In this document: piece after piece, positions 1 to 64,000 of the stretch
Position numbering within the stretch: position 1 is the first letter of the stretch
Layout: the number at the start of each line of letters is the position of its first letter
Assembly: GCA_905221605.1 (NCBI GenBank)
Contig: CAJNDS010000491.1
Coordinates: 682,001 to 746,000, forward strand
Length of the DNA: 64,000 nt
Reading direction: 5' to 3'
Origin: Symbiodinium natans
Lineage: Eukaryota; Sar; Dinophyceae; Suessiales; Symbiodiniaceae
Translations under genes and position numbers: made by a program
The notes under the pieces: generated by a model
Seen by the model: the letters and a program-made list of their open reading frames with translations, nothing else
Databases searched by the model: none
Told to the model about the DNA's origin: nothing

Positions 1-68
1 CCTAAACCCTAAACCCTAAAGCCTAAACCCCACAACCACCCAGCCTACACCACCCCCCACGCGCCCAG

Positions 69-142
69 GAGCAGCACCAAGGAGACAAAGGACTGGGTTT
101 CACCCGGTGGCCTGGACAAGATCGCGGCCATCGAGGCCCACG
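69..142 (+). CDS. Candidate exon, start of ferlin-like gene region
   Basis: An acceptor CCCAG precedes the segment and a GTAAAG donor follows. One frame reads SSTKETKDWVSPGGLDKIAA. It is bracketed by telomere repeats on both sides, the same setting as the other exons of this gene. Membership in the ferlin-like gene is assumed from position. The phase does not join directly to the exon at 1177, so an exon probably lies between them. Confidence 0.45.
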
Positions 143-514
143 GTAAAGGGGCCCCCTGGCTGCACAGTGGTTTAGGGTTTAGGGTTTAGGGTTTAGGGTG
201 GTTTAGGGTGGTTTAGGGTGGTTTAGGGTTTAGGGTTTAGGGTTTTTCAAAAAGGTTTTAGGGTCGCGCTCTTGTGCACGGGATGCCGACTGGAATGGCA
301 GAATGGCAGAAGGAACAAACCACAAGCGGAACTTTTGCAAGCGAGAAAGTGAAGCAACGCGAAGGACTGCGAATGCCCAATTGTGGACAGGATTGGCACG
401 GCTTTCTGTCGCAGAGAGCTTGTATCCGCATCATGCCGACAGACAAAGTTCGTCATCGCAGCTCTTGGGCTTCGTGTGACTTTGCTCCATGAAACCAGAT
501 TGCTAAAAGCCGAG

Positions 515-586
515 GTCCTGATTAATGACTACGGCGAAGATGATAAGGTTTTCGACGTGGAGGAGGTCACCACCTTCAGTTTCACA
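515..586 (+). CDS. Candidate exon, acidic segment
   Basis: After CCGAG one frame reads VLINDYGEDDKVFDVEEVTT, an acidic stretch compatible with a C2 loop. It ends near a CAG or an internal GTTTTC donor, so the 3' limit is uncertain. It would fall between the exons at 69 and 1177. Confidence 0.4.
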
Positions 587-1176
587 CAGGACCTACATTG
601 ATTGCAGAAGGGGTCTTCCAAGACCCTCCACTTCGAAAGGGTAGTGGTCGTGCTGCAGCTACACATACTAAGATGCACTATAGGCCTCCTGTTGTGACTT
701 GCACCTGTTGCAACAGATTCTTGAGTTGTTCAGGCCCTGGGCCCTAAACCTTCTATCAACTTTCACTCCCTTGGCTTCAGAGGTGTAGTCAGCCCTTGAA
801 ACCTCAGACCTCAGAGTCCTAAGACACAAAAAGATCCGGAAGTCATATCTGCAGATTCAGGATGGGGCTCTTCAAGGTTATCCCTGCCTGATGCTCCTCT
901 ATAGACAACCTTTCGACACTCACAAAGTGTGTCCTCCCCCAAAACCCCCGGAAACCAAGCCTCAACCGCACCCGAAGGGCAACATCACGAAAACTACGCC
1001 CTCCCCTCAAAACATGCCCAAATCCTTGAAAACCAAGTTTTTATGTCCCCAGAGAGAGACACCCCAGCAGGTGCCAGAACCCTAAACCGTAAACCCTAAA
1101 CCCTAAATCCTAAACCCTAAGCCCTAAACCCTAATCCCTAAACCCTAAACCCTAAACCCCCCCCCCCTCTTTGCAG
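587..1176 (+). other. Probable intron, no gene recognised
   Basis: Mostly unique sequence with no convincing coding run. It ends in a CCCTAAA block (1079-1160) and a C-run that together form the pyrimidine-rich tract before the TTTGCAG acceptor of the next exon. Confidence 0.4.
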
Positions 1177-1245
1177 GAACAGGGTCGCATCGACCCCATC
1201 CTCACCATGGCGCCGGAGGAAGCCAAGTCGCAGCCCCTGGTCATG
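1177..1245 (+). CDS. Ferlin-like gene exon
   Basis: Opens after TTTGCAG and ends at ATG|GTGCGA. The 23 codons read EQGRIDPILTMAPEEAKSQP followed by LVM, with no stop. The exon is an exact multiple of three, so it fits phase 0 on both sides. The following intron (1246-1750) carries a G-run of about 38 bases and telomere repeats in both orientations. Confidence 0.55.
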
Positions 1246-1447
1246 GTGCGACTTGGGGGGGTTAGAGTCTAGGGTTTAGGGTTTGGCGAGGTCTCTTGGA
1301 AAAGGGTTTAGGGTTTCGGAACTGTGGGGCGGGGGGGGGGGGTCAGAAGAAGCTGGGCAGAAGCCTCCCCTGAATAAGAGTGCCCTGAGGCATGTAAGGT
1401 CTTGCCTTACTTAGAGGGGGCCATTTCTGTGGATTTTTTTTTGGCCA

Positions 1448-1484
<37 letters not shown>

Positions 1485-1750
1485 AGCTTGGACGAAGGTA
1501 TCTGGTTTTGTAGGCTTCAAGAGGCCCGGGCATGCGTGCGATGTGTTTTCGAGCCTAAACCCCTAAACCCTAAACCCTAAACCCTAAACCTAAACCCTAA
1601 ACCCCAAACCCTAAACCCTAAACCCTAACTGTTGATGTTTATTGGGAGAAGAAAGCTGACGAGAGCCATGTCCAGAGGCCCCAAACCCTGCTTAGGGTTT
1701 AGGGTTTAGGGATGAGGGATTTAGGGATTAGGGTTTAGGGTTCCCTGCAG

Positions 1751-1850
1751 GTCAATGTCTATACCCGCGGCGTCCTCTCTGGAAAGGTCCGCGTGGGCTA
1801 TGCCATGAGGCAGCTGGAAAATTTCCGAAAGTACGAGCCCGGAAGCTTGG
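1751..1850 (+). CDS. Ferlin-like gene exon
   Basis: Opens after CCCTGCAG. It reads VNVYTRGVLSGKVRVGYAMR followed by QLENFRKYEPG, a basic segment of the kind found near ferlin C2 domains. The frame stays open well beyond, so the 3' end is uncertain (about 1845-1890). It must leave one base over to join the next exon. Confidence 0.55.
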
Positions 1851-2106
1851 CCGAACGTCGAGAGGCTTCGGGGAAAAGTCGTTCTTCAAGACAGTGGTGC
1901 CCCCGGCTCCAAGCACTTGACAACAACATCCAGACCATATTAAACATCTTTTACACGTATGTACAGGTATATGTATATTCATGTTTTATTATGCGAGTAT
2001 ATGCATACATGATGTGTATAAACTTGTTTTACACGTATGTGAACCCACTCCCACTCCTTCACAGTCTCATAGGGACAGGGGAGAGAGACGGGCTGAGCCT
2101 GCCGAG

Positions 2107-2176
2107 GAAACCCTGGGCGGCCGCGCTACATACCGTTGGAACCCATGCCGTCACGTGGCGGGAAGTATATTATGAG
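2107..2176 (+). CDS. Ferlin-like gene exon
   Basis: Opens after GCCGAG and ends ATGAG|GTATCT. It reads NPGRPRYIPLEPMPSRGGKY followed by IM and a split Arg codon. Ferlins carry a comparable W/YIPL segment just before a C2 strand. The AG left at the 3' end joins the G of the exon at 2393 to give Arg, so the splice is in phase. Confidence 0.6.
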
Positions 2177-2392
2177 GTATCTAAGCCCTTCAAGCTCTTC
2201 AGGCACGGTTTACTGAACTTCACCGCCTTTTATCCTCCAAGCCTCTTCTCTGCAAACATTCTTGGAGCAAGTTGGCATCGTAACAGCCCATGTTGGCCAC
2301 GAGCAAGGCCGGACCCCAGAATCAAGAAGGGCCTGCGCCTAAGCCCTAAACCCTAAACCCCAAACCCCAAACCCTAAACCCTAAACACATAG

Positions 2393-2460
2393 GTTCAACA
2401 TGCATGCCCGGATTCCTGGCTCTGTCCTCATGGTCATTGAGCACTTCTCCACGGACGATG
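2393..2460 (+). CDS. Ferlin-like gene exon, C2-domain strand
   Basis: Acceptor ACATAG lies directly at the end of a CCCTAAA block. Spliced to the previous exon it reads KYIMRFNMHARIPGSVLMVI followed by EHFSTDDV. The pattern FNxRIPGSxLxI then acidic residues is typical of ferlin C2 strands leading to a calcium loop. The donor is probably GAT|GTGCCG near 2448; the downstream limit is approximate. Confidence 0.62.
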
Positions 2461-2955
2461 TGCCGCGACACAACCGAAGGCCTTGGAGTGACCATTGCCC
2501 AAAGATCCAAATCCAGTGCAAAAACTTAGTAGCTGAGTGAGCACACTTTACACTTTTTTGGGATACTATGATCCCCTACAGAACTGAAAGTGTACACTGT
2601 TTTTTGGTGCTTATGAACTCAGCAACTAGGAAAAAGTCCTGCCTTCCTCAAGATGGTGTTGCTGTTTCGGGGTCTAGATGCGATGTTTGGTGAAGCTTTT
2701 CGCTGGTTTCCCTGCAGTTTGTACTGATGAAGTGCCTCGGCGCAGTGTGAAATCAGTTTTTCACAGCCAGCCATCGAACTTCTTGCAACTGTGCTTCAAT
2801 CACCGGGTTCATGTGCCCTGGTCACTTCTGTCACACTGGCTGTTGTCTTGTGCCGCTTAAAAGACGTATTTCCGGAAGCAATCATGCTTCGGTGGGGCTT
2901 TGTCATGCGACCTCACGCTTTGATCTAAGCTAAGAGCCTCCCAAATTGATCGCAG
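2461..2955 (+). other. Probable intron, unique sequence
   Basis: No telomere repeats and no recognised coding homology. A short inverted motif (TTTTTGGGATACTATGATCCCC near 2556) hints at another small hairpin element. Confidence 0.35.
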
Positions 2956-3018
2956 GACAGTGAAACCAATGGTCTACATTGTCCGGGCGTACGTCTTCAT
3001 GGCACGCAACATCAAGGC
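2956..3018 (+). CDS. Ferlin-like gene exon, start of a C2 domain
   Basis: Opens after TCGCAG. It reads TVKPMVYIVRAYVFMARNIK, a strong match to the first beta strand of a ferlin C2 domain (pattern VYVVRAxxLxARN). The frame stays open past the domain logic, so the donor is best placed at AAG|GCGGAT near 3010, a GC donor, which joins to VDTAGANLAL of the next exon. Confidence 0.68.
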
Positions 3019-3544
3019 GGATCCTAGAACATCGATACGCGCGTCGTTACGATTGGGAGGTTGGTTGAGAAGGAGCAAGTCGTTGTCAGACAGGGACATC
3101 GAGTAGGTCTTGCCAATCAACCAGCAAGTCTCCGAGAGCAAGTCCGAATAAAGCTAAGGGGGGTGTGAAGAATGTGTGAGGTACAAAAGGTGTACAATGG
3201 GCCCTGTATCCCTGTGGGCCTGTGGGTTAATGGGCAAGAGAGGAACTCTTTGTGTTTATTCTTTGCTTTTTTTCTTGATCCAGTACATGTAGAAGGTGCA
3301 CGCAGAGAAGCGAACGAGCACTTTTTTATGCCCAGAGTCGGGACGAACAATGGACCTGTAGTTAGCAACTGGCATCAACGCTGAGAGTGCTCACATCAGA
3401 TTTTGCCAGGTGAGCAGTTTTCCGAGTTGCCTCTGCGACTTTATGTGCTTCGTTCCTTACGTAGCACCAACTTTCGGAGTAAGCGTCTGCCGATGTGTGA
3501 TTTTGCCCGCTCTGCCCTAATCCCTGAAACTTCTGAAAGTGCAG

Positions 3545-3625
3545 GTGGACACTGCTGGAGCAAACCTCGCTCTGCGCGTGGCATGCGCTGGCATCTCCAA
3601 GACGACAGAGCCAGAGTTCGGGCAG
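3545..3625 (+). CDS. Ferlin-like gene exon, C2 domain middle
   Basis: Opens after AGTGCAG and ends GGGCAG|GTGCCG. Its 27 codons read VDTAGANLALRVACAGISKT followed by TEPEFGQ. This fits the C2 loop and strands 2-3, in which a short polar loop is followed by LxVxCxGxSKTT. The usual Asp pair of calcium-binding loop 1 is only partly present, so calcium binding is doubtful here. Confidence 0.66.
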
Positions 3626-3650
3626 GTGCCGGCTGACTCGGTAATATAGG

Positions 3651-3730
3651 GGTCGGAATAATGACTAATAGTATTCCCTTATGGTCCCTTTAGAAATGTA
3701 CTAGAATAATCCCCCAAAACCCCATTCTAG
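3651..3730. mobile_element. Small repeated element, GTCGGAATA family copy 1
   Basis: Shares GTCGGAATA, CCCTTATGGTC and ACTAGAAT..CCCCCAAAACCC with 40447-40520 in the same order. Two copies 37 kb apart suggest a short interspersed element; inverted ends are weak. Confidence 0.45.
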
Positions 3731-3865
3731 AGGCCCCTTACAGTAGAACTCAGCCATACTGGCAAGCATTCTTTGGCAAGTGCACTGCAACAGTGCTCAG
3801 AGGTCGAGAGAGTGCTCAGAGGTCGAGGTGCCATGCGGGGCATATTTTGTGTGACAGATTTTCAG

Positions 3866-3928
3866 GTGCGGCCCATGTGGATGAAGCCCCTTGAGTTGAG
3901 AGTCACCCTCTGCTCGGACCACCCCAAG
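3866..3928 (+). CDS. Ferlin-like gene exon, C2 domain strand
   Basis: Opens after TTTTCAG. It reads VRPMWMKPLELRVTLCSDHP followed by KDTFPW. The motif 'RP.W...LEL.V' follows KTT in ferlin C2 domains and places this exon directly after the one at 3545. The 3' limit is uncertain within about 20 bases. Confidence 0.66.
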
Positions 3929-4188
3929 GACACCTTTCCTTGGCGTTTGAGAAAGGTTCCGGAAGGTCTCGCAACGTTTTGCCCCTCCCCAGACACATGG
4001 ACAAGAGGGTTCCAGGACAAGAGAGTACACCCTCAACTCTCTATTTTGCCAGTCTGCAGCCGTGCGACGAAAAGCTTCAAAAGCAAATCCCAAGCCCATG
4101 AAAACCCAAAAAGCCACCTACGCCTACGCACCTTCGGCAAGCCCGTAGGCCCCCCCGCCTTAGCTCTTTAGGCTTCATTTCGCGAGAG

Positions 4189-4245
4189 GAGCCACCAACC
4201 ATGGAGCCCATAACTGTGACCCTCTTGGACAGCAAGACGATTTTG
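4189..4245 (+). CDS. Ferlin-like gene exon, C2 domain strand
   Basis: Opens after GCGAGAG. It reads EPPTMEPITVTLLDSKTIL, the strand 'PITVTLLDSD' that precedes calcium loop 3 in C2 domains. The donor is not clear. Confidence 0.58.
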
Positions 4246-4690
4246 GGAGTCAAGGCACATCACAGGGTTAAGGGCTTATGGTTTGCTGTGCCGGGACTGT
4301 AGGGGCCTGCTTCAACAAAGCAGGCGTTGACGTCCGTTGATCGTTACCAGAACCTCCCTGTTGGGCCCTTGCTCGACCATGTAGATACCGCCAGCCTATC
4401 GAAAATCTTACTGCAGCAGTCCTGAGAATCCTGAAAACAGCAAAACTTAAGATGACCCTAGCGGCCCTAGCAGGCACAGGCGAGGAGCTGGGAAAAGTAT
4501 TTTACAACAAATGCACCCTAGGCCGTATGAATCCCTTCGCCGTCAAGAGAATCAGTCTGCATGAGTACGTATCGGAGATCACTACCCCGCTGGTTTCCTG
4601 CTTGGTGAGTGATGGCCAAGATGATTCCTGCAATTCCCCGCGCGTCTTCCAATCTTTGCTGCCGGGGATGAGTGCCTCCTCTGAACCCAG

Positions 4691-4743
4691 GCCGATAGAG
4701 ACATCGGCAAGACTGTCTGCACCTACGAGCTCCTTGGGCGCCA
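4691..4743 (+). CDS. Ferlin-like gene exon, end of C2 domain
   Basis: Opens after ACCCAG and ends GCGCCA|GTGAGG. It reads ADRDIGKTVCTYELLGR, a C2 pattern 'D.DIG...V....L'. The CA left at its 3' end combines with the G of the exon at 4971 to give Gln, so the junction is in frame. Confidence 0.62.
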
Positions 4744-4970
4744 GTGAGGGGTGGGTGCGTGTCGTGCTTAACGGCTTCTAGGGATGTGTGTATTGGCTTG
4801 AAGGGGAAAAACCAAGATGTGCCGTGCACCTGCGCACTCCCGTTGGCTATGTTTAGGGAGCAGGGCTTGTGAGAAAAAGGTGCCAATTCCATTTTCCCTT
4901 GGTGTGACTTGACATCCTCGCAGAAGTGTTGCCTTTGTCCCAAGGCCCCTGTTATTTTCAATGGCTTCAG

Positions 4971-5032
4971 GTACATGCGGCAGAAGGACAACATGGGCAG
5001 ATGGGAACCCTTCCGCCACTTGCACGACGATG
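4971..5032 (+). CDS. Ferlin-like gene exon
   Basis: Opens after GCTTCAG. It reads YMRQKDNMGRWEPFRHLHDD. The best donor is GATG|GCCTTG, a GC donor. Joined to 5452 it gives DDGLKPQWVQL without frame change. It corresponds to the ferlin segment just before the W-x-x-L-x-G-G motif. Confidence 0.62.
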
Positions 5033-5451
5033 GCCTTGTAGCCTTTGCCTCAACCCCTCCCTCCCTCAGCTCGGCAAAAGGTTTGGGGTTTAGGGTTTGG
5101 GATTCATGGTGTGTGGCTCCTACTATAGGCTGGCTGGCCCGAACAGGCCCCATGATTTGAGGATATTGAGGGTGCCTCAAGTTCAAGGCTGACGAACTAC
5201 ACAAGGCTTACCGAGGATGTTTGGTGCCCGTGCCGTGTCCAGCGTCATGATTCCAAAAGCCCAAGCCACAATCCAAATGCCGGCAACGGGGCCAGACGGG
5301 CTTTGAAAGCAACAGTTAGTTTCTGAAGCTTTTGGGTACCAGGGACGTTGTAGTCTCAAAAAAAAGTCCAAGTGCCGTTTCCCTAAACGTTAAGTCCGAA
5401 AGCGCCCTACTCAAAGTCCTATAATTACGCCCTTCCGCCTTGTTCATCTAG

Positions 5452-5523
5452 GCTTGAAGCCTCAGTGGGTGCAGCTTTTTGGCGGGAACTATGGCAGCGT
5501 GGCCATGGGTGAGGTCCTCATAG
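5452..5523 (+). CDS. Ferlin-like gene exon, WVQLFGG..GEVL motif
   Basis: Opens after CATCTAG. It reads LKPQWVQLFGGNYGSVAMGE followed by VLI. Ferlins have a 'KW..L......GEVLV' segment at the end of C2 domains. The donor ATAG|GCTGGA is GC and the acceptor at 5749 is CAG|GCTTTG; removal gives VLIGFELLHSKFR in frame. The exon is 72 nt with 2 + 23 codons + 1, consistent with both neighbours. Confidence 0.7.
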
Positions 5524-5749
5524 GCTGGACGGATGGGAGGATGTTTCGGGCCTGGGCTCTAAGAAGCACGCCTTCATCATGTGCCGCCATGACTCATACC
5601 CGACATTGCAGGGAGCCGTCGCCTAAAATCTCCGCAGAGATATGTGTAGGAAAGCATGTATATCCCAGTTTTGCATGTCCCAGGGTTCTGACATCTAAAG
5701 GTCTTCTGAGGGTCGGGGCGGCCCTACAGAATCCCTGGACCCAACGCAG

Positions 5750-5817
5750 GCTTTGAGCTGCTTCATTCCAAGTTCCGGGCCGATTTGCCTGCCATCCAGA
5801 TGTGGCCGGTGCCGGAG
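5750..5817 (+). CDS. Ferlin-like gene exon, FELL...WPVPE
   Basis: Opens after ACGCAG. It reads FELLHSKFRADLPAIQMWPV followed by PE. The run 'GEVL.FELL ... LP.I.P' joins C2 domains in ferlins. A GC donor at GAG|GCATCG is likely. Confidence 0.66.
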
Positions 5818-6592
5818 GCATCGGCTTTAAGCAATTGAGGGTTTAGGGTTGAGGGGCTTGCCCTAAAGTGGGGCTTCGGAACCGTTAGGCCGTAAGGTTC
5901 TGGGGTGTGGCTTCTTTTCGCGAAATTACTGGCTTCTGGTGTGATGGAGAGAGAACGGCCAAGACACGTGTGCGCTTCGGAGTTTCCAGCCCGCGCGGTC
6001 AGGTAGATACAGAAGGAGACGGTCGAGAAAAAAACACCAGAGAGCAGCCCTCCCACAAACCCGTCAGCCGGTGGTGAAGCCTTCAGTGCATTTGTTGTCT
6101 GTGCTGGTGCTTGTGGTACGAGTGATTCGTGGGGAGGTGAAAGAGCTGCCAAGAAGTCAAGAAGGTAGCAGTCGATAGCAAAGAGCGGCGTCGGATTGTG
6201 TGGCTCCCAAGTGAACCTGCCGGCAAAAATGGATGGGTGGGGGGGCCAGGGTGATGATGGAGGGGGCCTCTTCCAGACGCCTCCGAATGCAGTGCGGAAC
6301 GTAGTCAGCTAGGCGGGCGGCAAACATCAAATTAGCACGACTCTCGTCCTTCAACCACTCAAACGCCTTCGCAGGAGGAGTTCGATCAAAAGAAGCATTT
6401 CTCCAAGCTGAAGAAGGCCACCCTCCACTTCTCACTGCACCTTGGACGTCTGCTTTCTGAAGGTTGTTCTCAAGATGTGAGAACTTCGGGCACATTGGGG
6501 TTCATAGCCTCTGTAAGAGGCAAGTATGCTATCAACAAGCCTATTTTGGTGTAGACCTCACAAGCCCGGACTACATGGAGTGGCCTGGGCAG
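5818..6592 (+). other. Probable intron, unique sequence
   Basis: Holds a short TTTAGGG remnant near 5840. Open frames occur on the - strand (5763-6152 and 6157-6495), but neither reads as a recognisable protein. They are treated as chance frames. Confidence 0.35.
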
Positions 6593-6680
6593 TGGCTCGT
6601 CCGAGGTACGGCTTGCGAGACTTGATCCCCATGGGCGGCCGCAGTGAGGAGCCCCTGGTGAACGTGCGGGTGAAGAAGCC
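6593..6680 (+). CDS. Ferlin-like gene exon, start of next C2 domain
   Basis: Reads ARPRYGLRDLIPMGGRSEEP followed by LVNVRVKK. The motif 'YGLRDL' then a polar loop and 'P.V.V' marks strand 1-2 of a ferlin C2 domain. The acceptor may be CCTGGGCAG or CGAG; a GT donor at CGG|GTGAAG is possible, so limits are approximate. Confidence 0.62.
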
Positions 6681-7305
6681 TCTTGCGTGCAATTCTGGAT
6701 TCAGACAGAGTTTTATAGGGTGCAGTGCATAGGGTCAGGGAGGCTGGAGTTCAGAGCTGATTCTGTGGGAGGTTCTGACATTGCAAATCCTGTAAATAAG
6801 CGCGGTGGCCACTGCCGCCATCTTGCACCTTCGACCTGCTGGACCCGATCCCCGGGGCCCTAAACTCTATTAGCCCCTCTTTGCCGTGTCCGAGCATGGC
6901 ACCGTTCAAACACAAAGTAGGCCTGAAACCTGAACCCAGCTTTAGCTTTCCCAGGGCGACATCCCCGCAGTGTTGCTCGCCGTTCCACTGTGAATCAAGA
7001 AGCCCCGCATGTCTGAATGTCAGCATTGAGACCAAAGGTGCGTCAAGCCCCGCCAACTCTGATTCAAAGCCCATCTCCAAAGGTTCGAGCGGCCAGGCGG
7101 CGAGGGTGGGGAGAAGCGCAGCAAGCAACTTGGAGCTACGAACAAGTCACACCACTAAGCCTCACTAAGCCTTTCGTGGCTCGGTTTTTAGCGCTGCCCG
7201 ACGGGGATTGTCACATGTCGCAAGGACATGACAAGGCCCACTCACTCATGTGCCACAATCTTCCTCTACTTCAAGATCCTGCGCTTTCCAACCGACCTTG
7301 CCCAG
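6681..7305 (+). other. Probable intron
   Basis: Unique sequence. Positions 7265-7305 could encode IFLYFKILRFPTDLAQ, but no acceptor phase supports it, so it is left unassigned. Confidence 0.3.
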
Positions 7306-7440
7306 GTACTACTCGATGAACTTCAAGTACGAGAAGCTGGTGGAAGAGGGGCAGGAGGACAACAAAGACGATCACCTTCACAAATGGAAAACCGACGCGC
7401 TGGGTCAGCAGGGCTGCCGAAACTTCGAGTGCCTTTGCTG
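7306..7440 (+). CDS. Ferlin-like gene exon
   Basis: Opens after GCCCAG. It reads YYSMNFKYEKLVEEGQEDNK followed by DDHLHKWKTDALGQQGCRNFE. This is charged, as in linker helices between ferlin C2 strands, and ends in a plausible 'NFE' strand. The frame closes at 7441, and a second frame (VPLLKEWLGRSM) continues downstream, so the 3' junction is unresolved. Confidence 0.55.
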
Positions 7441-8012
7441 AAGGAGTGGTTGGGCAGATCCATGGTGCGTTTATCTCTCTTTCTTTTGCCTTAGATTCTT
7501 AGATGTGGAGAGTATGTAGAAGCTGCTTGCAGACATGGTGATCGTGGCCGCCTGAGGCGTGGATAGGCGTAGGAGCGGTAAGAGTAACAGAGCCGAAGCC
7601 GCCATTATGAGATTCAATTCGAACTTGTCTCAAGCTAGAAGATTACGGAAAGATTGACTGAATTCCACAGCACCTTCATGTTGCCAAATCCCCTGCAGCT
7701 TGCAGCGAAATTGTTAAGTGAACGTTGCGGGATGACACCATTATGGCCCAGCGCTCACCTCGGCCTGATCCCACGGCTGGATTTTGCACTGCAGTCCCAA
7801 CCATATAAGTCCGAAACCGACGTGGAGCAGTGCTAGTAGGGTTGAAGGAGCTTCTGGGGCCCCTGTAAGGAATGGTGTCGGGAGTGGTATTTTTAGGGTT
7901 AAATTACGTTGATGTTTTAAAACATGCTGTTTTCAGACTTAGCAAGCATCTGATAGGTATCCTTTCCAATCCTCCAGGCAGCTGCTCAGACTGTCGTTTG
8001 AGGTTCTTCCAG

Positions 8013-8060
8013 GTCCAGAAGGTGAATGTGCTGCTTCCTGACAAGGTGGCGTTCAGCTGT
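8013..8060 (+). CDS. Ferlin-like gene exon, C2 strand
   Basis: Opens after TTCCAG and ends AGCTGT|GTGCAG. Its 16 codons read VQKVNVLLPDKVAFSC, matching the ferlin pattern 'V.LPD...' that precedes the strand facing calcium loop 3. Confidence 0.58.
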
Positions 8061-8799
8061 GTGCAGGGAGCATGGATTCGGACTCGGACCTTAAGGAGTT
8101 TTTGGGTAGAATGACCCCAAACCATTTCTCTAGCAGCTGGAAAAGGAGAGCACCTTTGGGAGTGAGTGATTTGCGCTACGAATCCCCCGAAAGGCTCTTG
8201 CGGTGGTAGCTTGGCTCAGGGTTTCGGGAGAGTTCCAAACCAGGAAATCCTCCAACCATTTATCGCCATCCGCGTGCTGGAGAAGCCCCTGGGGCCCTAT
8301 TGGAAATACGGTTTTTCCGCTTGGCCATTCGTGCTTCGAAGGGGTGGGTTTAGATCCCAGCATCGGGCAATACCCTGACTCCTACACCCTTTGGGCTGTT
8401 CAGGTTTAAGACTTGGGCCATGGTTTCAGTGTCCCTGCAACTATTCCTTGCCAAGGCCCGTGGAGCTCTTCCAGGGCACATCACTGCAGCTGATGCCCTT
8501 TGGGAACGAGGGGACGCCCGGTGGAGCAGTCTTTCTGGTTTAGCACTCCTAAAACCCTTAGGATGGTTGATGCGTGCGGTTGACTCGTGACAGAATGGCT
8601 CTTTGGCTTCTGCAGCACGAAGCCGAAGTCGGAAGAGCGTTGGATGCTGCCTTCAATGGAACTCAGGATGTGACTTCGTGTTAAGGTTGCGCAGGGGTGT
8701 GTTCTCCACCCAAAGTCCCCTGAAATTTTACGCAACTGCCCGGCTCGTTAACGCAGGCACCCTGAACGGCACCCGTGCACCCCGTGGTCCTGCTTGAGC
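8061..8799 (+). other. Probable intron, unique sequence
   Basis: No telomere arrays. Several open frames, all short and without recognisable content. Confidence 0.3.
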
Positions 8800-8936
8800 T
8801 GTCTTATGAAGCCCTCCCGCACAAATCTAAGCCAAGGACCCTTGTGGGCGAGAGCCGGCAAAGTCTGAACAGCCTGTACCCGTGCACCTGGTACGAGGGC
8901 GTGACGCTGGATTATCCTTACACCTACCAGGAGTGC
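8800..8936 (+). CDS. Ferlin-like gene exon, end of C2 domain
   Basis: Reads LSYEALPHKSKPRTLVGESR followed by QSLNSLYPCTWYEGV and TLDYPYTYQE. The run 'TLVGES..SL..L.PC.W' is the last part of a ferlin C2 domain (V/IG.....L). The frame is open further 5' to about 8766, but no AG sits at a usable phase, so the start is approximate. Confidence 0.6.
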
Positions 8937-9453
8937 AGCTTTCAAAGTTGGTCCGAACCACGCCGTAGCCCGATCGGGTGTTCCGGCTCAGGTCCCTGGT
9001 GTTGAAGGGGTCTTCTGTCTCAAAAGTCGGCTTGCGAGTTGCGAACTCGAGTTATATGCCAGCTGCTTCTGCACAGCTATGTTTGCGCTGCATGCAACCC
9101 TTACGCCCCTACACCCTCAACCTTGCGCTTCATTCGCCCGAGATCTGTGTGATGAGACCAAGGAAGACCTCAAGCCCTAAATCCTAAACTCCGGGCCTTG
9201 CCTTGAAATCAAAAGGAAACCGCAGTGAGAGGGTTTAGATGTAGTCCGGAACGTCCTAAGGGAGCCGCACCGACCCTCAGCCTTGCCTGTCTAAACTGGC
9301 CCAAATACAAGTAAGTGCCTGTACTATATCAAGCAGGCCCGAATACGCCCCTTACCCCCCCCTGATACCCCCCGCATACCCCGTATTTAGGGGTTAGGGT
9401 TTAGGGTTTAGGGTTTAGGATTTAGGTCCCGGATAGTCCCCCGCTCTCCACAG

Positions 9454-9506
9454 GAGAACAAGATCCGGAGAGGGGTTGATCGAGCCATCAAAGCCTGCGC
9501 CTCCAG
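9454..9506 (+). CDS. Exon of same gene, basic helix
   Basis: Opens after CCACAG and ends TCCAG|GTTTCT. It reads ENKIRRGVDRAIKACAS plus a split codon. The AG at its end joins the G at 10779 to form Arg, giving RSLYQEE in frame across an intron rich in telomere repeats. Confidence 0.55.
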
Positions 9507-10778
9507 GTTTCTGCCAAGGGGGAAGGGTTTAGGGCTTAGGGCTTAGGGTTTAGGGTTTAGGGTTTAGGGTTTAGGGTTTAGAGTCATGAGGGCTTCAGGG
9601 TTTCTTGGAGGTGACGGGGGTGGCTGCTCCCCGTTCCCCCCCCCCCCCTCCCCTTAACAGGGGGGTGTTTAGGGTCTAGGCACCCTGATGTAACGGATCA
9701 CGCTAACAGGGCCCTGTGATATAAGGCAGCTTGCGTATTGGGCCTTTTTTGCTGGTGTTTCTGAATGGCCTCGTATGACTGCTTTGAGAAGTTCTTGATG
9801 TACAGAGTTTTCGCCCAACCGTGGCTTTCCCTTCGCCTCGATGGTGTGCTTACACAAGACTTGCTTCAGGGCATGAGTTTGGGGTTTAGGGTTTAGGGTT
9901 TAGGGTTTTTATGTTCATTGTTGATTTGCTGGGGAAGTTGTGCACAGGATGTGTGGTGTCGTACGTCGCGGTGTGAGTTTGGACACGTATGCAACAAAGT
10001 AGAACAACAAGGCACAAGGAATTGTTCAACTCCCGCATCTTGTGAGTCGAAGTTCGTGCAACAACGCCCTGAGACCCGCTAGGGCCGCTAGGGACTGGTT
10101 ATGAGTCCAGGCCTTGGTCAGTTCAGCAGGGCTGTTTTCAACTCCTTCGCCCTCTGGCATCGTCTGTCCATGGTGCAGCTAGCTGCTGAGGGCAGCACCA
10201 CCTGGGACCCTCTTTACCTACAGTTTTATGGGTTATATGCCTACTAATTAAGGGTATAGTTGCTACTAAACTGTAGGTAGAGCTCCAGAAAAACATTAAA
10301 CCCCCGTGAAGGGCAAGCTCAGTAGCGCCGCGTCGCGGAGCCATGTGGCAACATGCAGACTACCCTAAACCCGAAACCCTAAATCCGAAGCCCGACACCC
10401 TGCATGTGCGCGCGCCATAGTTGAAAAAGAGCCGATAGCCGCCAGCAAACCCTCCAGTGGTGGCAAACAAGCCCGCCAGTGGTGTAAGCTCTTTGTGGGG
10501 TTCGGGTAGATAAGTTCTGCTAGGAGCTTCACCTTTCCCCCCTGACGGTCGAAAAGCCTGCGGGGTTTCTGCAGTTTGGGGTTTTAGAGAGGCCTTGATG
10601 CCAAACAGAGTTTTTGCAAGGACGGATCAGAGAAGGGGCCATAGCTCAAGCGTTGAGTGAGCCTGCTAGAGGGTCGAAGGGGGTGGGTGTATGCGGGCAG
10701 CTTTCAAATTTGAAGAATTTTGGGATCTGAGAGTTCGGAGTCCTTGCCCCCCATTTTGCCCTAAAACCTTATCCACAG
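9507..10778 (+). other. Intron with telomere blocks and a hairpin element
   Basis: Contains TTTAGGG runs (9523-9582, 9881-9906), a C-run at 9641-9650 and the hairpin element at 10204-10290. No exon recognised. Confidence 0.4.
10204..10290. mobile_element. Hairpin element, CTCTTTACCTACAG family copy 1
   Basis: CTCTTTACCTACAGTTT at the left is mirrored by AAACTGTAGGTAGAG at the right, about 85 bp in all. Related copies lie at 24898 and 26085. It sits inside an intron of the ferlin-like gene. Confidence 0.7.
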
Positions 10779-10827
10779 GTCCCTGTACCAGGAGGAGTCC
10801 GCTGAGGACCCGGCCATGGATGATGTG
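10779..10827 (+). CDS. Exon of same gene
   Basis: Opens after ATCCACAG and ends GATGTG|GTAGCT. It reads SLYQEESAEDPAMDDV, acidic. It is phase-compatible with both neighbours (one base plus 16 codons). Confidence 0.55.
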
Positions 10828-11140
10828 GTAGCTCAGCACGCCAGGTTTTGGGGCAAAAGTCTCCTGTGGAGACATCTTTTTTTGTGGGTTTTAAGGGCTT
10901 TTTCCGAGTTGCCAGACCTCAAGATTCCGAGCGCGTCTGCTTCGACCTTGCTGAGCCTTCTCGGAACATGGTGTTGTGGGTTTGTCAACGGGGTTGTCTT
11001 AGGTGCTGATTCGGTAGGACTCTACAACCCTCAAGCCCCCCCCCCCCAGCTTCGCCGCAGAAGACCAAACGCCAAACCCTAAACCCTAACCCCCACGAGC
11101 AAACAACCTTTCGACACCCTAAGCCCTAAACCCTAAACAG

Positions 11141-11218
11141 GAGCGGGCCAAAGGACTGCAGGCTGAGAAGGAGGCCAGGCGGCAAGAACAGCTGGACTAC
11201 ATGAAGTCCTTGACCCCC
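11141..11218 (+). CDS. Exon of same gene, charged helix
   Basis: The acceptor CCCTAAACAG is itself the end of a telomere block. Its 26 codons read ERAKGLQAEKEARRQEQLDY followed by MKSLTP, a likely single alpha-helix or coiled coil. The donor is CCC|GTCTCC. Confidence 0.58.
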
Positions 11219-11604
11219 GTCTCCAGAAGCAGGGTTTTGGGTTTCGGTTTAGGGGTTGTGGGGTTTAGCGATTTAGGGGTTTGGTTAGGGACGGTTTAGG
11301 GTTTAACTTGGGCTCAGTTAGGGCATTTTGGGGGGGAAAACAGGCGGTGCGTAAAGGGCTCGTGTGTGACTCGGCCTCCGAAGGTTGGCAGTTCGGCTGG
11401 GGAGCATCTGAGGAGTTCAGGGCTTCTGTTATAGGGGAGGGTTCGTGGTTTAGGGTTTAGAGTTTAGGGTTTAGGCTTTTGGGGGGAGCAACCAAGAGCT
11501 GCGAAGCCCGGCTGAAGAATGTCGTTTTGCTCATGTTGAGTGTGTTCGCGAGAAAGTCGCAAGGCTTGCTCCCACCCTTTTCACCCTAAACCCTACACCC
11601 AAAG

Positions 11605-11658
11605 GAGCACGCCATGAAAAGGATTGGCGAGGCTTTCGATCGTAACCACGAGGGCTGG
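11605..11658 (+). CDS. Exon of same gene
   Basis: The acceptor ACCCAAAG follows degenerate CCCTAAA repeats. It reads EHAMKRIGEAFDRNHEGW, phase-compatible with the exon at 11141. The segment AFDRNHEGW faintly recalls an EF-hand, but calcium ligands are not complete. Donor TGG|GTCCGA. Confidence 0.52.
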
Positions 11659-12152
11659 GTCCGAGAGTTGTTGCTGAACACATCAGAGTCTAGGGTTGAT
11701 GATTTGTCATCGCAGTTGTTTGGCGGCTACATGTTCCAATACGTTAGAACCACAACCGAATGTTCGAAATACCGCTTGCCGTACGCCGTGAGTCTCTCAA
11801 CAAGCTGAAGCATAGTACGTCCCCCCACCTGGAAAAAGTGTCCAAACCTGGGCAAAAACCGATACCACAAGTGTAAGGAGAAGGATATATGAGCACGTAT
11901 AGCTGCACAAGTATGTGCTAAACTATGCCAACTAAATTTTCAGTTTGTCAGTTTGTTCCTGGGCTTATGGGCTCAGTGCGCGTGAGCGAGGTCGGTAAAA
12001 CTCATCTTGAGTGGGCAGTGGCAGTGCTGATGAATTCCTGCACATGTCGCTAGCAACCTTGACCCTGAGCGCTCCAGGCCCACAAGAAACGAGCATTAAA
12101 CATACCTGCCCTAAACCCTAAACCCTGAACCCTAAACCCTAAACCCTTTTGA

Positions 12153-12200
12153 GGATCAGCATGGAAGAGGAGAAGGCAGAGAAGATCGACTCGAGGGCTA
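12153..12200 (+). CDS. Exon of same gene, charged
   Basis: Acceptor TTTTGAG just after a CCCTAAA block. It reads ISMEEEKAEKIDSRAMPLE. The frame stays open to 12382, including a CHVCGH motif, so the exon may be longer. Confidence 0.45.
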
Positions 12201-12571
12201 TGCCTTTGGAGCTGAGACCCTTCAGAGCCGTCTACAACCCGAATGGGTGCCATGTCTGTGGGCACAGGGGCACAAGATTCTTTTCGGGAGGCACTAGGGA
12301 GCAGCCGCGGCTCAATTTTGACAAGAGGGCTTTGGCCTACTGTAATCCTCAACAGTTGAGATCTCAACCTCCAGGGGCCTAGGGGTGTTCAAAGCACCTT
12401 CCCGCTGAAGCACATTGCATGCCCCAATCACAATGCCCTATGTTGCAGCGGCCCTGAAGCATCCATCTTTGGCATCCAAGAAATCGTATCATGAGCCCTG
12501 GGCCCCAGCCCGTTCAGAGATGGGCAGCCTACTTGTCACACGGGCCCAGTGTTCAAAGTTGGATCACCAAG

Positions 12572-12660
12572 GTACCTGCCCAATGATAAGGAGTGCCTGC
12601 GGGTGCGTGAGGAGCACTCGCTGAACATGGAGCACTTGAGCCTTGGCATTGAGTTCTTCA
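12572..12660 (+). CDS. Exon of same gene, last one recognised before satellite block
   Basis: Opens after CACCAAG. It reads YLPNDKECLRVREEHSLNME followed by HLSLGIEF. Telomere repeats begin about 40 bases downstream. The C-terminal transmembrane helix expected for a ferlin was not found, so the gene may continue past the 9.4-kb satellite block. Confidence 0.48.
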
Positions 12661-12695
12661 CTTCTGTCTGCTTTCCGTACGAGAGCAGCACATCA

Positions 12696-12778
12696 ACCCT
12701 AAACCCTAAACCCTAAACCCTAAACCCTAAACCCTAAACCCTAAACCCTAAACCCTAAACCCTAAACCCTAAACCCTG
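12696..12778 (+). repeat. Telomere-type array, CCCTAAA x about 12
   Basis: Perfect CCCTAAA repeats in one orientation, flanked by unique DNA. Confidence 0.95.
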
Positions 12779-13068
12779 GACTGTTCTGAAGGAAGGATAA
12801 CTTTTTCAAAAGTGCAAGGCGGACCTTGGCAAGGGCTCGCTCATTCTCACTTCGGACCCCCTCTTTGAAGTGTAGCTAAACCTGGACCTTGGGGCTCCAA
12901 GTATGCAAATCACACCTACTTAACTTGGGTCTAAAACAATTTCCCGGATGATTGCCTCCTCATTTTGCCGGAGCCTACACAAAGCATACCCGCTTTGGGG
13001 TCGAAGGTCTACAGAATAACTACCTCCCTATCATTCCGGGACCCGCCCCCCCCCCCCCCCCCCCCCCC

Positions 13069-13190
13069 GGGGTGTGCAGCTTAAATAGGGTCTATTTGGA
13101 AGCTGAGACTCGTGTTTTAAAGAGCAAATCAGGCCCCAAAACGTATACTTATTTACAAGAGACAACTTCTCAATAGACCCTATTTTAGGT
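13069..13190 (+). repeat. Boundary repeat, left copy (TIR-like)
   Basis: Contains AAATAGGGTCTATT at 13083 and the inverse AATAGACCCTATTT near 13173, so this roughly 105-bp segment could itself be a small hairpin element. The first 42 bases recur at 14749 (direct) and at 22431-22472 (inverted). Confidence 0.65.
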
Positions 13191-13207
13191 TCTGTAGGGT
13201 TGCCAAG

Positions 13208-13772
13208 ACAGAATTTAATTCAATTAATTCAATTAATTAATTTATTTACACTTGGGGAGGTTGAATTAATTGAATTAATTGAATAAATTCAATTAATTCA
13301 CCCCCCCCCCTTTTGGAATTAATTGAATTAAATGAATTAATGGAATTAATTGAATTAATGGAATTAATTGAATTAATTGAATTAATTCAATTAATTCCAA
13401 ATGAGGGGTGAATTAATTGAATTAATTCAATTAATTCAGTTAATTCAATTAATTCAATTAATTCAATTAATTCAATTAATTCAATTAATTCAAATGGGGG
13501 GGTGGGGGGCTCGGGGCTGGGGGCGGGGGGGGGGGCACCATTTGGAAATAATTGAATTAATTGAATTAATTCACCCCCCCCCCTTTTGGAATTAATTGAA
13601 TTAAATGAATTAATGGAATTAATTGAATTAATGGAATTAATTGAATTAATTCAATTAATTCAATTAATTCCAAATGGGGGGTGAATTAATTGAATTAATT
13701 CAATTAATTCAATTAATTCAATTAATTCAATTAATTCAATTAATTCAATTAATTCCAAATGGGGGGGGGCAC
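13208..13772. repeat. 9-bp satellite AATTAATTC/GAATTAATT, first array
   Basis: Runs of AATTAATTC flip to GAATTAATT within each module, so each module is a hairpin. G-rich or C-rich spacers (CCAAATGGGGGG, CACCCCCCCCC) separate modules. Open frames here translate as LIQ/LIE repeats and are artefacts. Confidence 0.95.
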
Positions 13773-13773
13773 C

Positions 13774-13992
13774 ATTCCGGGCTCGTAAATTAGTATTGCG
13801 GGGAGGCCCGGGCTCGTGATTTAGTATTGGGGGGAGGCCCGGGCTCGTGATTTAGTATTGGGGGGAGGCCCGGGCTCGTGATTTAGTATTGCGGGAAGGC
13901 CCGGGCTCGTAATTTAGTATTGGGGGGAGGCCCGGGCTCGTGATTTAGTATTGGGGGGAGGCCCGGGCTCGTGGTTTAGTATTGGGGGGAGG
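13774..13992 (+). repeat. 31-bp satellite GCCCGGGCTCGTGATTTAGTATTGGGGGGAG, forward arm (7 copies)
   Basis: Period 31 confirmed by the spacing of AGGCCCG at 13804 and 13835. GCCCGGGC is an 8-bp palindrome. The same unit appears in the opposite orientation at 16377-16735. Confidence 0.92.
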
Positions 13993-14019
13993 AGGATTCC
14001 CCAGCCCCCACCCCCCATT

Positions 14020-14748
14020 TGGAAATAAATGAATTAATTGAATTAATTGAAATAATTGAATTAATTCAATTAATTCAATTAATTCATTTATTTCCAAAGG
14101 GGAGGTGGAATTAATTGAATTAATTGAATTAATTCAATTATTTCAATTAATTCAAATAATTCAATTAGTTCAATTAATTCAATTAATTCAATTATTTCCA
14201 AATGGGGGGGATTCCCCAGCCCCCACCCCCCCCCCTTTGGAAATAAATGAATTAATTGAATTAATTGAAATAATTGAATTAATTCAATTAATTCAATTAA
14301 TTCCACCTCCCCTTTGGAAATAAATCCATTAATTGAAATTCAATTAATTCAATTAATTCAATTAATTCAATTAATTCATTTATTTCCAAAGGGGGGGGGG
14401 GGGTGGGGGATGGGGAATCCCCCCCATTTGGAAATAAATGAATTAATTGAATTAATTGAATTAATTGAAATAATTGAATTAATTCAATTAATTCAATTAA
14501 TTCCACCTCCCCTTTGGAAATAAATGAATTAATTGAATTAGTTGACTTAATTCAATTAATTCAATTAATTCAATTAATTCAATTAATTCATTTATTTCCA
14601 AAGGGGGGGTGGAATTAATTGAATTAATTTAATTAATTGAATTAATTGAATTAATTCAATTAATTCAATTAATTCAATTAATTCAATTAATTCAATTAAT
14701 TCATTTATTTCCAAATGGGGGGGATTCCCCAGCCCCCACCCCCCCCCC
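14020..14748. repeat. 9-bp satellite AATTAATTC, second array with higher-order modules
   Basis: Modules of about 180-190 bp start with TTTGGAAATAAATGAATTAATTG and end with CAATTAATTCATTTATTTCCAAA, mutually inverted, separated by CCCCAGCCCCCACCCCCC or its complement. Confidence 0.93.
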
Positions 14749-14825
14749 GTGTGCAGCTTAAATAGGGTCTATTTGGAAGCTGGGAATCGTCTTTAACAAG
14801 AGGAAAACAGGCCCCAAAACGTATT
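14749..14825 (+). repeat. Boundary repeat, internal direct copy
   Basis: Same orientation and about 80% the same as 13071-13145 (GTGTGCAGCTTAAATAGGG through GGCCCCAAAACGTAT). It marks the switch from the 9-bp array to the TTTGGCCAAA array. Confidence 0.8.
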
Positions 14826-15610
14826 TTGCCAGGCAGTCTGCGGGCAAAATTTGGCCAAATCGAGCCACGCATTTCTCATCGCATACGAAGGGCAGCCCGA
14901 TTTGGCCAAATTTTGCCCGGAGGCTGCCCGGCAAAATTTGGCCAAATCGAGCCGCGCCTTTCTGGAGGCCCGAAATTATTTAAACTATCGCGGCTCGATT
15001 TGGCCAAATTTTGCCGGGCAGCCTCCGGGCAAAATTTGGCCAAATCGAGCCACGCATTTCTCATCGCATACGAAGGGCAGCCCGATTTGGCCAAATTTTG
15101 CCCGGAGGCTGCCCGGCAAAATTTGGCCAAATCGAGCCGCGATAGTTTAAAAATTTCGGGCCTTCAGAAAGGCGCGGCTCGATTTGGCCAAATTTTGCCC
15201 GGAGGCTGCCCGGCAAAATTTGGCCAAATCGAGCCGCGCATTTCTCATCGCGTTCGACGAGCAGCCGGATTTGGCCAAATTTTGCCCGCAGACTGCCCGG
15301 CAAAATCTGGCCAAATCGAGCCGCGCCTTTCTGGAGGCCCGAAATTATTTAAACTATCGCGGCTCGATTTGGCCAAATTTTGCCGGGAAGTCTGCGGGCA
15401 AAATTTGGCCAAATCGGGCTGCTCGTCGTACGCGCTGAGAAATGCGCGGCTCGATTTGGCCAAATTTTGCCGGGCAGCCTCCGGGCAAAATTTGGCCAAA
15501 TCGAGCCACGCATTTCTCATCGCATACGAAGGGCAGCCCGATTTGGCCAAATTTTGCCCGGAAGCTGCCCGGCAAAATTTGGCCAAATCGAGCCGCGATA
15601 GTTTAAATAA
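14826..15610. repeat. Palindromic satellite built on GCAAAATTTGGCCAAATCGAGCC
   Basis: Roughly 20 copies of a unit centred on the palindrome TTTGGCCAAA alternate in forward and reverse orientation, joined by GCCTCCGGGC, GCATTTCTCATCGC or TAGTTTAAATAATTTC. All six frames are open over long distances (a 320-residue frame spans 14826-15788) because the unit lacks stops. No protein homology is seen. Confidence 0.93.
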
Positions 15611-16376
15611 TTTCGTTCAATTAGTTCATTCATTTCCAAATGGGGGGGATTCCCCAGCCCCCACCCCCCCCCCTTTGGAAATAAATGAATTAATTGAATT
15701 AATTGAACTAATTGAATTAATTGAATTAATTGAATTAATTCAATTAATTCAATTAATTCATTTATTTCCAAAGGGGAGGTGGAATTAATTGAATTAATTG
15801 AATTAATTCAATTATTTCAATTATTTCAATTAATTAAGACTTCAATGAATTCAATAATTCAATTAATTTCGAAAATTAATTAATTTATTTCCAGAAGGGG
15901 GGGGGTGTGGGGGCTGGGAAATTCCCCCAAATTGGAAATAAATGCAGTAATTGAATTAATTGACTTAATTGAAATAATTGAATTAATTCAATTAATTCAA
16001 TTAATTCCACCTCCCCTTTGGAAATAAATGAATTAATTGAATTAATTGTAATTCAATTAATTCAATGAATTCAATTAATTCAATTAATTCAATTAATTCA
16101 ATTAATTCAATTAATTCAATTAATTCAATTAATTCAATTAATTCATTTATTTCCAAAGGGGGGGGGTGGGGGCTGGGGAATCCCTTCCATTTGGAAATAA
16201 ATGAATTACTTGAATTAATTGAAATAATTTTAATTAATTCAATTAATTCAATTAATTCCACCTCCCCTTTGGAAATAAATCAATTAATTGAATTAATTGA
16301 ATTAATTCAATTATTTCAATTCATTCAATTAATTCATTTATTTCCAAATGGGGGGTGGGGGCTGGGGCATCCTCCT
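15611..16376. repeat. 9-bp satellite AATTAATTC, third array
   Basis: Same modules as 14020-14748, with the TTTATTTCCAAA/TTTGGAAATAAA borders and G/C-rich spacers. It continues the mirror arrangement around the TTTGGCCAAA array. Confidence 0.93.
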
Positions 16377-16735
16377 GCCCCCAATACTAAACCACGAGCC
16401 CGGGCCTCCCCCCAATACTAAATCACGAGCCCGGGCCTCCCCCCAATACTAAATTACGAGCCCGGGCCTTCCCGCAATACTAAATCACGAGCCCGGGCCT
16501 CCCCCCAATACTAAATCACGAGCCCGGGCTAAATCACGAGCCCGGGCCTCCAAATTACGAGGCCGGGCCTCCCCCCAATACTAAATCACGAGCCCGGGCC
16601 TCCCCCCAATACTAAATCACGAGCCCGGGCCTCCCGCAATACTAAATCACGAGCCCGGGCCTCCCCCCAATACTAATTTACGAGCCCGGGCCTCCTCCCA
16701 ATACTAAATCACGAGCCCTCCTCCCCCCAATACTA
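16377..16735 (-). repeat. 31-bp satellite, inverted arm (about 11 copies)
   Basis: CCCCCCAATACTAAATCACGAGCCCGGGCCT repeats are the reverse complement of the 13774-13992 array. A few copies are truncated (around 16530). The two arms and the AATT arrays between them form a roughly 3-kb imperfect palindrome. Confidence 0.92.
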
Positions 16736-19045
16736 GGGCACAGTTTTTGCTCCAAAAAGTGACATCGCAAGCCCTGGTCCCTAAGATTTTGAGCTCATTT
16801 CTTGCCCCAAAGAGTAACATCGCAAGCCCTGGTCCCTAAGATTTTGGGCTCATTTCTTGCCCCAAAGAGTAACATCGCAAGCCCTGGTCCCTATTATTTG
16901 GGGCCCAGTTTTTGCTCCAAAGAGTCAAATCGCAAGCCCTGGTCCCTAAGATTTTGGACTCAGTTTTTTGCTCCAAAGCAAGCCCTGGTCCTTAAGATTT
17001 TGGGCTCATTTCTTGCTCCGAAGAGTCAAATCGCAAGCCCTGGTCCCGAAGATTTCGGGTTCAATTTTTGCTCCACAGAGTCAAACCGCAAGCCCTGGTC
17101 CCTAGGATTTGGGGCACAGTTTTTTGCTCCAAAGGGTCAAATCGCAAGCCCTGCTCCCTAAGATTTTGGGCTCATTTCTTGCCCAAAAGAGTGACATCGC
17201 AAGCCCTGGTCCCTAAGATCTTGGGCCCAGTTGCTCCAAAGAGTCAAATCGCAAGCCCTGGTCCCTAAGATTTTGGGCCAAGTTTTTGCTCCAAAGGGTC
17301 AAATCGCAAGCCCTGGTCCCTAAGATTTTGGGTTCAATCTTTGCTCCAAAGAGTAACATCGCAAGCCCTGGTCCCTAAGATTTGGGGCCCAGTTTTTGCT
17401 CCGAAGAGTCAAATCGCAAGCCCTGGTCCCTAAGATTTTGGGTTCAATTTTTGCTCCAAAGAGTGACATCGCAAGCTCTGGTCCCTAAGATTGGGGGCCC
17501 AGTTTTTGCTCCAAAGAGTGACATCGCAAGTCCTGGTCCCTAAGATTTTGGGTTCAATTTTTGCTCCAAAGAGTGACATCGCAAGCCCTGGTCCCTAAGA
17601 TTTGGGGCCCAGTTTTTGCTCCAAAGAGTAACATCGCAAGCCCTGGTCCCTAAGATTTTGGGTTCATTTTTTGCTCCAAAGAGTGACGTCGCAAGCCCTG
17701 GTCCCTAAGATTTGGGGCCCAGTTTTTGCTCCAAAGAGTGACATCGCAAGTCCTGGTCCCTAAGATTTTGGGTTCAATTTTTGCTCCAAAGAGTGACATC
17801 GCAAGCCCTGGTCCTTAAGATTTTGGGTTCGTTTTTTGCTCCAAAGAGTGAAATCGCAAGCCCTGGTCCCTAAGATTTGGGGCCCAGTTTTTGCTCCAAA
17901 GAGTCAAATCGCAAGCCCTGGTCCCTAAGATTTTGGGTTCATTTTTTTGCTCCAACGAGTGACATCGCAAGCCCTGGTCCCTAAGATCTTGGGCCCAGTT
18001 TTTGCTCCAAAGAGTCAAATCGCAAGCCCTGGTCCCTAAGATTTTGGGCTCAATTTTTGCTCCAAAGAGTCAAATCGCAGGCCCTGGTCCCTAAGATTTT
18101 GCATTCATTGTTGCTCCAAAGAGTGACATCGCAAGCCCTGGTCCCTAAGATCTTGGGCCCAGTTTTTGCTCCGAAGAGTCAAATCGCAAGCCCTGGTCCC
18201 TAAGATTTTGGGTTCAATTTTTGCTCCAAAGTCAAATCGCAAGCCCTGGTCCCTAAGATTTGGGGCCCAGTTTTTGCTCCAAAGAGTCAAATCGCAAGCC
18301 CTGGTCCCTAAGATTTTGGGTTCATTTTTTGCTCCAAAGAGTGACATCGCAAGCCCCTGTCCCTAAGATTTTGGGCCCAGTTTTTGGTTCAAAGAGTCAA
18401 ATCGCAAGCCCTGGTCCCTAAGATTTTGGGTTCAATTTTTGCTCCAAAGAGTCAAACCGCAAGCCCTGGTCCCTAAGATTTGGGGCCCAGTTTTTGCTCC
18501 AAAGAGTCAAATCGCAAACCCTGCTCCCTAAGATTTTGGGCCCAGTTTTTGCTCCAAAGAGTCAAATCGCAAGCCCTGGTCCCTAAGACTTTGGGTTCAA
18601 TTTTGCTCCAAAGAGTGACATCGCAAGCCCTGGTCCCTAAGATTTGGGGCCAGTTTTTGCGCCAAAGAGTAAAATCGCAAGCCCTGGTCCCTTAGATTTT
18701 TGGGTCGATTTTTGCTCCAAAGAGTCAAATCGCAAGCCCTGGTCCCTAAGTTTTCGGGGTCGATTTGTGCTCCACAGAGTCAAATCGCAAGCCCTGGTCC
18801 CTAAGATTTCGGGGTCGATTTGTGCTCCACGGAGTCAAATTGCAAGCCCTGGTCCCTAAGATTTTGGGCCCAGTATTTGCTCCAAAAGGTGAAATTGCAA
18901 GCCCCGGTCTTTAAGATTTTGGGCTCATTTCTTGCTCCAAAGAGTAACATCGCAAGCCCTGGTCAATAAGATTTTGGAATCGATTTTTGCTCCAAAGAGT
19001 CAGATCGCAAGCCCTGGTCCTAAAATGTTGGGCTCAATTTTTGCT
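16736..19045 (+). repeat. 55-bp satellite, about 42 tandem copies
   Basis: The unit runs GAGTSAMATCGCAAGCCCTG, then GTCCCTAAGATTTTGGG, then YYCARTTTTTGCTCCAAA. Spacing of GAGTG at 17461, 17516 and 17571 gives period 55. Two subtypes (TTTGGGGCCCAG and TTTTGGGTTCAA) alternate in places, implying a 110-bp higher-order unit. The short open frames (RVKSQALVPKILG and its relatives) are repeat artefacts. Confidence 0.95.
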
Positions 19046-22000
19046 TTTCCCTTCTCTTCTGCTTCCTTTTAACTGATAAAACACAAGAAAGGAACTCATA
19101 TGATAAAGCAGTGGAAAGGTAAGCAGAGGGTGACTCCTTGCGCGTGAGCCTTTCCATAATACTCCATCATATTCATCCTCTCGGCCTATCTCTTCTGTTC
19201 CTCTCCTTACTCTTCTCCTTCTCATAGTTCTTCCTTTTTGCTTTTCTCATTTCGAAAAGAAAGAGGGAAGGGAGAAACAAGGGAGAGAGAATAGATAAAG
19301 AAGAGTGCCATCTTCTCTATTCATCTGTCTTCTATTCTCTTCCTTGCTCTTCCCATTAAATATGCAATCCTTGGTATCTCTCCTCTCTCCTTCTCTCTTC
19401 CTCCAACAGATGTGCTTTTGGATCGTTTTCTGCATCTTCAAGCGAGAAAAAAGGACACAGACTGCGATTAAAAGGGACGCCCATGTTGGGTTGGCAGCAA
19501 GCCCAGCTGATGCTCATGATTCTCTCTCTTTCCCTACACATGGGCGATGGAACGGGTGTCCTTTTCAATCGTTTTCTGCATCTTCAAGAGAAACAGGGAC
19601 ACCCCACAAGAAGGAAAAGCAACATAAGAGATAGGGAGGGAAATTGACCCTTTCCTCTCTTCTTATCTGCTGTTTTTCTTATTCGCTTCAAAAAGCAACA
19701 TAAGGGAAAGGGGATTTCCTGAAGAGGAGAGAGGGAACCTATCTGTGAAAAGCAAGAATGGTTTTTTCTAGTTCGAAAGGGAATAGGGAGAGACAAGGGA
19801 GAGATGATATGTACAGCTTTGCGCCTTATTTTGTGATTCCGTCTCCTTGCTTCCTGTCTCTTCTATTCCTTGCAGCACGCTTCGGGAAACATAGCATCCT
19901 TTTCCTCTCTCACTTCCCTTTCCCTTCTCTTCTTCCGCTTCCTTTTAACTGATAAAACACAAGAAAGGAACTCATATGATAAAGCAGTGAAAAGGTAAGC
20001 AGAGAGCGACTCCTTGCGCGTGAGCCTTTCCATAATACTCCATCATATTCATCCTCTCGGCCTATCTCTTCTGTTCCTTTCCTTACTCTTCTCCTTCTCA
20101 TAGTTCTTCCTTTTTGTTTTTCTCATTTCGAAAAGAAAGAGGGAAGGGAGAAACAAGGGAGAGAGAATAGATAAAGAAGAGTGCCATCTTCTCTGCGCCT
20201 TGTTTTGTCTCTCCCTCTTCTCTATTCATCTGTCTTCTATTCTCTTCCTTGCTCTTCCCATTAAATATGCAATCCTTGGTATCTCTCCTCTCTCCTTCTC
20301 TCTTCCTCCAACCGATGTGCTTTTGGATCGTTTTCTGCATCTTCAAGCGAGAAAAAAGGACACAGACTGCGATTAAAAGGGACGCCCATGTTGGATTGGC
20401 AGCAAGCCCAGCTGATGCTCATGATTCTCTCTCTTTCCCTACACATGGGCGATGGAACGGGTGTCCTTTTCAATCGTTTTTCTGCATCTTCAAGAGAAAC
20501 AGGGACACCCCACAAGAAGGAAAAGCAACATAAGAGATAGGGAGGGAAATTGACCCTTTCCTCTCTTCTTATCTGCTATTTTTCTTATTCGCTTCAAAAG
20601 GCAACATAAGGGAAAGGGGATTTCCTGAAGAGGAGAGACGGAACCTATCTGTGAAAAGCAAGAATGGTTTTTTCTAGTTCGAAAGGGAATAGGGAGAGAC
20701 AAGGGAGAGATGATATGTACAGCTTTGCGCCTTATTTTGTGATCCGTCTCCTTGCTTCCTGTCTCTTCTATTCCTTGCAGCACGCTTCGGGAAACATAGC
20801 ATCCTTTTCCTCTCTCACTTCCCTTTCCCTTCTCTTCTTCCGCTTCCTTTTAACTGATAAAACACAAGAAAGGAACTCATATGATAAAGCAGTGAGAAGG
20901 TAAGCAGAGGGCGACTCCTTGCGCGTGAGCCTTTCCATAATACTCCATCATATTCATCCTCTCGGCCTATCTCTTCTGTTCCTTTCCTTACTCTTCTCCT
21001 TCTCATAGTTCTTCCTTTTTGTTTTTCTCATTTCGGAAAGAAAGAGGGAAGGGAGAAACAAGGGAGAGAGAATAGATAAAGAAGAGCGCCATCTTCTCTA
21101 TTCATCTGTCTTCTATTCTCTTCCTTGCTCTTCCCATTAAATCTGCAATCCTTGGTATCTCTCCTCTCTCCTTCTCTCTTCCTCCAACAGATGTGCTTTT
21201 GGATCGTTTTCTGCATCTTCAAGCGAGAAAAAAGGACACATAATGCGATTAAAAGGGACGCCCATGTTGGATTGGCAGCAAGCCCAGCTGATGCTCATGA
21301 TTCTCTCTCTTTCCCTACATATGGGCGATGGAACGGGTGTCCTTTTCAATCGTTTTCTGCATCTTCAAGAGAAAAGGGACACCCCACAAGAAGGAAAAGT
21401 AACATAAGAGATAGGGAGGGAAATTGAAGAACTCCTCATTGTACTTGGTCATTCCCTTTCCTCTCTTCTTATCTGCCCATTTTCTGTGCGCCTTGTTTTG
21501 TCTCCCCCTCTTCTCCCATCATCTCTCTTCTGGTCTTTTCTTTGCTCTTCCCATTAAAAATGCAACGTACACCCTCCCCATGCTTCAGCAAACCCCTCCT
21601 CTCGCCCTATCGCCTGTGTTTTTTTCCTTGTGCCCAAACGGAAAACGAAAACGGGTTCCTTTATATGTTCATTGTCCTTCCTTTTGTTTTTTTATTTCAC
21701 AGGGAAAAGAACCAGAGAAGAGGAAGATAAGAACGAGAGGTGAGATGAAAACGGCACCATCTTCTCTTTGCCTTATTTTTGCACCTCCCTCTCCTGTCTT
21801 TTTTTCTCTTCCACTCTTTTTTTCCATTGCTCTTCCCATAATATTGCATTCCTTTTGATAACTCACAGGAAATTAAAATGGCCTCCTTGTTGTCTCTCCT
21901 CTCTCACTCCCCTTTCCCTTCTCTCCTTCTGTTTCCTTTTAATTTTAACTGATAAAACACAAGAAAGGAGCTTGTAAAATCAAGCAGTGGAAGGGTAAGC

Positions 22001-22380
22001 AGAAGGTGACTCCTTGTGCGTGGACCTTTGCCGTACTTCACCATACCCCTCTTTTTCGGCCTATCTCTTCGGCTCTTTTCCTAACCCTTCTTCTTTTCAT
22101 CTTTCTTTTTGTTTTTCTCATTTCGAAAAGACAGAGGGAACGGAGAGATAAGGGAGAGAGGATAGATAAAGAAGAGTACCATCTTCTTTGCGCCTTGTTT
22201 TATCTCTCTTCTATTCTTTTCTTGTCTCTTCCCATGAAAATCGTGTTCCTCTTATCTTTCCCTCCTTCTCTCCCTTCTCTTCTCCTCACGAGAGCCTTCG
22301 ACTTTAGGATTGAGGAGAAAAAGAGAAGAGAAAAGAGGAACTACCTGGTTCTTGTTCCTGAGGTCTCCATAGTACGACTG
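19046..22380 (+). repeat. 0.9-kb pyrimidine-rich tandem repeat, three close copies and one diverged
   Basis: The landmark CCTTTTAACTGATAAAACAC recurs at about 19065, 19941, 20846 and 21941, giving periods of 876, 905 and 1095. The first three copies differ by a few substitutions and a short insertion (TGCGCCTTGTTTTGTCTCTCC near 20197). The fourth, from about 21425, is strongly diverged. The sense strand is rich in CTT/TCT. No coding pattern is conserved between copies. Confidence 0.93.
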
Positions 22381-22430
22381 ACGTGACAGCAGCGTACCCT
22401 CGTGGAAACGTGTATGGCTATAAGAAAACC

Positions 22431-22490
22431 CGAGTCCCAGCTTCCAAATAGACCCTATTTAAGCCACCCACCGGGGGGGGGGGGGGGGGG
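22431..22490 (-). repeat. Boundary repeat, right inverted copy
   Basis: CGAGTCCCAGCTTCCAAATA through GACCCTATTTAAGCCACCCACC then a run of about 18 G is the reverse complement of 13046-13112. Confidence 0.85.
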
Positions 22491-22499
22491 GTGTGCTTT

Positions 22500-22555
22500 C
22501 AAAGCTGAGCTGGACACGACCGTGGCCGTGGCGAGAAGCACTGCCGAAATGAACA
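22500..22555 (+). CDS. Candidate exon after satellite block
   Basis: One frame reads AFKAELDTTVAVARSTAEMN, a helix-forming stretch, followed immediately by CCCTAAA repeats. The acceptor may be TTCAAAG or GCTGAG. It could belong to the ferlin-like gene if the satellite block is an intron, or start another gene. Confidence 0.4.
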
Positions 22556-23224
22556 ACCTAAGCCCTAAACCCTAAACCCTAATACCCTGGAGTTCAGAGG
22601 CCAGTTTCCTTCTCCCGGACTGCCCATCACAAGGGTTTAGGGTTTCGGGTTTAGGGTTTAGGGTTGGCAAGGTGGGGTATGGGGATTCTATACGTTTTTC
22701 TTGCTAGGGGATACGAAGTAGACTTACTAAGTCAAAAGAGCTGCTGAGTAGGTTCCCTGATTGGCACCCTTTTGAGTCTGAGAGTCCCTAACCCTTATGT
22801 AAGCCCAAGCCCATTGGCTACACCATGCACCCGAAACCTCTGAAAACCCTAAGCCCCTAAGGTTCAGGGTTTAGGGTTTAGGGTTTAGGGTTTAGGATTT
22901 GGGGTTCAGGGTTTAGGGTTTAGGGTTTAGGGTTTCGGGTTTCGGGGTTCAACCCCCGAACCCCTTAAATCCTTATCAGACCTAAGAAGGCGTAGAACCC
23001 CTGAGGCGCCAAAGCCCATGGACCAACTTGCAGCCACAAGGTTGCTAGAGCCAGAAGCAGGGTTCAGGGCAGTATCTCTCAAGCAAGGGGTTTAGGGTTT
23101 GGGGTTTAGGGTTAGGGGTTTAGGGTTTAGGGTGTAGGGTTTAGGGTTTAGGGTTTAGGGTTTAGGGTTTAAATTTAGGGTTTAGGGTTTGCCTTCAGGA
23201 GTGTTTTTTGGCCATGTCCCTCAG
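22556..23224. other. Telomere-rich stretch, no exon recognised
   Basis: TTTAGGG blocks at 22633-22662, 22870-22938 and 23088-23190, with a short unique piece at 22700-22745. The reverse complement of that piece (TTTTGACTTAGTAAGTCTAC) recurs near 60947, suggesting another repeated element. Confidence 0.5.
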
Positions 23225-23295
23225 GACGACCGCCGGCAGAGGCGCTCCCCAGTGATGACGAGGATACCTCCGCCCCCGAAGAAGGACGGAGTTGG
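23225..23295 (+). CDS. Candidate exon, acidic
   Basis: Opens after CCCTCAG. One frame reads RPPAEALPSDDEDTSAPEEG followed by RSW. A second open frame (basic) also exists, so frame and reality are uncertain. Confidence 0.35.
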
Positions 23296-23411
23296 GGAAT
23301 TAGGGTTTAGGGGATTGGGGGTTTAGGGTTGAGGGTTGAGGGTTCAGGGTTTAGGATTTAGCGTTTAGGAACCCCAAACCCTAAATCCCAAGTCCGAAAC
23401 CCGACAAACCC

Positions 23412-23646
23412 TACTTGGAGGTTCATGGTACTTATTTTGGCACGTCAGTCTTCACATGGGCGTCCTGGCTCTAACAATTACAGTCATCATTGCTAAGCCC
23501 TAAACAATACACCCTAAATCATTGCTAAACCCGAAACCCTAAACCCTAGACCCTAAACCCTAAACCCTTAACCCTTAACCCTTAACCCTAAACCCTAAAC
23601 CCTAAACCCTAAACCCTAACTAATAAGTACCATGAACCACCAAGTA
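23412..23646. mobile_element. Hairpin element, TACTTGGAGGTTCATGG family copy with telomere core
   Basis: The left end TACTTGGAGGTTCATGGTAC plus TTATT is mirrored by AATAAGTACCATGAACCACC plus AAGTA at the right, with one mismatch. A CCCTAAA block (23495-23618) fills the right half, abutting the right TIR. The 235-bp length exceeds the repeat-free copy at 41823 (142 bp). Confidence 0.82.
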
Positions 23647-24095
23647 GAGACCTTGCGGGGAAACAGATGACGGTACCGGCTCCCTGGTTCAGGGGCTTGT
23701 GCTCCGTGGTTTTGACCCCAGCACGCGAGTTTTTTGTTTTTCGGCTTTAGGCTTTGGGCTTTATAGGGTTTAGGGTTTAGGGTTTAGGGTTTAGGGTTTA
23801 GGGCAAGTTTAGGGGTTAGGGTTTAGGGTTTAGGGTTTAGGGTCTCCGGGCTATGAACCCCCACCCCAAAAAAGCCCTGAAACTCCGGTCCCCAAGTTTG
23901 GGGATCGGCCCGGTCTCGGGCTTCCGGGGCTTGAGGGTTCGCGAACAACCCGCCTCAACCCCTTTCAGCACTAAACCCTAAACCCTAAACCCTAAACCCT
24001 AAACCCTAAACCCTAAACCTTCTAAACCTTCTAAACCCGAAAGCCAAAGCCCTCCACAAGTAAGAGCCCGAAACCCTGAACCGCTGCAAATCACA

Positions 24096-24113
24096 GGAGG
24101 AGCCAGAAGAAGG
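24096..24113 (+). CDS. Candidate micro-exon
   Basis: Between AATCACAG and GTGTCT the six codons read EEPEEG. Splice signals are good, but the piece is too short to judge by coding content. Confidence 0.25.
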
Positions 24114-24462
24114 GGTGTCTTGGCATTGGCAGCCATCTTGAGGGGGACCAAGTTCTACTGTTCGCTTTGAGAACCCCAAAAACACAACTATTCTTCCCTA
24201 AAAGGGTAATGAGGGGATCGTTTTTTTTTGCTTTTTTTGGGTGTTCTTAGGCAAATAGTAGTGTTGTGGGAAGACATCACGGGGCCAATACTTCTAGAGA
24301 ACTGACCCTTTTGGGGTTTCAGAGTTTGTTGTGGTAGTGTTGGTGGCTTCTGTCTTGGGCTTGAGTGCTGTAGGGCTTGGGCGTTTAAGGATTCAGGGAT
24401 TTTGGGGTCGCCCTCAGCCAGCCGACCATCCATAGTCTCTCTAAACTATAGGGTTCTGACCG

Positions 24463-24493
<31 letters not shown>

Positions 24494-24897
24494 TCAAGGC
24501 GGGTAGGTACCTTGAAAGCCTTAGGGAAGGCTTAGAAAGCTAGGGGGGGGGGGGGTCGAGTATTAGGAATCTTGGTTTGCATATCCCCCTTGAAGCCCCC
24601 CCCCCCCCCCCTTAAGAACCCTACTAAAGCCGGAACCCGAACCCGCAAACCCAAAGCCCGACTTCATGGATGAACACACACTCTCAACATCGGCAGCAAT
24701 ACTCCAGAAACTCCAAACAACCCTTCATTCAGGAATATCCCCGACATTATAATAGGAACCCGAACATGACATAACGTATGTTCCTTTTATTAAGGGGTTT
24801 TGGAGTCTCTGGGCCTGACGGCGCCATCGATGGAATTTTCAGCCACACGGCTTCCGACTGAGTTAGGCTTTCGGGTTTGGGGATGGGGGGGGTATCT

Positions 24898-24985
24898 GGG
24901 ACTCTCTTTACCTACAGCTTTTTGCGTTCTGCATGCTAAATTAAGGGGTAGTTACTACTAAACTGTAGGTAGATAGACTCCTAGG
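24898..24985. mobile_element. Hairpin element, CTCTTTACCTACAG family copy 2
   Basis: CTCTTTACCTACAG at the left and CTGTAGGTAGATAG at the right bracket an AT-rich centre (CATGCTAAATTAAGGGGTAG) close to that of 10204. Confidence 0.68.
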
Positions 24986-24998
24986 TAGGTCTTGTTGC

Positions 24999-25116
24999 GA
25001 CCCTAAACCCTAAACGTTTAGGGTTTAGGGTTTAGGGTTTAGGGTTTAGGGTTTAGGGTTTAGGGTTTAGGGTTTAGGGTTTAGGGTTTAGGGTTTAGGG
25101 TTTAAACCCTAAAACC
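24999..25116. repeat. Telomere arrays in head-to-head and tail-to-tail palindromes
   Basis: CCCTAAACGTTTAGGG at about 25007-25022 is a perfect head-to-head junction. About 12 TTTAGGG units follow, then TTTAGGGTTTAAACCCTAAA closes the array tail-to-tail. Confidence 0.92.
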
Positions 25117-25349
25117 CGACGCTTCTGAGAAGGCTCAACCCGGCTTAGTAGAGAAGAGCAGCAGTGGCCGTGGAGGCCTCCCATGCGCAGAAAAAGAACC
25201 CCGAACCATCCTGACTCAAAACCAATCTAGGGTTTTAGGGTTTATAGGGTTTAGGGTTTATAGGGGTTAAGGTTTGTAGCGCTTTTTAGGGTTTTTAGGG
25301 TTTAGGGTTTAAGGTACCCGAGCCCCTGAAATCCGAGAACGCCACACAG

Positions 25350-25429
25350 GTCACCTTAGAGCAGCGGCAGAACGCCATCGAGTGTGAAGGTGGGGAGCTC
25401 TTGGGGGCGGCCCAGGAAGACCGAAAGCA
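25350..25429 (+). CDS. Candidate exon, coiled-coil-like
   Basis: Opens after GCCACACAG. It reads VTLEQRQNAIECEGGELLGA followed by AQEDRK. The 3' end is not fixed; telomere repeats follow at 25445. Confidence 0.42.
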
Positions 25430-26084
25430 TCAGGGCACTAACTTAGGGGTTTAGGGTTTAGGGTTTAGGCGGTTTAGGGTTTAGGGTTTAAGGTTTAGAC
25501 TTTAGGGTTTGCGCAAGTAGAACCCCGGAATTCGAACCCCAAATTTGCCGAACCAATATTAGAAATCGCTAGATGTTTGTCTTCGAACATCCCCACCAGG
25601 TAAGGAATTCGCGGGCTCACTCTTGGGTTTGGCACTCCAGGAATTTTGTGGGGATGCTCTGGGGTTGTGCTGGGCTGGGCACCCCAGCTGGCGTTGGGCA
25701 CTGACTGAAGAGATTCTCTGGGGATACTCTGGGGTGGGATACGGGTGATGGGCGAGAAGTGGGGCGAGGAGAAGAACTTAGTTAAAACTCTAGCAACGCC
25801 ACCGAGGGAGGGGAGAAGAAAACCCCTAAAGCCCGAAGACCATCCAGCACCTTGAATCCGAAGCCCATCGCGTTGCAACGTGAGTTCCCAAACTTAAACA
25901 CCTAAATCGCGAGTTGCACCCGAAATCCTATAACAGCATATTGTTCAACGGGAAAGACGAATAAGTCCAAAGAGATCCTGCCCCCTCCCAAACGGCAAAT
26001 CACGAGTCGAAAGATCACAAGAATCCTAAACCCTAAAACAAATACACTACCCCCACCCCACCCCTTCCTGCCCTTAAACCCTAC

Positions 26085-26177
26085 CTGGGCCTCTTTACCT
26101 ACAGTTTAGTAGTAGCTACCCCTTCAATAGTAGGTAGAACCCATGCCCATAAAACTGCCGGTACAGAGAGTCCCAGG
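26085..26177. mobile_element. Hairpin element, CTCTTTACCTACAG family copy 3 (rearranged)
   Basis: Begins CTGGGCCTCTTTACCTACAG and ends ACAGAGAGTCCCAGG. The interior (AGTAGTAGCTACCCCTT, ATAGTAGGTAGA, CATAAAACTG) carries the same words as the other copies, but in inverted order, as if the core had flipped. Confidence 0.6.
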
Positions 26178-26218
26178 CAAACTTTAAGCGCCCCCCCAAA
26201 GGCCAGAAAATCACTGGC

Positions 26219-26310
26219 CGGTTCTTAGCAGGGAATGAGGCAATGAGGGCCCCATGTAATCCCTTGAGGGGTTATACGTAGGGTTCCCTCATTCCCTACT
26301 AAGAATCCCG
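26219..26310. mobile_element. Hairpin element, CTTAGCAGGGAATGAGG family copy 1
   Basis: TTCTTAGCAGGGAATGAGG is mirrored by CCTCATTCCCTACTAAGAA 70 bp downstream. Related ends occur at 55095-55206 and at 26450-26480 (CCCTCATTCCCAGTAAGAA). Confidence 0.75.
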
Positions 26311-26526
26311 GGGGAGCCCCTGAGCCCTAAACCCCTGAACCCTTAAGCCCTTAAATCCCCTAAGCCTTAAAGTTCTTAAACCCCGAAAGCCTAAACCCCT
26401 AAACACCCAAAAAACCCTAAGAATGTAACCCCTTAAAGGGTATAAACAGGGCCCTAATCCCCTCATTCCCAGTAAGAATCAGGAAACCCTAAATCCTACA
26501 CCCTAAATCCTAAATCCTAAATCCGA

Positions 26527-26643
26527 AACCCTAAACCCTAAACCCTAAACCCTAAACCCTAAACCCTAAACCCTAAACCCTAAACCCTAAACCCTAAACC
26601 CTAAACCCTAAACCCTAAACCCTAAACCCTAAACCCTAAACCT
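26527..26643 (+). repeat. Telomere-type array, CCCTAAA x about 16
   Basis: Perfect repeats. The upstream units are degenerate (AATCCTA). Confidence 0.95.
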
Positions 26644-26783
26644 TACATTCTTAAACCCCAAAAGCCGAAACCCCTAAACCCCTAAACGCTAAGAATCAGG
26701 GGATCTTTGCAACCCCAAACCCTAAACCCTAAACCCTAAACCCTAAACCCCAAAACGCTAAGAATCAGGGGGATCATCGCAAG

Positions 26784-26876
26784 GCCACCTCTACGCAGCC
26801 ATCGACTTCACCCCGCCTCAGTCACTACCGGACCTCGGTACCCCGGAGGGCATGACGTGCGGGGAGTCGGCCTAAA
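26784..26876 (+). CDS. Candidate exon
   Basis: Opens after ATCGCAAG and is bracketed by telomere blocks. It reads HLYAAIDFTPPQSLPDLGTP followed by EGMTCGESA, then meets TAA formed by the downstream CCCTAAA. The product is not recognised; the composition is protein-like. Confidence 0.5.
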
Positions 26877-27205
26877 CCCTAAACCCTAAACCCTAAACCC
26901 TAAACCTTTTTGGGGTTTGGGGTCCGGTTTCGAATTTGGTGGCCAAAGTAGGGGTTTCAGGGATGTTGCGGGGGGCTCTGGAGATGGGGCATAGGTCCAG
27001 GGGGCTTCTGGGACTGGGGAAGCTGGAACTTGAGGTTAGGGTTTAGGGTTTAGGGTTTGGGGTCTGTCGAAAGTTTAGGGTTTCGGGTTTGGGGGTCACG
27101 GTCTTGGTACTAGTTTGGAGTGAATTTAGTCAAGCTGTCCCAGTCTTCTTGACTGCGTCCGTCATCTGCTTGCAGAGCTGAGCATGCCACAACCTTAAAC
27201 CCTAA

Positions 27206-27300
27206 ACCCTATAAACCCTATAAACCCTATAAACCCTATAAACCCTATAAACCCTATAAACCCTATTAAACCCTATAAACCCTATAAACCCTAAAAACCC
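27206..27300 (+). repeat. Variant array, 9-bp ACCCTATAA x about 10
   Basis: The telomere heptamer is extended by TA to a 9-mer and homogenised over about 90 bases. The same variant occurs at 62224-62275 and 63870-63970. Confidence 0.9.
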
Positions 27301-27773
27301 TAAACCCTAAACCCTGCGCTTTCGTCGCGTTAAGCTCTGACTCTGGCTTCCACTTGCCTGCAAGGGCCCCTGTCAGTGATTTGTTTTGCTCTTTGTTTAG
27401 GGTTTCGGTCTAGGGTTTAGGGTCTAGGGTTTAGGGTTTAGGGTTTAGGGTTTAGGGTTTAGGGTTTAGGGTTTAGGGTTTGGGGCCTTAACCCCAGAAC
27501 ACCCCCAGATACCCCAAAGCCCGACAGGCTTCAAATAAGCCCAAAAAAACTCGTGAATCCCTGATCTCACCCCCATCACCCTACTGTGTATATTCCGACA
27601 TGTGCTCACCTGCCACATGTATAAGAAAGTTGGTATGGTTTATGCTTTAGGGTTTACAATGGTGTTTTTTTATTGCTCAGGGTTCATAAGAAGTTGCTAT
27701 TGTTATGCTCTAGGGTTTAGGGTTAAACCCTGGAAGGCTTACCAACCCAAGCCCTAAATAAATAAAAGAACAG

Positions 27774-27850
27774 AAACAAATAACAATAATCATCGTAATA
27801 ATAGTAGTAGTAATGATGATAATGATGATAATAATCATCGTCGAAACAAA
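27774..27850. repeat. Trinucleotide-rich microsatellite (AAT/ATG/GTA)
   Basis: Degenerate AAT, AGT and ATG triplets (AATAATAGTAGTAGTAATGA). It lies shortly before the exon candidate at 27881. Confidence 0.85.
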
Positions 27851-27880
27851 AAAACATAGTAAGATTAACAAACACCCAAG

Positions 27881-27960
27881 GCCTCGACGTCACCCCGCGC
27901 TACTACCAGCCGAACGAGGGTTCGAAAGGTCTGACCTACAACAAGATCCCGGGAGGCGAG
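27881..27960 (+). CDS. Candidate exon, well-formed splice sites
   Basis: Opens after CACCCAAG and ends GGCGAG|GTGGGG. It reads LDVTPRYYQPNEGSKGLTYN followed by KIPGGE. The product is not recognised, but composition and borders are convincing. It may pair with 26784, which would make the short phrase TPxYYQP recur, though this is speculative. Confidence 0.52.
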
Positions 27961-28440
27961 GTGGGGCTGCGTTTTAGGGTTAGTGATCTGGGTTTTTAGG
28001 GTTTGGGTTTCAGGGTTTCTAGGGTTTAGGGTGTAGGGATTAGGGTTTCTAGGGTTTAGGGTTTAGGGATTACGGTTTAGGGTTTATAATTAGGGATTAG
28101 GGTGTAGGGTTTAGGGTTCAGGGCTTAGGGCTTAGGATGCTTGGGGAGGACACTGGGCTTCATGTTAAGCCGGGTAGCGATGTTCTTGCAGTCGGGCTGC
28201 AGAGCGCCAAACATTTGCTGGGCCCGCAGATGTTGTTGGATTTTTGTTCAGGAAGCTAAGGCAACTGCGTGTGAATTTGGTCACTGAGCCATTCCCTAAA
28301 CCCTAAACCCTAAACCCCAAACCCTAAACCTTAAACCCTAAACCTGTTTCTCTCTGAACTCCCGAAACAGTGGCGAAAAGCTAAAGCGAGGCCGGCCCCC
28401 TCCAGGAGCCCTGCAACGAACCCCACAACTCCAGGCTAAG

Positions 28441-29100
28441 CTCGTAAGCCCAAAACCCTAAACCCTAAACCCTAACCCGTAACCCCCAACCCCTAAACCC
28501 TAAACCCTAAACCCTAAACCCTAAACCCTAAACCCTAAACCCTAAACCCTAAACCCTAAACCCTTGCCCGCTTAAACTGTCAACAGGCCCTGACCCCAGA
28601 GCCCATAGGCCCTGAACCCCAAACCCTAAACCTTAAAACTCAAACCCCACAAACCCCCAAAACCCTGAAACCTCTCATGCCTGTCCCCCAAAACCCTAAA
28701 ATCCTAAAAACCAAGCCCGAAAACCCTACAACCCTAAACCCTAAAACCCTAAAACCCTCACCCCCTGAAACCCTGAGGCCCTGAACCCTTAAGCTCCCTA
28801 AACCCTAAACCCTAAACCCTAAACCCTAAACCCTAAACCCTCAACCCTAAACCCTAAACCTCCATAAACCCAAAGCCCTAAACGCTCTTAACCGTCCTGC
28901 GCTTCGAGGTTGGGAACTGGCGGATGCCACCGACATCGTCAAAGAGAAGGCTGTTTAGGGTTTAGGGTTTAGGGTTTAGGGTTTAGGGTTTAGGGTTTAG
29001 GGTTTAGGGTTTAGGGTTTAGAGTGTAGGTTTACAGGGTTTAGGGTTTAGGGTTTAGGGTGTAGGTTTATAGGGTGTAGGTTTATAGGGTTTAGGGTGTT
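28441..29100. repeat. Telomere-type blocks with orientation switch
   Basis: CCCTAAA runs at 28494-28563 and 28797-28858 change to TTTAGGG at 28953-29022 across a short unique piece (28880-28952). That piece could carry a helix-like exon (ELADATDIVKEKA), too weak to call. Confidence 0.85.
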
Positions 29101-30120
29101 AGGGCTTTTGGCTTGTTGGGCGTTTAGAGCGACTCCGGTCTAGGTAAGGGTCGTAGGGTTTTAGGGTTTTGGGTTTTTTGGGGCTTTTGGGCTTTTGGGG
29201 TTTAAGGCTTTAGGGTTTTGGGGGCTTTTAGGGTTTAAGGTTTTTTGGTTTAGAGCTTTAGGGGGTGAGGGCTTAAGGTTCAGGAGTTGAGGTTTAGTTA
29301 GGCCGGTTTAGGTCTGGGATGCCCTCGTCAATACCCGAAAGGTTAGCTTGCAGGGTGCAGGGACCAGGGTTTTGGGTTTTGGGATGTTTAGGGTTTGGAA
29401 AAGAGGTCAACTAGAGTTTCAAATTGGCCGGGGGGGGGGCTTAGGCTTTTTGGGGGTGGTTTGGGGTTGCCCCTCGGCCCTGCCACGCAGATGCATTTTG
29501 GGTAAGGGCTTTATGGCATCTGAAGCTAACTGTTGCCAGGGCCCTTCCGGATGCCCCGTGCGGCCCCACAAGGGTTCATGAGTTTAGGGGTTTAGGGTTT
29601 AGGGGTTTAGGGTTTAGGGGTTTAGGGTTTAGGGTTTAGGGGTTTAGGGGTTTAGGGGTTTAGGGGTTTAGGGGTTTAGTGGTTTAGGGCTTAGGGGTCA
29701 GATATGGCAGCGGGAAGTCCATAGCTACTTCTGAGGGCGGCATGAGACGGTCGGACGCCGGTCATTTCGCATGGGCCCGTAGTTTGGGAGCCTGCCGTGC
29801 CCCTTCCATGTTTTTCTACCCATACACAACCCAAGACTCGGGATTTGGGGGCCTTGGGGGCTTCCCCTATTCACCCAAGGCCATACGACTTAAAGTACCT
29901 TGAACCCCCCCCCCCCTCTGGCAAGTTAAGGAAGTAGATGCTCGACAGTGTCCATGGCAACACTGACCTCTTCCTGGGTGTCAAGAGGTTGAAACCCTAA
30001 ACGACTGTGATTGTAGCAGTCTGAAGAGCATAATTCCCGTGCAGACTAAACCCTAAACCCTAAACCCTAAACCCTAAACCCTAAACCCTAAAGTGCCCTC
30101 CCCCCCCCCCCCCCGGCGGC
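29101..30120. other. Degenerate TTTAGGG-derived DNA and unique spacer
   Basis: Runs of TTTTGGG, TTTAGGGG and CCCTAAA (30045-30091) with a C-run at 30100-30115. No gene recognised; the frame at 29348-29581 is composed of GFG-type repeat translation. Confidence 0.5.
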
Positions 30121-30279
30121 ACCCGCACCGTTTTGATTGATGTCATGCGTTGTGGCTTCAAGGCACTTGGACCATCGAACAGGGGAAGTGCCCGTTGGGC
30201 AGTGGAGGGTCGGCCATAAAGGGTAACTAGTAACAGTCAACTCCTTCCTTGCTTTCTCTGCTAGTTGTTAGATGTATTC

Positions 30280-30298
30280 TTAACTCATTCCAGAGAAG
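30280..30298 (+). promoter_or_regulatory. Possible spliced-leader acceptor before BTB start codon
   Basis: CTTAACTCATTCCAG|AGAAG precedes ATG by 5 nt. In dinoflagellates the spliced leader is trans-spliced to an AG shortly upstream of the start codon. The role here is inferred from position and the pyrimidine-rich context. Confidence 0.35.
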
Positions 30299-30886
30299 AT
30301 GGCTTCGTCACAGTCGCACGATGCGGATGTGATCGCTGGCTTCATCAATCTGGGTGACGTGTCAGGCTTGAAGAGATTCGCAGGCCGCGACTTTGACTGG
30401 AACGCATGCCTGACATTCGGCGGAGCTCGCATGCTGCCGCTTGCAGCTGCAATTAGCGCAAACATCGCCGACCCCTCCTATTCTGGCAACGCCATCCAAG
30501 TAATTCAATGGATGATAGAGGCCGGAGCAAGCCCAAGACACAGGGCACCACACACGGTAAAGGACTCGTGGTCAATGTGGAAAGAGGATGATACTGAAAA
30601 GACGAAAATGTCAGTAAACTTGGCCGGACACTCTGCAATTTCATACGCCTTCAAGTGGCTAGATGAGATGCGCAAGCGGAAGGGTGGAGCAGACTGGTCT
30701 TCATCCATCAAGTTTCTTGAAGTTGTGGTGCGTACCTTGGCAAGTGAGCCATCTACGACTCCAAAAGTTGGAGTGCATCACAGCGTCTGTGAGCTCTGGG
30801 AGTCCATCCGCGAGTTGACTTCCACGCACAACGTGATCCTTGAGACCTCCGACGGCGAAGTCTCAGCCCACGACCATGTCCTCATG
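30299..30886 (+). CDS. BTB/POZ-domain protein with ankyrin-like N-terminus, exon 1
   Basis: Start ATG at 30299, the first in-frame Met after a good acceptor. This exon encodes residues 1-196. Residues about 45-85 (LPLAAAISANIADP, VIQWMIEAGASP) look like an ankyrin helix pair. Residues 175-196 start the BTB fold (NVILETSDGEVSAHDHVLM). Exons 1-4 total 897 nt, giving 298 residues and a stop. Proteins with this BTB motif are abundant in dinoflagellates and may act as substrate adaptors for cullin-3 ligases; that role is inferred. Codon use is GC-balanced and unlike the flanking repeats. Confidence 0.85.
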
Positions 30887-31008
30887 GCGGCTTGGTAGCC
30901 CTCTGGTAACCCTTCACCCCCTTTTTTTTGTCTCAAGGTTCCCTTATCAAGTATACCAACCAAAAAAACGGTGGGGGTATGCCAAGATGGTTATAATGGG
31001 CTACCAAG
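30887..31008 (+). other. BTB gene intron 1 (GC-AG), formed by a transposon-like element
   Basis: Best junction is ATG|GCGGCT...CCAAG|GTGGCC, giving LMVASPVLKAML in frame. It is a GC-AG intron of 122 nt, with G after the acceptor. Without removal the frame ends at TAG (30896). No GT donor gives an in-frame join to the downstream BTB coding run. Confidence 0.75.
30892..31007. mobile_element. Introner-like hairpin element, TTGGTAGCCC family copy 1
   Basis: The 116-bp element starts TTGGTAGCCC and ends GGGCTACCAA (perfect 10-bp inverted ends). It is flanked by GGCGGC (30886-30891) and GGTGGC (31008-31013), a near-perfect 6-bp direct repeat. Removing element plus one repeat restores ATGGCGGCCTCGCCT (MAASP), the expected BTB motif. 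Confidence 0.8.
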
Positions 31009-31144
31009 GTGGCCTCGCCTGTTCTGAAGGCCATGTTGGGGTCCTCCATGCAAGAGGGCGCCAGCCGGCGAATCCCCATCCGAGACTCGCCGAGCGCCAG
31101 CGTGTCCCTGTTCCTGGACATTCTCTACGCTGGCTCGACGTACA
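31009..31144 (+). CDS. BTB/POZ gene exon 2
   Basis: Reads VASPVLKAMLGSSMQEGASR followed by RIPIRDSPSASVSLFLDILY and AGSTY. This is the BTB core: helix A2 (SPVLKAML), the M.EG segment, strand RIPIRD and helix FLDILYAG. It ends ACGTACA|GCCACT with one base over. Confidence 0.85.
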
Positions 31145-31252
31145 GCCACTTACTTCTCCAAAAAGTTGAACGTTGAAACCTTCTGGGTTTCCTTATTGAA
31201 TAGGAACATTGAAGTTTAAGCTTTATACTTCCCGGGTTACTGGAGAAGTAAG
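31145..31252. mobile_element. BTB gene intron 2 (GC-AG), hairpin element CTTACTTCTCCA
   Basis: A 12-bp perfect inverted repeat, CTTACTTCTCCA (31149-31160) and TGGAGAAGTAAG (31241-31252), spans almost the whole 108-bp intron. The junction TACA|GCCACT...GTAAG|GTGATC gives STYSDPDYK in frame. Target duplications are not clear (GCCA against GTGA). Confidence 0.78.
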
Positions 31253-31308
31253 GTGATCCAGACTACAAGACCATGCTGGTTGCGCTGGACCTGGCTCACC
31301 GCTGGCAG
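31253..31308 (+). CDS. BTB/POZ gene exon 3
   Basis: Reads DPDYKTMLVALDLAHRWQ, the BTB helix pair 'LV.LLDLAHRW' that follows the LYAG turn. Ends CAG|GTGGGT, a standard GT donor, at a codon boundary. Confidence 0.83.
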
Positions 31309-31513
31309 GTGGGTTTTTTGCATCAGGCTTGTTTTCTTGAAGAGGGGCCCCGCTTCGTAAAGTCAAGCACAGCATAACTTTACTATGTCATACTGCATAC
31401 TACACCAAGTTGTAATATGCTATGGCATACTGTCAGAATTATGAGCCAATGAGCCATGTGTAGGGAGATTCGGGCCCCGATTCTAGTCGCCTTGTTCTGG
31501 TGGAGAAAGCCAG
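31309..31513 (+). other. BTB gene intron 3 (GT-AG)
   Basis: 205 nt with a canonical GTGGGT donor and AGCCAG acceptor. Contains an AT-rich stretch with repeated CATACTG/CAGTATG-like words (31366-31440), possibly an old hairpin element. Confidence 0.7.
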
Positions 31514-31630
31514 GTCCCTGGCGTGGTGGAAATGCTCTCGGCTCCTCTCAGGGAGATGATTACCGATGAGAGCTTCGTGGCTATCGCCGAAGCTTCGCTG
31601 CTCAAAGGCTGCCTGGCTCGAGAGCTATAG
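31514..31630 (+). CDS. BTB/POZ gene exon 4 with stop
   Basis: Reads VPGVVEMLSAPLREMITDES followed by FVAIAEASLLKGCLAREL and TAG (31628-31630). The helix pattern 'MITDESFVAIAEAS.LKG' continues the post-BTB region. The protein ends soon after; relatives may run further, so a C-terminal loss is possible. Confidence 0.82.
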   Translation, partial: VPGVVEMLSAPLREMITDESFVAIAEASLLKGCLAREL

Positions 31631-31800
31631 GAGAACTTGGAGTAGAGCAAACCTACACCAGGATTGTACTAACTGTGTGATTCACATACCACACTGACCC
31701 GAGTTTTTCCTTCTGATGTCTTCATGAGAAGGACCTTGGACCGAGAAGACCACCATTACCAGGTGGTTCTTGTGGCTTGTTGGGCTTGTCAGGACTTGGC

Positions 31801-31892
31801 ATTTTCCAAATAGGGGTACCCCTTTTATGCCCTAAATAGAAAGGAATGCCCTTATAGGGACCCCCAAAGGGGTACCCCTAATTTCGGAAACC
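31801..31892. mobile_element. Hairpin element, TTTCCAAATAGGGGTACCCC family copy 1
   Basis: TTTCCAAATAGGGGTACCCC is mirrored by GGGGTACCCCTAATTTCGGAAA about 50 bp on. A related 91-bp copy lies at 59149-59239 and a partial at 59043-59115. It lies just 3' of the BTB gene. Confidence 0.75.
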
Positions 31893-32832
31893 CCCAACTC
31901 ATGAATACCGTCATGCATCAGTCACGGAGGCGGGAAGAGTTTGTAAGTGTGCGTGCGGGTAGTTCGCTTCTGTACATGTACACGACATGATAGCCCACGA
32001 CAGAATACACGTCGCATGCGATAAGAAAATTCAACTTCTGAGGTAGGTTTACTTGGCAGCACCTTTGACGTAGTATATGGGGTTAGGATTCTAGTCGGGT
32101 TTCTAGGGGCGAGTAAGTACGTGAGTCAGAAGAGGTTCCGAGCCAGGCAGGGTTTCGGGTACTCCCGGGTTTGGGGCCCTAAACCCTAAACCCTAAACCC
32201 TAGCCCTAAACCCTAAACCCCAAACCTTAAACCCTAAACCCCTTAAGCTGAGGCCTAGAGCCCTTGCAACGAGCCTGCGCTGCTTTCGGAGCCAAGAACG
32301 CCAAGATTCAGGCTTTGGGTTTAGGGTTTAGGGCATAATCGGGCATAACCTCGAAATTAGGGTTTAGGGTTTAGGGTTTAGGGTTTAGGGTGTATAAGGT
32401 TTCCGGGCGGCAGAAATTTGGGTTTAGGGTTTAGGGTTTAGGGTTTAGGGTTTAGGGTTTAGGGTTTAGGGTTTAGGGTTTAGGGTTTACGGTGTATAAG
32501 GTTCCCGGGCGGCAGGGCTTGCTAAACAATCTGCAACACCATCCTAAGCCCTAAACCCTAAACCCTCCTTGGCCTGGAACTGGCACGCGCCAAGAATCGC
32601 CGGACCTGTCCAGGCTTTGCTCAAAGCGCGAACACTTCCAACGGCCGTGTCGTGACTGGGCTGTTAGCTCAAAACTGTAAGGCTTAGGGTTTATAGGGTT
32701 TATAGGGGATATAGAGTTTATAGGGTTTATAGGGCTAGTAAGGGGTTCTAGGGTGTATAGTGTTTATAAGGGTCTATAGGGGTTATAGGGTTTTTAGGGT
32801 TTTGGGTTTAGGGTACCACTCAATTCTCCGAG
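31893..32832. other. Unique spacer then telomere-derived arrays
   Basis: 31893-32160 shows nothing recognised. From 32178 on, CCCTAAA (32178-32245) switches to TTTAGGG (32352-32488) and TTTATAGGG (32687-32800). Confidence 0.5.
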
Positions 32833-32917
32833 GAGGCTCTTGGGGTCGCGCGAGCCAGCCGAGACCGAGCAGAAGAAAGCCAAGAAGCGACGGACGTTTT
32901 GAATGAGCGCCAGTCGG
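32833..32917 (+). CDS. Candidate exon, helical
   Basis: Opens after TCCGAG. It reads EALGVARASRDRAEESQEAT followed by DVLNERQS, probably coiled coil. Ends near CGG|GTGGTT. Confidence 0.45.
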
Positions 32918-33171
32918 GTGGTTAGGGTTTGGGGTTTAGGGTTTGGGGTTCAGGGTTTAGGTTTAGGGTTCAGGGTTTAGGGTTTAGAGTTTAGGGCTGC
33001 GCCAAGTTTCTGAGGCGAGCATTTCAGAGCTTCGCACACGGCTGTGAGCCGCGCGGATGCTGAAGAAAAAGAGGACCCCCCCCCCTGCCCGAGTACCCTG
33101 TAGTTATTTTTTTGACATGCAAAATTCAGGTACACTTCGGCCCTCGCTTCGGGTCTAGGGTTAGATTTTGG

Positions 33172-33287
33172 GTTTGGGCTTTGGGCTTTGGGCTTTGGGC
33201 TTTGGGCTTTGGGCTTTGGGCTTTGGGCTTTGGGGTTTGGGGTTTGGGGTTTGGGGTTTGGGGTTTGGGGTTTGGGGTTTAGGGCGT
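33172..33287 (+). repeat. Variant arrays TTTGGGC (x8) then TTTGGGG (x7)
   Basis: Two homogenised variants of the telomere heptamer abut each other, changing from TTTGGGC to TTTGGGG at about 33232. The open frame over it (33168-33539) begins as a repeat artefact. Confidence 0.92.
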
Positions 33288-33299
33288 GTTTTGTGCCAG

Positions 33300-33365
33300 G
33301 TGATCAAGCCCTACCCATGGGGCACGCACCTCTTGGTCGCCAAGGATAGCAAGGCCCCGTCTTGT
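33300..33365 (+). CDS. Candidate exon
   Basis: Opens after GTGCCAG directly downstream of the TTTGGGG array. It reads VIKPYPWGTHLLVAKDSKAP followed by SC, with a GTGTGG/GTGGTG donor. Product not recognised. Confidence 0.5.
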
Positions 33366-33580
33366 GTGGTGGCTTGGGGTTTAGGGTCTAGAGGGTTTTT
33401 GGTGTTTTTGGGGTTTAGTGTTCAGGAATTTGGGGGTTTAGGGTTTAAGGTGTACGGTTTAGGGTTTATTGGGTTTGGGGCGGGGTGGGGGGTGTTGGCT
33501 GGTTTGGTGAGGGCAGTTTGGGGGCCGACACGGGACTAGCATGTCTTTGGATGAAAGGAATGGTCTTTTCATCTACTGAC

Positions 33581-33687
33581 TTGGTAGCCCAGTGGTACCC
33601 TTTACCCTTTTTTTGGTTCTGGGTTCCCTTATAAAGTAACTATCCCCAAAAAGGGTTGCCCTTATTGTGATATGGTTACTGGGCTAC
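33581..33687. mobile_element. Introner-like element, TTGGTAGCCC family copy 2
   Basis: TTGGTAGCCCAGTGGTACCC at the left, GGTTACTGGGCTA at the right, with a core (TTCCCTTATAAAGTA) aligning to BTB intron 1. About 107 bp. No exon is recognised on either side, so it is not known to be spliced here. Confidence 0.75.
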
Positions 33688-34386
33688 TGAGCTGGGGGTT
33701 TGAGATTCAGGGGTTCTTCTTAACTTTGCAGGCACTCTTTCGTCGCGGAATCCGTGCGACAAAAAGTAAGCACAACAAAGCTACCTACTTAGTCTCAGGT
33801 GCTATCTATGGGCCAACCACGATGTGATCATCTGTGGCGCCCTTTTGATTCTTCTCTTGGGTTAGATGTTTGTACAGTTCCCAGTAAGCAACAAAGGGTC
33901 AGTCTTTTCCTATGCTGCGCTGCTGCAGGGTGACCCCAAAACCTAAACGCCTACCCTGCAGAACCTTCAACCTTGCACCCCACCCCGCGCTCCTAAAACC
34001 TAAACCCTGAACCCCATTCGACTCTCCCAACCTCCAACCCTACAAACCTACAACCCACCACCATCGGTCGAGCCCTGAATGTTCGTGTTGGTGTTCGTGG
34101 GTGACAACCTATGCAGGTGTCACTCCCCCCTGCCCTCTCCCCACCCTCCCCCCCGCTCCCCACCCTCCCCCAATTGCTGGCTCGTGTGGAGACTTCCTGA
34201 ACCCTAAACCCTAAATCCGAGTCCCTAAACCCTAAACCCTAAACCCTAAACCCTAAACGTGTTGGGGAGGGGGGGTGGGGGGGGGGGGGGGCGGTTAGGC
34301 TTCTCCAACGGCACCCGAGGCCTACCAGACCGCCAAGGGGAGAGGCCAGCAGCTTGGAGCCCCTTGGCTGTTTTGAAGCCGCAGGT

Positions 34387-34748
34387 GGAGGGCTTAGGGG
34401 GTTTAGGGTTTAGGGTTTAGGGTTTAGGTTTTGTTTAGGGTTTAGGGTTAGGGTTTAGGGTTTAAGGGTTTAGGTTGGGTTTAGGGTTAGGGTTTAGGGT
34501 TTAGGGTTTTAGGGTTTAGGGTTTAGGGTTTCGGGTTTAGGGTTTATGGTTTAGGGTTTAGGGTTTAGGGTTTAGGGTTTAGGGTTTAGGGTTTAGGGTT
34601 CAGGGTTCAGGGTTCGGGTAGGGTTTAGGGTTTAGGGTTTAGGGTTTAGGGTTTAGGGTTTAGGGTTTAGGGTTTAGGGTTTAGGGTTTAGGGTCAGGGT
34701 TTAGGGTGTAGGGTGTAGGGTTCAGGGTTTAGGGTTTGGGGTTCAGGG
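34387..34748 (+). repeat. Longest telomere-type array, TTTAGGG about 50 copies with variants
   Basis: About 360 bases of TTTAGGG with scattered TTCAGGG, TTTAGGT and GTAGGG variants. Single orientation. Confidence 0.95.
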
Positions 34749-35003
34749 CTTCTAGGTATTTTGGGCTTCGGGCTTACTTGTAGCCCTTTGAACCCTAGAG
34801 ACGAGTCTTCAACCTTCTGAAACGTACATTCTTGGGACCCTTTCCGGGAGAGGATGGGGACCCACGAAGGGACCTCAATCTACAAGTGCGGTGCCATGCG
34901 TGCAGTGTGGCAGTCCCCCCTCCCTCCCTCCACAGCTGGGACCCTCCTGCAGACCTAAGAAAGACCTTACAAAGAACAAGCCCTGGAATGTCCAGCATAG
35001 CTT

Positions 35004-35099
35004 GGGATGTTCCCCCTTATACTAGTCCTTAGTAGGGATGATAGTATCCCCCTAGTATACTCCCTGCGAAGGACTGTTAGTTTGAAGGCAGAGCATCCC
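35004..35099. mobile_element. Hairpin element, GGGATGTTCC family copy 1
   Basis: GGGATGTTCCCCCTTATACTAG with TCCTTAGTAGGG at the left, and CGAAGGACTGTTAGTTTGAA with GCATCCC at the right. Copies at 47414 and 62093 share TATACTAG, CAGTCCTTA and GGACTGTTAG. Confidence 0.75.
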
Positions 35100-35155
35100 A
35101 AAGCATGGCCGCTCATCGGTTTTTGACGTGGCCGAGGATGCTTTGGGACTATGCC
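35097..35155. repeat. Inverted repeat CCCAAAGCATGGCC / GGCCGAGGATGCTTTGGG
   Basis: Two arms around CGCTCATCGGTTTTTGACGT. The left arm overlaps the end of the element at 35004, so it may be a nested or partial copy. Confidence 0.6.
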
Positions 35156-35307
35156 AAGGACTAGACCGGCCCTCGGTGCGTTTTGAGAGTATGGGCATTG
35201 CAATCCTAAACCCTGAACCCCCCCCAAACCCTAGGCCCCAAGCCCTAAACCCCAAACCCTAACCCTAAACCCTAAGCCCTAAACCCTAAACCCCAAACCC
35301 CAAACCC

Positions 35308-35412
35308 CAAACCTCAAACCTCAAACCTCAAACCTCAAACCTCAAACCTCAAACCTCAAACCTCAAACCTCAAACCTCAAACCTCAAACCTCAAACCTCA
35401 AACCTCAAACCT
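35308..35412 (+). repeat. Variant array AAACCTC x 15
   Basis: Perfect 7-bp repeats of AAACCTC, a homogenised CCCTAAA derivative, next to CCCAAAC and CCCTAAA units. Confidence 0.97.
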
Positions 35413-35668
35413 AAACCACCCCAAACCCTAGGCCCCTAGCACTCAACCCCAGACCCTTATTGGGTTGAAAGTCGGGGTTTCAGGTTTCTTGGGCCTGTGT
35501 CAGGGTTTTAGGAGTTCACCCTATAGGAGCGTCTACACTCACAGGGATCGGCGTAGGTGGATTAGTTTTTTGGGTTTAGGTTTTAGGGTTTCTGCGCCAT
35601 CAAGGTTCAGGGTTTATCGGGTTTTGGGTTTAGGGTTCAGGGTTTAGGGTTTAGGGTGAGCGCCGCAG

Positions 35669-35752
35669 GACCCTGCCAAGGGCTACCGATTAGAGTCCAA
35701 AGCGGCGCCCTCAGTTCCGAGCGAGCGTCGGTTTCCTGCCGCCCCGTGTCTG
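35669..35752 (+). CDS. Candidate exon
   Basis: Opens after GCCGCAG. It reads DPAKGYRLESKAAPSVPSER followed by RFPAAP. The 3' limit is uncertain and the product is not recognised. Confidence 0.4.
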
Positions 35753-36054
35753 GGGATGCACTGTTCACTGTTGGGTGCAGGTTACCAGGACGGGCGATTA
35801 TGTTAAACCCTATAACCCCTTAAAAAGCCCCTTTAAAGGGTTGGTTATGGGGATTAAAAGGCCGAGTAGCCCATCCTGGTAGGGGTGTGTTAGGGTTGCT
35901 AGTTACGGCTCGGGTTAGGATCAGGAGGACCCTTAAAAGGGAGCCCTTCAGAACCCTTTTTCTGGCTCTCTTAAACAGGGGCCTTATTGAGAGGTATAGC
36001 CCCAAGGGTCCCCCTAATCCCCTAGACCCTAAACCCTAATCCCTAAACCCTAAA

Positions 36055-36118
36055 GCGCTACTCAGAGCAGGTGGGCATGAATGCCAGATGGCACGGCCGG
36101 CTCCTGATCCGATCGAAA
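36055..36118 (+). CDS. Candidate exon
   Basis: Opens after CCCTAAAG. It reads RYSEQVGMNARWHGRLLIRS plus K. The segment 'N.R..GRLL' resembles a strand found in ferlins before a C2 domain, but one exon is too little to assign. An inner acceptor GAGCAG is also possible. Confidence 0.42.
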
Positions 36119-36499
36119 GTCTGCCACGTGGCTTGCACATACCACACTGCTAAGGCCTCAGCCCTGAATCGTTATAGCTTCCTAAACCCTAAACCCTAAA
36201 CCTATAAACCCTAAACCCTAAACCTCAAACCTCAAACCCTAACCAATCAAGTCAAGGAGTTGCCTGAGAGATTTAGGAGAAGCGTAGGAACTCTCAAAGC
36301 CCTAAGCCTTACATCCTAAACCGTAAACTTGTTCGGGCTCAGGGTTTAGGGTTTTACAAGGTTTAAGGTTAAGGGTTCAGCATCTCAAGTCCAAGCATTC
36401 ACTAGTCAAGCACTTCATCGAGCGTTGGAAAAATACCCACCCGCCCAAAGAATCCCATAACATTAAGAAAATATGTCACTTACATTTATAAATTCAGGC

Positions 36500-36908
36500 G
36501 ACAAGACAACAACCCTAAAGCCAACCCAGAAAAGAGCGGGCCTTGAACCGCTCTGAACCCCAAACCCAGCCCATATAGTGGGGCCTGAGCCCTAAAGCCC
36601 CGAAAAGAAGCCCAGGCTAGACCCTAGACCCTAAAGCCAGCCCTATGCCCTGAACCCTAAAGCCACAGACCAGACTAGGCCCTGAACCAAAAAGCCAGCC
36701 CAGAGTGGGGCTTGAACCCTAAGCCAGCCCAGATGAACCCTAAAGTCAGCCCAGAGTAGGGCCTGAACCCTAAAGCCAGCCCAGAGTAGGCCCTGAACCC
36801 TAAAGCCAGCCCAGACCAACTTAGACGAGACTAGGCCCTGAACCCTAAAGAGCCAGCCCAGAGTGGGGCCTGAACCCTAAAGCCAGCCCAGAGTAGGCCC
36901 TGAACCCT
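36500..36908 (+). repeat. Degenerate roughly 30-bp repeat, GAACCCTAAAGCCAGCCCAGAGTAGG
   Basis: About ten uneven copies mixing CCTGAACCCTAAAG with CCAGCCCAGAGTRGG. It leads straight into the 21-bp array. Confidence 0.85.
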
Positions 36909-36913
36909 AAAAC

Positions 36914-37180
36914 CACCTTGCCCAGTGACACGGCGACCTTGCCCAGTAGAACGGCGACCTTGCCCAGTAAAACGGCGACCTTGCCCAGTAAAACAGCGAC
37001 CTTGCCCAGTAAAACGGCGACCTTGCCCAGTGAAACGGCGACCTTGCCCAGTAAAACGGCGACCTTGCCCAGTAAAACGGCGACCTTGCCCAGTGAAACG
37101 GCGACCTTGCCCAGTAAAACGGCGACCTTGGCCAGTAAAACAGCGACCTTGCCCAGTAAATCGGCGACCTTGCCCAGTAA
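36914..37180 (+). repeat. 21-bp minisatellite ACCTTGCCCAGTAAAACGGCG, about 12.5 copies
   Basis: Exact period 21, so three + frames and at least one - frame stay open with 7-residue repeats (LPSKTAT, RRPCPVK, ARSPFYW). No splice signals or start context favour any of them. Confidence 0.95.
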
Positions 37181-37399
37181 GTCCCCAACATTTAAACTAT
37201 ATATATATAAGGGAGGTTTAGGGTTGAGGGTTGAGGGTTTAGGTTTAGGGTTTAGGGTTTAGGGTTTAGGGCAACCTCAGGGTTTCTTGAGGGTCCTGAA
37301 GGGCGGGGGGTCATTGGGGGGGTACCTAGAGGGAACCCTGGGAAGCTTTGGCTGGGGAGTATTCGGGAACCTTGGGTTACATACCCCCCCCCCCCCCAC

Positions 37400-37659
37400 T
37401 ACTTGGAGGTTCATGGTTTAGGGTTTAGGGTTTAGGGTTTAGGGTTTAGGGTGAACCAAGTAAAGCTGTACGTATAACTGTGCCTAGAACCAAGTAAAAC
37501 TTTACTTATAACTGTACTTTTAACCATGTTGGGGCACTTGAGGGGGCTTAGAACCCACTTCTAAGAACAGTTATGATTGGTCAATAAGTACCACCCTAAA
37601 GCCCAAAGCCCAAACCCTAAACCCTAAACCCCAAACCCTAAACCATGAACCTCCAAGTA
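37400..37659. mobile_element. Hairpin element, TACTTGGAGGTTCATGG family copy with telomere repeats inside both ends
   Basis: The left TIR TACTTGGAGGTTCATGG is followed at once by TTTAGGG x5. The right TIR CCATGAACCTCCAAGTA is preceded at once by CCCTAAA-type repeats (37612-37642). The core (GTATAACTGT, GGGGCACTTGAG, GAACCCACTTCTAAG) matches 41823. Confidence 0.85.
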
Positions 37660-38447
37660 GTCTCTAAACGCCTGAACATCGACTGAGAGGGGCCTTAGGC
37701 TCCCATGTCCTCTTCAATCCTTCATACTAAGGTCAGGGTTTTGGGGTTTTAGGGTCTTTAGGGTTTCAGGGTTTTGTGTAGGGTTTATGGTTTAGGGTTT
37801 AGGGTTTGGGGTTTGGGGTTTAGGGGTTTAGGGGTTTAGGGGTTTAGGGGTTAGGGGTTTTGGGGTTTACATGCTTTGCCCCACCTGCGCGCTTCCCCCT
37901 ATCCAAGAACTCCGCATCCAGAACCCTGCGTCTGGAAGTTGTGAGTGGAAGGCCCTAACCCTAAACCCGAAACTTCTCAACCCTAAACCCTAAACCCTAA
38001 ACTCTAAACCCTAAACCCTAAACCCTAAACCCCAAACCCTAAACCCTCCATAAACCCTACATTTCGGGGGGTTTCAGGGTCCGGTGGGGACCCTGATTCC
38101 GCTTCTAGGAGGCTCGTGGGGTTCTCATAGATTCCCCCTTGAGGTTGTCAAGGTTCGAGGGTTTTTCCGCCTAGACTACCAATAAGGGTCGTGGCTTGGG
38201 GCTTTTGGGGGCTGTTGAGGCTTTTTTCGACTGCAAGCTCAAAAACCAAATGCAAGAGCTTCAAGACGTTCGTTACTGCTCCCTTGCTTCACTGCGCAGT
38301 GATTTGTTAGAACCCTAAAGCCCTCTATGCTTCACCAGGTTTTGCATCGAGCTGATGCATCGGATGAGCTGGGGTGGTGCGCATGGCGTTTCAGACAGAG
38401 ACGGAAGGCTTAACTCTGGCCGACGGATGTAAGACAGGGCTTTGTAG
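37660..38447. other. Telomere-derived and unique spacer
   Basis: TTTAGGG/TTTAGGGG variants (37770-37870) and CCCTAAA (37980-38045). 38060-38440 is unique with no convincing coding run. Confidence 0.45.
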
Positions 38448-38560
38448 CTGGGTTTTGGAGTACTACACTTTAATACTTTTTTTGGTTCTGGGTTCCTATA
38501 ATTAGCTACTTAAACCTAAAAAGTATATACTTTTTTTCCAGGGTCTACTCCAAAGCTAAG
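38448..38560. mobile_element. 113-bp hairpin element, TTTGGAGTACTACAC family copy 1
   Basis: Inner ends TTTGGAGTA and TACTCCAAA are inverted. GTAG flanks both sides (38444-38447, 38561-38564). Nearly identical to 52360-52472, including CTTTAATACTTTTTTTGGTT. Confidence 0.85.
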
Positions 38561-38756
38561 GTAGGGCTTAATTGGGAAGGGCCGGCTCAGAATTGGGCGT
38601 TCGGGTGTAGGGTTTAGGGGTTGGCGGGCTATAGGTTTAGGAGGTGTTTTTTTGTTGCCGCTTGGTTTTGTGTGGTATGAAACCCCAGTCCCGGATGACT
38701 CTCAATCTTGTTTCTTAGGGTGGTGTCCCTCCTTTAAGTAAAAGGGGACCCCTGTT

Positions 38757-38861
38757 TTTACTTATTGCTGTACTTATAGCCATATTGGGGCACTTAAGGG
38801 CTTATCAGTGGGTTATAAGTACAGTTATAATTGGTTAATATGTACGATGAACCTCCAAGTA
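38757..38861. mobile_element. Hairpin element, TACTTGGAGGTTCATGG family, 5'-degenerate copy
   Basis: The core TACTTATAGCCATATTGGGG with CACTTAAGGG and the right TIR ATGAACCTCCAAGTA are intact; the left TIR is lost. A more decayed relative occupies about 39849-39921. Confidence 0.7.
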
Positions 38862-39063
38862 TACATCCCAAGGGCCCATACGTCAGAACCCTTTAACGCA
38901 GGTACGGGACCACATTAAGGTAACTTCCCTGACTCAACCCTAAACCCTAAACCCTTAGATTGTTGGGGAGGGTACGGCAAAGAAGTGCTAGTTCAGCTAA
39001 ACTATGAAGTCTCTCTGTGTGCATCTTGTTTGGTCCGTACCCTACCCCCTACCCCCTAAACTT

Positions 39064-39119
39064 CAGGGTTCAGGGTTCAGGGTTCAGGGTTCAGGGTTCA
39101 GAGTTCAGGGTTCAGGGTT
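39064..39119 (+). repeat. Variant array TTCAGGG x 8
   Basis: Homogenised TTCAGGG heptamers. The same variant forms arrays at 39977-40027 and 56414-56458. Confidence 0.92.
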
Positions 39120-39479
39120 GAGGGTTTAGGGTTTAGGGTTTCGGGTTTAGGGTTTAGGGCTTCAACCTAAATCCTAGACCCATCGCACTTAGCTGTGCAA
39201 GCCCGCGCGTGGAGTGGCACGGTCGGGAGCATCTTTCGGGGTTCAACCGAGTACGAGCCTGTCGCAGGTAGAGCGTCAGGCAATGCACGGGGCAGTCCTG
39301 CAGCTTTCCGGGCTTATTGACCCCCTAAACCCTAAACCTTAAACCCTAAACCCTAAACCCTAAACCCCAAACCCCAAACCCCAAACCCCAAAGAAGAGAA
39401 ACCATCGTCGTGGCTGGGCCGCCCCCGAGCCAACCTTCCGACAAGAGACCCACGCTGGCGGCGCCCCCAAAACAACGTC

Positions 39480-39780
39480 GGCCAAGGGCTTTAAGCAGGG
39501 TTTGGGGTTTAGGGTTTAGGGTTTAGGGTTTAGGGTTTAGGGTTTTAGGGTTTTAGGGTTTAGGGTTTAGGGTTTAGGGGTTGAGGATTTAGGGTTTAGG
39601 GGTTCAGGGTTTAGGGTTTAGGGGTTTAGGGTTTAGGGTTTAGGTTTTTGAAGATTTTCATGGACTTCCCCCCCCCCCCGCCTCCTGCTGTACCTCCCCT
39701 TGACCATTGAGGGTACAGAGGGGGTTGGGGGGGGGGGGGGGGGGGGGGGTTAGGGTTTAGGGTTTAGGGTTTGGGGTTTA
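39480..39780 (+). repeat. TTTAGGG array with homopolymer G and C runs
   Basis: TTTAGGG and TTTTAGGG units at 39499-39645, C10 at 39669-39679, G about 20 at 39730-39749. Confidence 0.88.
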
Positions 39781-40149
39781 GGGGTAAGCTGTCCATCAGG
39801 TTTGTGGGTAGGTTTCACTAGGGTTTCAAGTTTGGGTAACGTGGGTTAGAATGGGTCATAACCTTGTAGGGTACTTAGAGCTTACAGGCCAACTTCTATA
39901 GTACCTGTGAACCTCCCAGTCGGGTTCGGTGTTCTGCGGGCGGTTTAGGGTTTAGGGTTTAGGGTTTAGGGTTTGGTTTCAGGGTTCAGGGTTCAGGGTT
40001 CAGGGTTCAGGGTTCAGGGTTCAGGGTTTGTGGTCCAGATGATACTTCATAGGAATTATCGTAGAATGGGGTATACACAATTTTCGGGCTCATTTAGTCC
40101 CCACGGCTTGAGGCCACATGCATGAAGGAAAGCCAATCTTGGCCATGAA

Positions 40150-40217
40150 AACACAGAACACACAGAGAGACAGAGAGAGAGGGAGAGAGAGAGAGAGACT
40201 CAGGGGAGAGAGAGAGC
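40150..40217 (+). repeat. GA-rich microsatellite
   Basis: AGAGAGACAGAGAGAGAGGG-type purine run. Confidence 0.85.
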
Positions 40218-40446
40218 GACGGAAAGTGGGCGAGCCGCCGTGCCCGAGACCTTATGCCCTAAACCCTAAGCCCTACGCCCTAAACCCTAAACCCTAAACC
40301 CTAAACCCTAAACCCTAAACCCCAAACCCCAAACCGTTTTGTGAAGAAGACATTGCGTTGCGTTGCCTTGTTCCCTGAGCCGCATCTCTAACCGTCCCAG
40401 GGCATGGCCATTCCTTCCCCTCAGCTACTACCACCACCAGCCTAAC

Positions 40447-40520
40447 ATCGGGGTCGGAATACTAATTTTCGTCCCTTATGGTCTCTGTATAAGTATACTA
40501 GAATCCCCCAAAACCCTACC
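40447..40520. mobile_element. Small repeated element, GTCGGAATA family copy 2
   Basis: Shares GTCGGAATA, CCCTTATGGTC, ACTAGAATCCCCCAAAACCC with 3651-3730. Confidence 0.45.
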
Positions 40521-40561
40521 CAAAACCCTAAACCCTAAACCCTAAATATTCGAATTTTCAG

Positions 40562-40624
40562 GGCCCTTGCATTTGCCGAAGTCCTAGAGACCCTTGCACA
40601 CGAAGCGCATGGCACGTCTTGGCA
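40562..40624 (+). CDS. Candidate exon, helical
   Basis: Opens after ATTTTCAG and ends TGGCAG|GCTGGG (GC donor). It reads ALAFAEVLETLAHEAHGTSW plus Q. Product not recognised. Confidence 0.45.
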
Positions 40625-40961
40625 GGCTGGGAGGCCTTTGATCCGAAATCCGACTCTTGGCCGCAAACATTCTTGCATGTGAGGGTTTAGGGTTTAGGGT
40701 TTAGGGTTTAGGGTTAAGGGTCTGCGTGGCCAAGGGCCGGTAAAAGGGGGCGTTCATGGGGGGTCTGGGGTTTAGGGTACTCTAAAACCCTAAACCCCAA
40801 ACTCCAAACCTCAAACCGTAAACCCCAAACCCCAAACCCCAAACCCTAAACCCTAAACCCCAAACCCTTAACCCTTCGGGTTTGGGTTCAGGGTCCCGGG
40901 AGGGAAGCCTGTGACATTCCCAGGAGCTTCGATTCCTCCGAGCAACGGCAGGGCTCCCAGG

Positions 40962-41055
40962 GGGTTTAGGGTTTAGGGTTTAGGGTTTAGGGTTTAGGGT
41001 TTAGGGTTTAGGGTTTAGGGTTTAGGGTTTAGGGTTTAGGGTTTAGGGTTTAGGC
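40962..41055 (+). repeat. Telomere-type array, TTTAGGG x 13
   Basis: Perfect repeats, single orientation. Confidence 0.95.
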
Positions 41056-41822
41056 TGCCTATTCCTTAAAACATTTCTTGCAGGACCTTAAGTGTACTTG
41101 ATCGCCAAGTACGGGGTGGCTTTCGGGAAATGCCCTAGATGCGTCTCTAGGCGCTGAAGAACTTCGGGCGGGGTGAGTGACAGCGATTACGGCTCTAGGG
41201 GTTCTGGGTTTAGATTTGAACCCTAAACCCTAAACCCTAAACCCTAAACCCTAAACCCTAAACCCTAAACCCAAGATTTGAACATAAGGCTTCAAGTGGC
41301 AGGGAATGTTCGGGGCACCATGTTTGTGAACCCTTCTGTGGTGGAGGCGCAGTCTGCAAGGTCTGGTTCGAACTAGTCAAGGAGTGTAAGGTCTGGGGGT
41401 GAAAGGTTTGGGGGGGATGATCCTTTGAAATTTAGGGCTTGCAGGGTTTAACCCTAAACCCTAAACCCTAAACCCTAGACCCGAACCCCTAAACCCTAAA
41501 CCATAACCCCTAAACCCTAAACCCTAAACCCCCTATGAGTTTTAAGGGTTCGTAACTGTGAGCCGGCAAGCGTACTTCAGCTCGGCGCAATGATGGTTGC
41601 GGTGTGTTCGCGTCCTTTTTCGGCTTTGCGACTGCGGCTGCTGGACACACGTGCACCTAAAGAGCCCAATACCTCGCAGAATAAGGAGTATACCGTTATT
41701 GATATTCAAGATCCCTTTATAGTATTTAAGCATGCACTCATTAATATGTAGTTCTACTTGAATTTAGTATAAATGATATTCAGGATCCTTTTTTATCATT
41801 TAAGGTAATTTTATTCCTTCAC

Positions 41823-41964
41823 TACTTGGAGGTTCATGGTACTTATTGTCCAATTGTAGCTGTACATAACCCACTTCTCAGCCCCTAAAGTGCCCTAATT
41901 TGGTTTTAAGTACAGTTATGAGTCCAGTTATAATTGCTTAATTAGTACCATGAACCTCCAAGTA
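41823..41964. mobile_element. Hairpin element, TACTTGGAGGTTCATGG family, intact repeat-free copy
   Basis: TACTTGGAGGTTCATGGTAC plus TTATT at the left; AATTAGTACCATGAACCTCC plus AAGTA at the right. 142 bp with no telomere repeats, the simplest form of the family and the reference for the expanded copies at 23412 and 37400. Confidence 0.88.
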
Positions 41965-42007
41965 AGGGGTATTGGGCTCTCTGGGTGTTTTTTTTTGCAG
42001 CGCCGGG

Positions 42008-42112
42008 CTTAGGGTTTAGGGTTTAGGGTTTAGGGTTTAGGGTTTAGGGTTTAGGGTTTAGGGTTTAGGGTTTAGGGTTTAGGGTTTAGGGTTTAGGGTT
42101 TAGGGTTTAGGG
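42008..42112 (+). repeat. Telomere-type array, TTTAGGG x 15
   Basis: Perfect repeats 44 bases after the element at 41823. Confidence 0.95.
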
Positions 42113-42831
42113 ACCGTTGTAGAGCACAAGGCGGGCAAGGCTTGGGCAAGTCAAGAAACTTTACGCCCAAGGGCCTTAGTTGAAGGGTTTAGGGTTTAGG
42201 GTTTAGGGTTTAGGGTGGTCCAGATCTTTCAGTACCTGAACAGAAACCCTAGTTCATGAACAGCATGATGCCCAGGTGCTGCATATCCCCAAACTGCCTA
42301 AGAAACCCTGAGCACATCAACCCTCCCAACAGCCTCAACCTGAATCCTAGACCCTATCCCTGCCAACCCAAACCTCGAACCTTCAACGTTCTGAACCCTG
42401 AGCCCCAAACCCCAAACCCTAAACCCTAGACCCCAAACCCCAAAACCCAAACCCTAAACCCCAAACTCCAAACCCCCTGAAAGAACAACCCTCAGTCTCA
42501 GGCCCGCAGTCTGGGCGGTGGTGGTGTTGCCGTGCCCGCGCGCCCGCTCGGTTTCCGGCAAACTTCGCCCTGCTCACCTCCTTGGAATTCTGGAGCGTTA
42601 AGGTTTGTAGGGTCCCTAAACCCTAAACCCTGAACCCTGAACCCCAAACCCTAAACCCCAGGGTTGTGTTGCTAGGCCAGGGACCTTTGCGGATTGGAGT
42701 GAGCCCGAATAGCTAAACCTCCCAAAATCCTCCACCCTAAACCTCCGGAAGCCCAAAATCTAAGCCTCTTAACAGCCCTCAACCCCCAGACCTCCTAAAC
42801 CCTAAACCCTAAACCCTAAACCCTAAACAAG

Positions 42832-42948
42832 GCTGTTGCTCTTCGGCATCAGACGCAGCGGCTTGCATCGGAGGGCGAGTTCCAGCGAAGCCTGTCCAGG
42901 GCTGTGGATGATGCTTGGCAGGAGCAATCGATCTTCTTTCAGTTCCAG
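42832..42948 (+). CDS. Candidate exon, well-formed
   Basis: Opens after CTAAACAAG at the end of a CCCTAAA block and ends TTCCAG|GTGTGC. The 39 codons read AVALRHQTQRLASEGEFQRS followed by LSRAVDDAWQEQSIFFQFQ. Helical, product not recognised; borders and length make it one of the better exons. Confidence 0.6.
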
Positions 42949-43029
42949 GTGTGCAAGCTGCAGACGGGTTTAGGGTTTAGGGTTTAGGGTTTAGGGTTTA
43001 GGGTTTAGGGTTTAGGGTTTAGGGTTGAG

Positions 43030-43100
43030 GGTGGCCATCAGCACTGCAGCCCATGGGCAGATTGCGGTCTGGCAGCTCAAAGAGACAAAGGATGTCCCAA
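43030..43100 (+). CDS. Candidate exon, WD-repeat-like
   Basis: Reads AISTAAHGQIAVWQLKETKD, close to the closing strands of a WD40 blade (S.D G.I.VW.L). The acceptor is unclear because telomere repeats run up to 43032. Confidence 0.42.
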
Positions 43101-43248
43101 TCCTCAGCATCCTGAACCTTCCAATGCTTGGCAGCACCTGTTCGACGGCATGTAGAAAGAACTCACCTTTTTAGGGTTTAGGGTTTAGGGTTTAGGGTTT
43201 AGGGTTTAGAGTTTAGGGTTTAGGGTTTAGGGTTTAGGGTTTAGGGTT

Positions 43249-43345
43249 CACCGAGCATGTCGCCGCAGAGCTGACGGGCATGCCCAGCCGCATGATGTGC
43301 ATCGTCATCCCTCCGAATCAGCCACTGTTTGGGTCTGGCAAGCTA
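43249..43345 (+). CDS. Candidate exon
   Basis: After a TTTAGGG block one frame reads EHVAAELTGMPSRMMCIVIP followed by PNQPLFGSGK. Product not recognised. Possible donor near GGCAAG. Confidence 0.48.
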
Positions 43346-46255
43346 AACCCCAAGGGTTGAGGGGTTTGCAGTAGAGTTTCGGTTCTAAGGTTTAGGGTAC
43401 AGGGTTCCGGGTTTAGGGTTTAGGGTTTAGGGCTAGACTTCAGGGTTGAGGTTTTAGGGTTCAGGGCTTAGGTTTTTTTCATATGCATATGACTCTAAGG
43501 ATTCCCTTGGTTGCGGTGTCTACGCGCAGCGGCTGAATCCAACGAACTCCTTAAACAAAACCCGCGTGCAAACCTAGGAGGCCACCAAAGCCTTCAAACC
43601 CCAAGTAGAAGCCCTCCCTCTGGGATTTAGGGGTATTAGGGTTTGAGGGTTCGCGGTTTTAGGGTTCAGGGGTTTAGGGTTTAGGGTTTCGGGTTTCGGG
43701 TTTAGGGTTTCGGGCAGGGTTTAGGGTTGAGGGTTGAGGGCTTAGGGCTTAGGGCTCGGGCTTAGTGCTTAGGGTTTAAGTGGGGTGCGCTTCCTTTGCT
43801 CTTTCCTCACCTCCTCCCTTCGCCCTCTCCACCATGAAGGAGGAGGAGGAGGAGGTAACCCTAAACTCTAAACCCTAAACCCTGAACCCTAAACTCTAAA
43901 CCCTAAACCTTAAACCCTAAACCCTAACCCTAAACCCTAAACCCTACACCTCTAGTTTTGTGGTCCAGGGTTTAGGATTGACAGCCCGGTTTTTTTTTCG
44001 CCCACACACACCCAAGCCATGGCTCGCATGTTTCGGTTCAACACCCCAACAAACCTAAACCCTAAACCCTAAACCCTAAACCGCGCCTTGGACCCTCTTA
44101 TATTTCTAGGGTTTTGGGTTTAGGGCGTAGGTTTTGGGGTTTAGGGTATACATGTCTGCAGTTTGGCTGCACCCAACATATTTTCTGGAGGCTACATTAT
44201 GTGGTGACTTGTGTCCGGCTGCTTTGCATGTTTTTTTTTTTGGGGGGGGGGGGGGGGATGCGGTCTCCCTCAACCACGACGCCCCCAATGGGAACCCTAA
44301 ACCCCTCAACCCTAAACCCTAAACAATAAACCCCTAAACTCTACACCCTAAACCCGAGACCGCTTCGCAGCTTTCAGGGGGCCGTCCAAAAGACCCTCTC
44401 CACTGCCAGCGCTCTCACACTCGGATCTGCCCGCACCCCTGGGGTTGAGGGTTCAAGGTTTAGGGTTTAGGGTATAGGGTTTGAGGGTTCAAGGTTGAGG
44501 GAGGAGGGTTTTGAGGGTTTAGGGTTGAGGGTTTAGGGCTCAGGGTTGCCGTGCCTGCCAGGGCTAGTGCAAGATGGGGGGCAAGCTGGGACCGCTGGGA
44601 CAGGCGAGCCTTGAAGGAACAGCATGTACACATGTATACCTGGTGATTTCTCTAAATTGTGGTCCTCTTTGGGGATCCGTACTTTAAAGGGGCGGCCCCC
44701 TGCTATTGCCTGATTCTAAGAGAAGCATTCAAAAGAGCCCCAGATCCCCTGACCCTCTCACACTAAAAGGCCCCTAGACAGCAGGCCCCTGAACCTTTCA
44801 ACCCCTTAAATCCTCCACACCTGAAGCGCTAAACACCCTTCACACCTCAGACCCTGTATGTAACTTAGGGTTTAGGATTTGGGGTTCAGATAACCCCTCG
44901 ACCCTCAGACCCTAGATCTACAACCCGAAGCCCTAAAAAGGCCCTAGAACTTAGGGTTGAGGGCTTAACCCCTAGACCCTCAAACTCTAGACCTCAAACC
45001 CTAAGCTAAACCCTAAACCCTAAACCCTACAACCGCTGGGAACCGCTGGAGCCCCGTTGTACCAGCACCTCCAGAGGCCCAAAAGTTCTAGGTCAGCCTA
45101 AGTTTTGAAGGCTTCCCCAAACACCAAACCCTAAACTCCAAACCCAGCAGCCCTAAACCCTAAACCCTAAACCCTAAACCCTAAACCCTAAACCCTAAAC
45201 CCTAAACCCTAAACCCTAAACCCTAAACCCTAAACCCTAAACCCTAAACCCTAAACCCTAAACCCTAAACCCAGCAGCCCTAAACCCTAAACCCTAAGCC
45301 CTACACCCTGAACCCAGCAACCCGAAATCTTAAACCCTAAGCCCAGCAATTCTAAACCCCAAGTCTTCAACCCTAAACCCTGGAACCCAAAACAGAAAAA
45401 CCCAGCAACCCCTAAACCCTAAACCCGGCCACCCTGAACCCCCTAAACCCTAGACCCAGGAACCCCTAAACCCTAAACCCAGCGACCCCTGAACCTCTAA
45501 ACCTCTTGGACCCTCAACCCTCAACCCTCAACCCTCAACCCTAAACCCTAAACCCTAAACCCTAAACCCTAAACCCTAAACCCTAAACCTCTTGGACCCT
45601 CGATCCACCGACTTGCCTTTTTCCAAGACCCTCGCCTTGTCGAGCGCCGAACCGCAGGTCGGGCTCAGGGTTAGTTTAGGGTTTAGGGTTGAGGGTTTAG
45701 GGTTTAGGGTTTAGGGGTAAGGGGGGCAGGGTCGGGAGGTGGCCTTTCTGTTTCCTTTGGGGCTTAGACCTCTGGGTTTCGAGGTTTGGACTGAGGGAGC
45801 CCTAGGAAGAACCTAGCGGGTTACATATCGCCCTAAACCCTAACCCTAAAACCTTAAAAACGCGAAACCCCTGAACCCCATAAAACCTCTCAGCACCATG
45901 AACCCCTCAACCAAACCCTCCAACCTGAAGCCCTCAAGAGCCTGGACCCTTAACGCTAAGCCCTGAACGGTTTCTTAAACCCTGAGCCCTCAACCCTAAA
46001 CCCTACACCCTAAACCCTAAACCCTACACCCTAAACCCTAAACCCTACACCCTAATCCCTAATCCCTAATCCCTAATCCCTAAACCCTAAACCCTAAACC
46101 CTAAACCCTAAACCCTAAACCCTAAGCCCTAAACCCTAAACCCTAAACCCTAAACCCTAAACCCTAAACCCTAAACCCTAAACCCTAAACCCTAAACCCT
46201 AAACCCTAAACCCTAAACCCTAACCGGCTCAACCCCAAAGCCTTCATCTCCGCAG
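43346..46255. other. Telomere-derived arrays, no exon recognised
   Basis: Dense TTTAGGG and CCCTAAA blocks, including CCCTAAA x about 17 at 45150-45270 and x about 20 at 46079-46223. They are interspersed with variant CCCTCAA (45516-45540), CCCTAAT (46050-46081) and a unique piece at 44620-44760. Confidence 0.6.
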
Positions 46256-46333
46256 GGCGCCGTGGCGCTTGTCCGCGAGCCCACGGATCTGTCGCTGCCG
46301 GAAGAGGACGCGGGGCTCTCAGACACATCATGA
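46256..46333 (+). CDS. Candidate terminal exon
   Basis: Opens after CTCCGCAG. It reads GAVALVREPTDLSLPEEDAG followed by LSDTS and TGA (46331-46333). An acidic C-terminus is plausible; gene identity unknown. Confidence 0.45.
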   Translation, partial: GAVALVREPTDLSLPEEDAGLSDTS

Positions 46334-46962
46334 GCTTGAAATGAGTTCGGGCGGGGAGCCCCAAACCCTAAACGGTTTAGGGTTTGGGGTTTTAGGGTTT
46401 AGGCTAAACCCTAAACCCTCAGGTTCAGGGCTTGGGGTTTTAGGGTTTAGGGATTAGGGTTTAGGGCTTTAGGGCTTTAGGGCTTAGGCTTTAGGGCGTA
46501 GGAGGGCTGGCCTACAGGAGACCTGACACGTCTAAGCCTTCGTTTTTTTGTTTTTCGAGGGGGAGGGGGAATTTATCGTATACGTATTTAGGGACCAGAA
46601 GAGAATACCATTAGCAATGTTCTTTAAGGGCATGCCATCAGTACTTCCCAAACCCCAAACCCTAAACCCCAAACCCTAAACCCTAAACCCCAAACCCTAA
46701 ACCCCAAACCCCAAACCCTATAGCAGCTTTTGTTGAGGGTTTGTAGGGTTCCCAGACTCCTCATGGCCGAGGGACATAGAATATTGAGGGTTTGGGTCTA
46801 GGGTTTAGGGGTTAGGGTTTAGGGTTTGGCCCTAAGGGGCGTTCAGAGTCGTTTACCGAAGCCATGAACCCTGACCCCTAAACCCTAAACCCTAAACCCT
46901 GAACCCTGAACCCTGAACCCTGAACCCTGAACCCTGAACCCTTACAAGCCAGCGCAGCCCAG

Positions 46963-47028
46963 GTCCTCATCAAGGGTGGCAAGGGAGAGAACGAGGTTGG
47001 CGAGCCAATGTCGGTGATGGGAGTGCAA
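46963..47028 (+). CDS. Candidate exon
   Basis: Opens after GCCCAG. It reads VLIKGGKGENEVGEPMSVMG followed by VQ, ending before a GC donor (CAAG|GCTTTT). Telomere repeats flank both sides. Confidence 0.48.
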
Positions 47029-47413
47029 GGCTTTTAGGGTTTAGGGTTTAGGGTTTTGGGTTTAGGGCATAGGGTTTAGGGTTTAGGGTTTAGGGTTTAG
47101 GGTTTAGGGTCAGGGGGAGTTTTAGTCATAAGGTTCAGGGGTTAGGGTTTAGGGTTTGGGGCCTCCTTGAAACCACCCGTCTTGAGATGCGCAGCTTCTG
47201 AATCAGAAGTGGTATGGCGGCTTTCATGCTTACGGGCTTCGAAGATCGGTGTTTAGGCCAATTTCCCCAAAGCCTTTAAACCCTAAACCCTAAACCCTGA
47301 ACCCTATTAAAACCGCGTTCGAGGCTTCGGCGATCCCTTCGCCGAAGGGGCTCTACCAGCATCTTAAGATGCCCGCGATTGAGATCTCCCGTTTTCTTAC
47401 TCTGGCGTGTGTT

Positions 47414-47505
47414 GGGATGCTCCACCCTATACTAGCAGTCCTTAATAAATAATGCGGGGTACTAGAATCCCAACTAAGGACTGTTAGTATAAGGGGGAAC
47501 ATCCC
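47414..47505. mobile_element. Hairpin element, GGGATGTTCC family copy 2
   Basis: GGGATGCTCCACCCTATACT with AGCAGTCCTTA at the left; TAAGGACTGTTAGTATAAGG with GGGAACATCCC at the right, inverted. Followed within 10 bases by the element at 47513. Confidence 0.82.
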
Positions 47506-47512
47506 AAGTCAC

Positions 47513-47623
47513 ATGCTTGATACACCGGCCCTCCGCCCGTTTTTTGGGGGTTGTGTGTTCCCTTATATAGAAACCAGCCACAAAAAGGGTGCCCTTATTA
47601 TGATATGGTTACTGGGCTGCCAA
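47513..47623. mobile_element. Introner-like element, TTGGTAGCCC family copy 3 (5' degenerate)
   Basis: The core TTCCCTTATATAGAAACCAG and the 3' part ATATGGTTACTGGGCTGCCA AG match the copy at 33581; the left end is eroded. Confidence 0.65.
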
Positions 47624-47773
47624 GAAAATATTTATGCATGCCATGTTTCTCATGTTCAGTGGGTTTTGGTGATTAGCAGACAGGGTTCAGTTAGCAGTTG
47701 TACCCTAAACCCTAAACCCTAAACCCTAAACCCTAAACCCTAAACCCTAAACCCTCAATCGCCTCATAAACAG

Positions 47774-47835
47774 GTGATCAACGGCGTGTACTTCAAGCTG
47801 TCTTTGGCTCAGCACCATTGGCTTTGGTTCCCCAA
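47774..47835 (+). CDS. Candidate exon
   Basis: Opens after AAACAG. It reads VINGVYFKLSLAQHHWLWFP. The 3' limit is uncertain. The telomere block at 47702-47755 lies immediately upstream. Confidence 0.45.
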
Positions 47836-48671
47836 GGGTTTGTGACCACCTCTTGGTCTCCCTGCGCAGACTGTTTTGAAACGATGAGGATGGAGGCCCA
47901 ACAACCCTAGACCCTGAACCACTCCTCTACCCCTAAACCCTAAACCCTAAACCCTAAACCCTAAACCCTAGACCCTAGACCCTGAACCACTCCCCTAAAC
48001 CCTAAACCCCAAACCGTAAACCCTAAACCCCAAAGCCTAAACCCCAATGAGTCGAAGGTGCCCCTGAAAAGTCTCTGGCACAGATAGGATCCCTGACAAC
48101 AGGAGCCCTAAGTACCAGGAGCCGCACACCCGTGCACCCTACATCATGCCCAGGGTTTAGGGTTTAGGGTTTAGGTTTATAAGGGTTTAGGGTTTAGGGT
48201 TTCCTTTGTTTGTTTCAGGGCTTAGGGTTTAGGGTAGTCGGTTTAGAGGTAAAGGGGGTTTTAGGGCTTAAAACCCCAGACCCTGAACCCTAAACCCCAA
48301 ACCCTAAACCCTACTAAGCTTTGGACTGAAAATCTGCACACGCCCTCCCCAGCCCTCGAAACCTAAATCCCTGAAAAACCCCGCTCCCCGCACCCCAGAG
48401 CTTTTCCTCCTAAGCCCCCGCCCCATTTCCACGGTTTCGGATTCCTAGACACCCACACCAACAAACATCGCTAAACCCTGAATCCTAAACCCTAACCTAC
48501 CCCCCCCCCCCCCCCCCGCCCCTAAACCATGTCCCGAAGACGAAGCCATACGAAATACTTCGGGTTGAGGGTTTAGGCGTCTCCTTCCACAATAGCACTT
48601 CAAAACTGGACCCTAAGCCCTAAAACCCTAACCTTCTAAGATGATCATTTGCGCAGACCTTCCGTCCCTAG

Positions 48672-48725
48672 GATGCACACCTTTGGCGTGAAGGCCTTCA
48701 AGATGGCGAAGGGCCCGGCTGACTG
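48672..48725 (+). CDS. Candidate terminal exon
   Basis: Opens after GTCCCTAG. It reads MHTFGVKAFKMAKGPAD and TGA (48723-48725). Telomere repeats follow within 15 bases. Identity unknown. Confidence 0.42.
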
Positions 48726-49072
48726 AGGGATTCGGGTTTAGGGTTTAGGGTTTAGGGTTTAGGGTTTAGGGTTTAGGGTTTAGGGGCTTTGGGGTTTACG
48801 GGCTTTGGGCCCCCCCTCCTAAACCTTGAGCCCCAAGCCCAAAACTGGCCCAAAGCCTCGAAGCTTTCTTCCTCTCTGTTTCAGCTGCAGGGTTTAGGGT
48901 TTAGGGTTTAGGGTTTAGGGTTTAGGGTTTAGGGTTAGGTTTCTAAGTAGCGTTCCCGGCCCCATAAGTCAGGTTAGAACCCTTTTGAAAACCAGGCCAC
49001 GCACGAACCCCGAAATCTCAGCAGGGCTTGGGGTTTGGGGTTCAGGGTTTAGGGTTAAGTTTAGGCTAATAT

Positions 49073-49077
49073 ATGTA

Positions 49078-49109
<32 letters not shown>

Positions 49110-49125
49110 GATACACATACATACG
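49073..49125 (+). repeat. CT/AT/AC microsatellite
   Basis: (CT)n then (AT)n then ACACATACATAC. Confidence 0.9.
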
Positions 49126-49560
49126 TATTGTGCGAAGCCCCCCTACCGCCGCCCCGCAGTCAGGACATGCCAAACCGACCCTTAACCATAGCGCCCTGAA
49201 GCCTGGGAGCGGTCGCTGAGGTGAAGCAGGTTGGCTTTTATTCCACCCCGATCGTGCGGCTCGCACCTGAGTCTCGTAGTGAAACGTAGTGAAACCCTTC
49301 AGGGAGGCATGGTGAAGGGCTTGGGGTTTGTGGTGTTTACGGGTTTGTAGTGTTGATGTGCGTTTTATAGGGTTTAGGTTTCAAAGGGGTGGGAGTGCAC
49401 AGAACCCCACATGGATCGGGTTGATTGCAAGAGCCAAATGGGGAAGCCGCATATGGCCTTATTTGCCCTAAGGACGGGTACCCTCCTACAGGGGTCCTTT
49501 TTCCAGGGGATTCTACTCTATTCGGGGGTAAAAAGGGTTACCCCAAACGCCCCTTTCTCT

Positions 49561-49621
49561 GCAGCCCTTAATACGGACTATAATGCCCATTAAGGACTGT
49601 TAGGATAAGGGAAACATCCCA
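49561..49621. mobile_element. Hairpin element, GGGATGTTCC family, 3' half
   Basis: CCCTTAATACGGAC, then TTAAGGACTGTTAGGATAAG and GGAAACATCCC match the right half of 47414. The left half is not recognisable. Confidence 0.6.
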
Positions 49622-50100
49622 AGCCTGAACCCTTAACCTCCGCAAAATTGCCCCAACCCCTGGACCCTAAACCCTAAAGTCCCAAATCCTAGACCCTAAA
49701 GGCCCTACAAAACCTAAACCCTAAACCCTAAACCTTATACCCCCAAATCCTAAACCCTAAACCCTAAACCGGAGGTTGGGCTTCGGTTTCAGGCTTAGCC
49801 CCCTCCATTTAGGGGAACCCCAAGCTTTGCGAAAGGGGTTTAGGTTCTTTATGACTAAACCCTAACCCCTAAACCCTCAAGACCTTAACAACCCTCAAAC
49901 CCTGACACCCTGAAACCCCTTAGAAACCTTATAGTAGAAGCCAACAAGTTGGAAACTCAATAGCCTCAATCCCTAAGAGTAAAGTACAGGGAATCCCAGC
50001 ACTGTTTGTCCTTAAAACGGTTTCCAACTTTTTGGGGTTTACTGTGCACCGTTGAGTCGCTACACCCCTGATCCTTAAAGCCCTTAAACCCCCGAAACTT

Positions 50101-50205
50101 TGTGGTGCTTTACTGTAACTTTAGATCCTTCGCCTTTTGGGTTTATTGGGTTTCTTAATAAGGCAGGTAAAAAGTTCAATTTTATACTGCCCTCCTAAGT
50201 GCAGC
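50101..50205. mobile_element. Repeated element, ACTTTAGATCCTT family copy 1
   Basis: Shares GTAACTTTAGATCCTT, TTTATTGGGTTTCTTAATAA and CCTCCTAAGTGCAGCCAAG with 56171-56290. Both copies end just upstream of an exon acceptor. Confidence 0.72.
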
Positions 50206-50233
50206 CAAGGAAAATCTTGAAGCCCGTATCCAG

Positions 50234-50291
50234 GTACCTCTACTGGGACATCGTGGCAAATGCCTGGGCGATCTCAGAGAAGCGCGGAAGG
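50234..50291 (+). CDS. Candidate exon
   Basis: Opens after GTATCCAG. It reads YLYWDIVANAWAISEKRGR. It begins RYLYW, like the exon at 56955 (RYLYF), so the two could be related exons of one repeated domain. Confidence 0.45.
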
Positions 50292-51533
50292 GATTTCGGG
50301 TTTAGGTTTCAGAGGGTTCAGAGGCATTACATGGGCGTTTTGGGCTTCTACAAGGGGGGCTTCTGTGTTTCTAGGGTTTTTGAAGGTATGTGGAGTTTAT
50401 GTGGGGTTTGAGTGGAGTTTATGTGGGGTTTGCGTGTTTATTCGGGTTTTAGGGTTGGGGGGGCGTTTTTGTTGGTGAGATTGTGTTTTAGGGCTCAAAG
50501 AAGCACCTACGGCTTTGGGCTCACGCTCAACTTTCTCAGGGCTCAGGGTTTCGGGCGAGGACCGCCAGAGCTTGCCAGGAGGTTCAGACGGACTGAGGCA
50601 TCTAAATTGAGGGTTTTGGTTGGTGGGGGGGGGGGGGCTTGAGGGGGTATGGGGGGAGGTTTGTGGGGTTTGCGGGGGGGGGGGGGGGGGGTTGGGCGGG
50701 ATTTTGGGTGTTAGTCAGATGCAGTTAAAGACGTTGCAATGGACCTGCAGCACGCAAAACCTCATCGTGGGCACAGAAAGACTTCTCTTCAGGGTTAGAT
50801 CCCATCTGGCCAAGCGCATGGGGCTTTAGGGTTTTTGTTTTTTGGGACTTCTCTAAGGGTAGTTACATGGCCCTTCAACTTGGGCCCTTAAGAGGGTGCC
50901 CCTTCTATACCCCTTTTATACCCTGAACCCTAAGCCCTAAGCCCTAAGCCCTAAACCCTAACCCTAACCCCTAAACCCTAAACCCTAAACCCTAAACCCT
51001 AAACCCTAAACCCTAAACCCTAAACCCTAACCCTTTTCTTCGAACTGATAGGGTTTCGGGAGCAGGCCGCTGGAAGGCGTCTGCTCAGCGCCGGGCTGCG
51101 CCTTCTGCCAACAGGCGCTTGGAGGGCTGCCCAGCGGTGTGGCTTAGGGGTGGAGTTGAGGGTTTAGGGTTAGGGTTTAGGGTTTAGGGTTTGGGGTTTG
51201 GGATTTGGGGTTTGGGGTTTATGGTGGTTTACATGGCAACAGTACATGCACGCCCTAAACCCTGAACCCCCGAAACAACCCCCTAAACCCGAACCCCCAC
51301 AGCTAGTAAACCTCGGGGGTTCATGGCTTTCTTATTCCCTGACGTAAGATCCTGACCCCTAGATGCCCACACATAAACCCACCCCCCTTCATGGGGGGCT
51401 GATCTAAAGATCCTGGTGGGACACCATTGGGGGTTCTTAAACCCCAGGCCCTAAACCCTAAACCCCCAACAACTGCCACATGAGCAGGAGCAGTTCTCTA
51501 AGCCAGGGCCTCTTGCTTCGGATACCTACCAGA
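50292..51533. other. G-rich, telomere-derived and unique spacer
   Basis: Repeated GGAGTTTATGTGGGGTTTG (50391-50430), G-runs at 50625 and 50677, CCCTAAA at 50930-51035. A diverged relative of the element at 51534 lies at 50852-50930. No exon is called; the long frames are G-run artefacts. Confidence 0.45.
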
Positions 51534-51678
51534 ATCTAAGGGTAGTTGCATGGTCCCTAATTATGGGCGTTCAAGGGGACCCCTTATATACTCCTTATGT
51601 ACCCTATAAAACCCCAGGGCCCAGACCCCTTTAAAGAGTAAGGGGCCATATAAAGGGACCATGTGACTGCCCTTAGAT
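51534..51678. mobile_element. Hairpin element, ATCTAAGGGTAGTTGCATGG family
   Basis: ATCTAAGGGTAGTTGCATGG plus TCCCT at the left; AGGGACCATGTGACTGCCCT plus TAGAT at the right; 145 bp. A related truncated copy lies at 50852-50930. Confidence 0.8.
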
Positions 51679-51925
51679 ATAGCTACAGACCCTAAACCCT
51701 AAACCCTAAACCCCAAACCCTAAACCCTAGACCCTAGACCCTAAACCCTAAACCCTACATGAACCCTTATGATAGCTACAGCCCCTAAGTCCAGTCCTCA
51801 TAGCCCTAAACCTCCAAACCCTAAACCTAAGCTCTAGACCCTAAACTTTAAACTCTAAACCCTAAACCCTAAACCTCTAAACCAAGAACCCCCTGCGCCC
51901 TGAACGCCTCCTTTCATTGCACCAG

Positions 51926-51957
51926 GATGGCGTGGAGCGCGGCGCCCAACCCATCAG
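51926..51957 (+). CDS. Possible micro-exon
   Basis: Opens after TTGCACCAG. It reads DGVERGAQPI and runs into GGTTTAGGG. Short and weak. Confidence 0.25.
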
Positions 51958-52180
51958 GGTTTAGGGTTTAGGGTTAGGGCTTATTGTTTAGGGTTTAGGG
52001 TTTAGGGTTTAGGGTTTAAGGTTTAGGGTTTAGGGTTTAGGGTTTAGCGAGGACAGATGAGGGCGGCTGGCCGATTCTTCATAAGCCTTAGGTTGGGGAC
52101 CAGGAGGCAGCCAACCCATACTCGGCGCACACATGTTTGTGATTGTTTATTGCTGTTTTTAGGGTTTGGGGTTTAGGGTT

Positions 52181-52215
52181 TAGGGTCTGTAGCTATATCT
52201 AAGGGCAGTCACATG
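52181..52215 (-). repeat. Inverted copy of 51661-51694
   Basis: GGGTCTGTAGCTATATCTAA and GGGCAGTCACATGGT is the reverse complement of the right end and flank of the element at 51534, including 15 bases outside the element. Confidence 0.8.
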
Positions 52216-52359
52216 GTTGTACGTGGTCTCCTTTGTCACTTGTAGTTCATCAAGCATCTCATTCTAAGTATCACCCGAGAAGTTGAAACCCGAAGCCGGC
52301 AAAGCTACCCTCAGAGCCCCCCGGAGCCCTGAAGCCCTCAGATCCTGAAGGCCTACATT

Positions 52360-52472
52360 ACCTGGGTTTTGGAGTACTACACTTTAATACTTTTTTTGGT
52401 TCTGGGTTCCTATAATAGCTACTTAAACCTAAAAAGTATATGCTTTTTTTCAGGGTCTACTCCAAAGCTAAG
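52360..52472. mobile_element. 113-bp hairpin element, TTTGGAGTACTACAC family copy 2 with 6-bp TSD
   Basis: Nearly identical to 38448-38560 and of the same length. TACATT flanks both ends (52354-52359 and 52473-52478), a perfect target-site duplication. The high identity indicates recent movement. Confidence 0.88.
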
Positions 52473-53470
52473 TACATTTCAGGCCCCTTCACGTTTCTGA
52501 AACTCAAACTGGGGTTTGGGGTTTAGGGTTTTGGGTTTAAAGGGTTGAGTTGGAGTAAGTTCTAAAGTTCTATGGGCCTCATAGGATATATAACCCTGTG
52601 CAACTCGTAGCCGGTTTCTTTGTCCAGCAAAGCCCCTGACACCCTGAACCCCCGAAGCCCGAAGTCCTAAACCCTAAATCCCTACAACACTGAAGCCCAT
52701 GCGCCCTAAACCCCACTGCAGGCGCACGTCCGCGGGCTTAGGGTTTAGGGCTTAGGGAAGTTTTAGCACATGGGGTTTAGGGTTTCATTGGGGTTTCGGG
52801 TTCGCTAGGACACAAACCCTAAATCCGAAGCTAAACCCTACACCCCCGGGGAAGTGAGGGGTGGACTAGTCGAACCTCGCAAGAAGGTGGGGCTGGTCCC
52901 TGATCCCCGAAAAGCCACCTAAACCCTCAAGTCTACGCCCTAAACCCTCAACCCTAAACCCTCCATCCCTAAACCCTAAACCCTAAACCCTCAACCCTAA
53001 ACCCTAAACCCTAAGCCCTAAGCCCTAAGCCCTAAGCCCTAAGCCCTCAGCCCTAAGCCCTAAACCCTAAACCCTAAACCCGAACCCACAACGCCTCCAG
53101 GCACCCATCCCTGGTGTCGAAGCCATGGTGCGCAGATCTTTATGGTTCAGGGTTTTGGGGTTAGGGTTTAGGGTTTAGGGTTTAGGGAGATAGAGTTTAG
53201 GCACACGACTTGTGGTTTCAAATTTTAGGGCTTCTAGTTTTTTTGAAGAGCGTTTAGAGTCAGACTCCCAAATAGTCAGGATCCCCAAAAAAGGGACCTT
53301 AGTTTTGAGATTTGACCATCTGCTAAGCCCCGCAAAAAACAACCAGAAGCCGCCAAGAATGCCCTGAATTCCTTTTTGTTCGGGTTTGTGTTCCCTTCTC
53401 AGCCCTTTAGCCCGAAAAGGGACACCCTTTTATTCCTAGGTTGCTGTTGGGTCTAGTTTATTTGCCTTAG
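52473..53470. other. Telomere-derived and unique spacer
   Basis: Contains CCCTAAA/CCCTAAG arrays (52940-53080). An element-like hairpin at about 53370-53450 (TTGTGTTCCCTTCTCAGCCC ... GGGACACCC) shares words with 56790-56875. No exon recognised. Confidence 0.45.
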
Positions 53471-53554
53471 GTGAAGTCACAACGGTTCATGCCCCTCGAG
53501 GCCTTCCTAAAGCCTGCTGAGGCTTCTCAGCCGGTTGCGCAGTCATCAGTGTGA
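53471..53554 (+). CDS. Candidate terminal exon
   Basis: Opens after TTTGCCTTAG. It reads VKSQRFMPLEAFLKPAEASQ followed by PVAQSSV and TGA (53552-53554). Good pyrimidine tract; identity unknown. Confidence 0.48.
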   Translation: MKSQRFMPLEAFLKPAEASQPVAQSSV

Positions 53555-54493
53555 TCATCGTATCCGTAGTAAAGTTTGGGTTGGGGTCAGACCCACTGAA
53601 CCCCTTAAAGACTCGTTAAGCTTCCCACCCCCTGCTTCTCCCCCAGATACAATGTATCAGATCACAGACTGGCTGTGGGATAATGATACTTCTAGCAGCA
53701 AGAGGAATCTGATCACGGGTAACCATAATCATCATAATTAATCACCATCATCATGCTTGCTGTTGTCGTCTTTGTAGCAAACCCTAAAACCCTAGAGCTT
53801 GAACTACCCCTCCCCTAAGAGCTTGAAACCGGACACCCCGAAACAACAAAGCCTACGTTTAAAACCAGCCCGAAACCCTACGCCAAACGGTTGAGGGTCC
53901 ACCCTAAACCCCAGAACCCCAAACCCTAAACGAATCCCAGAAAGCGTAAGTTGGAGGGCTGAGAGAGACTCCCCCGTGCATGCCACACCTCTCTCTCTCT
54001 CTCTTCCCCCCCTGGTGGTGGGGTTGAAGGTTCAGGGGTTAGGGTTTATAGGTTCAGAGACGGAAAGCCCCCCCCCCCCCTCAACCCCTCAACCCCCTCA
54101 ACCCCCTGACCCCCCAACCCAACCCGAACCGCCCCAAGAAAGCCGGAGCAACAAGGGCCCCCCTTGGGCAGGTACATCTGGCATGGCTATTCTGGGGCCC
54201 TGATGCCGGGTGGTCAAAAGGTTGCTGGAGCCCTAGACCGGCCTTTAAAGGCCCGGGTGGCTTTCCACGTACTATAGGGGTTCCCTTAGGGCCCCTTTAT
54301 AGTTACACCATAATAACGCCCCAAAACCCTACTCCAACTATTCAGCCCCCTATATTAGGGTTTCTTAGGCGTGTAAGGTTCAGGGTTGGGGTTTGGGGTT
54401 TAGGGTTACCCTAAACCCTAAACCCTAAACCCTAAACCCTAAACCCTAAACCCTAAACCCTAAAGCCTTGGAAAGGGGGGGGGGGGGGGGTAG

Positions 54494-54560
54494 GACGTCC
54501 TTCCAGAAGCCAAGGTGGAGGAGGAAGACGAGAAGAAGAAAGCCGGATTCACTCTGAGGC
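54494..54560 (+). CDS. Candidate exon, charged
   Basis: After a G-run and TAG it reads DVLPEAKVEEEDEKKKAGFT plus LR. Highly charged. Possible GC donor at GAG|GCCTGC. Confidence 0.4.
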
Positions 54561-55094
54561 CTGCACGGTTCTTCAAGCCTCTTGAAACCCTAAACCCTAA
54601 ACCCGAAACCCGAAACCCGAAACCCTAAACCCTAAACCCTAAACCCGAAACCCGAAACCCTAAGCCCTAAACCCTAAACCCTAAACCCTAAACCCTAATC
54701 CCGAGACCCTGAGCCCGAAACCCGAACCCTTTCCCTGGGCTTGGGAGCGGTGTTTAGAGTTCTAGAATTTAGGATCTCATCGTGGACCTGCAGCTTTGTG
54801 CTGGCTACCGAAAGCCTCCTAAACCCTAATCAGGGTTTAGGGTTTAGTTTTTAGGGTTTAGGGTTTAGGACCCCTAAACCCTAAACCCTGAATCGCTAAA
54901 TTCCTTAACCCTAAGCTCCACATGCTAAATTGTAAAACCCTCAATTCCTGAGCCCTAAATTCTGAAATGTTTCTGAAGCTTGAATTCCTACATTCCTAAA
55001 CCCTAATTTCCTGATATGTACATTCCTAAACACTGAATTTCCGAAAGCCCTAAATGCCCTAAACCCCATGAACCCTGGCTCTCAACCGCCTGGC

Positions 55095-55206
55095 TCTTAG
55101 TAGGGAATGCGGGAATCAGGGCCTATATTTCTATATATATATATATAATATGTATACTGTGAGGGAGTATATAGGGGGGCCCCAATTCCGTCATCCCTAC
55201 TAGGAA
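55095..55206. mobile_element. Hairpin element, CTTAGTAGGGAATG family copy 2
   Basis: GGCTCTTAGTAGGGAATGCG at the left, CGTCATCCCTACTAGGAACC at the right, with an (AT)n centre. Relative of 26219. Confidence 0.68.
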
Positions 55207-55245
55207 CCCTAAACCCTAAACCCTAAACCCTAAACCAATCTTTAG

Positions 55246-55319
55246 ATGCCCAGGGGCTTGCTGGGGCCACCGCCAGACGTCGACTTGATCGAGTCGAAGA
55301 GCATCGTGGGCTTTCAGGC
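55246..55319 (+). CDS. Candidate exon
   Basis: Opens after ATCTTTAG. It reads MPRGLLGPPPDVDLIESKSI followed by VGFQA. It is followed by a G-run at 55326. Identity unknown. Confidence 0.45.
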
Positions 55320-55399
55320 GGTTTGGGGGGGGGGGGGGGGGAGTTGGGGTTCGGGGATTGGGGTTTTAGGGTTTGGGGTTAGGGTTTAGGGTGGGGCGG

Positions 55400-55505
55400 G
55401 GGGGTTGGGGCTTGGGGTTTGGGGTTTGGGGTTTGGGGTTTGTGGTTTGGGGTTTGGGGTTTGGGGTTTGGGGTTTGGGGTTTGGGGTTTGGGGTTTGGG
55501 GTTTA
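55400..55505 (+). repeat. Variant array TTTGGGG x about 13
   Basis: Homogenised TTTGGGG, then a head-to-head switch GGGTTTAGGGACCCTAAACC at 55499-55518. The GFGVWGL-type frames are artefacts. Confidence 0.93.
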
Positions 55506-56170
55506 GGGACCCTAAACCCCAAACCCCAAACCCCGAGCCCGAAACCCCAGCCCGAAACCCAAACCCTAAACCCGAAACCCGAAACCCTAAACCCTAAACC
55601 CCCTAAACCCTAAACCCTAAACCCTACATGTAAGCGAAAAAGCCGTGAAAGCCTCAAACCTTTGGGTGGTCTTCAGGCTTGAAACTTTCCGGTTTTCCTG
55701 TAGGGTTTTAACCCTAAACCCACACCCCAGACCCTCGACCGATCGCGTCAGGTCCTTGGCCCAATGGAGAACCTTGGAAGCATCGGCAAAGGTCTGATGT
55801 TGAGGCGAGGCACCTGGGTTTTGAGGGTTTAGGTTTGAGGGTTCGGGGGGCTCGCGGGTTTAAGGGTTTGAGGGTTGGAGGGTTCCCTAAACCCTAAAAA
55901 CCCTCAAACCCCAAACCTTCAAACTAAACCCAAACCCCGAACCCCAAGACCCTAAAGCCCTGAACCCTAAAACCCCGAACCCTAAAACCCTAATACCCCT
56001 AAATCCCCTAAAACCCTGAACAACTAAAACCCCTAAAACCCCTACGCCCCCCTAAAACCACAAACCACTAAACCCCTAAAACCCCGAAAGCCCCGAAAGC
56101 CCCGAAAGCCCCCAGCTGCGCAGGGTAATAACCCCCCAAAACGCTGTTGTAATGATCAAGGCCCTTATCT

Positions 56171-56290
56171 AACTTTGTGGTACTTTACCGCAACTTTAGA
56201 TCCTTACCTTTTTTTGGGGCTTTATTGGGTTTCTTAAATAAGGCAGCTAAAAGTTTAATTTACAGCTACCCTCCTGAGTGCAGCCAAGCT
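56171..56290. mobile_element. Repeated element, ACTTTAGATCCTT family copy 2
   Basis: Shares GCAACTTTAGATCCTTACC, TTTATTGGGTTTCTTAAATA and CCTCCTGAGTGCAGCCAAG with 50101-50205. It ends about 12 bases before the GCGCAG acceptor of the next exon, so it occupies the 3' end of an intron. Confidence 0.74.
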
Positions 56291-56301
56291 AAGCTGCGCA
56301 G

Positions 56302-56359
56302 GATTCCTATGACTCTCTTCGGTCGGCCCGTGTACGAGTTCGAAGGTGGCGGACAGTGA
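56302..56359 (+). CDS. Candidate terminal exon
   Basis: Opens after CTGCGCAG. It reads IPMTLFGRPVYEFEGGGQ and TGA (56357-56359). Identity unknown. The upstream intron carries the element at 56171. Confidence 0.52.
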
Positions 56360-56954
56360 GCCTTGCAAGGGGGGCTTGGGGTTTAGGGTTTAGGGTTTAG
56401 GGTTTAGGGTTTAGGGTTCAGGGTTCAGGGTTCAGGGTTCAGGGTTCAGGGTTCAGGGCTTTTAAGGTTTTGGGGTTGGTTTTAAGGTTTAGGGTTGAGG
56501 GTTTAGGGCTCAAGGTTTAGGAGTAGAAGAAGGGTTTGAATGGCTCCGGGATGCTGCTGCCGCTGATTTACGAGTTGCCGCTGCTGGGGTTGGGATGTTT
56601 GGGTTTTAGACCATAAGGTTTTAGGGTTTAGGGTTTAGGGTTTAGGGTTTTAGGTTTTAGGGTTCAGTTCCGGGCTTGGTTCCCGGGTTCAGAGCTTGTG
56701 GTCTCTAGGGTGTCCTGCTCCTAGCCACCTAGCCGCTCTCAGAAGCCCTTTGCGCTGCAATCGCACGCAACCCACACTAGGACCCCAAAATTCCCTTTGC
56801 TGAGGGTTTGGGTGCCCCTTATAAGCCTCTTTAAGCCGGAAAGGGCACCCACTTCATTCCGAGGTTACTCTTAAGCGCAAACCTCAAACCTCAAGCCCCG
56901 AACCCCGAACCCCAAACCCCAAACCCTAAACCCTCAACCTTTTTTCTTTCCTAG

Positions 56955-57018
56955 GTACCTCTACTTCCTGCAGAAAGATGCCAAAATTGCCGATGGCCAG
57001 AGCGCCAGCTGGGAGGCA
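56955..57018 (+). CDS. Candidate exon
   Basis: Opens after TTTCCTAG with a strong pyrimidine tract and ends GAGGCA|GTGGCT. It reads YLYFLQKDAKIADGQSASWE plus A. Similar start to the exon at 50234. Confidence 0.55.
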
Positions 57019-57242
57019 GTGGCTTGGGTTGGGGGGGGGGGGGGGGGGGGGCGGTTCAAAGGGTGTAGGGTTTTGGTGTTTAGGGATGTTTAGGGTTTAG
57101 GGTTTAGGTTTTGTTTTTTCAATGGCGCTTTTTGTTGCCCAGAGAGTCCAGTTTCGGGTCTCCAATTTACCATAATCCCAAGGGTTTTGGGGCCCAAAGG
57201 CTAGAAGTACAGGGTATTCGGACCCTCTGCATGGGTTCTGTT

Positions 57243-57427
57243 TGGTTTGACTTTAGGGTTGGGGTTTAGGGTTTGGGGTTTAGGGTTTTTAGGGTTTAGG
57301 GTTTAGGGTTTAGGGTTTAGGGTTTAGGGTTTAGGGTTTAGGGTTTTAGGGTTTAGGGTTTAGGGTTTAGGGTTTAGGGTTTAGGGTTTAGGGTTTAGGG
57401 GGGGGGAGGGGGGGGGGGGGGGGGGGC
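57243..57427 (+). repeat. Telomere-type array, TTTAGGG about 20 copies, then G-run
   Basis: TTTAGGG runs 57255-57399, then GGGGGGAGGGGGGG and GGCGGGGC. Confidence 0.94.
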
Positions 57428-58430
57428 GGGGCGGGATTTATTGAATTACAGCATGTTACAGTTCGGTTCGGGCTATTTAGGGATCAGGGTATCAAAGCCC
57501 CGGCCCTTCAAACCCCACAACCGCACCCTTCAGCCATCAGTGGAAGTGAACCCGAAAACCCTGCAAAAGCTGGGTGCCAGTAGTCTTGGCTTGTAACTGT
57601 CCGCGGCCAACATGTGCGACATGCCAACGGCTCCTGTCTCACATGTTACAGAGGTCCGTAACAATATAAGTATCACAGATGTCTGTATCAGGCTGACTGT
57701 TAAACTCTATAAACACACATGTGCCCTAAACCCTAAACCCTAAACCCTAAACCCTAAGCCATTTTGAAGGGTCGGCTTCCCTACCAAGCACCCTCGACAC
57801 CGCGAAACCCTCAACCCGCAATCCTGCTGGCTCTGAGTAGGAGCTTTGGGAGGTTGGTGTTGGGTTTAGGGTTTAGGGCTAGGGTTTAGGGTTTAGGGCT
57901 TCTGGCTTAGGGTTTAGTTCCGGAGTTAGAGTTTAGGGTTCAGCATCTCGAGCCCAAGCATTCGCTCGGCAAGCCGCTTCTCAAGCGACGGAGACATACC
58001 CATGCGCCTGTCGGGTCCCACAACATCAGGATGATCATGTTTACTTCGTCACCTGCGGAAGCCCTAAACCCTAAACCCTAAACCCTAAACCTAAACCCTA
58101 AACCTAAACCCTAAACCCAATGGAGCACGGGGGGAGGGGGAGGCCACCAAAGGTGTGTGGTCCTAAGGCCGTGCGGTTCCCACACGAAAGTTATGGCAAC
58201 CCTAAACCGTTTATAGGGTTTATGTGTATGTATGTGGGGTTTATATGGGTTTATAGGATGTATATGTATGTAAGAAATGTTCGCATACCCCTTGAGGCTT
58301 ACACCTTACAAGAAATTCAGGGGTATGGTAAAATCCTTACTTATATGCTCGATTTATAGGTTAGGGGGTATGGGTTTGGGGTATCCCTTAACCCTAAACC
58401 CTAAACCCGAAACTCTTCTCCCCAAAGGGC

Positions 58431-58531
58431 TCATGTACCCATCTGGAATACACTTGGGCCCTTTAAAGCTACTATGTAGGAACGTTAGGAACCCCTTTTA
58501 GGTCCCAAGAATGTACTATGTAGGTACACGG
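58431..58531. mobile_element. Hairpin element, ATGTACCCATCTGG family copy 1
   Basis: CATGTACCCATCTGGAATAC with ACTTGGGCCCTTTAAAGC at the left and TTTAGGTCCCAAGAATGTAC plus TATGTAGGTACAC at the right. Related to 60622-60784. Confidence 0.68.
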
Positions 58532-58576
58532 ACGGCCTAAGGCCTAAACCCTAAACCCCTTTTTACCCTTGGGGAG

Positions 58577-58633
58577 GAGTTCGGCGCCGGCGTTGAGCCA
58601 AAGCCGGAGAAGCTCTATGAGTCCATCCACTCA
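58577..58633 (+). CDS. Candidate exon
   Basis: Opens after TGGGGAG and ends CACTCA|GTTGGT. It reads EFGAGVEPKPEKLYESIHS. Identity unknown. Confidence 0.42.
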
Positions 58634-59148
58634 GTTGGTTTAGGGTTTAGGGTTTAGGGTTTAGAGGGTTTAGGGGGTTTAGGGGGTTTAGGATTTTAGG
58701 GTTTCAGGGGTTTGGGGTTTAGCGTTTAGGGGGGTTGAGGGCTCAGGGTTCAGGCTTCAGGGGTTTCAGGGTTTAGGTTTCAGAGGTTTAGGGGTTTAGG
58801 TTTTAGGTTTTGGGCTTTAGGGGCTCATCAGTGTAACTTTGAGGATGTAAAAGTTCAGGGGGGTGCGGGTTTGGGCAGTAGATCCCAAGTATATACATAT
58901 ATATATATATATACTATATAGGTTCATGAGTCCTTAGGGACACTGGCAAGCTGCGGCGCCAGCTAACAGGACGCCTAAGACCCGAAACTCAGGTGTTTGG
59001 GTTTAGGGTACTCTTGGCCTTTCTTTGGCTGAGAGTATGGGCATCTCCCAAAATCGGGGGCACCTACCATATACTTAACAATGATGTACCCCTTCTTTTG
59101 GGAAAAAAGGTGCCCCATATCGACAACACTCCAAGGTAGTATACGGGG

Positions 59149-59239
59149 GTTTCCGAAAATAGTACCCTTTTTGGGGGTCCCTTTAGGGGGATCTTAGTCT
59201 ATATGGGGTATAAACGGGGTACCCCTATTTTGGGAAATA
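59149..59239. mobile_element. Hairpin element, TTTCCGAAAATAG family copy 2
   Basis: GTTTCCGAAAATAGTACCC at the left, GGGGTACCCCTATTTTGGGA AA at the right. Relative of 31801, same length. A further partial relative lies at 59043-59115. Confidence 0.72.
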
Positions 59240-59537
59240 CACAAATAGCAGGTATACAAGAACCCCAAAGTTTAGAGGGGGCCCCCGATACCCTAAACCC
59301 TAAACCCTAACCCCTAAACCGTAAACCCTAAACCCTAAACCTCACCTGGAGCCTGAAGCGATGACCGTTTTCCAGGGGGGCCTAGAAAAAAGCCACTACA
59401 CCCATAATTCTGGGCATTTTTGGTTGCCGCGTAGATTTCAGAGGATCGAGCCCTATGGAACATGATCGGGCGTCTATGAGATCGCTTGGGAAGCTTTTGC
59501 AGGGTGTGTAGCTGCGATATATGCTCGATTCAACCAG

Positions 59538-59860
59538 GTATGACAACCTCAGAGAAGGCCATCGTTTCCTCGGGCATGCTGTTTCTCAAGACCTACAGCA
59601 AGCTAGCTGAGCTTGCAGCAAGCAGGCCGCTCTTTACGTATGGGCCAAAAACTCACTTCCTCCGCCATGTGATTTTGGAGTTACAAGCTGCCAGACTTAA
59701 AAGAGTGGCAGGCCTGAATTTACTTTCCGTTTCATGCTCGGCAGCAAAAGACTTCGTCGGACGCACAGCGTTGCTGTCGCGCAGGGTGTCAGCCATGACA
59801 TGCGAGACAAGAGTTCTGCAGAGATGGCTCGCAGGGGCACAGGTTCAGCGGACAAGCTGA
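59538..59860 (+). CDS. C-terminal exon of a dinoflagellate-type uncharacterised protein
   Basis: Opens after CAACCAG and stays open for 107 codons to TGA (59858-59860). Motifs are FLKTYSKLAELAASRPLFTY, KTHFLRHVILELQ and SCSAAKDFVGRTALLSRRVS. The combination P.K.H...H...L.......N...SCS..EDFVGR...LSR.VS is one I recall from abundant uncharacterised Symbiodiniaceae proteins. The conserved E before DFVGR is K here, and the final part loses similarity, so this may be a decayed copy. Confidence 0.55.
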
Positions 59861-60251
59861 GACTCGGAGCCCCCCCCCAGCGCAGCAGCGTGAACGAAGT
59901 CGAGCAAGAGCAGCCCCGCCCAATGCCTGGCCCTTCCACCTCAGGCCCTGTCTGCCCCCCAAATAAAGCCCTTTGCATTCCCCGTATACCCCTCAACAAC
60001 AGGTAAAACTTCCCAAACCCCGAATGTAAGTAGCCAAATTCCTGTAATTCAGGTTTGTGTGAGGTCTTGGGGTGTTTTCTGGTTTTTGGTCTCCGCTTAG
60101 AAAAGCATACCGGCCTGGTTTTCGGTAAGGGTTTTGGGGTCCAGGTAAACCCGGTAAACCCTAACCCCTCAACCCTAAACCCTAAACCCTAAACCCTAAA
60201 TCCTAAACCCTAAACCCTAAACCCTAAACCCTAAACCCTCAGAAAACAAAG

Positions 60252-60345
60252 AAGCCCATGTGAGGATGGAAGGCTACTGGGCCATCAGCACGGACATTGG
60301 GGAGGAGATGAATTCAGATCGCTGCTTCGGATACTGTGAGGCCGG
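60252..60345 (+). CDS. Candidate exon
   Basis: Opens after AAACAAAG just past a CCCTAAA block. It reads AHVRMEGYWAISTDIGEEMN followed by SDRCFGYCEAG. Composition is protein-like; identity unknown. Confidence 0.5.
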
Positions 60346-60621
60346 AAGTGGGGGGAGTTGGGGGGGTTAGAGTTTAGGGTTTAGGGTTTAGGGCAAGTTT
60401 AGGGTTTAGGGTTTAGGGTTTAGGGTTTAGGGTTTAGGGTTTAGGGGGTTGTAACATTCTTTGCTTTTTGGAGGGCTTTTCAGGGTTTATCGAATTTAGG
60501 GTTTGAGGGGCGGTGCAATCGGGTTTCTGGACTTTTAGAACTTCGGGTCGAGGGTGCAAGCGGGGAGGCGGGGAACCCAGATGCCGAAGGATCCGATGAT
60601 GGAGGGTTAACCCTAAGGATC

Positions 60622-60784
60622 CATGTACCTATCTAGTATATACTTGGGCCTTAAAGCGGCTCCTATATATGTATATATACATATATATATACACACATAC
60701 ATACATATATATATATACACACATACATACATATATCTATATATAGTAGCTTCAGGGCCCAAGTATATACTATAGAGGTGCATG
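60622..60784. mobile_element. Hairpin element, ATGTACCTATCTAG family copy 2 with AT/AC palindromic core
   Basis: CATGTACCTATCTAGTATAT with ACTTGGGCCTTAAAGC at the left; GCTTCAGGGCCCAAGTATAT with ACTATAGAGGTGCATG at the right. The centre is (AT/AC)n. Another decayed relative lies at 58886-58935. Confidence 0.82.
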
Positions 60785-61599
60785 ATTTTTAGGGAAGCTT
60801 TGTCAGAACACGAGTCGCCCAAACGAACGTGCACTCCTGCATTCCTTGCGTGGGTTTGGGTTTAGGGTTTAGGGTTTAGGGTTTAGGGTTTAGGGTTTAG
60901 GGTTTAGGGTTTAGGGTTTACGGGTTGCTTAGAACCTCTTTTGACTTCGTAAGTCTACTTCGGATCCCCTAGGAACCCTCTTGAATCCGCATAACCCACC
61001 TTACTAAGCCTACTTCCCTAAGTCAAGGGAGTTTCCAAGTAGAGGTTGAGTTTGGGCCGGGGTGACCCGATGACCCACTGAAAGGCCATATCCCATTTCG
61101 TCCTGCACCAGGTGCGCAGGAACTCACTCGTTTAGTCGCCATTTGTAAGAATAAACCAAACCTTCCAAACCCTCCAAAACCCGCCAAACCCTCCAAACCC
61201 CATGAGTCGTAAGACGCGAACGACGCAAGCAGGATCTGGCTGTAACGCCGGAGCAGATTCAGAGGCTGTCCGCTTGGGGGCTTCAGACAGGCTTCGGGTT
61301 GGGTTGACTGTTCAGAGAGGTTTAGGGTTTAGGGTTTAGGGTTTAGGGTTTAGGGGTTCACTGTTCACAGGGGTGACCCAGACTCGAAGCCCTAAGAGAT
61401 TGGTGGGCTTAGTTTATTACTTCAATCATGTTCTTAAGCCTTTTGAACTCAATGAATATTCTGATGATGCGATCTTCGTGTCCGCCCCTTTCTTTTCTCA
61501 CAAAGGGTTGGGGCAGCGGATTTAGGGTTTAGGGTTTAGGGCTGCTGGGTTTAGGGTTTAGGGTTTAGGGTTTAGTGTTTTATCTCAGAGTCCTTCTAG

Positions 61600-61815
61600 C
61601 ATCATGGGGGTATTGTATGGTTGCACAAGAACCCTGAAAAGGCATCAGCCATTGCCATTGGCAAGGTCGATATTTCCCCCTCGCGACGCAAAACGCTGAG
61701 AGGTCTTGCCGTTCGTTACCACAAGCTGTTTGACCACCGAGCCAGCTCCTTCCAGTGGACGGCTGAAGAGTCTGATCACCTCGTCAGCGCTTTTGCGAAC
61801 GGAGCAGATCCGGAG
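61600..61815 (+). CDS. Candidate exon, 72 codons
   Basis: Opens after TCCTTCTAG and ends CCGGAG|GTTGGT, exactly 216 nt. It reads HHGGIVWLHKNPEKASAIAI, then GKVDISPSRRKTLRGLAVRY, HKLFDHRASSFQWTAEESDH and LVSAFANGADPE. The longest exon candidate of the right half. No family recognised. Confidence 0.6.
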
Positions 61816-61851
61816 GTTGGTCCTCCGCAGCAGTGGGCCGTTTAGGGTTTA

Positions 61852-61920
61852 GCCCAGCAGCAGTCTGAGTTGGCCAGCCTCAAGCTGCAGCGACAGTCAC
61901 TGGAACAGAGGCTGAGCAGA
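61852..61920 (+). CDS. Candidate exon, coiled coil
   Basis: Opens after GGGTTTAG (a telomere unit serving as acceptor). It reads QQQSELASLKLQRQSLEQRL plus SR, a clear heptad-like helix. A C-run follows. It may follow 61600 in one gene, since the intron between is only about 36 nt. Confidence 0.45.
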
Positions 61921-62092
61921 ACCCCCCCCCCCCCCCCCCGCCCCGTTTTCTGGGGCTGAGGGTTTTTAGGGTTAGCCTTGGGGTTATGTAGGGTTGTTGG
62001 TTTTGGGGTTTTTGGTTTTAGGGGTTCTTCGCTTGAGGTTGCCGGGTTTTGGGGTTTAGGGCTTCGGGTTGTAGGGTCTTAGGGTTTCGGTT

Positions 62093-62198
62093 TGGATGTG
62101 CCCCCTGTATACTAGCAGTCCTTAATCGAAATTATCATAGCGGGTACTATAATCCCTACTAAGGGCTGTTAGGCTGTTAGTAGAAGGGGGAAGATGGG
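62093..62198. mobile_element. Hairpin element, GGGATGTTCC family copy 3
   Basis: GGATGTGCCCCCTGTATACT with AGCAGTCCTTA at the left; CTAAGGGCTGTTAGGCTGTT with AGTAGAAGGGGGAAGATGG at the right. Confidence 0.7.
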
Positions 62199-62567
62199 TA
62201 ACCCTAAACCCTAAGCCCTAGCCCTGTAAACCCTATAAACCCTGTAAACCCTATAAACCCTATAATCCCTATAAAACCCAAGCAATTCGTTGTGGGACAT
62301 TTTGGGGACTCGGGGGAGTTTTGGGGAGTTTTGGGGCTTGGGCTTCAGTTGGAGGGTTTGGGGTTTAGGGTTTAGGGCTTAGGATTATGGTTGAGGTGTC
62401 AGGGTTCTGGGGGCCTGAAAGCCTTCGTGTTTGTTTTAATGAGGTTTTACCGTTCAGAGTGCGATGCCAGAGGTTTTTAAGAAGGGGCGACTACCGGATC
62501 GTTTTTTTGGGGGCCAGCGTTCTTTTACACATGGGGGGGGGGGCATTAGGGGCATTCTTGTTCGTAG

Positions 62568-62589
62568 TAGTTAGTACTAGTACTAGTAC

Positions 62590-62643
<54 letters not shown>

Positions 62644-62895
62644 AAGTAGTAGCAGTAGTAGTAGTAGTAGTAGTAGTAGTCGTCGTAGTAGTAGTAGTAG
62701 TAGCAGAAGTAGTAGCAGTAGTAGTAGTAGTAGTAGTAGTCGTCGTAGTAGTCGTAGTAGTCGTAGTAGTCGTAGTAGTCGTAGTAGTCGTAGTAGTCGT
62801 AGTAGTCGTAGTAGTCGTAGTAGTCGTAGTAGTCGTAGTAGTCGTAGTAGTCGTAGTAGTCGTAGTAGTCGTAGTAGTCGTAGTCGTACTCGTAG
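62568..62895 (+). repeat. AGT/CGT trinucleotide array
   Basis: (AGT)n with interspersed AGC and AGA, then CGTAGT AGT hexa/nonamer order over 62735-62885. Translations (poly-Ser/Ser-Arg, poly-Leu, Tyr-Asp) of the open frames are repeat artefacts. Confidence 0.96.
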
Positions 62896-62983
62896 TACCA
62901 GCAGGACGTGGTCAGTCCGCTTCCCAAGCGGGTTCCGAACGAACCCCGATCTCAAGCCGCACGCCCAGCGAGGGCTTAGTTAG

Positions 62984-64000
62984 AGCTGCGGGCTTAGGGC
63001 TTAGGGCTTAGGGTTTAAGGTTTAAGGCTTAAGGCTTAGGGCTTAGGGCTTTACGCCCCTTTCGCCTAGCCCTCTGGACGTGCCATTGCCCTAAACCCTA
63101 AACGGGGCGAGGCATCAACATAGACTTTTATTCGTGAGCAAGCCCACTTTCCAGCTCCACCTAAACCTGAAACCGACCCTATTGACCCAAACATAAACCA
63201 ACACATTTGAGCGTAACACACATTTGCGCATGTGCCTGGACATAGATACCGGCCTAACGAACCGGAGCTTAGGTAAGCAGGGGCACAGTGGGGAGGTGCT
63301 TAGGGTTTAGGGTTTAGGGTTTAGGGTTTAGGGTTTAGGGTTTAGGGTTCAATACGCTGTTGAATGACTGGGGCAGAAAGAATGGAGATCTCTACTCGCG
63401 TCCTTGGGTTTTTTTTGTCACCTTCGTCCTCTTTTAAGCATCGAACCCCTTCAAGCCAAGACCCCCTCCACCGCCCATAATCCCTCAGGCCCTAAACCCT
63501 AAACCCTAAACCCTAAACTCCGATGGGTTTTTGGGCTATTAGGACTGAAGCTTTTCGGGTCTTAGGGCTTCGCGACCCAGTGGAGGGCTCAAGCTTCAGG
63601 GGCTTGTAGGGCTCCCTGAGCTCTCTTGAGCCCTTTAGGGTTCAGGGTTCAGGAGGGTTTAGGGTTTAGGGTTTAGGGTTTAGGGCCTATTCGGGCTTGG
63701 GGCTTAGGGCTTAGGGTTTAGGATTTCGGGTTTAGGGTTTAGGATGGTGTAGGGATTAGAGTTCTGGACTCAAGGGCTTCAACTTAGGGCTGTCAATGCC
63801 AATGTCGGTAGCTGCTGGTCCAAGTCCCTACTACAGGGCGGCTCCCAGTGATAGGGGGCCTCAACCCAAAGCCTATAAAGCCCTATAAACCCTATAAACC
63901 CTATAAATCCTATGACCCTGTAAACCCTATAAACCCTATAAACCCTATGCCCTACACCCTATATACCCTCTAAACCATAAAGCAGGGTTATCAGGATTAT
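62984..64000. other. Telomere-derived arrays to window end, no exon recognised
   Basis: TTAGGGC variants (62990-63055), TTTAGGG (63301-63349, 63655-63685), ACCCTATAA (63870-63970). Unique spacer between them shows no convincing coding frame. Confidence 0.6.

Follow-up and report, generated by a model that had tools for sequence, protein, structure and literature searches.

A MITE-like insertion as the very probable origin of an intron in a BTB gene of Symbiodinium natans

The BTB gene and its first intron

Symbiodinium natans is a free-living relative of the coral algae. The stretch of DNA analyzed here, which we call the window, comprises 64,000 nucleotides (C491:682001-746000) of the 759-Mb S. 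natans assembly that our genome searches covered. It carries on its + strand, on which all features described below also lie, a BTB gene with the public name dbo. Exon 1 (30299..30886) runs from the ATG and is placed by the spliced translation and by the public protein P0001, which is identical here; exon 2 (31009..31144) is placed by the spliced translation, P0001 and a paralog search, exon 3 (31253..31308) by the spliced translation and the paralogs, and exon 4 (31514..31630), which runs to the stop, by the spliced translation. Intron 3 (31309..31513) is a GT-AG intron with no visible inverted repeat at either end, and an inverted pair around it, GGACCTGGCT/AGCCAGGTCC (31287-31517), was dismissed as chance, as one arm is exonic and the other lies across a splice site. 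The gene model, with its end at 31514-31630, stops about 55 residues before the paralogs, which could reflect either a further intron that was missed or decay.

The spliced BTB protein matches P0001 (‘dbo’, S. natans) with 100% identity over 81% of the query, and P0001 leaves out exactly 30887-31008, the segment that we define as intron 1. Its removal by GC-AG splicing yields MVASPVL, as carried by P0001, with the junction VLMVASPVLKAML exactly as in P0001, and its retention leads in translation to a stop at ...LMAAW*. An earlier reading of this DNA, made from the sequence alone (the sequence-only reading), had arrived at MAASPVL by deleting the element together with the right-hand 6-mer; that deletion does restore MAASPVL, but it is not what splicing produces. 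P0001 then reads through intron 2 and ends with YSHLLLQKVER inside it, whereas the BTB paralogs continue past this point with sequence like DPDYKTMLVALDLAHRWQ. Judged by this comparison, the public model apparently misses intron 2, truncating the BTB domain. The gene models of S. natans are described as guided by RNA-seq and Iso-Seq (PMC8045281), and the splicing of BTB intron 1 is predicted here from the public gene model and the continuity of the protein.

Intron 1 consists of an element of 118 bp (30891..31008) plus 4 bp, with no remainder. The element, which we assign to introner family 1 on the basis of its genome-wide ends, is bounded by 11-bp terminal inverted repeats recognized by the pairing of their arms, CTTGGTAGCCC on the left (30891..30901) and GGGCTACCAAG on the right (30998..31008), the last AG of which is the 3′ splice site. 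It is preceded by GCGG (30887..30890), one of the two copies of a 4-bp target duplication; the GC of this left copy is the 5′ splice site, and its position is given by the genome copies, the paralogs and the start of the intron in P0001. The element is followed by the right copy, GTGG (31009..31012), which opens exon 2 and has its counterpart in the single GTGG of paralog L011. The intron reads GCGG-CTTGG...CCAAG, then GTGG of exon 2, and the two target copies match at 3/4 letters.

These limits differ slightly from those first proposed. The 10-bp arms that had been noticed, TTGGTAGCCC (30892-30901) and GGGCTACCAA (30998-31007), are confirmed without a mismatch, but C at 30891 and G at 31008 also pair, which extends the arms to 11 bp and the element from 116 to 118 bp. 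In the same way, GGCGGC and GGTGGC do adjoin the 10-bp arms, but the genome copies show a duplication of 4 bp rather than 6. The proposal that the duplicated target itself supplies both splice sites holds for the donor GC, which comes from the left target copy, but not for the acceptor AG, which comes from the element's own end. The inverted pair alone is not significant in this window, where 10-bp inverted pairs are frequent, with arms pairing at 342 of the 638,500 position pairs sampled (a count that includes repeats), and where matches to a single arm do not exceed chance (5 versus 9.2 expected). For that reason, we place weight on the fit to the exon junctions, on the genome places with the same ends (965 versus 0 in the control) and on the uninterrupted paralogs.

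Copies of the element across the genome

The genome-wide search for the 10-bp ends that the sequence-only reading had suggested, with the pattern TTGGTAGCCC-N80..110-GGGCTACCAA, found those 965 places, and the control with the reversed pattern found none. We fetched 50 listed places of the 965 with ∼1 kb on each side, in contig order (C1-C91) rather than as a random sample. In these copies, which the pattern selects by the inner 10 bp, the outer C and the outer G are each present in 47/50. Their 4-bp flanks match at 154/200 letters (77%) versus 53.8 (27%; sd 6.7, largest 80) when flanks are re-paired, and among lengths 2 to 10 the 4-bp duplication alone stands out, so that a 6-bp target duplication was rejected. 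The match is complete in 24 of the 50 copies, 3/4 in 14, 2/4 in 7, 1/4 in 2 and 0/4 in 3. The left target copy begins with GT in 3 elements, with GC in 2 and with GA in 2, and these 7/50 indicate no preference for donor-like targets. Intron 1 shares 55-78% identity with the 50 other copies and is an old copy.

The enrichment of genome copies in introns that had been expected was not seen in this sample, in which only 2/50 family-1 loci (L067 and L072) show a clearly interrupted coding sequence, a count in which copies inside long introns are not recognizable. Coding-like DNA, identified by a codon-usage score trained on the BTB paralogs, lies within ∼1 kb of 7/50 copies. The low share weakens the picture of a specialized introner and favors that of a general MITE, hits of which in coding DNA give rise to introns; it leaves the origin of BTB intron 1 unaffected. 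MITEs in general are short elements without visible coding capacity that have inverted ends, a target duplication and hundreds of copies. The S. natans elements share these general features and differ in that their insertions in coding sequence appear to be spliced out.

At L067 (C58), two family-1 copies lie within an RCC1-like repeat gene, with the targets GTAG/GTAA and GTGC/GTGC; both insertions are GT-AG and in phase, and the spliced protein aligns to P0077 without gaps at both junctions. The second L067 element (about 1320-1440 in canonical orientation) is stop-free in frame, and its retention would add residues. At L072 (C79), the duplication is GATG/GATG and the borders are GA-AG; protein P0197 spans the junction, and P0196, identical to the downstream part, begins after it. 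As expected of introners, similar copies are found at many places (965 for family 1 and 135 for family 2, described below, with controls of 0), and copies coincide with introns in different genes, namely the BTB gene of the window, L067 with two copies, and L072. Two features of cut-and-paste DNA transposons and MITEs, terminal inverted repeats and a target duplication of fixed length, are found as well.

Uninterrupted paralogs at the intron 1 site

To place the insertion within the BTB family, 116 aa of the BTB domain were searched against the genome, giving 42 matches, of which the best 30 loci were compared. Loci were scorable if they carried the motif SP[VA][LF]xAML and homologous sequence before it; 20 loci, corresponding to 15 distinct places, were scorable, 4 represented the window and its copy on contig C2512, and 6 were dropped (5 without the motif and 1, L033, without the homologous upstream part). 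Among these 30 loci of the 42 matches, the intron 1 site is uninterrupted at 15/15 scorable places. Paralog L011 (C2046) reads ccttATG-GTGG-CCTCACC, with a single target, and paralogs L005 and L025 carry GCGG at this site.

These paralogs bear directly on whether intron 1 could be an ancestral intron, one that has inverted repeats only incidentally or whose edges a MITE later invaded. The age of the copy would fit such a history, and the remaining paralogs might be retrocopies from which the intron was lost; dinoflagellate retrogenes are the subject of a published paper (PMC12014239). We regard it as extremely improbable, as none of the 15 scorable places has an intron there, including paralogs split elsewhere, and as the intron contains nothing beyond the element and 4 bp. 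The C277 and C1722 paralogs do have interruptions, though at other residues, so they are more than retrocopies devoid of introns, and wholesale intron loss does not account for the uninterrupted site.

An element-free allele of the BTB gene was not found in the assembly, where the sole near-identical copy also has the element. This copy lies in the first 6,500 bases of contig C2512, which equal window positions 27384-33875 on the opposite strand with 0 mismatches and 8 gap positions, and it may be assembly redundancy or a very recent duplication.

A second element in intron 2

Intron 2 (31145-31252, GC-AG) likewise consists of an element and a 4-bp flank. The element (31149..31252, 104 bp) has 12-bp inverted ends, CTTACTTCTCCA/TGGAGAAGTAAG, and is preceded by GCCA (31145..31148), whose GC is the 5′ splice site and whose duplication has eroded to 2/4 letters. 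Within the window, a leave-one-out profile did not recover intron 2, and its interior has a modest similarity to the other window elements that is significant for 3/6. The kinship of intron 2 thus could not be established within the window, and it was the genome-wide family that then explained it: the exact 11-bp ends of this family, family 2, occur at 135 places, with 0 for the control.

From 50 listed copies (135 places in all), 20 were fetched with 50-base flanks. Their 4-bp duplications match at 70/80 letters (87.5%) versus 25.1 (31%; sd 4.5) when re-paired, with 4/4 in 14 copies, 3/4 in 4 and 1/4 in 2. The median pairwise identity among the fetched copies is 91%, as opposed to 66-81% to intron 2, which makes intron 2 an old member of a family that also has younger ones. 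One family-2 copy (L094, GAGA/GAGA) seems to lie within an RCC1-like frame, as read from its flanks. Intron 2 of the BTB gene would accordingly go back to a further insertion, by a member of a related family, in the same manner as intron 1.

It could be argued that intron 1 is not an intron at all, but an insertion that breaks a dying gene and that the public model splices out by prediction only, and the early end of the BTB model, about 55 residues before the paralogs, would be in accordance with this. We consider this unlikely, since both elements sit on GC...AG/G boundaries with the reading frame kept and with protein similarity on both sides, and since two other genes, L067 and L072, show the same pattern.

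Proposed mechanism and comparison with known systems

Our preferred reading, which we hold with high confidence, is that the insertion of a non-autonomous, MITE-like DNA transposon with a 4-bp target duplication made BTB intron 1. The DNA-transposon-like introner that the sequence-only reading had proposed is in this respect supported by the omission of the segment from P0001, the 965 copies, the 4-bp duplications and the uninterrupted paralogs. The element (118 bp, with 11-bp inverted ends) would have entered an uninterrupted BTB exon at ...CTCATG-GYGG-CCTCG..., with a presumed transposase carrying out the insertion and the 4-bp target becoming duplicated. After the duplication, a G-Y dinucleotide (here GC, the donor) would stand four bases ahead of the element, and the AG would come from the element's right end, such that the spliceosome would remove the left target copy together with the element. 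The right target copy would open the next exon, and the mRNA would keep one target copy and the reading frame. Because the right target copy starts the exon, the acceptor AG would have the duplication's G as its next base. Published introns of S. natans are reported to have the donors GT (23.6%), GC (58%) and GA (18.4%) and the acceptor AGG in 97.1% (PMC10666404), statistics of the kind that many introns arising by 4-bp duplication would be expected to show.

A mechanism with a 4-bp duplication and a co-opted 5′ splice site has been published for S. microadriaticum (Gozashti et al. 2022, PMC9860276). As described there, introner family 1 of S. microadriaticum shares with our elements the 4-bp duplication, the terminal inverted repeats, the element-borne 3′ splice site and the 5′ site derived from the duplication, though it belongs to another species and the likeness is one of description rather than of element sequence (PMC9860276). 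The dinoflagellate introners of Roy et al. 2023 (via PMC11453091) are also transposon-made introns with several families per genome, with 15 introner families given for Polarella glacialis in the same account. The introner elements of Amoebophrya (Farhat et al. 2021, PMC7789003) have in common with ours inverted repeats (theirs of 8-20 nt), direct repeats at the boundaries and a hairpin fold, and are described as having no family-specific inverted-repeat motif, which we count as a further likeness. They differ in that introns there are described as mostly non-canonical, with direct repeats of 3-5 nt (PMC7789003), whereas here the borders are GC/GT/GA-AG and the duplication is 4 bp.

BTB intron 1 is, in this light, a clear new case of an already known intron-making route. 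It is an almost complete example of how an intron is born, with the element, the duplicated target, paralogs that carry a single target and a donor taken from the duplication, and the two families together account for 1,100 exact-end places in the genome. Since elements also lie outside recognizable coding DNA, and since targets show no donor-like bias, insertion can be separated from selection for splicing.

Related elements in the window, their fold and their orientation

Besides the two BTB introns, five elements were recognized in the window. A family-1 copy outside recognizable coding sequence (33580..33691) has the flanks CTGA/CTGG, and another (47516..47624) has a decayed left arm and no target duplication. 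Related elements with other inverted ends lie at 38448..38560 (GTAG/GTAG), at 52362..52472 (97% identical to 38448-38560, without a 4-bp duplication) and at 2525..2630 (AAAA/AAAA), the last recovered by a leave-one-out profile at only E 0.21. Across the seven window copies, the 4-bp flanks match at 18/28 letters versus 9.9 expected (P 0.0024), with 2/7 matching at 1/4 letters. When the five non-BTB copies are spliced, open frames of 28-77 codons result, compared to a null median of 55. Searches with exact interior patterns of the elements found nothing in viral_contigs and genome_contigs, and viral_contigs also yielded no confirmed BTB relative. A covariance-model scan gave 117 matches up to E 5, and beyond the seven seeds we accepted only one, a probable decayed copy at 53343..53450 (E about 5e-5, a rough value), the rest being weak, palindromic or on the opposite strand. 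Another inverted-repeat element of 109 bp (13080-13188, CTTAAATAGGGTCTATT...AATAGACCCTATTTTAG), with similar end letters, was missed by the family profile.

The seven window elements can be aligned from end to end. The core TTTTTGGTTCTGGGTTCC has three exact occurrences within the window, and the elements that carry it have ends of two kinds; the ends differ between groups and pair within each element. The outer stem forms in 6/7 single-sequence folds (z -3.1 to -4.7), the exception being 47516 (z +0.5), and the inner stem is seen in only about four of seven. RNAalifold by itself predicts the outer stem and omits the inner one. For these seven sequences, the covariation score of the outer and inner stems is 0.450 versus 0.209 for shuffled alignments (0/500), a score to be read with caution as two of the seven are 97% identical and relatedness inflates such values, and the signal is weaker in pairs changed on both sides (8 versus 5.6, 26/500) and in pair types (49/500). 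In a set of 15 sequences, whose family-1 and family-2 copies were picked by exact ends such that pairing is built in, the outer stem alone scores 0.539 versus 0.202, with 7 versus 4.5 pairs (6/500) and pair types at 52/500.

The window copies also share one orientation, with 7/7 on the + strand, the same as the BTB gene. Among 50 listed family-1 and 50 listed family-2 copies, intron 2 included, neighbors on the same contig agree in orientation in 43/47 pairs, though the pairs are not all independent since some listed places look like mutual duplicates. Agreement is 34/38 pairs at distances of at least 30 kb and 20/24 at 100 kb, and in each of the four discordant pairs the copies are separated by more than 440 kb. 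On contigs C2, C80, C91, C126, C726 and C757, the listed introner copies all point in one direction per contig. For the seven family-1 copies near coding-like DNA, the codon-usage score favors the element's strand in 6 and is tied in 1. Genes of S. microadriaticum are reported to lie in alternating unidirectional blocks (PMC8110479), such that the orientation pattern may follow transcription.

A hairpin whose outer stem shows compensating changes, together with a single orientation along contigs, is also what could be seen if the element moved as RNA by reverse splicing instead of as a DNA transposon. Reverse splicing, however, predicts no target duplications, and matches of 3-4/4 are found in 38/50 family-1 and 18/20 family-2 copies; furthermore, donor-like letters are not favored at target starts (7/50 GT, GC or GA). 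We therefore judge reverse splicing to be very unlikely, and retain insertion as DNA.

More tentatively, and at less than even odds in our own estimate, the two families and their relatives could form a superfamily of introner-MITEs with a common interior (core near GGTTCCCTTATAAAGTA) and ends that are family-specific yet complementary, in which the hairpin rather than the end sequence would be selected. Copies would hold one orientation over hundreds of kb even outside coding DNA, in the manner of unidirectional gene blocks, with insertion or survival tied to transcription, and a G-starting 4-bp duplication alone would yield the relaxed GT/GC/GA donors and the AG/G acceptor typical of dinoflagellate introns. 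A shared interior with differing but still-pairing ends, and the coherent orientation of neighbors, are possibly new: in the parts of the introner literature that we surveyed, which excluded Roy et al. 2023, neither end-swapping nor orientation coherence is reported in Symbiodinium. Should both patterns hold, they would be relevant to the way introners move and to the GT/GC/GA donors and AG/G acceptors of dinoflagellates.

The window yielded nothing in Rfam (gathering threshold), tRNA or phage-DNA searches, and ten of its open reading frames matched no Pfam family at E 0.1. It is rich in repeats of other kinds. Telomere-like interstitial arrays of CCCTAAA/TTTAGGG are numerous (e.g. 28796-29047, 34196-34694, 46121-46488 and 52734-53070), and one such array fills the interruption of BTB paralog L019. 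Palindromic repeats of ATTTGGCCAAAT units lie between AATTCAATTAATT repeats (14841-15600, 13213-16351), and a tandem duplication with ∼0.9-kb units occupies 19282-21352, with one set of inverted repeats recurring at 19282, 20158 and 21063.
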